A DNA stretch of 33,611 nt, taken from assembly GCA_030041455.1 (NCBI GenBank), contig JASHNV010000087.1, forward strand, positions 1-33,611, given 5' to 3'. Below the pieces are notes generated by a model. That model was not told the origin of the DNA. It saw only the letters and a list, made by a program, of their open reading frames with translations, and did not search any database. Made by a program: the position numbers and the translations under genes. Of this stretch, positions 1 to 33,611 are shown piece by piece. The DNA comes from Spirochaetia bacterium. GTDB taxonomy: Bacteria > Spirochaetota > Spirochaetia > DAHUYW01. Within the stretch, counting starts at the first letter, position 1. Each line of letters starts with the position of its first letter.

Positions 1-1
1 C

Positions 2-151
2 ACGGTCATGCGCTCCGAGAAATCCAAGGGCAAGTACTACATCGGCATCAGCTTCAGTTTCTTTTCCGACGACGACGCCAAGGCGCTTGCCGAGTTTATC
101 GACGCGGAGGCGGCTTCGAACAAGCCGCTTGAGGAAGAGCCGGAGTCCTGA
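2..151 (+). CDS. C-terminal end of a probable PilZ-domain protein (partial)
   Basis: Only the last 49 codons are present; the gene begins before the window and stops with TGA at 149–151. The readable peptide contains YYIGISFSFFSDDDAKALAEFI, shown here as YYIGISFSF then FSDDDAKALAEFI, followed by an acidic tail. A beta strand of the form 'GISF' followed by a short acidic turn and a helix ending in 'EFI' is how many PilZ domains (c-di-GMP receptors) finish. That is resemblance only: the diagnostic RxxxR and D/NxSxxG motifs would lie upstream of the window and cannot be checked. Reading frame and codon use look like real coding sequence. Confidence 0.5.
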   Translation, partial: TVMRSEKSKGKYYIGISFSFFSDDDAKALAEFIDAEAASNKPLEEEPES

Positions 152-1132
152 CCGGCCGGCCTCGGGACTTCACGACGAGAACCAGGGCGATCGAGCAGGG
201 AGCGAAGAGCCGCCGGGAGGCGTCGTGTCGGCTCGCACGGGCGCAGCCTTTCGAGCAAGCGCCCTTCTCCTGGCGGCGTCCCGAATCGGCGTGGGAGCCG
301 AACGATCGGCACCTTTTCGAGCGGCTGCCGCCCGGCCGATGGGAAGCTCGGAGCCCTTCACGCGTCATGCCGGCCGGCCCGAGGGGATCCGCGAAGCATT
401 TCCGCTTTCGCATCCCGGTTGTGGCCAGGCAGCGTCGGGGGTTACGGACACGGAGCGGCTTTCCGCATCCGATCGGCTCCGAAGCGAAGGCGAACGAGCG
501 CCCGGGCGCCGGCGCGCGGAGGACGACGAAGACGCCGGAGCATCGGTCTCTCCGGGCGGCCGACACGTGAAGGGAGCGGAGAACGGTTCCCTGTGGTCGC
601 GTCCGCCGCTGGGTCGGGCCCTTCCGTGCGGCTGTCACCCGAAGTCGCCACGTCGTGCGGCTCCGGCGCCAGAGCGGGAAGAGCCCCCTTCTCGCGCGGG
701 GCGACGGTACGTCGCAGCCTCGCGGGTCGGTTGAAAATCCCGCCGCGCGAGTCCCGCCTCTTCTTGATCTCGCGAAATCTCCGCGCGCGTCACGGCGGCG
801 GAGCGCGGGTCCAATCGGGCGAATCGCCGACTCCAAGAAGGACTCTTCACGCGAGACCGACGTCGGAGGCGCTCCCCGATGCCTCTGCGGAGGAGGGGCC
901 GCGAGGTCGGGCGATCGAGGACAGAGAGAGCACAAGCCGACCGGTACGACCCTGCGTGCTCGCCATCCACGAGAGGGCGGCGTTACCGTGCGGGGCTTCT
1001 CATCCTTCATTGCGAGTTCGAGTGTCTTCGAGAGTTCCTTATGCCGGCTGAGCGGGCGCCCGGAGATGGCTTGAGAGAACAGCTGAAGAAGGGGCTCGAT
1101 CGCGGTACACCCATGAGCGGAAGGAGAAAACC
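152..1132. other. Long G+C-rich stretch without a recognisable gene
   Basis: About 980 bases between the PilZ-like gene end and the SDR gene. Open frames exist on both strands, the longest about 350 codons on the minus strand, but they overlap one another. Their translations are Arg/Pro/Ser/Gly/Ala-rich with no domain pattern, as expected where high G+C removes stop codons by chance. I see no tRNA, convincing terminator, repeat array or promoter. It may be decayed coding DNA or a spacer. Confidence 0.6.
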
Positions 1133-1903
1133 ATGAATAATTCTGTCGCAATCGTGACCGGAGCTAGCCAGGGCATCGGACGCGCCACCGCCATTCGCCT
1201 AGCACGCGATTTCCGGTTTGTCGTGCTCGCTGCGCGAAACGAGGCGGAGCTTCAAGAAACCGCCAAGGCGGTACGATCGGCGGGAGCCGAGCCGCTCGTC
1301 GTGGCGCGTGATTTGAGGGAACCGGAGGCGGCGAAGGTGTTGGTCTCGAAAACGCTGGAACGGTTCGGCCGGATCGACGCGCTCTTGAACATTGCGGGCG
1401 CGGTGCCGCAGATTGATATTCTTGAGATGACGGATGCTCAGTGGGACGATGGAATAGCTCTCAAGCTCCATGGCGCGCGGCGCGCCACGATACATGCCTG
1501 GGAAGCTCTCAAGAAATCGACGGGGTCCGTCGTCTTCATGTCCGGCAACTCGGCCTTCGCGCCAAAGTCCGCATTTGCGGCCGTAGCCACGGTCAATGCC
1601 GCTATCGTTGCCATGGCAAAAGCTTTTGCCGAACGAGGCATCAAAGACGGCGTTCAGGTCAACAGCGTCCTCCCCGGGCCCGTTTTCACCAACCGACGAA
1701 TGACGTACATGGAAAAATATGCTCCGGCGCACAATATGACGGTGGACGAGGCAATAGAAAAATTCCCGTCCGAAGCCGGCATCACGCGCTACGGCCAACC
1801 GGAAGACATTGCCAACCTCATGGCCTTTCTTGTTTCGCCGGCCGGGAAATGGATGACGGGCTCCGCAGTTCGGATGGACGGCGGAGAGATCAAGGGTATC
1901 TAA
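1133..1903 (+). CDS. Short-chain dehydrogenase/reductase family protein lacking the usual catalytic Tyr and Lys
   Basis: The 256-residue protein has the size and layout of a classical SDR: a Rossmann nucleotide-binding motif TGASQGIG (9–16), an NIAGA motif (86–90) in place of NNAG, Ser residues at 137 and 140 after strand 5, and PGPV (181–184). In the helix that normally carries YxxxK it reads AAVATVNAAI, so Val151 and Asn155 occupy the Tyr and Lys positions. It could be a degenerate enzyme, one using another mechanism, or a binding protein. The start is supported by GGAAGGAG about 6 bases before ATG. Codons such as AAT, ATA and GAT are more frequent than in the TCA genes to the right, which hints at a transferred origin. 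The substrate cannot be told. It stands alone, 66 bases before the antitoxin. Confidence 0.88.
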   Translation: MNNSVAIVTGASQGIGRATAIRLARDFRFVVLAARNEAELQETAKAVRSAGAEPLVVARDLREPEAAKVLVSKTLERFGRIDALLNIAGAVPQIDILEMTDAQWDDGIALKLHGARRATIHAWEALKKSTGSVVFMSGNSAFAPKSAFAAVATVNAAIVAMAKAFAERGIKDGVQVNSVLPGPVFTNRRMTYMEKYAPAHNMTVDEAIEKFPSEAGITRYGQPEDIANLMAFLVSPAGKWMTGSAVRMDGGEIKGI

Positions 1904-1933
1904 GGAAAGAAAATCAGGCATTTGTCATTCCTG

Positions 1934-1963
1934 TTGTCTCGGTTCGCTACAATCTGCTACACT
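1934..1963 (+). promoter_or_regulatory. Probable promoter of the toxin–antitoxin pair
   Basis: TTGTCT (1934–1939) and TACACT (1958–1963) are separated by 18 bases. Transcription would start near 1970, at the antitoxin ATG, giving a message with little or no leader. The sequence GCTACA occurs twice (from 1946 and from 1956) across the -10 region, a possible operator half-site for the antitoxin, which in this family represses its own promoter. Confidence 0.5.
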
Positions 1964-1969
1964 GCTCTC

Positions 1970-2218
1970 ATGAGCAGAATCATAACTCAGCGCGAGCTTC
2001 GAAATGAGTCTGCCGCGGTGCTTCGGGAGGTGCAGGCGGGGCAGACTGTCATCGTGACACGCAACGGGACGCCGATTGCCGAGCTGCGGCCGATTCAACC
2101 GCGGCGCTTCGTACCTCGCGCCGCGATCGTCCAAGCCGCCGCGCAGGCTCCCCACATCGACGCCGGCCGATTCCGTACGGATCTCGATGCCGTGATCGAT
2201 CAATCCGTCGATGGCTGA
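1970..2218 (+). CDS. Phd/YefM-family antitoxin
   Basis: This 82-residue protein begins MSRIITQRELRNESAAVLRE and continues with GQTVIVTRNGTPIAELRP, the classic Phd/YefM N-terminal DNA-binding fold (helix, then 'G..v.vTrnG.PvA.l.p'). The C-terminal part (about 50–82) is Ala/Asp-rich and would wrap round the toxin. I chose ATG at 1970 rather than an upstream in-frame ATG at 1922 because the family starts two or three residues before 'It.rel' and because the promoter overlaps the longer version. It overlaps the toxin gene by 8 bases, the usual arrangement for coupled translation. It should neutralise the PIN toxin and autorepress the pair. Confidence 0.9.
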   Translation: MSRIITQRELRNESAAVLREVQAGQTVIVTRNGTPIAELRPIQPRRFVPRAAIVQAAAQAPHIDAGRFRTDLDAVIDQSVDG

Positions 2219-2612
2219 GCCGACGCGCGGGCTGTTGGATACGTCGGTCGTGATCGACCACGGCATCCTCGATCCCGCCTCGCTTCCCGACGAGTCCGCC
2301 ATCTCGGCCGTGACTCTGGCGGAGCTCGCTGCCGGTACCCACGCCGCTACGGACGAACAGGAACGCGCACGCCGCCAGGATCGCCTGCAATGGGCGGCGG
2401 CGACCTGGGATCCGCTTCCTTTCGATACGGAATGTGCCCGCAAGTACGGCCTGATCTTCGCCGCCATCCGAGCCTCCGGTCGGTCCTCCCGTCCCCGATT
2501 TGCGGACCTCCTTATCGCCTCCATGGCCGCCGCCAACGGCCTCCCGTTGTATACACGAAGCCTCTCGGATTTTGTGGCTATGGAGAAGCTCGTGAAGATT
2601 GTTGAGATTTGA
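2211..2612 (+). CDS. vapC: VapC-like PIN-domain toxin ribonuclease
   Basis: The 133-residue protein is a typical PIN-domain toxin. The metal-binding acidic residues are visible: Asp10 in LLDTSVVID, Glu38 in LAELAAG, Asp99 in RFADLLIAS and Asp120 in TRSLSDF. PIN toxins of this type are Mg-dependent RNases that cut tRNA or rRNA and halt translation until antitoxin is restored. All four acidic positions are intact and there is no frameshift, so the toxin looks functional. It starts inside the antitoxin gene (8-base overlap). Pairing a PIN toxin with a Phd/YefM antitoxin rather than a VapB AbrB-type is common. The exact RNA target is not predictable. Confidence 0.92.
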   Translation: MAEPTRGLLDTSVVIDHGILDPASLPDESAISAVTLAELAAGTHAATDEQERARRQDRLQWAAATWDPLPFDTECARKYGLIFAAIRASGRSSRPRFADLLIASMAAANGLPLYTRSLSDFVAMEKLVKIVEI

Positions 2613-2631
2613 GGGAGGGGGCGTACGATTA

Positions 2632-2999
2632 TCACCTCTCCACGGGCACAAATAGTCCTAATCCGAAGTGGCTGGAATGCCCACGTGCGATTGGACCTGT
2701 CATTGGCTCCGGAAACTCGATCCTGAATGCCCCGGATAGCCGGCGTCCGCCATCGTCGCTTTTTTTTGCCTGAACCGTTTGAACTCGATTGGACGCCAGC
2801 GACCCGCGATGCGGAACACCTCGTTTTCGTTGATCAGTAGGCTGATTTTGATGGATTCCATATCCAGTTTGACAAGGTCCTGCTGTCGACTGATCCAACG
2901 GCGCAATTCTTCACGCAGGATCCAGGCCAGCCAGCCCGCAGGATCAAAAAGGATGTCCGATCGTGCATCAACATGCAATGGCGGCGTTCTATCCTGCAT
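2632..2999 (-). pseudogene. Frameshifted fragment resembling the C-terminus of the CRISPR protein Csb2 (type I-G, formerly I-U)
   Basis: On the minus strand a frame opens at 2999 (ATG) and reads through LREELRRWISRQQDLVKLDM and RWRPIEFKRFRQKK to a run of eight A's (plus-strand T's 2760–2767). After that run, sense continues in another frame as SDDGGRRLSGAFRIEFPEP, then GPIARGHSSHFGLGLFVP, ending at TGA 2632–2634. One extra A would join the two halves into about 122 residues. The pattern 'R.R....GG...G.FR..FPEP..GPIA.G..SHFGLGLF.P' matches my memory of the end of Csb2/GSU0054 proteins (Cas5–Cas6-like RAMP). Full Csb2 is several times longer; a TGA lies just upstream and no other cas gene or repeat array is near, so this is most likely a relic. 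The tract also contains the slippery heptamer A-AAA-AAA, so programmed -1 frameshifting is formally possible. The segment is more A/T-rich than the DNA beyond 3040. Confidence 0.55.
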
Positions 3000-3771
3000 G
3001 GCTATTCAACAATTTCGCCATGCCCCACACCCTCGTAGCCCTTGGCTCCAAGCGAGCCGGGAACGGAGTGAGACGAGCGGCCTGTCGGACTTTTCCCCGG
3101 CGGGGCATTTCTCTTCGACCCTCGACGTCGAAGGCATGAGCGCACGGGCAGCGGATACCGGCCGGGAAACGCCCATGCCGCCCCGGACCTTCGAGATAGG
3201 CTGCCGGAAGACGGCGCGGCGCGCTTCATCATCGAAGCGGCGGAGGGATTGAACATTCCGCGTTGCTTCGGAGGCGAGGACGCATTCGCGAATCCGTGCG
3301 ATCCGCATCCACCGTGAAGCCGAGCGATTCCGCTCCGCCATCGGGCTCCCGACGAGCGCCCCCTACGGTCACGATCGAAGGGCGCGTTACCCGTCCGGTC
3401 GGTCGCCGTCCGGCAGGGCCTTTTCTCCGACCGTCCGGGACGGCGAGCTGCAGGTCTTAAGAAAGGGAAGAGCTTTCCGAGGCGGACGAGGCCTTCCTGG
3501 CGTGGACGTGGCGAGAACCGGGCGGCGCTGACGAGGGATTGGACATGGACATCGAGGATCCCGGGGACTATGATTTGAGGAGACCGCATCGCTGCCGGGG
3601 ACGCCGCGGGAGGTTATCCGCACGCGGCATCCCCCGGAACGGCGTTCACAGCTTCCGGTTCGATCCGCAGGGGCGCGTCCGAGCTCGAGGCAATCGGCGA
3701 GGTTTCCGGAGGAGTGACAGGTCTCGCGGTCCGTCGACGGATCGATTCGAGGTAGGCGAAGGGGAGGGCGG
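3000..3771. other. Gene-free G+C-rich stretch
   Basis: Between the Csb2-like relic and the methyltransferase-like gene I find only overlapping, low-complexity open frames on both strands. None has a domain pattern or a plausible ribosome binding site until the GGGGAGG before 3772. Base composition becomes much richer in G+C from about 3040, so the relic and this spacer probably have different histories. Confidence 0.6.
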
Positions 3772-4347
3772 GTGACCATCTACCTGATATGCATCATTGC
3801 TCTCCAATGCGTTTGGGTTGCGTTCGAAATCTGGCTCATCCTGCGGGATCGCATTCAAGGCAAAGGGAAGACGACCCATGACCGCGGCACCATCTACCTC
3901 AACATTGTCGCTCTCGCCGTGGGGAACACCGCCGCCGGAATCGTAAGCGGAGTTCCGCTCTTCATCTTTCCCGGCGGCAAGACAAGCGCGGTGTTCTGGA
4001 TCGGCTTCGCCGTCATGCTTCTTGGGCTAATCCTTCGTGTAAGGGCCGTGACGTGGTTAGGATCTTCCTTTCGCACCACCGTCGAAATCCATGCCGGTCA
4101 GCGAGTCGTAACGGACGGCCCCTACAGGTTGGTGAGACATCCGTCGTATGCCGGATTATTGATGATTCCCTTGGGCCTTGGACTGGCGGAGCAAAGCTGG
4201 CTTTCGTTGGTTGTCGCGATCGCAATTCCGCTTGCCGCCTTTCTCTACCGGATTCGGGTCGAGGAGGCGGCCATGGTCGCCGCGCTCGGAGCCGAGTATC
4301 AAGAGTATCAACGCCGAACCAAGAAGCTCATTCCGTGGATTTGGTGA
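3772..4347 (+). CDS. Isoprenylcysteine carboxyl methyltransferase-like membrane protein
   Basis: The 191-residue protein has four or five hydrophobic segments (about 3–24, 41–67, 72–90, 126–159). Its C-terminal signature, GPYRLVRHPSYAGLL (116–130) followed by a paired EE (164–165) and EYQEYQRRTKKLIPWIW (175–191), is that of the ICMT/phospholipid-methyltransferase (PEMT) superfamily, which binds S-adenosylmethionine at the membrane face. Bacterial members are mostly uncharacterised; lipid or isoprenoid-thiol methylation is inference. The start is GTG at 3772, supported by GGGGAGG about 7 bases upstream. No neighbour hints at the substrate. Confidence 0.85.
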   Translation: MTIYLICIIALQCVWVAFEIWLILRDRIQGKGKTTHDRGTIYLNIVALAVGNTAAGIVSGVPLFIFPGGKTSAVFWIGFAVMLLGLILRVRAVTWLGSSFRTTVEIHAGQRVVTDGPYRLVRHPSYAGLLMIPLGLGLAEQSWLSLVVAIAIPLAAFLYRIRVEEAAMVAALGAEYQEYQRRTKKLIPWIW

Positions 4348-4678
4348 GATGAGGTTTCATGACGTGAATGCACCGAGGATAGCGTGGAGCCGGGTGCCTC
4401 CTGCGGCTTCGAGGGAGCACGGTAAATCGGCGCTCGACGACACGGCGCCGTCCATCTTCGCCGCGGCATAGCACCGACGCAGGCTCGCCTGAACGGGCCC
4501 GAAACTTGGGCGCTTTTCGATCGACAATCAGTCGAGGGCGGTTGCGTGGGCTCTCCGCTATCCCCATCGACTCCGGACTTCCGAGCCCGGGAAGGCGACG
4601 AGAGAGCTCCTCACGGCGCCGGTTCGACCGGCCGAAGGGGCGGGGGCGACCGGGCCCCGCGCGAGTCGCGGCCGCGGA
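4348..4678. other. Gene-free stretch between convergent genes
   Basis: About 330 bases between the rightward methyltransferase-like gene and the leftward small membrane protein. I see no gene or RNA. The only structured element is the palindrome at its right end, listed separately. Confidence 0.55.
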
Positions 4679-4696
4679 CTTCTCCTCGAGGAGAAG
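4679..4696 (-). terminator. 18-bp perfect palindrome just after the membrane-protein gene
   Basis: CTTCTCCTCGAGGAGAAG can fold as a 7-bp stem with a TCGA tetraloop and begins one base after the stop codon of the leftward gene. A U-run is missing, so it is at best an unusual terminator or an mRNA 3'-end stabiliser. It could also be a protein-binding palindrome. Confidence 0.3.
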
Positions 4697-4697
4697 C

Positions 4698-5162
4698 TTA
4701 CCTTCCGAGCGCTTCACCCACGGCGACGACCGCCATGACGACTGCGATGCCGAGGTTCGAGACGAGCGTTATGTTCTCGGTCCGATTTCGCTTGTTCGCG
4801 ATGTGGCGAATCCCCGCCATGCCGAAAAACAGGAAGCCCACGATCGCCGCAGGCAGAATCCATGATTCCGAGACGATGCTGATGATTCCGAGAACCCCTA
4901 TCGCGATGTTCGCGAAGCCGAGCTCCTGCACGAACACGAGCGACTTCGAGTCCTTGATCTCGAAGATCGTTTCCGCCGTAAATCGGGGCTGAAACACTTG
5001 ACGCAGTCCGGCGACGAACAAGCGCACGCCGACGGCCCAAAAGACAAACCACCTGCCGACGAGCGTCACGAGGTCCGCATGGCTTGCGAACGCGAAGGCA
5101 TCCACGAGGATGCATACGACGGGGAAAACGAGCATAAGGAACAGAATCACGAGAAGGTACAT
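4698..5162 (-). CDS. Small four-helix integral membrane protein, DUF6790-like
   Basis: The 154-residue protein begins MYLLVILFLMLVFPVVCILV and has four hydrophobic segments: near 1–22, 30–48, about 78–110 (an ELGFANIAIGVLGIIS motif then a Trp-containing helix), and 130–152. The 'E.GFANIAIGVLGI' segment followed by a helix ending GIRHIANKRNRTEN and VSNLGIAVVM resembles the DUF6790 family of unknown function. ATG at 5162 is chosen because GGAGG sits 5 bases upstream. An in-frame N-terminal extension to 5306 is charged and unlike the family. It lies in the same direction as marR, 244 bases downstream, and could be its target, but no operator is visible in that gap. Confidence 0.75.
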   Translation of the reverse strand: MYLLVILFLMLVFPVVCILVDAFAFASHADLVTLVGRWFVFWAVGVRLFVAGLRQVFQPRFTAETIFEIKDSKSLVFVQELGFANIAIGVLGIISIVSESWILPAAIVGFLFFGMAGIRHIANKRNRTENITLVSNLGIAVVMAVVAVGEALGR

Positions 5163-5406
5163 GGTGGCCTCCGGTATGAGTTCGAGCGCCCTTTTCTTCT
5201 CCGCGGAGGAAGAAGGCGCAGGTTCTTTCTCGCGCGGTCCTGAAACGTTTCGATCTTTTCGCGGGGAGGCTTTCTCGGCACGGAAGGGGCTTGCCTCCCG
5301 CCCCACTACCCCGGCAAGCCCGCTCCGAGCGCCGCGGGGCCGCTTTCCTTGGATCGCACCGACCCGCAGCGCCAGGCTCGAGAGCTTGGCTCCGCCGACT
5401 CGCCTT

Positions 5407-5886
5407 TTACGGCGGCGAATCCTCCGTTACGCGGCGATCCAGGTACGCCTCTATCGCGGCGTAGATCTCCCATATCGCGGAGCGCTCGTCTCGGCTCAGC
5501 GCGCCGATTCTCCGTGCGGCGGCCGCCAACAGGTCGCGGTGGAGCTCCGCGTGCGCTCGAAAGGCGGTCCAGCCCTTCTTGGTGAGGTCCAGCTTCACCT
5601 CGTTCGCGATGCCCGTGAGGGCGGTCTTCGTGACGAATCCCCGCAGCAGGAGCTTGTCGACCATTTGCGAAACGGCCCCTTTCGTCACGCCCATGATTTC
5701 CGCGAGCGCCGTCACGCTCGACCCTTCGTGGCTGCCGATCGCGTCGATCGCGTGGATCTCCGCCCGGAACAGCTTTTCCTTCGTTCCGAAGCTTCTCGGC
5801 CTGCGCTCAAGCGCGTTGAACTTCGCCATCACCCGCAGGAATTGGTCGCTGAAGTCACGGGCCGTCAGCCCATGCGGCTCGATCAT
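5407..5886 (-). CDS. MarR-family transcriptional repressor
   Basis: The 159-residue protein has the MarR layout: N-terminal helices (7–45), a winged helix-turn-helix including SSVTALAEIMGVTKGAVSQM (about 56–75) with DKLLLRGFV as the start of the wing, and a long C-terminal dimerisation helix pair (110–155). MarR proteins bind palindromic DNA as dimers and release it when a small aromatic or oxidised ligand binds. A perfect palindrome overlaps its own promoter, Shine–Dalgarno and start codon, so autorepression is very likely. ATG at 5886 is preceded by AGGAG. Ligand and other targets are unknown; the small membrane protein downstream on the same strand is one candidate. Confidence 0.92.
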   Translation of the reverse strand: MIEPHGLTARDFSDQFLRVMAKFNALERRPRSFGTKEKLFRAEIHAIDAIGSHEGSSVTALAEIMGVTKGAVSQMVDKLLLRGFVTKTALTGIANEVKLDLTKKGWTAFRAHAELHRDLLAAAARRIGALSRDERSAIWEIYAAIEAYLDRRVTEDSPP

Positions 5887-5903
5887 GTTTAGCTCCTAAA
5901 CAT
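5885..5903 (-). promoter_or_regulatory. MarR operator: perfect inverted repeat over the marR start
   Basis: ATGTTTAG (5885–5892) and CTAAACAT (5896–5903) form perfect 8-bp arms around CTC. Read on the minus strand, the site holds the Shine–Dalgarno AGGAG and touches both the -10 box and the start codon. Its size and position are those of a MarR dimer site, so a bound repressor would block RNA polymerase. Confidence 0.8.
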
Positions 5904-5929
5904 AGTACCCATGCGGGCCCATTTGTCAA
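5902..5929 (-). promoter_or_regulatory. marR promoter
   Basis: On the minus strand a perfect TTGACA (plus positions 5924–5929) and TACTAT (5902–5907) are 16 bases apart. Transcription should begin near 5895, inside the palindrome, giving a leader of about 10 bases that contains the ribosome binding site. Confidence 0.8.
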
Positions 5930-6575
5930 GCATTTTTCGAGTCGCCGTCCGCTTCCGCCCGTAGCCGAGATGGTCACGCCGTCGGTTTCGAGCCTCGCGT
6001 AGGCGACGCGGTCCTCGGGTCTCGCGGGGGTTGGAGGCTCACGTGCTGCTTGCTCACTGCGGTCTCCTCGTCTCTTCGGTCGGATTTCGCTCGTTTTCCC
6101 CTGTCATGACGGACGATACTGCGCGAATGCGACCGACGGACGAGCATAATCGGTTCCGTTCGAGGAGCCGAGGAGCTGCCGACCCGGATGAAGCCTTTGG
6201 GGAGCCAAGGTGTCTCCCCGGCCGCCCTCGCGCAACCGGGCCCGAGCGTATCGAAAGGCGAGATACGAGATGAGATTCGGTTGGATCCTGGCGCGCGGCG
6301 CCCGGGATCCCGCGAAACGCCGGGTCGCGGGTCGCTCGACTCGTGTTGTGCTCCGATGTCGAGGCGCTCCTTCCGGTCGTCGAGGCACGTACGCGCTCCC
6401 GGGAGTCGCGGTCGACCTCGACCGCGAAGGAGAGCTCTCCGAAGAGGGCCCGAGCTCCCGGACCGGGGACTTGAGGCAGGACGCCGCAGTCGGCTCGCCG
6501 GAGACGAGTATTCCCGGTCGGACGGCACAGGATCTGCCCGATCCCGATCGTCGAAGCGCGCGATGGCTCTGGCGC
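5930..6575. other. Gene-free G+C-rich stretch
   Basis: About 650 bases between divergent marR and the end of the STAS-like gene. Open frames here overlap on all frames and show no domain. A hairpin GGGGAG/CTCCCC (6199–6204 with 6214–6219) has no U-run and may be chance. Nothing else is supported. Confidence 0.55.
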
Positions 6576-6968
6576 TCAGGAAGGACAATCTTCATCGAGG
6601 ATACGCTCGGCTTCTTCGATGGAGCCGGCCTTGTCGATCCTTACCCCCGGTCCATAGGCTGCCATGTCGGTCGTGTACTGAAACTGGATCCTCCCACGGA
6701 GATCGGCGTCGGAGACGACCCTGATAATGCGGCGCACTCCGTGCTTCTTCACGAACGACTGGACGCGAATGATCTCCTGTGCGCCTTCAAGCGACGCAGG
6801 CTCGAAGCTGGAGATGTCGGTAACCGCCTCGAATCCCGGTTTTAGCCTGCAAACGCCGGCGTAGATGAGCTGCGCTCTCTCCGTCACCTCGCTGTCGGAG
6901 TATCGTCCCTGCAGGCAGATGACAATCCTGTTCTTCGCCTCATCGACGCGCAGCCACCCTTCGCCCAT
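6576..6968 (-). CDS. Small STAS/SpoIIAA-like protein of unknown function
   Basis: The 130-residue protein alternates strands and helices (WLRVDEAKNRIVICLQGRY, then a helix, then GFEAVTDISSF, a helix, RRIIRVVSDADL and a final SIEEAERILDE). This order recalls the alpha/beta fold of STAS or SpoIIAA-like domains, but no phosphorylatable Ser motif is obvious, so the assignment rests on overall pattern. ATG at 6968 is selected over an in-frame upstream ATG at 7010 because a strong purine-rich ribosome binding site (GGGGAGGGAAGG) directly precedes it. It is transcribed divergently from the TPR gene. It may be a structural adaptor, but no partner is visible. Confidence 0.65.
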   Translation of the reverse strand: MGEGWLRVDEAKNRIVICLQGRYSDSEVTERAQLIYAGVCRLKPGFEAVTDISSFEPASLEGAQEIIRVQSFVKKHGVRRIIRVVSDADLRGRIQFQYTTDMAAYGPGVRIDKAGSIEEAERILDEDCPS

Positions 6969-7060
6969 GCCTTCCCTCCCCTCGCGTGTCGCCGCCCGAG
7001 CGACGCCCAAGCGGTCGAGCTTCCGCCGGAGCCGCGTCGTGGGCGGCGGCTCCGGCGGGA

Positions 7061-7091
7061 ATCATACGATGGAAGTCCGCATTTCCATCAA
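7061..7091 (-). promoter_or_regulatory. Possible promoter of the STAS-like gene with an internal inverted repeat
   Basis: On the minus strand TTGATG (plus 7086–7091) and TATGAT (plus 7061–7066) are 19 bases apart, slightly long. Between and overlapping them lies an inverted repeat, GATGGAA (7068–7074) and TTCCATC (7083–7089), with an 8-base centre. It is a candidate operator. Confidence 0.4.
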
Positions 7092-7162
7092 GTAGCGGAC
7101 CGGAAGGTCCGCCGCGCAAGCGGACACAGAGGGGCGCCGATCGCGCCTTGATCGCCGTCGGA

Positions 7163-7191
7163 TTGCGCGGCGAGTCTTTCCGTGGTATCCT
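7163..7191 (+). promoter_or_regulatory. Probable promoter of the TPR gene
   Basis: TTGCGC (7163–7168) and TATCCT (7186–7191) are 17 bases apart, putting transcription start near 7198, about 40 bases before the ATG. The -35 box is imperfect. Confidence 0.45.
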
Positions 7192-7239
7192 TTTTTGATC
7201 CCAACATGAGGCAGCCACGGGTCGCGCGGAGGGCGGGGT

Positions 7240-7911
7240 ATGGCGTTTGACCTTTCTAATCCGGATCACGCGGCGGCGGTCGAGTCCTTCCTCGACGGCA
7301 GATGGCACGAGGCCTGCGTCATCCTCCAGAAGCTCAGAGACGACCATCCCGACGACCATGTCATTCTTCTTCTCCTCGGCAAGACGAAGTACTCCCTCGG
7401 CCTGCTCGAGGAGGCGATCGCCCTCTTCAACGAGGCGGTCGGGCTGAAGCCCGATTTCGGCAACGCGTACTACGAGCTCGGCGTCTGCTACTACCGCTGC
7501 GGGAGGCTTCAGAAGAGCCTCGACGCGTTCAACAAAGTCCTTTCGCAAGGCGGGCAGGGTCACGCGATGGCGAGCTATTTCGTCGGCTTGATCAACCATC
7601 TTCTCGGCAACGACGAAGCGGCGTTGCAAGGTTTCGCGGGGCTGCGGAGAGTCTCGCGGGAGTCGCTCATCGCGAACTTCTACCTCGCCCAGATCAAGAT
7701 GAAGGAACGCAAGTACGACGAGGCGCTCGGGCTCCTCCGGGAGCTCGTGGCCGAGACGCCGACTCTCGCCGAGGTTCACTACCTGATCGGCACCGCGCAG
7801 TTTCACCTCCACAACAACAGCGAGGCGATCAAGAGTTACCGCACGACGCTCGAGCTGAACCCGGACGACACGCGGGCGCGCGCCGTGCTCGAGATGCTGA
7901 TCGACGTCTGA
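7240..7911 (+). CDS. Tetratricopeptide-repeat (TPR) protein
   Basis: The 223-residue soluble protein is built of about five TPR-like helical hairpins. The clearest units are HVILLLLGKTKYSLGLLEEA (from about 44), NAYYELGVCYYRCGRLQKSL (from about 79), ANFYLAQIKMKERKYDEALG (from about 147) and VHYLIGTAQFHLHNNSEAIK (from about 182), each with the small-residue spacing W-LG-Y-A-P typical of TPRs. Such scaffolds mediate protein–protein contacts; the partner is unknown. There is no signal peptide or membrane segment, so a cytoplasmic role is likely. The start is preceded by GGAGGGCGGGG. It is followed by the TCA operon, which has its own promoter, so it is probably a separate unit. Confidence 0.88.
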   Translation: MAFDLSNPDHAAAVESFLDGRWHEACVILQKLRDDHPDDHVILLLLGKTKYSLGLLEEAIALFNEAVGLKPDFGNAYYELGVCYYRCGRLQKSLDAFNKVLSQGGQGHAMASYFVGLINHLLGNDEAALQGFAGLRRVSRESLIANFYLAQIKMKERKYDEALGLLRELVAETPTLAEVHYLIGTAQFHLHNNSEAIKSYRTTLELNPDDTRARAVLEMLIDV

Positions 7912-7965
7912 CCCCGGGCCCCCGCGCGAACGCCGCCTGAAGCCCCTCTTTTTCTCGCCACGTCC

Positions 7966-7994
7966 TTGCCAATGTTTTCTTCCATTGGTATTAT
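7966..7994 (+). promoter_or_regulatory. Promoter of the TCA-cycle gene cluster with operator-like inverted repeat
   Basis: TTGCCA (7966–7971) and TATTAT (7989–7994) have the ideal 17-base spacing. Transcription would start near 8001, leaving about 35 bases of leader. The spacer holds a perfect inverted repeat, CCAATG (7969–7974) and CATTGG (7983–7988), with an 8-base T-rich centre. Its position between the two boxes is typical of a repressor site, suggesting that the long mdh–sdh–suc transcript is controlled here. Confidence 0.75.
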
Positions 7995-8035
7995 TAGCAG
8001 AAGCAACAAGGTGCAGACCGGAAGTGAGGCACACC

Positions 8036-8959
8036 ATGCCGGGTGTTAGCATAGTCGGCAGCGGCAACGTCGGCGCGAACATCGCTTTTTTTATCGCTGA
8101 GAAAGGGACCGAGCACGTGACTCTCTACGACATCAAGGAGGGTCTTTCCACCGGGAAGGCGCTCGACATGATGGAGGGCGCCCCCGTCCGCCGGTATCGG
8201 TCGAAGCTGGCCGGCTCGGACTCTCTCGAGTCCATCGGAAATTCGGATGTAATCGTTCTCGCGGCCGGAGCCGTGCGCAAGCCGGGCATGAAGCGCGAAG
8301 ATCTTCTCGCCGAGAATCTGCCCCTCGTTCGGGAGTTGGCGCCGAGGATCGCGCGCCTCGCGCCCACAAGCGTCGTGATCTTGGCGAGCGAGCCGGTCGA
8401 CCCGTTGACCACGGAGTTCGCGCGCCTTTCGAAGCTGCCCCGCGAGCAGGTGCTCGGCCTCGGCGGCGTCATCGATTCCACCCGTCTTCGCTACCTGATC
8501 GCCCGAGAGCTCGACGTCGCCGCCGACAACGTCCAGGCGCTCGTCGTCGGGCGCCATTCCGACCGCATGATTCCCCTTCCCGGTTACTCGAGCGTCGGCG
8601 GCGTTCCGCTGCGCCACCTGCTTTCGAGCGCGAAGATCGCGTCGCTCCTCGAGGAGACGCGCGAGGCCGGAAGCGAGATCGTGCGGCTCGCGCAGCGGTC
8701 GAGCGCGTACTACGCGCCGGCCGCCGCGGCGAGGGACGTGATCGAGGCGGTCACCCTCGATCTCAGGCGGATCTTCTCGATTTCGATCGTGCTTGACGGC
8801 GAGTACGGAATCCACGGCGCGGCGCTGAGCCTCCCCGCGGTGATCGGCAGGCAGGGGGCGGTCAAGGTGATGACGCCTTCCCTCGGCGCCGAGGAGGAGC
8901 GCCTTCTCAAGGCCTCCGCGGAGGACGTGAAGAGGCTCCTCGCAGGGAGCCTCGCATGA
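8036..8959 (+). CDS. Divergent malate/lactate dehydrogenase paralogue
   Basis: The 307-residue protein is colinear with the next gene and with LDH-like malate dehydrogenases. It keeps the NAD motif VGSGNVGAN (7–15), Asp32 that favours NAD over NADP, RKPGMKRED with Arg81 and Arg87 of the substrate loop, the Asp147/Arg150 pair and His174. Two key spots differ: the family's conserved TNPVD reads SEPVD, so Glu119 replaces the Asn that contacts substrate, and the usual GxHGD reads GRHSD (Ser175). It may have changed specificity, act as a non-catalytic partner in a mixed tetramer, or be drifting. ATG at 8036 is preferred to the upstream in-frame start at 7985 because it matches the family N-terminus and has GTGAGG 7 bases ahead; the longer form would begin inside the promoter. 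Its stop overlaps the next start (ATGA). Confidence 0.88.
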   Translation: MPGVSIVGSGNVGANIAFFIAEKGTEHVTLYDIKEGLSTGKALDMMEGAPVRRYRSKLAGSDSLESIGNSDVIVLAAGAVRKPGMKREDLLAENLPLVRELAPRIARLAPTSVVILASEPVDPLTTEFARLSKLPREQVLGLGGVIDSTRLRYLIARELDVAADNVQALVVGRHSDRMIPLPGYSSVGGVPLRHLLSSAKIASLLEETREAGSEIVRLAQRSSAYYAPAAAARDVIEAVTLDLRRIFSISIVLDGEYGIHGAALSLPAVIGRQGAVKVMTPSLGAEEERLLKASAEDVKRLLAGSLA

Positions 8960-9894
8960 GCAAGGTCTCGGTCATCGGAGCCGGCAACGTCGGCGCCACC
9001 GCCGTCTACTTCATCGCCGAGAAGAGCTTCGCCGACGTCGTCATGGTGGACGTCGTCGAAGGCCTCCCGCAGAGCAAGGCCGTCGACTTCCGCCACGCCT
9101 CGCCCGTGCTCGGCTATCGCGGAGGTATTACCGGCACGAACGACTACGCCGAGATAGCGGGCTCGGACGTCGTCGTGCTCACCGCCGGCATCGCCCGCAA
9201 ACCGGGCATGGATCGCATGGACCTCCTGAAGACGAACGTGAACGTCGCGAAGAGCGCGGCCCAGGCGATCAAGCGCTACGCGCCCGACGCCGTCGTCGTC
9301 GTCGTCACGAATCCCCTCGACGTCATCGCGATGGTCGTGCTCCGCGAGACCGGCTTCGCCCCCGAGAAGGTCGTCGGGATGGCCGGGGTGCTCGACGCGA
9401 CGCGCTTTCGCGCCTTCATCGCCGAGGAGCTCGGCTGCTGGCCCGGAGACGTCGAGGCGATGGTGCTCGGAGGGCACGGCGATACGATGGTGCCCCTGAC
9501 GCGCTACACGTCGGTGGGCGGCTTTCCCATCGGCGAGCTCCTCGACGCCGGGACCATCGAGCGCCTCGTGAGCCGCACCCGGACCGGCGGGGCGGAGATC
9601 GTCAATTATCTCAAGGCGGGCAGCGCCTACTACGCGCCCGGCGCCTCGGCGGCCGAGATGGTCGAGGCGATCGTCAAGGGCGAGCGGCGGCTCATCGCGG
9701 CGTCGGTCTACCTGCGGGGCCAGTACGGCCACCGCGACCTCTTCCTCGGCGTGCCGGTGGTGCTCGGCCGGGGAGGGGTGGAGAAGGTTCTCGAGATCGA
9801 GCTCACCGACGTCGAGCGGAAGGCGCTCGACGCTTCCGCGAAGGCGGTGCGGGAGGGCATCGAGCAGCTCGATACCTTCTACAAGCCCGGCTGA
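8956..9894 (+). CDS. mdh: Malate dehydrogenase (NAD, LDH-like type)
   Basis: This enzyme oxidises malate to oxaloacetate with NAD in the TCA cycle. The 312-residue protein has all expected motifs: IGAGNVGA (7–14), Asp32, RKPGMDRMD (Arg81, Arg87), VTNPLDV with Asn119, LDATR (Asp147, Arg150), and GGHGDTMVP with His174 as proton acceptor. The RKPGM loop is the malate-selecting form rather than the Gln form of lactate dehydrogenases. Start and stop of the two mdh genes overlap by 4 bases, so translation is coupled. The pair arose by tandem duplication, and this copy is the canonical one. It is followed after 61 bases by sdhA. Confidence 0.95.
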
Positions 9895-9955
9895 GGGAGC
9901 CCGGCACTTCCCGAGGGCGGCGCGCATCTATCCAGCACGAGAAGGAGCAGCAACG

Positions 9956-11692
9956 TTGACACATGAATATGACGCGGTAATCGTGGGCGGAGGAGGAGCG
10001 GGGCTCTACGCCGCGCTCGAGGCCAGCAAGACCGCGAAGACCGCCGTGCTCTCGAAGCTCTACCCGATGCGAAGCCATACCGGGGCGGCGCAGGGGGGCA
10101 TCGGAGCGGCGCTCGGAAACGTGGAGGAGGACAATCCCGAGTGGCACGCCTTCGACACGATCAAGGGCGGCGACTACCTGAGCGATCAGGACGCGGCGCT
10201 CATCCTCGCCGAGGAGGCGGTCCACGCCGTCTACGATCTCGAGAACCGCGGCCTGCCCTTCAACCGGACCCCGGAGGGCAAGATCGACCAGCGGCGCTTC
10301 GGAGGGCATACCCGAAACTTCGGAGAGGCGCCGGTGCGGCGGTCGTGCTTCGCGGCGGATCGGACCGGCCACATGATACTTCAGACGCTCTACCAGCAGT
10401 GCATCAAGAACGAGGTGGCGTTCTTCGACGAGTTCCACCTCCTCGACGTGCTCTTCGAAGGCAAGAAGTGCACGGGCGTCATCGCGGTCGAGCTCCGCTC
10501 CGGAGAGCTCCACACGTTCCGCTCGAAGGCGGTGCTCTTCGCGACCGGCGGCTTCGGCCGAATGTTCAAGATCACGTCGAACGCCTTCGCGAACACCGGA
10601 GACGGGCCGGCGGTCGTCGCCCGGCGCGGGGTGCCGCTTGAGGACATGGAGTTCTATCAGATCCATCCGACGGGGATCAAGGGGCTCGGTATCTTGATCA
10701 GCGAGGCGGTGCGGGGGGAGGGCGGCTATTTCCGAAACCGCGACAACGAGCGCTTCATGGAGCGCTACGCCCCCACGCTCCTCGACCTCGCGCCGCGCGA
10801 CATCGTCTCGCGCGCCATCATGACGGAGATCAAGAACGGCCGCGGAATGCGCGGGGACCGGAAGAACGACGATTGGGTGCTCCTCGACGCGACGCACCTC
10901 GGCAAGGAGGTCATCCAGGCGAAGCTCCCCGACATCACCTCGTTCTGCCGGACCTACCTCGGGATCGACCCGATCGAGAAGCCGATTCCGGTTCAGCCGA
11001 CCGCACACTACGCCATGGGCGGGATTCCCACCGATCTGCACGGCCGCGTCCGCTCAGACGGCGAAGGGGGAATCTACGAGGGGCTCTACGCCGCCGGAGA
11101 GTGCGCCTGCGTCTCGGTGCACGGCGCGAACCGCCTCGGGACGAACAGCCTCGTCGACCTCGTGGTCTTCGGGCGGAGGGCGGGGGCGCACATCGCCGAG
11201 TTCGTCAAGGGCGCTTCCCTCGGCGCCTTGCGCAAGGACGCCGACGGGCCGGCGCGCGAGGAGATCGCGCGCCTCACCGACGGAAAAAAGGGAACCCATG
11301 CCGGAAGGCTTCGCGACCGGATGGAGGACATCATGATGAACAAGGTCGGCGTCTACCGCACCGGGAAGGAGCTGACCGAGGCGATCGCGGAGCTGAAATC
11401 GCTTCGCGACGAGTATCGCGAGGTCCGGGTTCAGGATCGAAGCCGCGCGTTCAACACCGACCTCCTCGAGACGCTCGAGATCAAGAATCTCCTCGACCTT
11501 TCCTACGTGACCGCGACGGCGGCGGGCAACCGAAAGGAGAGTCGAGGCGCCCACGCGCGCGACGACTATCCTGAGCGCGACGACGCGAATTGGCTCAAGC
11601 ACAGCCTCTCGTGGCTCGACGGCGACAAGGTGAAGATCGGCTACAAGCCGGTCGACCTTTCCCGCTGGCAGCCCAAGCCGCGGACCTATTGA
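9956..11692 (+). CDS. sdhA: Succinate dehydrogenase flavoprotein subunit
   Basis: SdhA carries the covalent FAD and oxidises succinate to fumarate, passing electrons to SdhB. The 578 residues (usual about 580–600) show the FAD-binding [11 protein letters not shown] (10–20), [15 protein letters not shown] with His41 as the likely FAD-attachment residue, HPTG (237–240), GEGGYFRN (254–261) and RDIVSRA (from 281) of the active site. The C-terminal helical domain is complete. The reading frame starts at TTG (9956), preceded by GGAG; the ATG seven bases further on is out of frame, so TTG is the best start. A fumarate-reductase direction cannot be excluded from sequence, but the neighbouring TCA genes favour succinate oxidation. 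Confidence 0.95.
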
Positions 11693-11722
11693 AACACGCT
11701 TTCCCATGAGGAGTCAGAGCGC

Positions 11723-12445
11723 ATGAAAGTAACGATGAAGATACGACGGTTCAACCCCGAGACGGAGACGGAAAGCCGCTACCAGGAATACTCGATCGAG
11801 GCGGAGCCGACCGACCGGGTGCTCGACGGCCTCATGCACATCAAAAGCTACGTCGACGGGAGCCTCGCCTTCCGCCGCAGCTGCGGCCACGGCGTCTGCG
11901 GGTCGGACGCGATGATCATCAACGGGAAGGAGTGTCTCGCCTGCAAGACCCTCTTCAGGGACGTCGCGCCCGGCGACGAGGCGGTCGTGACGATCGAGCC
12001 GCTCCGCCACCAGCCCGTGCAGCGCGACCTCATGGTCGACCAGAGCCGCTTCTTCCAGAGCTACCGCTCCGTCATGCCCTTCCTGTTCAACGACCGGCCC
12101 GCCGAAGGCGGGAAGGAGAGGATCCAAAGCCAGGCCGAGCGCGAGGTTTTCGACGACGAGACCAACTGCATCCTGTGCACCGCCTGCTTCTCCGCCTGCC
12201 CGGTGCTCGATGTCAATCCGAACTACGTCGGGCCCGCCGCGCTCGTGCAGGCGTCGCGCTTCGTGAACGACAGCCGCGACGCGGGTCTCGATCCGCGCCT
12301 CTCGGTGCTCAACGATCCGAACGGGGTGTGGTCGTGCGACAACCACTTCGACTGCACGCGGGTCTGCCCCCGCGAGATCAAGGTGACCAAGGCCATCAAC
12401 TTCCTGAAGCGCAAGATCTCCAAGCAGCTGGAGACCAAGGCATGA
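11723..12445 (+). CDS. sdhB: Succinate dehydrogenase iron–sulfur subunit
   Basis: The 240-residue protein holds all three clusters of SdhB. The [2Fe-2S] ligands are Cys54, Cys59, Asp62 and Cys74 (RRSCGHGVCGSD … CLAC), with Asp as third ligand as in E. coli. The [4Fe-4S] site is Cys149, 152, 155 and the [3Fe-4S] site uses Cys159, 205, 211 with Cys215 returning to the [4Fe-4S]. It relays electrons from SdhA to the membrane quinone. It lies 30 bases after sdhA and overlaps sucC by 4 bases (ATGA). No SdhC/SdhD anchor gene is in the cluster; the anchor must be encoded elsewhere or be unusual. Confidence 0.95.
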   Translation: MKVTMKIRRFNPETETESRYQEYSIEAEPTDRVLDGLMHIKSYVDGSLAFRRSCGHGVCGSDAMIINGKECLACKTLFRDVAPGDEAVVTIEPLRHQPVQRDLMVDQSRFFQSYRSVMPFLFNDRPAEGGKERIQSQAEREVFDDETNCILCTACFSACPVLDVNPNYVGPAALVQASRFVNDSRDAGLDPRLSVLNDPNGVWSCDNHFDCTRVCPREIKVTKAINFLKRKISKQLETKA

Positions 12446-13581
12446 AGATCCACGAATACCAGGCGCGGGCCCTCCTCGCCGAGTACGGAATCCCGGTCCC
12501 ACCCGGAAAGGTCGCGAGAACTCCCGAGGAGGCGCGCTCGATCGCCTCGGAGATCGGCTCCCAGGTCGTCGTGAAGGCGCAGGTCCTCGTCGGCGGACGC
12601 GGAAAGGCGGGCGGCGTGAAGCTCGCGAACAGCCCCGCGGAGGCGGAAAGCCGCGCGAGGGAGATCCTCGCCCTGACGATCAAGGAGCTCCCGGTCGAGA
12701 AGGTCCTCGTCGCCAAGTCGGTCGAGATCAAGAAGGAGTACTACCTCTCGGTCACCCTCGATCGAGCCCGAAAGCGCGTCGTCCTCATCGGAAGCGCCTC
12801 GGGAGGCGTCGATATCGAGGAGCTCGCGGTCGTCGACCCCGGGAAGATCGTCATCGCGGAGGTCGATCCCCTGAAGGGGCTCACCCCGGGCCCGGCAGCC
12901 GAGTTCAGCGACCGGGTCTTCCCGACGAAAAGGGCCTCCGAGCAGGGGGCCGACGCCTTGGTCAAGATGTACCGGCTCTTCGTCGAGAAGGACTGCTCGC
13001 TCGTCGAAATCAACCCCTATGCGGAGCTCCCCGACGGCTCCCTCGTCGCCGCCGACGCGAAGATAAACTTCGACGACAACGGGGTACCGATGCACCCGGA
13101 GATCGAGCGGCTGCGGAACGACGAGGAGTACAGCAGGGACGAGATCGAGGCGCGGACCGCCGGGTTGAGCTTCGTGAGCCTCGACGGCGACGTCGGCTGC
13201 ATCGTGAACGGAGCCGGCCTCGCGATGGCGACGATGGACCTCATCAAGCTCTTCGGGGGAAGCCCCGCTAACTTTCTCGATGTCGGCGGAAGCTCGAATC
13301 CCGAGAAAGTGCTGAACGCGCTCCGCATCATAACGGGAAACCGCAAGATCAAGGCGATCCTCATCAACATCTTCGGCGGCATCACCCGCTGCGACGACAT
13401 CGCGAACGGCATCGTCATGGCGAGGAAAAAGCTCGACATGCGCCTGCCGCTCGTGATCCGCCTCGTCGGGACGAACGAGAAGGAGGGAAGGGCGATCCTC
13501 GAGCGCGAGGGCCTCGGCGCCGCGGAGCGGCTCTCCGACGCGGTGAAAATGGTCGTCGCGCGATCGAAGGAAGGTCGGTAG
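12442..13581 (+). CDS. sucC: Succinyl-CoA synthetase (ADP-forming) beta subunit
   Basis: With SucD it converts succinyl-CoA to succinate and makes ATP or GTP. The 379 residues (E. coli 388) begin MKIHEYQARALLAEYGIPVP and contain the ATP-grasp segment KAQVLVGGRGKAGGVK (about 46–61), VEINPYAELPDG (about 188–199), and the C-terminal FGGITRCDDIANGI that contacts the alpha subunit. ATG 12442 overlaps the sdhB stop and matches the invariant family N-terminus, so the long in-frame opening before it is not part of the gene. sucD follows after 3 bases. Confidence 0.96.
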   Translation: MKIHEYQARALLAEYGIPVPPGKVARTPEEARSIASEIGSQVVVKAQVLVGGRGKAGGVKLANSPAEAESRAREILALTIKELPVEKVLVAKSVEIKKEYYLSVTLDRARKRVVLIGSASGGVDIEELAVVDPGKIVIAEVDPLKGLTPGPAAEFSDRVFPTKRASEQGADALVKMYRLFVEKDCSLVEINPYAELPDGSLVAADAKINFDDNGVPMHPEIERLRNDEEYSRDEIEARTAGLSFVSLDGDVGCIVNGAGLAMATMDLIKLFGGSPANFLDVGGSSNPEKVLNALRIITGNRKIKAILINIFGGITRCDDIANGIVMARKKLDMRLPLVIRLVGTNEKEGRAILEREGLGAAERLSDAVKMVVARSKEGR

Positions 13582-13584
13582 CAC

Positions 13585-14463
13585 ATGAGCATCCTCATCG
13601 ACGAGACAACGGGCGTGATCGTCCAGGGAATCACGGGGCGGGACGGCTCCTTTCACACCGCCGCCATGATCGAGTACGGGACGCGCATTCTCGGCGGGGT
13701 CACCCCCGGGAAGGGCGGGCAGCAGGTCTCCGGGGTGCCCGTGTTCGACAGCGTGAAGGAGGCCGTCGCGAAGACCGGCGCGACCGCCTCGGTGGTCTTC
13801 GTGCCGCCGAAGTTCGCCACCTCCGCGATACGAGAGGCGGCCGAGGGCGGAATCCGGTTCGTCATCTGCATCACCGAGGGCATCCCGGTGCTCCAGATGG
13901 TGGCGACGACGGCGGAGCTCGCGGAGCGGGGAGTCAGGCTCCTCGGGCCGAATTGCCCGGGCCTCATCTCCCCGGGCAAGAGCAAGATCGGGATCATGCC
14001 CGGACGGATCCACAAACCCGGACGCATCGGGCTCATCTCCCGAAGCGGCACCCTCACGTACGAAGTCGTCTACAACCTGACCGAGGCGGGCCTCGGCCAG
14101 TCGACCTGCGTCGGCATCGGCGGAGATCCGATCGTCGGCACGGGCTACATCGACCTCCTCGATCTGTTCGAGAAGGACCACGGCACGGACGCCGTCGTCC
14201 TGATCGGCGAGATCGGCGGCGACGACGAGGAGAAGGCCGCCGAATACATTCGGACGAAGATGTCGAAGCCGGTCGTCTCCTTCATCTCCGGGCGAACCGC
14301 GCCGCCCGGAAAGCGAATGGGCCACGCCGGCGCGATCATCGCCGGCGGCAGGGGAACCGCCGAGGCAAAGGTCGGCGCGTTCAGGGAAGCCGGCGTGCCG
14401 GTCGCCGACAAGCCCGACGAGATACCGGCGCTCTTGCGCGACAAGCTAGCCGCGAAGCGGTAA
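13585..14463 (+). CDS. sucD: Succinyl-CoA synthetase alpha subunit
   Basis: The 292-residue subunit carries the CoA-binding Rossmann domain ([10 protein letters not shown], 15–24) and the active-site histidine that is phosphorylated in the reaction, His247 in GHAGAI (246–251). GPNCPG (121–126) and the Gly-rich SRSGTLTYE (152–160) are the usual phosphate-handling motifs. Length equals that of E. coli SucD (289). It follows sucC by 3 bases with AAGG before the start, so the two are made together in equal amounts. Confidence 0.96.
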
Positions 14464-14473
14464 GGAGAATGGC

Positions 14474-17263
14474 ATGCGATCCGAGATCAGCCTGAATAGC
14501 GCTCCGTTCATCGAGGAGCTCTACGATCAGTGGGTACGGGACAAGGCGAGCGTCGAGCCTGAGTGGCAGGAGTTCTTCTCCTACTACCAAAAGAGCGCCC
14601 CGGGAAGCGAAGCGTCGGCTCCGGCGCTCGGGAGCGACGCCGAGGCGATCTACAAGCAGGCGCGCGTCGACAGCCTCATCTGGGCGTACCGGGACGTCGG
14701 GTACATCTACGCCAACACCAATCCGCTCGGGAACTATCTCATGCCCGACCTCAAGTACCTCATCAAGACGATCGAGGGGCCCTACGGCAGCATCTCGCTG
14801 AAGGATTTCGACCTCGGCGAGTCCGACCTCGACAAGGTCTTCAACGCGGGCCGGTGGCTCTCCCCGTCGCGCGGGACGCTTCGCGAGATCTTGACCGCGC
14901 TCAAGGAGACCTACTGCTCGACGATGGGCATCGAGATCCTCCACATCCAGAACAAGTCGATGCGAAGCTGGCTCATCCAGAAGATCGAGGAGAACAACAA
15001 CCGGCCGATCTGGAGCAAGGAGCGCAAGCAAATCATCGCGAAGGACCTCATCCGCGCCGAGGAGTTCGAGCATTTCCTCCATTCACACTACGTCGGCCAG
15101 AAGCGCTTCTCCTTGGAGGGCGCCGAGGTGCTCATCCCGGCGCTCCACTACCTGTTCGACCGGGGCGCGTCGCAGGCGGGAATCCAGGAGATCGTTCTCG
15201 GCATGGCGCATCGCGGACGCCTCACCGTCATGACGAACGTGCTCGGGAAGCCGGTCACCGACATCTTTTCGGCGTTCGAGGAGAACTACACCGCGCACAA
15301 ATTCGGCGGCAGCGGCGACGTCAAGTATCACATCGGGTTCAGCACCGACCACGTGAACGAGGACGGCGGCACCATCCACGTGAGCCTCGTCGCGAACCCG
15401 AGCCACCTCGAGGCGGTCGACGCCGTCGTCGAGGGAAAGGCGCGCGGCGTGCAGCGCCGGCGCAACGACGTCCACCGGAAGAAGGTCATTCCGGTGCTCG
15501 TTCACGGCGACGCGTCCTTCACCGGACAGGGGGTCGTCGCCGAGGTCTTCAACATGTCGCAGCTTCGCGGCTACAAGACCGGCGGCACCATCCATGTCAT
15601 CGTGAACAACCAGATCGGCTTCACGACCGCCTCCCGCGACGCGCGCTCGACCTACTTTCCCACCGACGTCGCGAAGTCGATGCCCGTGCCGATCTTCCAC
15701 GTGAACGGCAACGATCCCGAGCAGGTGGTGAGGGCGATGGACCTCGCCATGCGCTTCCGGCACAAGTTCGGCTACGACGTGGTGGTCGACATCGTCTGCT
15801 ACCGCAAGTACGGCCACAACGAGGCCGACGAGCCCTCCTACACCCATCCGATCATGTACAACCGGATCAAGAATTCCCCGAGCGTCGCGACCATCTACGG
15901 CGAGAAGCTCGCCCGCGAGGGAACGTTCAGCAAGGAGGAGCAGAGCGCCTTCCTCGCCGAGTACCACCGCAGCCTCGAGGCCGCCCTCGATCAATCCCGC
16001 AAGCACCCCGGCGAGTTCCGCACCGACGCCTTTCAATCCGGCGAGTGGTCCGGATTCAGCCGCGACTACGACCACGATCCGGTCGACACCTCCATCTCGG
16101 AGGAGACCTTCAAGCTGATCGGCGAGAAGATCTGCACCGTGCCCGATTTCATGCACATCAACCCGAAGCTCGCGAAGATCGTCGAGCAGCGCCTCGCGGT
16201 CTACCGCGAGGGCAAGGCGATCGACTGGGCCGCCGCGGAAGCGCAGAGCTTCGGCTCCCTCCTCCTCGACGGCAACCCGGTCCGCCTGAGCGGAGAGGAC
16301 TCGGCGCGGGGCACGTTCTCCCAGCGCCACTCGGTGTGGTGGAACGCGGCGTCCGCCGAGCCGATGCCCTACGTTCCGCTCAACAACATCGCGGCGAAGC
16401 AGGCGCGCTTCTCGGTCTACGACAGCCCGCTCTCCGAGTTCTCGGTCCTCGGCTTCGAGTACGGCAACGCCTCCGCGCAGCCCAACATGCTCACGATCTG
16501 GGAGGCGCAGTACGGCGACTTCGTGAACGGCGCCCAGGTCGTGATCGACAACTTCATCGTCTGCGGCGAGTCGAAGTGGGGGCGCGCGAACGGGCTCGTC
16601 ATGCTCCTTCCCCACGGCTTCGAGGGACAGTCGGCCGAGCACTCGAGCGGCCACTTCGAGCGCTTCCTGCAGCTGTGCGCCGAGGACAACATCCAAGTCT
16701 GCAACCTCACGACGCCGGCGCAGTACTTCCACGTGCTCAGGCGGCAGATGAAGCGCGGCTTCCGGAAGCCGCTCATCATCATGACGCCGAAGGGGCTCCT
16801 CCGCTACAAGCAGTGCGTGTCGGCCCTCGGCGACTTCACGGGCGGGCGCTTCGAGGAGGTGCTCGACGACCCCTTGAAGGCCTACGACGCCGACACGGTG
16901 ATCTTCTGCACGGGTCGGGTGTATTATGACGTCATCGAGCGGCGCGAAGCGTCCGCGTTCAAGCCGGCGGTCGTGAGAATCGAGCAGCTGTACCCCTTCC
17001 CCGTCGAGCGGATCAAGGAGGTCCTCGGCCGCTACAAGAAGGCGAAGCACTTCGTCTGGCTGCAGGAAGAGCCGCGCAACCGCGGCGCCTGGACGTTCAT
17101 GCGGGACCGCGTCGAGAGCGTCATCGGGAAGGCGGAGATCAAGTACGTGGGGCGGCCCGCCTCGGCGAGCCCCGCGACGGGCTCGCACAAGCAGCACGTC
17201 GCGGAGATCGAGGCCTTCCTGACGGAGGTCCTCACGCCGATCGGCGTGTCAGGCAAGCGGTAG
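14474..17263 (+). CDS. sucA: 2-oxoglutarate dehydrogenase E1 component (thiamine-dependent)
   Basis: E1 decarboxylates 2-oxoglutarate and transfers the succinyl group to lipoyl-SucB. The 929 residues nearly equal E. coli SucA (933). The N-terminus ([20 protein letters not shown]) is the E2-binding segment. HRGRLTVM marks the substrate site, [11 protein letters not shown] (near 345) through NNQIGFTT (near 378) is the thiamine-diphosphate motif, and the transketolase-like pyrimidine domain and the QGH-type motif ([15 protein letters not shown]) lie in the C-terminal half. It is a separate E1, not the actinobacterial E1–E2 fusion. The start has AAGGAG 7 bases upstream. An intrinsic terminator follows within 10 bases. 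Confidence 0.96.
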
Positions 17264-17271
17264 CAGGACGA

Positions 17272-17310
17272 CGGGCCCGGCGGGGCGTCAACCCCGCGGA
17301 CCCGTTTTTT
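17272..17310 (+). terminator. Intrinsic terminator between sucA and sucB
   Basis: A G+C-rich hairpin, CGGGCCCGGCGGGG pairing with CCCCGCGGACCCG (one bulge and one mismatch, six-base loop), is followed at once by six T's (17305–17310). It would end or reduce transcription after sucA and separate E1 expression from E2/E3/citrate synthase. No strong promoter is visible in the 48 bases before sucB, so partial read-through is likely. Confidence 0.75.
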
Positions 17311-17358
17311 GTTCCGCCCGCCGAAAGGGCGCCGAGGAGCGCGGAAAGGAAAGAGCGA

Positions 17359-18600
17359 ATGAGCATCGAGATAAAAGTTCCCTCCGCCGGCGAGTCGGTC
17401 ACGAGCGGGCTCCTCGCGAGCTGGCTCAAGGACGACGGCGCGGCGGTGGCCGAGGGCGAGGAGCTCTTCGAGCTCGAGACCGACAAGGCGACCCTCGCGG
17501 TCCCCTCTCCGGCGGCGGGGACGCTGAAGCGGCACGTGACCGCCGGGACCGAGGTCGCCGTCGGAAGCATCGTCGGCGAGATCATGGAAACGGGAGCCGC
17601 GGCGAAGCCGGCCGAAAAGCCCGCGCCCGTCGCGGCGAGCCAGGCAAGAGCGGCGGAGGCCCCCCTCTCGCCCGCCGTGCGGCGGATCGTCGAGGAGGGG
17701 CGGCTCGACGCAACGGCGATTTCGGGGTCGGGAAAGGACGGGAGGATTACCAAGGAGGACGCGCTCCGCGCGGCCGACACCGCCTCCGCGCCGAAACCGC
17801 CGCCCGCCGCGAGCGGCGTTCCGCCTGCGAGCCCGCTCACGCCGACCGCGACCTACGGCGCCTCGTCGTCCGGCAAGCCGGGTCCCGGCGGGCTCGTCGG
17901 GGATCGGCAAACTAGGGTCCCCATGACGACGATCAGACGGCGGATCGCCGAGCGCCTCGTCGCGGCGAAGCAGGCCTCCGCGCACCTCACCACCTTCAAC
18001 GAGGTCGACATGAGCCGAGTCGCGGGCCTGCGAAGCCAGTACCGGGAGTCCTTCGAGGCGAAGCACGGGGTCAAGCTCGGCTTCATGTCCTTTTTCGTGG
18101 CGGCGGCCGTCGAGGCGTTGAAGGAGTTCCCGCTCGTCAACGCGACGGTCGACGGCGAGGACATCGTCTACAACAACTTCTACGACGTCGGCGTGGCGGT
18201 CGCCTCCGAGCGCGGGTTGGTGGTGCCGGTCATCCGGGACGCCGACCGGCTCACCCTCGCGCAGATCGAAGGCAGGATCCTCGACCTCGCGAAGAGGGCG
18301 AGAGACAAAAAGCTCACGGTCGACGAGATCTCAGGCGGCACCTTCACCATCACGAACGGCGGGGTGTTCGGCTCGCTCCTGTCCACTCCGATACCGAACT
18401 ATCCGCAGTCGGCGATCCTCGGCATGCACACGATCCAGAAGCGGCCCGTGGCGGTCGACGACCAGGTCGTCGTGCGTCCGATGATGTACGTCGCGCTCAC
18501 CTACGACCACCGGATCATCGACGGCCAGGGAGCGGTGAGCTTCCTCGTGCGGATCAAGCAGCTCGTGGAGAGCCCCGAGCGATTGCTGCTCCAGGTGTAG
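17359..18600 (+). CDS. sucB: Dihydrolipoyl succinyltransferase, E2 of 2-oxoglutarate dehydrogenase
   Basis: E2 forms the core of the complex and passes the succinyl group to CoA. The 413 residues contain one lipoyl domain (1–77, with Lys43 in ETDKA as the lipoylation site), an Ala/Pro linker, the peripheral-subunit-binding domain (101–137, [11 protein letters not shown] … GRITKEDAL), a second Pro/Gly-rich linker and the acyltransferase domain (about 186–413) with His384 and Asp388 in DHRIIDG. Length matches SucB (about 405). The succinyl assignment comes from the sucA neighbour and N-terminus [21 protein letters not shown] lies before the ATG. Confidence 0.95.
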
Positions 18601-18618
18601 CGGGCGGATCGGCGACAG

Positions 18619-20025
18619 ATGGCGGACACGAGTTTTGACGTGGCGGTGATCGGCGCGGGGCCCGGCGGATACGTCGCGGCGATCCGCGCCGCGCAGCTCG
18701 GGCTGAAGACGGCGGTGGTTGAGAAAGAGGCCACGTTCGGGGGAACCTGCCTGAACATCGGCTGCATCCCTTCCAAGGCGCTCCTCGACTCGAGCGAGCT
18801 CTTCGAGAAGATCGGACACGGAGCGGGGGAGCACGGCATCGTGGTCGGCGACGTCAAGCTCGACCTCGCCGCCATGATGGCGAGGAAGCGGAAAGTCGTC
18901 GACCAGATGGTGAGCGGCGTGGCGGGCCTCTTCGCCGCCTACCGCATCGCGACGTTCCGGGGCGCGGGGCGGGTGGCCTCGGCCGGCACGGTCGAGGTCG
19001 GAGGCGTCAGCCTCGCCGCCCGGTCCATCGTCATCGCGACCGGGAGCGTTCCGATCGAGCTCCCGTCCATCCCCTTCGACGGCGAGCGCGTCGTGAGCTC
19101 CACCGAGGCGCTTTCCCTCGACCGCGTCCCCGAGCGGCTCCTCGTGATCGGCGCGGGCGCGATCGGCCTCGAGCTCGGAAGCGTGTGGGCGCGGCTCGGC
19201 TCGCGCGTTCAGGTCGTCGAGCTCATGCCGCAGATCCTCCCGGGTTTCGACTCCCGCCTCGCGCGAAACCTCCAGCGCTCTCTCGAGAAGCAGGGATTGA
19301 GCGTGGCGCTCGGGACCAAGGTCTCCGGGGTCAAAAAGACGAAGAAGGGGATCGCCCTGTCGGCGGTCGACCCCGCGGGCAAGGAGCTCGAGCTCGAAGG
19401 CTCGCTGCTCCTCGCCGCGGTGGGCAGGAAGCCCTACCTCGAAGGGCTCGGGCTCGCGGAGGCGGGCGTTCGTCTCGACGAGCGGGGACGAGTCCTCGTG
19501 AGCGAGCGCTTCGAGACGAGCGTCCCGGGAATCTACGCGATCGGGGACGTCATCCGAGGCCCGATGCTCGCGCACAAGGCGGAGGACGAGGGCGTCGCGC
19601 TCGCCGAAATCCTCGCCGGAAAGCCGGGTCACGTGAACTATTCGACGATCCCGGGCGTCGTATACACGTGGCCGGAGGCGGCGTCGGTCGGCAAGAGCGA
19701 AGAGCAGCTGAAGGCGGAGGGGACCGCCTTCAACGCGGGGGAGTTCTACTTCCGCGCGAACGGGCGGGCGGTCGCGGCCGACGCGACGGACGGCTTCGTG
19801 CGCGTCCTCGCGGAGGCGAAGAGCGACCGGGTGCTCGGCGTGCACATCCTCGGGCCCTGGGCCTCCGACCTGATCGCCGAGGCGGTCTCGGTCATGGAGT
19901 TCGGCGGGAGCGCCGAGGACATCGCCCGAACGGTCCACGCCCACCCCACGCTCTCCGAGGTGGTGAAGGAGGCGGCGCTCGCCGTCGACCGAAGGGCGAT
20001 TCACGCCCCTCCGCCCTTGAAGTGA
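18619..20025 (+). CDS. lpdA: Dihydrolipoamide dehydrogenase (E3)
   Basis: E3 reoxidises the lipoyl arm and reduces NAD. The 468-residue protein has the FAD motif VIGAGPGGYVAA (10–21), the redox disulfide GGTCLNIGCIPSK with Cys44 and Cys49, an NAD-binding GAGAIGLELGSVW near 178–190, the second FAD motif YAIGDV near 305–310 and the C-terminal HAHPTLSE with the His/Glu pair. Length is typical (about 465–475). It starts 18 bases after sucB and could also serve pyruvate dehydrogenase or glycine cleavage. Confidence 0.96.
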   Translation: MADTSFDVAVIGAGPGGYVAAIRAAQLGLKTAVVEKEATFGGTCLNIGCIPSKALLDSSELFEKIGHGAGEHGIVVGDVKLDLAAMMARKRKVVDQMVSGVAGLFAAYRIATFRGAGRVASAGTVEVGGVSLAARSIVIATGSVPIELPSIPFDGERVVSSTEALSLDRVPERLLVIGAGAIGLELGSVWARLGSRVQVVELMPQILPGFDSRLARNLQRSLEKQGLSVALGTKVSGVKKTKKGIALSAVDPAGKELELEGSLLLAAVGRKPYLEGLGLAEAGVRLDERGRVLVSERFETSVPGIYAIGDVIRGPMLAHKAEDEGVALAEILAGKPGHVNYSTIPGVVYTWPEAASVGKSEEQLKAEGTAFNAGEFYFRANGRAVAADATDGFVRVLAEAKSDRVLGVHILGPWASDLIAEAVSVMEFGGSAEDIARTVHAHPTLSEVVKEAALAVDRRAIHAPPPLK

Positions 20026-20048
20026 CGAGAAATCGACTGGAGGATAGG

Positions 20049-21194
20049 ATGGCTGAGACAGCGTATGCGAAGGGTCTCGAGGGAGTCGTGGCGGCCGAAA
20101 GCGCGATCTCCCTCATCGACGGCAAGGCGGGCAAGCTCTCGTATCGCGGCTACGCGATCGAGGATCTCGCGCGGCATTCCGACTTCGAGGAGGTGACCTA
20201 CCTCCTGCTCTACGAGCGTCTGCCCGCGCGCGGCCAGCTCGAGGCGTTTCGACGCTCCATGAGGCAGGGCCGAGACTTGAGCGCTCCGGTCCTCGACATG
20301 GTCCGCAGCTTTCCGCCGGGCGCCCACCCCATGGAGCTCCTCCAGTCGGTGATGGCCTACCTCAGCGGCTACGTCGAGCACCGGATTCAGCACTCGGCGC
20401 TCTGCAACTGCCGCCAGACGCTCCATCAGGTCGCGCAGATCGCGACCACCGTGGCCGCCTTCAAGCGCCTGCGCGCGGGCGAGTCGTACGTGCCTCCGCG
20501 CCCCGACCTCTCCCACGGCGCGAACTTCCTCTACATGCTGCGCGGCGCCGAGCCCGAGGCGTACGAGGGCGAGATCATGGACAAGTGCCTCGTCATCCAC
20601 GCCGAGCACGGCTTCAACGCCTCGACCTTCACGGCGAGGGTCGTCGCCTCGACGCTCTCGACCTGCTACTCGAGCATCTCGGCGGCGATGGGCGCGCTCT
20701 ACGGATCGCTCCACGGAGGGGCGAACGAGCAGGTCATGACGATGGTCGACGAAATCGGGCGCAAGGAGAACGCGGCAGCGTGGGTCAACCGCGCGCTCGA
20801 CGATAAGAAGAAGGTCATCGGCATGGGACATCGCGAGTACAAGGTCAAGGATCCGCGGGCCAACATCCTCGAGCGCTACCTCGTCGAGATCTCCGAAAAG
20901 AAGGGCGATTCCCGCTATTACGAAATCTTGAAGGAAGTGGAGCGGGCTTTCCGCGCGCGCATGGAGACCGCGGGGAAGCCGATCTACCCGAATGTTGACT
21001 TCTTCTCAGGGGCGGTCTACAGTCTGCTCGGCATCCCGAAGCAGCTGTTCACGCCGGTTTTCGCGATGGCGCGGGTCTCAGGCTGGCTCGCCCACGTGCT
21101 CGAGCAGCGCGTCGACAACCGGATTTACCGGCCCGAAAGCCTCTACACGGGCCCCGAGCCCTTGACCTACATTCCGGTCGAGGAGCGCGTCTAG
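20049..21194 (+). CDS. gltA: Citrate synthase
   Basis: Condenses oxaloacetate and acetyl-CoA, the entry step of the TCA cycle. The 381-residue protein is of the short type common in Gram-positives and archaea rather than the 427-residue NADH-sensitive proteobacterial type. Catalytic residues are visible: His222 in LHGGANEQ, His261 in GMGHREYKVKDPR, Asp317 in NVDFFSGAVY, and HAEHGFNAST (184–193). A 2-methylcitrate synthase cannot be fully excluded, but the operon partners favour citrate. ATG 20049 has GGAGG (20039–20043) upstream; the longer in-frame opening lies inside lpdA and is not used. Confidence 0.94.
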   Translation: MAETAYAKGLEGVVAAESAISLIDGKAGKLSYRGYAIEDLARHSDFEEVTYLLLYERLPARGQLEAFRRSMRQGRDLSAPVLDMVRSFPPGAHPMELLQSVMAYLSGYVEHRIQHSALCNCRQTLHQVAQIATTVAAFKRLRAGESYVPPRPDLSHGANFLYMLRGAEPEAYEGEIMDKCLVIHAEHGFNASTFTARVVASTLSTCYSSISAAMGALYGSLHGGANEQVMTMVDEIGRKENAAAWVNRALDDKKKVIGMGHREYKVKDPRANILERYLVEISEKKGDSRYYEILKEVERAFRARMETAGKPIYPNVDFFSGAVYSLLGIPKQLFTPVFAMARVSGWLAHVLEQRVDNRIYRPESLYTGPEPLTYIPVEERV

Positions 21195-21261
21195 CACCTG
21201 CCCCGGTCGTGTTCGCGCGGGGGCCGTTGCCCTGGGATAGCACGACGCGAAGGAAGGCGCA

Positions 21262-22425
21262 ATGGTCATCGAACCGAAGTTCCGCAACAACATCTTCATC
21301 AACTCGCACCCGACCGGCTGCGCCGCGGAGGTGCGCCGCCAGATCGAGTACGTCCGCTCCAAGGGCCGGATCCAGGGACCCCGGAAGGCTCTCGTCGTGG
21401 GCTCCTCGACCGGCTACGGCCTCGCCTCGCGCATCGTCGCCGCCTTCGGCTGCGGCGCCGAGACGATCGGGATCGCCTTCGAGAAGGAGGGGAGCGACAA
21501 GCGGCCGGGAACCGCCGGCTGGTACAACACGCTCGCCTTTCAGAAGGAGGCGGTCGCCGCGGGGCTTCAAGCCTTCGACATCAACGCCGACGCCTACGCG
21601 ACCGAGGTCAAGGAGCGGGCGGTCGAAACGCTCAAGCGCACCCCGGCGAAGGTGGACCTCCTCGTCTACAGCCTCGCCTCGCCGGTCCGCACCGACCCCG
21701 CGACGGGAATCCTGCACAAATCGGTCCTGAAGCCGATCGGCGGCGCCTACAGCGCCCGATCGGTCGACGTGATGTCCGGCGAGGTCAAAGACTTCTCGGT
21801 CGAGCCCGCGACCGCGCAGGAGATCGCCGACACCGTCAAGGTCATGGGAGCCGAGGACTGGAAGCTCTGGATCGCCGCGCTCCTCGGCGCCGGGCTCCTC
21901 GCCGAGGGCGCCGTCGCGATCGCCTACTCCTACATCGGACCGGCGATGACCCACGCCATCTACCGCGAAGGGACGATCGGGAGGGCGAAGGAGGACCTCG
22001 AGCGAGGCGCCCGCGAGATCGGCGGGCTCCTCTCCTCCGTAGGCGGACGCGCCTACGTCTCCGTGAACAAGGCGGTGGTGACCCGCTCAAGCGCGGTCAT
22101 TCCGGTCGTGCCCCTCTACATTTCGCTCCTCTTCAAGGTCATGAAAGCGAAGGGCGTCCACGAGGATTGCATCGCGCAGATCGAGCGGCTCTTCGCCGAC
22201 CGGCTCTACACGGGCGACGTGCCGACCGACGCCGAGGGGCGCATCCGCATCGACGACCTCGAGCTCAGGCCCGACGTACAGAACGACGTGGCGGAGCTCT
22301 GGACCCGCGTCGACACCGCGAACTTCGAGCGGCTCGCCGACGCCGAGGGCTACCGGCGGGACTTCCTCGCAGTCCACGGCTTCGGGATACCCGGCGTCGA
22401 CTACGCTGCCGATGTCGACCCCTGA
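21262..22425 (+). CDS. fabV: Enoyl-ACP reductase FabV type (NADH)
   Basis: Catalyses the last reductive step of each fatty-acid elongation round. The 387 residues show the FabV hallmarks: N-terminus VIEPKFRNNIFINSHPTGC, nucleotide-binding VGSSTGYGLASR (47–58), YSLASPVRTDP (136–146), and the catalytic Y-x8-K pair Tyr234/Lys243 within AYSYIGPAMT … YREGTIGRAK. FabV enzymes are in general little affected by triclosan. The gene starts 67 bases after gltA with GAAGGAAGG before ATG and overlaps folP by 14 bases, so it is the first gene of a long packed run. I see no clear promoter in the gap. Confidence 0.95.
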   Translation: MVIEPKFRNNIFINSHPTGCAAEVRRQIEYVRSKGRIQGPRKALVVGSSTGYGLASRIVAAFGCGAETIGIAFEKEGSDKRPGTAGWYNTLAFQKEAVAAGLQAFDINADAYATEVKERAVETLKRTPAKVDLLVYSLASPVRTDPATGILHKSVLKPIGGAYSARSVDVMSGEVKDFSVEPATAQEIADTVKVMGAEDWKLWIAALLGAGLLAEGAVAIAYSYIGPAMTHAIYREGTIGRAKEDLERGAREIGGLLSSVGGRAYVSVNKAVVTRSSAVIPVVPLYISLLFKVMKAKGVHEDCIAQIERLFADRLYTGDVPTDAEGRIRIDDLELRPDVQNDVAELWTRVDTANFERLADAEGYRRDFLAVHGFGIPGVDYAADVDP

Positions 22426-23260
22426 CATCGCCTGGGGCGCGGGCCGTCTCCTCTCCTTCGCCCGCGCGCCCCTCGTCATGGGGGTCATCAACGCGACCGG
22501 CGACTCCTTCTTCGCGGGAAGCCGCGCGGGCGACCTCGACTCGGGGCTCGCCCTCGCGCGGAGGATGATCCTCGAAGGCGCGGACATCCTCGACATCGGC
22601 GGCGAGTCCACCCGTCCGGGGGCCGACTACGTCGAGGCGCGCGAGGAGCGCCTGCGCGTCGCGCCCCTCGTCGCCGCGATCCGCCGGGAGTCCGGGATCG
22701 TCATTTCAGTCGATACGCGGAAGGCCGACGTGGCGGAGGCCGGGCTCGACGCCGGAGCGGACATCGTAAACGACGTCTCGGCGCTCGCCGACGACGGGAG
22801 GATGCGGGACCTCGTGGCTGCGCGAAGAGTTCCGGTCGTGCTCATGCACCGTCGGGGCGATCCGAAGACCATGCAGCGCGCGCCCTATTACGCCGAACCG
22901 GTCCTCGAGATCTCCGCCGAGCTTCAAGCCTCGGTCGCCTCCGCGCTTGAGGGCGGCATCGAGCGCGGCATGATCATCGTGGACCCGGGTATTGGATTCG
23001 GAAAGCGACCATGCGATAATCTCGCGATCCTCCGGGGGATTCCGCGCCTGAAGGAGCTCGGCTTCCCGCTCCTCATCGGGCTTTCCCGCAAGAGCTTCCT
23101 CGGGAAGCTCCTCGGGGACATACCGCCCGAGGAGCGCCTGGCCGCGACGGTGGTCGCGGACACCTACGCGGCGATCGCCGGGGCGGATATCCTTCGGGTT
23201 CACGACGTGAAGGAAGCGGCGCAGACGCGCGTCATTCTCTCCGCGATCGAGGGCGGGTAA
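22412..23260 (+). CDS. folP: Dihydropteroate synthase
   Basis: Joins p-aminobenzoate to the pterin pyrophosphate in folate synthesis; this is the sulfonamide target. The 282-residue TIM-barrel has DIGGESTRPGA (61–71), SVDTRKA (99–105), NDVSAL, DPGIGFGK (near 190–197) and GLSRKSFLG (near 221–229). The loop-1 signature normally written N-x-TPDSF reads NATGDSF, so Gly30 replaces a highly conserved Pro. Everything else is intact, so activity is likely. It begins within fabV and is followed after 5 bases by cdaA. Confidence 0.94.
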   Translation: MSTPDIAWGAGRLLSFARAPLVMGVINATGDSFFAGSRAGDLDSGLALARRMILEGADILDIGGESTRPGADYVEAREERLRVAPLVAAIRRESGIVISVDTRKADVAEAGLDAGADIVNDVSALADDGRMRDLVAARRVPVVLMHRRGDPKTMQRAPYYAEPVLEISAELQASVASALEGGIERGMIIVDPGIGFGKRPCDNLAILRGIPRLKELGFPLLIGLSRKSFLGKLLGDIPPEERLAATVVADTYAAIAGADILRVHDVKEAAQTRVILSAIEGG

Positions 23261-23265
23261 ACGCG

Positions 23266-24072
23266 GTGGACTGGTTCGTAAATCTCTGGCTCTTGAAGAC
23301 GGTCATCCTGCCGCTCCTCGACATCGGCATCCTCTCCTACCTCATCTACAATGTGTACCTGCTGCTCGTTCAAACCCGCGCGATTCAGCTCGTGAAGGGC
23401 ACCTTCCTCGTCGTCCTCATCTACGCGCTCGCCTTCTTCCTCCAGCTTCACACCCTCCTCTGGATCATGAACTCGCTCGCGACCGTGCTCGTCATCATCG
23501 TGGCGATCGTCTTTCAGCCCGAGCTTCGAAGCATCTTCACGAGGATCGGCCAAGGAGAGTGGTTTCGGTTCAACTCGACGGGCAAGCCCTATCAGCTCGA
23601 CACCATCCTGAACGCGGTCGAGGTGCTCGCCGAACAGCGGCGCGGCATTCTCATCGTCTTCGCGCGGAACGTCGGGCTGAAGAACATCATCGACAGCGGC
23701 ACCCGCCTGAACGCCGAGCTCTCGTCGAGCCTCATCCTCACGATTTTCGGTCACGACACGCCCCTCCACGACGGCGCGGCGGTGATCCAGGCCGGCAAGG
23801 TGCTCGCCGCCGGGTGCTTCCTCCCGCTTTCCGAGCAGGCGGACATCCGCAGGAGCTTCGGCACGAGGCACCGCGCCGCCCTCGGCCTCGCGGAGGAAAC
23901 CGACGCGATCGTGCTCATCGTCTCCGAGGAGACCGGCGCGGTATCCCTCGCCTACGACGCGAACCTTTTCTACGACCTTTCGATCGACGAGGCGCGCAAG
24001 GCGCTGAAAGCCCTTCTCGACTTCAGGGAGGACGGCGAGAAGGAGCGGGAGGAGGCGCCGATTGAAGAATAG
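23266..24072 (+). CDS. cdaA: Diadenylate cyclase CdaA (c-di-AMP synthase)
   Basis: Makes the second messenger c-di-AMP from two ATP. The 268-residue protein has three N-terminal membrane helices (about 10–35, 45–66, 68–85) and a DisA_N/DAC domain with both catalytic motifs, DGA (169–171, in PLHDGAAVI) and RHR (201–203, in GTRHRAALG). The start is GTG at 23266, with GAGGGCGGG about 8 bases ahead. It overlaps cdaR by 11 bases; the cdaA–cdaR pair is the widespread arrangement in which the YbbR protein modulates the cyclase. c-di-AMP usually governs potassium and osmolyte transport and cell-wall balance. No other cyclase is seen here. Confidence 0.95.
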   Translation: MDWFVNLWLLKTVILPLLDIGILSYLIYNVYLLLVQTRAIQLVKGTFLVVLIYALAFFLQLHTLLWIMNSLATVLVIIVAIVFQPELRSIFTRIGQGEWFRFNSTGKPYQLDTILNAVEVLAEQRRGILIVFARNVGLKNIIDSGTRLNAELSSSLILTIFGHDTPLHDGAAVIQAGKVLAAGCFLPLSEQADIRRSFGTRHRAALGLAEETDAIVLIVSEETGAVSLAYDANLFYDLSIDEARKALKALLDFREDGEKEREEAPIEE

Positions 24073-25018
24073 CACGCTGTTCGACCGGGTGACGAACAAC
24101 TGGCCGGCCAAGATCCTGTCGGTCGTCGCCGCGATCCTGCTCTTCCTCTTCTACCGGATAAGCGCGCTCGAGCAGCGCTACGTAAGCGTGCCCCTGAAGG
24201 AGGTCACCAACGGCCTGTTCGTGCCGTCGAACGACCTCCCGCGCGAGGTGAGCGTGAGCCTGCGCGGCAAGGCGGACACCGTTTTTCTCGTCCGCGACGA
24301 GGACATCGAGGCCTACGTCGACCTGTCGGGCTTCCGGAGCGAGGGGATTTACCGGGTGCCGGTGAAGATTCGAAAAAGGGGAACCTCCGCCGACGCCGAT
24401 GTCGAGGTGCGCGTGAACCCGATCGACCTCACCGTCAGCATGGAGCGCCTCGTGACCAAGCAGGTCGAGGTGACGCCGAGCGTCAAGGGCTTCGCCGCCA
24501 AGGGCTACGAGCTCGGGCAGTACTTCGTGACGCCCGAGGAGGTCGAGATCGAGGGGCCGCGGAGCAAGGTCGAGGCGATCGGGACCGTCACGACCGCCGA
24601 CGTCAGCATCGAGGGAAGGGACTCGGACTTCACGACGCCCGTCGACGTCGCGCTCGGGGACTCAAACGTGTCGGTGGTGGGAAACCAGATGGTCGACTTC
24701 CATGGCGTCATTCAGGAGATCACGATGATCAAGACGTTGGACCCGGTCGACGTGGTCGCCCTCGATCTCGCGCCCGATCTCCGGCTGAACAGCAGCATGA
24801 CCTCGGGCTCCGTCAACCTGCAAGGCACGGAGCTCGCCGTCGAGCAGGTCAAGCCGGGCGACGTGACGCTCGACGTGGACTGCTCGAAGATCAAAGCGCC
24901 CGGCGTGTATTCGCTCCCCACGAAGGCGTCGGTGCCCAAGGGGATGGTGGCGCTCAGCTATTCTCCGGAGACCGTCACCCTCACGATATCGGCCGGTGAC
25001 CAGGAGCCCGTGCAATGA
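24062..25018 (+). CDS. cdaR: CdaR/YbbR-domain regulator of CdaA
   Basis: The 318-residue protein has one membrane segment (about 17–33, ILSVVAAILLFLFYRIS) and an extracytoplasmic region of repeated YbbR beta-domains; examples begin at YVSVPLKEV, KQVEVTPSVKG and LDPVDVVAL. YbbR proteins bind CdaA and tune its activity. The frame starts at TTG (24062) inside the end of cdaA; no in-frame ATG precedes the membrane helix, so TTG is preferred. It ends in ATGA overlapping acpS, so the three genes are translationally linked. Confidence 0.9.
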   Translation: MKNSTLFDRVTNNWPAKILSVVAAILLFLFYRISALEQRYVSVPLKEVTNGLFVPSNDLPREVSVSLRGKADTVFLVRDEDIEAYVDLSGFRSEGIYRVPVKIRKRGTSADADVEVRVNPIDLTVSMERLVTKQVEVTPSVKGFAAKGYELGQYFVTPEEVEIEGPRSKVEAIGTVTTADVSIEGRDSDFTTPVDVALGDSNVSVVGNQMVDFHGVIQEITMIKTLDPVDVVALDLAPDLRLNSSMTSGSVNLQGTELAVEQVKPGDVTLDVDCSKIKAPGVYSLPTKASVPKGMVALSYSPETVTLTISAGDQEPVQ

Positions 25019-25404
25019 TCCTCGGAATCGGGATCGACGTGGTGCACGTGAGCCGCATGAGGCATTGGCAGGAGGTCGAGGGGCTGTTCGACCGATTCTT
25101 CCATCCGAGCGAGCTCGCGGAATCGCTTGAGCGCGGCGCCTCCGCGGTGCTGTCGCTTGCGGCCCGATTCGCCGCGAAGGAGGCCTTCGGCAAGGCGCTC
25201 GGGACCGGGCTTCGCGGACTGTCCTTGAAGGAGATTCTCGTCGAGAGCGCGCGCAGCGGAAAGCCCGAGATCAAGCTCTTCGGCCGCGCGCGTTCGGCCA
25301 TGGAGGCGATGGGCGGTCGAAAGGCGTTCATATCGCTCACGCACGAGACCGACAGCGCGATCGCGGTCGTGGTCATCGAGGGGGAAGATGGCAAAAGAAG
25401 CTGA
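25015..25404 (+). CDS. acpS: Holo-(acyl-carrier-protein) synthase
   Basis: Transfers the 4'-phosphopantetheine arm of CoA to apo-ACP. The 129-residue protein has the two diagnostic motifs: GIGIDVVHVSRM with Mg-binding Asp8, and RFAAKEAFGKALG with Glu56. LTHETDSAIAVVVI near the end is the usual last strand. Length is normal (about 120–130). It overlaps cdaR by 4 and the DUF2225 gene by 17 bases. Pairing with fabV upstream fits a fatty-acid role. Confidence 0.94.
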   Translation: MILGIGIDVVHVSRMRHWQEVEGLFDRFFHPSELAESLERGASAVLSLAARFAAKEAFGKALGTGLRGLSLKEILVESARSGKPEIKLFGRARSAMEAMGGRKAFISLTHETDSAIAVVVIEGEDGKRS

Positions 25405-26257
25405 CGCGCACCTGACGTTCTTCTCCAAGAGCAAAATCGCCTGCCCGGTCTGCAAGACCGCCTTTTATAAGGAGGAGCTCCTCACGGGGAGGGGGAGGCT
25501 CATCGCCGGCGGGCTCACGAAAGACCTCAGGCGGCTCTACGATCCTTCGGAAAAGTTCGGCAAGGTCTTTCCCCTCATCTACCCGATGGTGGTCTGCCCG
25601 ACCTGCTACTACGCGGCCTTTCCGAACGACTTCCTCGGCGTCAAGGAAAAGGTCAAAAACGAGCTCGATCTCGACGCCGACCGGCGGCTATCGACGGTCA
25701 AGCTGCTGTTCGACGAGCTCGACTTTCGCGAGCCGCGGACCCTGAAGGAGGGGCTCGCAAGCTACTACTTCGCGATCATGTCCTACGAGCACTTCCCCGA
25801 CGATCTGTGCCCGACCATCAAGCAGGGACTCGCGTCGCTTCGCGCGGCGTGGATCGCCACCGACTTGAACGTCGAGTTTCCCGGGGAGCACTACGACTAC
25901 CTCGCGCAGATGTTCTACCGCAAGGCGCGCTTCTTCTACGGGACCGCGATCGAGTACGAGCAGAAGGGAAAGCAGTCCATCGGGACGGTGACCCACCTCG
26001 GGCCGGATCTCGACAAGAACTACGGCTACGACGGCGTGCTCTACCTCTCCGCCTCGCTCGAGTACAACTACGGTCCGCGGGAGGACGAGGAGAAGCGCAT
26101 CCAAGCGCTCAAGTACGCGCGGCGGACCGTCGCGCGCATCTTCGGCATGGGGAAGGCCTCCAAGGACAAGCCGACCGCGCTCCTCGATCTGTCGCGGGAA
26201 ATCTACGACGAGGTCGGGAAGGTGCTCACCGAAATGGGCGTCCATGGAGAGACGTAA
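25388..26257 (+). CDS. DUF2225 protein with CxxC metal-binding motifs
   Basis: The 289-residue cytoplasmic protein has two CxxC pairs, Cys19/Cys22 (ACPVCKTAF) and a second near 71–74 (VCPTCYYAAF), separated by a basic region, probably a zinc site, followed by a long all-helical, TPR-like part rich in Tyr/Arg/Lys (RKARFFYGTAIEYEQ, LKYARRTVARIFG). This is the DUF2225 family, seen in spirochaetes and Firmicutes; its function is unknown. The gene overlaps acpS by 17 and truA by 14 bases, so it is expressed with c-di-AMP, ACP and tRNA-modification genes. No enzyme activity should be assumed. Confidence 0.85.
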   Translation: MAKEADAHLTFFSKSKIACPVCKTAFYKEELLTGRGRLIAGGLTKDLRRLYDPSEKFGKVFPLIYPMVVCPTCYYAAFPNDFLGVKEKVKNELDLDADRRLSTVKLLFDELDFREPRTLKEGLASYYFAIMSYEHFPDDLCPTIKQGLASLRAAWIATDLNVEFPGEHYDYLAQMFYRKARFFYGTAIEYEQKGKQSIGTVTHLGPDLDKNYGYDGVLYLSASLEYNYGPREDEEKRIQALKYARRTVARIFGMGKASKDKPTALLDLSREIYDEVGKVLTEMGVHGET

Positions 26258-27002
26258 CGTTCGGCTCGTCCTCGCCTATGACGGGACGGAGTTCCTCGGC
26301 TGGGAGCGCCAGGCCGAGGGACGCACGGTGCAGGCCGTCGTCGAGGCGGCGCTCGGCGAGCTTCACGGCCATCCGGTGGGGGTCGTCGCGGCCGGCCGGA
26401 CCGACTCGGGCGTTCACGCCGCCGGACAGGTGATAAGCTTCTCCTCCGACAGCCCCGTCCCCGACGACCGCTTTCACCACGCGCTCAACGGGCTCCTCCC
26501 GCACGACGTGCGGGCTCTGCGCGGAGGGCGGGTCGGCGACGAATTCAACGCGCGCTACAGCGCGAGGGCGCGGGTGTACAAGTACTACCTCCGCGCCGAG
26601 GAGGTCGAGTGTCCGACGACGCGGCGCTATTGCTGGAGCCTCAGGAAGCCTCCCGATCTCCGGAGGCTCATCTCCCTTTCGGCCGCGGTCGTCGGAACCC
26701 ACGATTTTACCACGTTCGCCGCTTCGGGCGACTCGAGCGCCTCCAAGGTCCGCGACGTCTACTCGTCGGTCTTCTATCGCGAGGGCGACGCGCTCGTCTT
26801 CAAGATCGCGGGCAATGCCTTCCTCTATCGGATGGTGCGCTCCCTCGTCGGCACCTTCGTCGAGCTGGAGACGCGCGGGGAGGGCCCGGAGAAGCTGAAG
26901 GAGCTCCTCGCCCGCCGCGATCGCGACGCCGCGGGCCCGACCGCTCCGGCGCGCGGCCTTTTTCTCGAGAAGGTGCTCTATGACGATGAAACGCCTGCCT
27001 GA
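26244..27002 (+). CDS. truA: tRNA pseudouridine(38–40) synthase TruA
   Basis: Isomerises uridines 38–40 in the anticodon arm of many tRNAs. The 252-residue protein carries the catalytic Asp54 in GRTDSGVHA (51–59), the N-terminal LVLAYDGTEFLGWERQ (8–23), ARVYKYYLR and the C-terminal FLYRMVRSLVGT motif. Length agrees with TruA (about 245–270). It starts within the DUF2225 gene and overlaps the uracil-DNA glycosylase gene by 23 bases. Confidence 0.95.
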   Translation: MERRNVRLVLAYDGTEFLGWERQAEGRTVQAVVEAALGELHGHPVGVVAAGRTDSGVHAAGQVISFSSDSPVPDDRFHHALNGLLPHDVRALRGGRVGDEFNARYSARARVYKYYLRAEEVECPTTRRYCWSLRKPPDLRRLISLSAAVVGTHDFTTFAASGDSSASKVRDVYSSVFYREGDALVFKIAGNAFLYRMVRSLVGTFVELETRGEGPEKLKELLARRDRDAAGPTAPARGLFLEKVLYDDETPA

Positions 27003-27696
27003 ATACTGGCGGCTCCTCGGCGATCTCGAGGACTACCTAACGGACGGCTACCGGAAGCCCCACGGGCCGCCGCCTGAGAGCGCGCCGGACGATTTTCCCG
27101 ACCGCGCTACCGAGCCGACCGAGGCCGGGAGCTCGGTCGAGCGACGGCGCAGGCTCGCCGAGCTCGACGCGGAGATCGGAGCCTGCAGGAAATGCGCGCT
27201 GTGCAAAGGCAGGACGTCGGCGGTTCCCGGCGAGGGAGCCCTCGATCCGCTCGTCATGGTCGTCGGGGAGGGACCCGGCGCCGACGAGGACGCGAGCGGA
27301 AGGCCCTTCGTCGGCAAGGCCGGCCAGTACCTCGACAAGTGGCTCGAGGCGATCGGCCTGTCGCGGAAGACGAACGCCTTCATCGCGAACGTGGTCAAAT
27401 GCCGGCCGCCGAACAACCGGGACCCGCAACCCGAGGAGTCGGCGGCGTGCCTGCCCTACCTCGGCCGCCAGATCGAGATCGTGCGCCCGCGCTTTATCCT
27501 CACCGTCGGGCGGATCTCCTCCGCCCTCCTTTCGGGCGTCGACGTGGGGATAGGGCGGCTGCGCGGCGCGACGTACGAGTACCGGGGAACGCGTCTCGTC
27601 CCGACCTATCACCCGAGCGGCGTCCTCCGGAGCCCGGAGCTCCGGGCCCCGGTCTGGGAGGACCTTCGCAGGCTGAGGAAGCTCCTCGATGGGTAG
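26980..27696 (+). CDS. Type-4 (Fe–S) uracil-DNA glycosylase
   Basis: Removes uracil from DNA in base-excision repair. The four iron–sulfur ligands Cys69, Cys72, Cys141 and Cys157 have exactly the spacing of family-4 enzymes (69 residues between the second and third, 16 between the third and fourth). The uracil pocket motif GEGPGADEDASGRPFVGKAG (97–116) and the C-terminal YHPSG loop are intact. At 238 residues it is longer than the roughly 200-residue family because of a charged, Pro-rich N-terminal extension of about 60 residues of unknown role. ATG 26980 lies inside truA, and a second ATG two codons on is also possible. It overlaps priA by 8 bases. Confidence 0.92.
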   Translation: MTMKRLPEYWRLLGDLEDYLTDGYRKPHGPPPESAPDDFPDRATEPTEAGSSVERRRRLAELDAEIGACRKCALCKGRTSAVPGEGALDPLVMVVGEGPGADEDASGRPFVGKAGQYLDKWLEAIGLSRKTNAFIANVVKCRPPNNRDPQPEESAACLPYLGRQIEIVRPRFILTVGRISSALLSGVDVGIGRLRGATYEYRGTRLVPTYHPSGVLRSPELRAPVWEDLRRLRKLLDG

Positions 27697-29716
27697 CCCG
27701 ACCGCGCTCGCTCCGTACCTCGACGTCGTCTTCAACGTTCCGACCGAGGGCCCCTTCACCTACCTTCGGGCGGGAGGGAAGGACGGCACGGAGGATCTTT
27801 TCGGCCGCCGGGTGACCGCCTCCTTCGGCCGCCGCACGCTCACCGGCTTTGTCGTGGGGGCGAGGGCCGAGCGCGCCGGGGCCTACGAGATCAAGGCGAT
27901 CGACCGCGTGATCGACGCCGAGCCGCTGTTCGACGAGGAGTACCTGGAGCTCGCGCGGTGGATCGCAGGAATGTACTTCTGCTCCCTCGGGGAGGCGCTC
28001 TCGACGATGCTTCCCGGCGGGAGGCGCGAGAGCCGCCTTCCGGTGCTCTCAGGCGAGGAGGACCTTCCCTCGGGCAGGCACGCTCTGTCGGCCGGACAGC
28101 AGGCGGCGGTCGCGGGCATCCTCTCGGAAGCCGCCGAGCGGAGCTCCTACCTCTTCGGCGTCACCGGCTCCGGGAAGACCGAGGTGTACCTCGTCGCCGC
28201 CGAGCGGACGATCGAGCGGGGGAGGGGGGTCATCTATCTCGTACCCGAGATTTCGCTCACCCATCAGCTCGTCGAGGTCGTGCGCGCCCGGTTCCGCGAC
28301 CGCGTCGCCGTCCTCCATTCGGGCCTCACCCCCTCGCAGAAGTTCGTCGAGTGGATGCGGATTCGAAGGGGCGAGGCCTCGCTCGTGATCGGAGCGCGAA
28401 GCGCGGTCTTCGCCCCGGTTCCGAGCCTCGGCCTCATCGTCATCGACGAGGAGCACGAGAGTACGTACAAATCGTCGAACGCCCCACGCTATCACGCGCG
28501 TCAGGTCGCGATGCGGCGTTGCGCGGTCTCGGGCGCCCGACTCGTGCTCGGAAGCGCGACGCCGTCGGTCGAGGCGTACCACCTCGCGAGGGAAGGCCGC
28601 ATGAGGCGCTACGTGCTCACCGAGCGCCTGTCGGGCGGGAGGATGCCCGAGGTCCAGGTAGTCGACATGAAGGACGAGGAGGGCAGCTTATCGAGGCCGC
28701 TCTGCGAGGAGATCAGGAGAACGCGCGACGAGGGCCGCCAGACGATCCTCTTCCTCAACCGGCGGGGTTTCTCGTACTTCTTTCACTGCCGAAGCTGCGG
28801 CTTCGAGATGACCTGTTCGCGCTGCTCGGTGTCCCTGACCTACCATAAAGAGCTCAACCGCATGGTCTGCCACTACTGCGGCTACTCCCGGAAGCCGATC
28901 GACGTCTGCCCGGAGTGCGGCTCCCTCGACGTCGGCTATTCCGGTTTCGGCACCGAGCTCATCGAGGAAGAGGTCGCGAGGCGCTTCCCGGACCTCAGAA
29001 CCGCGCGGGTCGACACCGACTCGATCCGAACGAAGGGGTCCCTCCAGCGCACCCTCCGGGATTTCCGCGACGCGAAGATCGACCTCCTCCTCGGAACCCA
29101 GATGGTCGCGAAGGGATTGAACTTCCCGGGCGTCAGGCTCGTGGGTATCGTTCTCGCCGACACCGGCCTCCATCTCCCCGATTTTCGCGCCCAGGAGCGG
29201 ACCTTCTCGCTCATCCTCCAGGTCTCCGGGCGGGCCGGCCGCTACGTTCCCGACGGAAAGGTGGTCATCCAGACCTACCGGCCGCAGAACGAAGCCGTCA
29301 TGTTCGCCGCGGCAAATCAAATCGACAGCTTCTACTCCCGGGAGCTCCAGGCGCGAGAGGCCCTCCGCTTTCCGCCCTACGTGCGCCTGTTCCGTCTCGT
29401 CTTTCGCGGCAGGGACAGGGAGAAGGTGAAAGCGTGCGCCCTGGACGTCGCCTCGCGCCTTGCCTCCCGCATCGAGACGGGACGCGAGGCGAGGACCCCG
29501 GACGAGGAGGCCTCCGAGGCGCGGCGGGGGACCGAGCTCCTCGGCCCGGCCGAGTGTCCGATCGCGATGATCTCGTCGAATTACCGCTGCCAGCTCCTCG
29601 TCCGAACGGAGCGGTTCGCGAGCCTCCACGCGGCGGTCGGTCAGGTCCTTTCGGGCTTCAAGCCGCCGCGCAACGTGTACGTCGAGGTCGACGTGGATCC
29701 GGTGAGCCTGCTGTAG
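27689..29716 (+). CDS. priA: Primosomal protein N' (replication-restart helicase PriA)
   Basis: PriA recognises stalled forks and reloads the replicative helicase. The 675-residue protein (E. coli 732) has an N-terminal 3'-DNA-end binding region (1–110), Walker A GVTGSGKT (157–164), DEEH box (253–256), GSATPS (288–293), and eight zinc cysteines at 367, 370, 376, 379, 394, 397, 407 and 410. The C-terminal helicase lobe has GTQMVAKGLNFPGV and QVSGRAGRY. All motifs are intact, so it should be active. It is the last gene of the overlapping run from fabV. Confidence 0.95.
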   Translation: MGSPTALAPYLDVVFNVPTEGPFTYLRAGGKDGTEDLFGRRVTASFGRRTLTGFVVGARAERAGAYEIKAIDRVIDAEPLFDEEYLELARWIAGMYFCSLGEALSTMLPGGRRESRLPVLSGEEDLPSGRHALSAGQQAAVAGILSEAAERSSYLFGVTGSGKTEVYLVAAERTIERGRGVIYLVPEISLTHQLVEVVRARFRDRVAVLHSGLTPSQKFVEWMRIRRGEASLVIGARSAVFAPVPSLGLIVIDEEHESTYKSSNAPRYHARQVAMRRCAVSGARLVLGSATPSVEAYHLAREGRMRRYVLTERLSGGRMPEVQVVDMKDEEGSLSRPLCEEIRRTRDEGRQTILFLNRRGFSYFFHCRSCGFEMTCSRCSVSLTYHKELNRMVCHYCGYSRKPIDVCPECGSLDVGYSGFGTELIEEEVARRFPDLRTARVDTDSIRTKGSLQRTLRDFRDAKIDLLLGTQMVAKGLNFPGVRLVGIVLADTGLHLPDFRAQERTFSLILQVSGRAGRYVPDGKVVIQTYRPQNEAVMFAAANQIDSFYSRELQAREALRFPPYVRLFRLVFRGRDREKVKACALDVASRLASRIETGREARTPDEEASEARRGTELLGPAECPIAMISSNYRCQLLVRTERFASLHAAVGQVLSGFKPPRNVYVEVDVDPVSLL

Positions 29717-29950
29717 CGCCTCGGAGCTTCCGACCGGTTGCCCGCGCCGATCGGCACGTTCATGCTGTGACGAGAGCCTGTGCTCCTTCCCACAGACGAG
29801 GCGTCCGGCCTTCGGTCCGCTCGTCTTCCACGCCTCCTTGAGCCCCTTGCCGCTGCTCCCGCCTCGAAAGCGGTTCGATCGTACCTCGGTTCATCTCATT
29901 GCGTCCTCTCCGGAGACAACGAGGGTCGCCGTACAACCGCCGTCCCGCAT

Positions 29951-29979
29951 TTGACGCGGGCCTCCATTTTCGCTATTAT
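29951..29979 (+). promoter_or_regulatory. Promoter of def–fmt–PASTA, placing the start at the def ATG
   Basis: TTGACG (29951–29956) and TATTAT (29974–29979) with ideal 17-base spacing. The expected transcription start, about seven bases after the -10 box, falls at 29986–29987, on the ATG of def, and no Shine–Dalgarno precedes that ATG. The message is therefore predicted to be leaderless. The 230 bases before it, back to priA, hold nothing else I can support. Confidence 0.75.
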
Positions 29980-29986
29980 TTTGGGC

Positions 29987-30508
29987 ATGCTTCGGATCAT
30001 CACCTACGGGGACGAGCGCCTGACGAAGAGGGCCTCCGTCGTCGCCGACATCGACCGCATCATCGTCGAGTTCGCCGAAGCGTTGACCGAGGCGATGCAC
30101 CAGGGCAACGGCATCGGGCTCGCCGGACCGCAGGTGGGCGAGCTCAAGCGACTTTTCGTCTGCCACGTGACCGGCGACGTGCCCCGCGTCTTCATCAACC
30201 CGGAGATCATTCAGACTTCTCCGACGCAGGTTACCTACGAAGAGGGTTGCTTGAGCATCCCCGGCATCTACGCCGACGTCGTGAGGCCGGAGGCCGTCAC
30301 GGTGCAAGCCTGGAACGAGAAGGGACGTCCCTTCAAGCTCGACGCCGAGGGCGTTCTCGCCCGGGTCGTCCAGCATGAGATCGACCACCTGAACGGCGTT
30401 CTCTTTCTCGACCACCTGAGCGAGAAGAAGAGGGAACGGCTCGTCAAGCTCTACACGAAGAGAGCGGAATCGGAATGCGCATCCTCTTCGCAGCCTCTCC
30501 GAAGATAG
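29987..30508 (+). CDS. def: Peptide deformylase
   Basis: Removes the formyl group from new proteins. The 173-residue metalloenzyme has all three motifs: GIGLAGPQVG (42–51), EEGCLSIPG with metal ligand Cys88, and QHEIDHLNG with His130, Glu131 and His134. Length is normal. ATG 29987 matches the family N-terminus (LRIITYGDERL). The frame is open back to 29780, but that stretch is not family-like and contains the promoter. The C-terminal tail overlaps fmt by 34 bases, an unusually long overlap. Partnering with fmt reflects the formylation–deformylation cycle. Confidence 0.95.
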   Translation: MLRIITYGDERLTKRASVVADIDRIIVEFAEALTEAMHQGNGIGLAGPQVGELKRLFVCHVTGDVPRVFINPEIIQTSPTQVTYEEGCLSIPGIYADVVRPEAVTVQAWNEKGRPFKLDAEGVLARVVQHEIDHLNGVLFLDHLSEKKRERLVKLYTKRAESECASSSQPLRR

Positions 30509-31410
30509 CGCTTCCGTCGCTCATCGCGCTCTTCGCCGAGCACACGATCTGCGCGGTCCTCACCAACCCCGACCGCGAGGAGGGCCGAGGGAGGCGCCTC
30601 GCGCCGTCGCCGGTCAAGGAGAAGGCGATCGAGCTTGGGCTCAGGGTCCTTCAGCCGGAGCGTCTCGACGGCGAGGCGCGCTCGCGGGTCGCCGCCCTCG
30701 AGCCCGAGCTCCTCGTCGTGGTCGCCTTCGGGCGCATCTTCGGCCCCAAGTTCCTCGCTCTCTTTCCGAGCGGCGGGATCAATCTCCACCCGTCGCTCCT
30801 CCCGAAGTATCGAGGACCGGCGCCGATCCCCGCGGCGATTCTCGCGGGCGAGCGCGAGACCGGGATCACCGTCCAGCGTCTCGCGCCGGAGATGGACTCG
30901 GGGGACATCCTCGCCCAGATCGTCATTCCCCTGTCGGGCCGCGAGACGACCGAAAGCCTCACGGAGATCGCCGGTCGCGAGGGCGCCGCGCTCCTCGCGG
31001 CGGTCTGCCGCGACCTCACCGGAATCAAGGCCGTCCGGCAGAATCACGCCCTTGCGACCTACTGCACGCTACTCCGCAAAGAGGCCGGGCTCGTCGACTG
31101 GACGCAAGGCGCCGCGCAGATCGACCGGATGATTCGGGCCTACCTCCCGTGGCCGCGCGCGCGAACGACGTGGAAGGGTGCCGAGCTCCACCTTCTCAAA
31201 GCCGAGCCCGCGCCCCCGGACGCCGCGCTCTCGCGGGACCAGGCGCCCGGACGGGTGCTCGCTATAGACAAGAGCCGGGGAATTCTGGTACAAACGGGAG
31301 ACGGAGTACTCACGGTCCAGATGCTTCAGTTACGGTCGAAAAGCCCCCTGCACTGGAAGGACTTCCTCAACGGAGTACACGATTTTATCGGCTCGACCCT
31401 TGGAGGCTGA
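30475..31410 (+). CDS. fmt: Methionyl-tRNA formyltransferase
   Basis: Formylates initiator Met-tRNA with 10-formyl-tetrahydrofolate. The 311-residue protein shows the catalytic triad Asn103 and His105 in GGINLHPSLLPKYRGP and Asp144 in EMDSGDI, plus the C-terminal OB-fold domain from about 205 with AYLPWPRARTTW. Length matches E. coli Fmt (315). The start lies within def. The PASTA gene begins 2 bases after its stop. Confidence 0.95.
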   Translation: MRILFAASPKIALPSLIALFAEHTICAVLTNPDREEGRGRRLAPSPVKEKAIELGLRVLQPERLDGEARSRVAALEPELLVVVAFGRIFGPKFLALFPSGGINLHPSLLPKYRGPAPIPAAILAGERETGITVQRLAPEMDSGDILAQIVIPLSGRETTESLTEIAGREGAALLAAVCRDLTGIKAVRQNHALATYCTLLRKEAGLVDWTQGAAQIDRMIRAYLPWPRARTTWKGAELHLLKAEPAPPDAALSRDQAPGRVLAIDKSRGILVQTGDGVLTVQMLQLRSKSPLHWKDFLNGVHDFIGSTLGG

Positions 31411-31412
31411 TC

Positions 31413-32474
31413 GTGGGCCCCATGGACCCCATACTCGATAAGCTTCGGGACCTCGTCCCGAACTCGCGCGACGACGCGGAGACGCGCCACTTCAAGATTC
31501 TCGTCTACCTTTCCGTCGGCATCATCGCGCTCATGATCATCGCGGCGGTCGCGACCTTCCTCCTCACCATCGACGGAGCGGAGCAGACCATGGTGCCCGA
31601 CCTGCGGGGGATGGACCTTGCGAGCGCGGCGGTCTCCCTCCAGGACCGCGGATTGTATCCGAGAGTCCAGCTCCGCTATTCGGCGAATCCGACCGACAAG
31701 GGCAACGTCCTTGCGCAAGAGCCCCCGGCCGGCACCGTCGTGAAGTCGGGCCGCCAGGTGACGCTCCAGGTGAGCAAGGGCGCGATCATCGATAAGGTCG
31801 AGAACTACGTGGGATGGAAGCTCACCGACTTGGAGCTTCACCTCCAGACGCTCTCGACGACCTATGGCCCGCTCCTCCAGCTCGAGAAGCCCGTCACGAG
31901 CGTCTTCGCGAGCGCGCCCGCCGGGACCATCATCCAGCAGAAGCCCGCTCCCGACACGCCGCTCACCGGCCTCACCACCCTTCAAGTCGTGGTGAGTCTC
32001 GGGACTCAGAGCGAGAACATCAAGATCGCCGATTTCAAGGGCGTCGACTTCAAGAGCGCGATGAACCTGCTCGCTCAGCTCAACGTTCCCTTCGTCTTCA
32101 CCGATCGTCCGGCGAGCGGCTCCGAGCCGCCCGGCGAGGTCGTCTCCCAGTCGCCCGACCCGGGATCCGACGTTCCGAAGGGGACCGTCGTCAATCTCGT
32201 GATGACCGACCCGCAGGACGTCCCCGACGGTTATCTGTTCGGCATGCTGCAGAAGACGCTGCCGGACTACCCCGTCCCGGTCGATCTCACCGTGCAGGCG
32301 ATCTCCCCCGACGCGGAGAAGACGACGCTCCTGTCGACCCAGTCTTCCGGGGGCCTCCTGACCGTGCCGTACGTCGTCAAGGAGAGCTCGGTCATCGTCG
32401 TGTCGATCTTCAGCAAGGAGCTCTTCCGGCTCACCGTCGGCGCCCCGGGCGGGGACGCGGACTCCACCGACTGA
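31413..32474 (+). CDS. Membrane-anchored PASTA-domain protein
   Basis: The 353-residue protein has a short cytoplasmic N-terminus, one membrane helix (about 28–52) and three PASTA domains (about 58–122, 126–197, 203–266), each with the 'V.d..G.....A...L...g' opening and 'V..q.P..G..v..G..v.l.vs.G' close, followed by about 85 residues of unknown fold. PASTA domains bind peptidoglycan fragments. There is no kinase or transpeptidase domain, so it is a free-standing sensor or scaffold. GTG at 31413 is chosen because GGAGG (31402–31406) sits 6 bases upstream and because it starts 2 bases after fmt; the ATG at 31422 is the alternative. The def–fmt–PASTA order recalls spirochaetes. Confidence 0.88.
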   Translation: MGPMDPILDKLRDLVPNSRDDAETRHFKILVYLSVGIIALMIIAAVATFLLTIDGAEQTMVPDLRGMDLASAAVSLQDRGLYPRVQLRYSANPTDKGNVLAQEPPAGTVVKSGRQVTLQVSKGAIIDKVENYVGWKLTDLELHLQTLSTTYGPLLQLEKPVTSVFASAPAGTIIQQKPAPDTPLTGLTTLQVVVSLGTQSENIKIADFKGVDFKSAMNLLAQLNVPFVFTDRPASGSEPPGEVVSQSPDPGSDVPKGTVVNLVMTDPQDVPDGYLFGMLQKTLPDYPVPVDLTVQAISPDAEKTTLLSTQSSGGLLTVPYVVKESSVIVVSIFSKELFRLTVGAPGGDADSTD

Positions 32475-32526
32475 CCTTCGGGCGTGAGAGGTCCGGTCGA
32501 AGGGAACCCTGTGCCGGTCGGGCGAC

Positions 32527-32555
32527 TTTACAAGCGCGGGGAGCTTTGATATATT
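32527..32555 (+). promoter_or_regulatory. Promoter of tRNA-Gly
   Basis: TTTACA (32527–32532) and TATATT (32550–32555) have 17-base spacing. The start would be near 32562, about 30 bases before the mature tRNA, a normal 5' leader for RNase P. Confidence 0.75.
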
Positions 32556-32591
32556 TCCTCCGACGAAGGCGAGAGCGGCGCTTCGTCCGAC

Positions 32592-32662
32592 GCGACCGTC
32601 GTATAATGGTAATACCCGAGCTTCCCAAGCTCGTGCCGAGGGTTCGATTCCCTTCGGTCGCT
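32592..32662 (+). tRNA. tRNA-Gly (anticodon CCC)
   Basis: The acceptor stem GCGACCG (32592–32598) pairs fully with CGGTCGC (32655–32661), with T32662 as discriminator. The D arm is GTA…TAC with TAATGGTAA between, the anticodon stem CGAGC/GCTCG encloses TTCCCAA (anticodon CCC, reading GGG), and the T arm has TTCGATT in the loop. The CCA end is not encoded. It is 71 bases long without CCA. Confidence 0.95.
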
Positions 32663-33145
32663 CTTACCCAGTCCGTGAGACGCAAGGTAGTGTGATTCCA
32701 CGCGTGGCCGAGCGTTCGCGGCCGCCGATTAGCCCGCCGTCCGGGCTCCCAGCTCGCCGGTGAACCGCTTCGTACTCGCCACACCCACCCGGTTGCCGAC
32801 CTCCCTCCGGGTCAACACCTGCTCGAGGATCGTCTTTACCGCTTCGGCCTGCACCTCAACTCCCTCATACTCTATGCCCCGCCTCATGGTATCGTGGCCA
32901 CCGAAGTCGGTATAACCCAGCTTACGAAGCTCGATCTCGCAAGCCTCTGATCGTGTCGGCACCTTTTCTCACGTAACAACGCGTGGGTATTCCTTTTACC
33001 CAGGGTCACGTTCGAAGCTATCGACTGTCGGAAGTCCTCCGCGCGTGCACGTGCTCCTGCCCACCGTCTCCCGCCCCTGCGTCCGTCGCTCCCGTGATCG
33101 TGAACGAAACCTTCGAGTATCTCGGGAAAAATCTTGCCGACACTC
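32663..33145. other. Spacer after the tRNA, with one doubtful small ORF
   Basis: Just after the tRNA I see no terminator with a clear U-run and no duplicated tRNA end, so no sign of an integrated element. The only frame with protein-like composition is the minus-strand ORF listed separately. From 32963 to 33145 nothing is recognised. Confidence 0.5.
32729..32962 (-). CDS. Doubtful small hypothetical protein
   Basis: A 77-residue frame that would start at GTG (32962) with GAGAAAAG a few bases ahead. The translation, including RKLGYTDFGGHDTMRRGIEY and VQAEAVKTILEQVLTRREVG, has a more protein-like mix of residues than the spurious frames around it. Predicted helices lie near 35–55. I recognise no family. 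Codon use is less G+C-biased than in the neighbouring genes. It may be a remnant of a larger gene or chance. Confidence 0.3.
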   Translation of the reverse strand: MPTRSEACEIELRKLGYTDFGGHDTMRRGIEYEGVEVQAEAVKTILEQVLTRREVGNRVGVASTKRFTGELGARTAG

Positions 33146-33175
33146 TTGACGGCGACGCAGTCCGCTGAGTATGCT
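33146..33175 (+). promoter_or_regulatory. Promoter of the fluoride riboswitch transcript
   Basis: TTGACG (33146–33151) and TATGCT (33170–33175) with an 18-base spacer predict a start near 33182, only a few bases before the aptamer. This placement is what a riboswitch leader requires and supports both calls. Confidence 0.7.
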
Positions 33176-33185
33176 TGTTGGCGTG

Positions 33186-33281
33186 GGGTTCGGCGATGGA
33201 GTTCGCCGAACCTGCGCTCTACGGCGCTTCAGCGCCGGCCTCTCCGCCCGCCGGACTCCCGAATCGGCTGATAACTCCTAC
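33186..33281 (+). promoter_or_regulatory. Fluoride riboswitch (crcB RNA motif)
   Basis: The aptamer core is seen directly. A first stem GGCG (33192–33195) pairs with CGCC (33204–33207) around the loop ATGGAGTT. Its GGAGTT (33198–33203) is perfectly complementary to AACTCC (33273–33278), forming the pseudoknot that defines this class. The 3' strand reads GCTGATAACTCCTAC (33267–33281), the conserved GCUGAU-n-A-nn-CCUAC pattern, and AACC follows stem 1. Between them is an enlarged stem region including the hairpin GGCGCT/AGCGCC (33223–33236). An outer extension makes GGTTCGGCGA/TCGCCGAACC a 10-bp inverted repeat. Fluoride with Mg ions is the known ligand. There is no U-run terminator directly after it, so translational control is plausible. 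The usual target crcB/fluC is not seen; the next large gene is a HyfC/NuoH-type subunit. Confidence 0.85.
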
Positions 33282-33335
33282 CTGTTGGCTTCCGCTCGCG
33301 TTTTCGCGCGACGGGACAACGGGGGGAGCGCGTTC

Positions 33336-33458
33336 ATGAAGCTTCCGGAGGCAGTTCGTTTCGCAGGCGCGCGATCCGACGGTCGCTCACCCGCGAGCTT
33401 CCCTGCCAATGCCTCGCGCGGTCGCGCAGCTCGCGCGACTCAAGGCGGTTGGCCATGA
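33336..33458 (+). CDS. Possible 40-residue leader ORF between riboswitch and hyfC-like gene
   Basis: ATG at 33336 follows a strong purine run GGGGGGAG (33321–33328) with good spacing, and its TGA (33456–33458) overlaps the ATG of the next gene as ATGA. The peptide (MKLPEAVRFAG … ATQGGWP) is Arg/Ala-rich and matches nothing I know. The arrangement would allow the riboswitch to gate a ribosome site that is then coupled to hyfC. It may equally be chance in G+C-rich DNA. Confidence 0.3.
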   Translation: MKLPEAVRFAGARSDGRSPASFPANASRGRAARATQGGWP

Positions 33459-33611
33459 TTCCCTACATCGTATTCAACCTCATGCAGGTCGTGGTGGTGC
33501 TGCTTTGTGCGCCTCTTGCCTCCGGCGTGCTCTCGCGGATGAAGGAGATCGTCCAGTCCAAACAGGGCCCGAGCATTTTCCAGCCCTACCGCGATTTGTG
33601 GAAGCTGTTTC
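33455..33611 (+). CDS. HyfC/HycD/NuoH-family membrane subunit, N-terminal part (partial)
   Basis: The first 52 residues are present and the gene runs off the window. They form a membrane helix (about 4–26, ending APLASGVLSRMKEIVQSKQ) followed by GPSIFQPYRDLWKLF. The 'R.GPs..QpYrDLwKL' loop after helix 1 is characteristic of subunit 4 of formate hydrogenlyase and group 4 [NiFe]-hydrogenases (HyfC, HycD), distant relatives of NuoH of complex I, where this loop helps form the quinone/proton-side interface. The 'QPYRDLWKL' wording favours HyfC over NuoH, which has a different Q.aD.lK pattern. It is probably the first large gene of a membrane hydrogenase or related ion-pumping complex lying to the right, downstream of a fluoride riboswitch. 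Confidence 0.8.
   Translation, partial: MIPYIVFNLMQVVVVLLCAPLASGVLSRMKEIVQSKQGPSIFQPYRDLWKLF

Follow-up and report, generated by a model that had tools for sequence, protein, structure and literature searches.

Why would a fluoride riboswitch stand in front of a gene of the HyfC/NuoH type? This question is raised by the end of a 33,611-nucleotide stretch of DNA (the window), which is the whole of contig C129 in a 3.39-Mb assembly of 199 contigs that is 95% complete. The initial annotation had read here a promoter just before a fluoride aptamer and, as the next large gene, a membrane subunit of a group 4 hydrogenase or formate hydrogenlyase. We found that the aptamer, the promoter and the type of the gene were read correctly, while the enzyme behind the switch has to be reinterpreted.

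A fluoride riboswitch precedes a hyfC-type gene

A covariance-model search, which had been suggested as a check on the aptamer, gave a significant match to the fluoride riboswitch family RF01734 that covers the full model (positions 1-64) and exceeds the gathering score of 34 bits (Table 1). The same interval scores 35.0 bits with our own aptamer model, R1, and it is the one fluoride aptamer detected by Rfam in the window. Common to this RNA and the crcB motif are P1, the conserved 3' strand and the pseudoknot GGAGUY/RACUCC, formed by 33198-33203 with 33273-33278. In contrast to usual members of the family, the window aptamer has a long insert with an extra hairpin, and a HyfC operon lies downstream instead of crcB or eriC. 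The aptamer owes its extra length to this GC hairpin, which separates P1 from the 3' part in both copies of the locus (C129 and C171). Its sequence thus confirms that the window RNA belongs to the fluoride riboswitches.

Transcription is predicted to start at ~33182, where the aptamer begins. The second copy of the aptamer (C171:958-1061, 35.8 bits) retains the same elements, and its promoter is likewise retained, with TATGTT. Neither a crcB nor a CLC gene was found between the window aptamer and the HyfC-like frame, which starts at an ATG and reaches the contig end.

Table 1. Features at the riboswitch end of the window
Feature	Position	Strand	Evidence
tRNA-Gly(CCC)	32592..32662	+	Rfam RF00005, 60 bits; ARAGORN
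Sigma-70-like promoter TTGACG-18-TATGCT	33146..33175	+	Consensus scan, 0.1 expected in shuffles
Fluoride riboswitch aptamer RF01734	33183..33287	+	Rfam cmscan, 36.9 bits, E 7e-7
Aptamer P1 hairpin GGCG-ATGGAGTT-CGCC (strands 33192-33195/33204-33207)	33192..33207	+	Rfam alignment
Pseudoknot 5' half GGAGTT	33198..33203	+	Sequence; Rfam alignment
Extra hairpin CGGCGC-TTCA-GCGCCG	33222..33237	+	Fold; alignment with C171
Pseudoknot 3' half AACTCC, also in predicted alternative helix	33273..33278	+	Sequence; folds
Predicted expression platform hiding the ribosome-binding site	33275..33328	+	RNA folds, both copies
40-codon leader ORF	33336..33458	+	Sequence
hyfC/nuoH-type gene, first 52 codons, cut at contig end	33455..33611	+	Translation

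The expression platform is predicted to act on translation

Downstream of the aptamer, CUCCU(A)CCUGUUG (33275-33287) is predicted to pair with CAACGGGGGGAG (33317-33328), the ribosome-binding site of a short leader ORF upstream of hyfC. This alternative helix, with CUCC/GGGGGGAG as its core, is predicted in both copies (z about -2.2 and -2.5). The two structures share a strand, as AACUCC either forms the pseudoknot of the aptamer or, together with the following bases, pairs with CAACGGGGGGAG. The leader ORF has the same length in C171, and its TGA overlaps the hyfC ATG (ATGA); thus, coupled translation is likely. No intrinsic terminator was found 3' of the aptamer in the window sequence. The evidence for Shine-Dalgarno sequestration comes from C129 and C171, the per-locus count having lacked a null model.

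The simplest reading of the predicted folds is a translational ON-switch. Fluoride binding would form the pseudoknot GGAGTT/AACTCC, which would free the ribosome-binding site from the same CUCC strand, and translation of the leader ORF would then be coupled into hyfC.

The operon of the window and its second copy

Because the window is a whole contig, the genes downstream of its end were read from C171. The last 993 bp of C129 are 94% identical to C171 and the final 97 bp are identical (blastn); no contig of the assembly besides C171 carries the end sequence of C129. The two contigs may represent two strains or two copies. The full-length HyfC of C171 has 314 amino acids and scores 114 bits to PF00146, in line with the assignment of the truncated frame, and is followed by hyfE, hyfF and hyfB and then by a gene on the opposite strand. 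This continuation encodes neither the large nor the small subunit of a hydrogenase, and decayed remnants of G and I were not detected between F and B. Strong matches obtained in the latter search proved to be HyfF, matched by a read-through query. Judged from the second copy, the operon of the window is most likely hyfC-E-F-B, which corresponds to just the membrane part of an Ehr-type complex.

The HyfC of C171 shares 80-83% identity with proteins from other phyla and 68% with another copy in the same genome, on contig C31. Comparison of C129 with C171 (blastn) also showed that the 3' part of the tRNA-Gly gene (32620-32662) is repeated at C171:395-437 without the 5' half. The duplicate resembles an attachment site, and the same sequence follows it as in the window. 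Such a pattern would fit insertion of an element at the tRNA in one of two strains, or a tandem duplication of the region. Elsewhere in the window, positions 1922-2612 resemble a pair of a Phd/YefM-type antitoxin and a PIN-domain toxin, judged from the translated frames.

Fluoride aptamers elsewhere in the genome

The genome contains nine fluoride aptamers, six of them on C31. This contig is joined to C80 by 197 identical overlapping bases, and together they (loci L009, L010 and L011) make up a fluoride island with seven aptamers. These precede genes for enolase, a DUF6062 protein, a histidine phosphatase, a MutS-like ATPase and an unknown protein, as well as a full hyfC-E-F-G-I-B operon, which sits on C31 behind its own aptamer and holds the sole Ehr-like large subunit of the genome. 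True complex I is encoded separately, on C117. No CrcB family protein was detected in the 95% complete assembly. A single CLC gene with GREGP, considered as a hidden fluoride exporter, is located on C175, where no aptamer was found.

Two further observations concern the island. Downstream of the aptamer at C80:907-971 lies a protein of at least 266 amino acids (L011:1-798, minus strand) that has no Pfam or NCBIfam match. A weak aptamer-like site (L010:1665-1730, minus strand), which scores 25 bits with Rfam and 50.8 bits with our own model, trained partly on that site, faces a short TPR-like frame and stands back to back with the aptamer of the MutS-like gene.

Fluoride aptamers accompany the operon across phyla

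Subsequently, we considered HyfC loci from named genomes, mostly metagenome-assembled. Seventy loci were fetched with the C171 and C31 HyfC peptides alone, ignoring RNA, and were scanned with model R1, built from 20 sites and trained on sites of the class Spirochaetia. An aptamer on the same strand lies within 700 nt upstream of HyfC in 57 of the 70 loci, and 18 of 19 rechecked loci have an Rfam fluoride match at the gathering score. The 13 loci without a near aptamer include four archaeal ones, some that start at a contig end and several in which the aptamer lies farther off. At one locus (L029), the pseudoknot is compensated (GAGGCT/AGCCTC). As a control, we examined 17 PF00146 genes in 26 related genomes; an aptamer precedes only four of them, all Hyf-type (C31, C171, G001:C256 and G022:C47), and none was found before the ordinary NuoH genes of these genomes. 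In the congener G001, a single contig carries five aptamers, and a HyfC-type gene closest to the Bacteroidota form follows one of these.

The sequences show this linkage across phyla; the fetched loci come from at least Planctomycetota, Pseudomonadota, Acidobacteriota, Nitrospirota, Campylobacterota, Spirochaetota, Lentisphaerota, Gemmatimonadota, Actinomycetota, Bacillota, Eremiobacterota/Vulcanimicrobiota and Bacteroidota, and the gene order C-E-F-G-I-B is conserved across the family operons. A crcB gene inserted between the switch and the hyf genes, the arrangement that would have undercut the direct link, was looked for in relatives and seen only in Bacteroidota. At locus L103, gene order places first crcB and then a further small gene between the aptamer and the operon; L106, with the same spacing, is probably alike.

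Of 48 genomes with the operon, 28 also contain crcB, which rules out that the two are strict alternatives. Thus, the complex is not a simple replacement of the exporter; in many species it supplements the passive F- channel, and in others, including the present one, it may act alone.

In six loci (L055, L072, L080, L084, L088 and L097), a second, paralogous C-E-F-G-I-B operon adjoins the first, with 28-44% identity and mostly behind its own fluoride aptamer. Two loci end the operon with two HyfB-type antiporter genes in tandem (L053, 6508-10955; L086, 14578-19012). The Nitrososphaerales archaea (L099-L102) have related operons without Ni-Fe ligands, in which no aptamer was detected; they are possibly an outgroup with another trigger.

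Ni-Fe ligands are missing and Fe-S ligands are partly lost

The large subunits lack the ligands that define a group 4 [NiFe] hydrogenase or formate hydrogenlyase. The second L1 cysteine, and hence a complete L1 CxxC, is present in none of 62 readable sequences, the first being kept in 7, and neither L2 cysteine occurs in any of 58. Among PDB entries, the closest to the C31 large subunit is E. coli FHL subunit 5, whose catalytic RVCGICGFAHS stands opposite RFSATTAFASS of C31 in the HMMER alignment. Thus, the sampled complexes are not hydrogenases, and the proposal that fluoride calls on a hydrogenase or an enzyme of formate metabolism does not hold: C171 has no catalytic subunits, and full operons elsewhere have no Ni-Fe ligands.

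The Fe-S ligands of the small subunit are more variable. All four proximal-cluster cysteines are kept in 31 of 55 sequences, and a ferredoxin-like cluster motif (CP plus CxxCxxC) in 51 of 55; therefore, most members may still move electrons. In 17 of the 55, the fourth cysteine is replaced by N, Q, H, S, A or G. All four are lost in three Bacteroidota sequences and in one Eremiobacterota paralogue (second operon of L088). On a large-subunit tree confined to members of this family, these changes require about five events.

The Bacteroidota small subunit has neither any Fe-S cysteine nor the ferredoxin domain, and all six operon genes are kept. Its AlphaFold model (pLDDT 82) matches the MbhJ, HycG and NuoB chains with a Foldseek probability of 1.00, while the large subunit of this form matches HycE, NuoD and MbhL in structure.

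The ion path is conserved

The antiporter Glu/Lys/His positions of F and B are 98-100% conserved, Bacteroidota included. We take these positions to be the TM5 Glu, the TM7 Lys, the later His/Lys and the TM12 Glu of the complex I antiporter subunits. As the ion-path residues are kept while the redox ligands vanish, selection appears to maintain ion transport and to tolerate loss of redox cofactors.

The complex is neither respiratory complex I nor an Mrp antiporter. The operon is C-E-F-G-I-B, with no NADH module, and the RMDY region of NuoD/Nqo4, with the quinone-site tyrosine, reads RF[AS]AT when aligned to 2fug_4, so that the Nqo4 Tyr87 region is not preserved in the motif alignment. Mrp cation/proton antiporters share with the operons MrpA/MrpD-type antiporter subunits with conserved Glu/Lys; they lack, however, the NuoH-, NuoD- and NuoB-type subunits, all three of which are kept in the full operons. 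The C31 operon and loci L042-L111 instead combine a group-4-like large subunit without CxxC motifs with HyfC/E/F/B-type membrane subunits, the composition of an Ehr complex.

Relation to known complexes

Formate hydrogen lyase genes were listed among several contexts of crcB-motif RNAs in Weinberg 2010 (PMC2864571), which agrees with what the initial annotation had stated of this regulon. The link between switch and genes is the same here; in contrast to that listing, however, the operons have no Ni-Fe ligands, make up a family that is nearly dedicated to fluoride and spans many phyla, and have lost Fe-S ligands in some lineages. Complexes of the Ehr kind that lack Ni-Fe ligands have been described from Nitrospira (PMC10284858) and Margulisbacteria (PMC6349859), with a function that is unknown or a suspected redox role. 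They have group-4-like subunits without Ni-Fe CxxC motifs in common with our operons, whereas fluoride is unmentioned in those papers and the operon here follows a fluoride switch.

Formate hydrogenlyase/Hyf (PDB 7z0s) and Mbh (6cfw) share the subunit types and folds G, I, C, E, F and B. Unlike them, the operons studied here lack Ni-Fe ligands, formate dehydrogenase and electron-input subunits, and their small subunit either carries a fused one-cluster ferredoxin domain or has lost it. The MBS sulfane reductase (PMC7684303) has also lost Ni-Fe cysteines and has a three-cysteine proximal cluster, as do 17 members here; in MBS, such a cluster is catalytic. MBS retains two of its four Ni-Fe cysteines and lacks one cysteine of the small-subunit pair, while here it is the PGC ligand that is lost, and MBS has no link to fluoride, unlike the present family.

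In the literature searched, from which subscription papers were mostly absent so that novelty is unproven, we found no link of fluoride to Ehr or to a complex-I-like complex. Nor did we find there a description of a fluoride-controlled "hydrogenase" without Ni-Fe and, in one lineage, without any redox cofactor.

Proposed function

We somewhat favor a model in which the fluoride ON-switch controls a Ni-Fe-less membrane complex of the Ehr kind that acts as an ion translocator and not as a hydrogenase. The induced complex, resembling complex I and group 4 hydrogenases, would move H+ or Na+, or possibly HF/F- itself, and would thereby counter the effects of HF entry: the proton load, the loss of membrane potential and the build-up of fluoride. 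On the sequence evidence, an ion-translocating role in fluoride stress is the most likely one, which favors the early guess of ion or proton pumping; the pumping itself, the ion moved and the energy source are inferred.

A more specific version, which we consider less likely than not, is that a member of the superfamily has turned into a dedicated fluoride-stress transporter, independent of redox chemistry and driven by an ion gradient, maybe moving HF/F- through the former active-site chamber. This version is suggested by the Bacteroidota form, in which all six genes and the ion path are retained although Ni-Fe ligands, Fe-S ligands and the ferredoxin domain are gone.

The same form weighs against a redox-driven pump, which we regard as fairly unlikely for the family, if possible in lineages whose Fe-S ligands are complete. 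In such a pump, ferredoxin or formate would supply electrons that pass through the remaining Fe-S clusters to quinone or another acceptor, and fluoride would call on it because inhibition of enolase shifts the redox state of the cell. The frequent retention of the ferredoxin-like motif and of all four proximal-cluster cysteines agrees with such a pump, as do the functional three-cysteine cluster of MBS and the fluoride switch of enolase itself in this genome. However, the L088 paralogue has no proximal-cluster ligands, the Tyr87 region is not preserved, and electron-input genes are absent from the C-E-F-G-I-B set.

It is unlikely that the copy in the window is a decaying or stranded piece of a horizontally acquired element at tRNA-Gly, in which C-E-F-B without G and I would be functionless. 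The duplicated tRNA 3' half, the closeness of the C171 HyfC to proteins of other phyla and the missing G and I speak for this reading; however, all four C171 frames are intact, the aptamer, leader ORF and promoter are retained between copies that differ by 6%, and the membrane subunits might work with the G and I subunits encoded on C31. An ordinary formate hydrogenlyase or Hyf hydrogenase, induced by fluoride to alter formate or proton metabolism, is highly improbable: NCBIfam names of the HyfB/HyfF-like subunits, the PDB relative of the large subunit and the 2010 listing speak for it, but the missing L1/L2 motifs refute it for the sampled family, and no catalytic subunit is encoded in the C171 operon.

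Two puzzles meet here, namely, the fluoride riboswitches found in 2010 before "formate hydrogenlyase" genes and the role of Ehr complexes without Ni-Fe. Our results suggest a shared answer, namely that the Ehr family described here serves the response to fluoride. In the Bacteroidota version, nature would also provide a test of whether antiporter arms like those of complex I can operate with no electron transfer at all, a question relevant to the coupling of redox chemistry and pumping in complex I.
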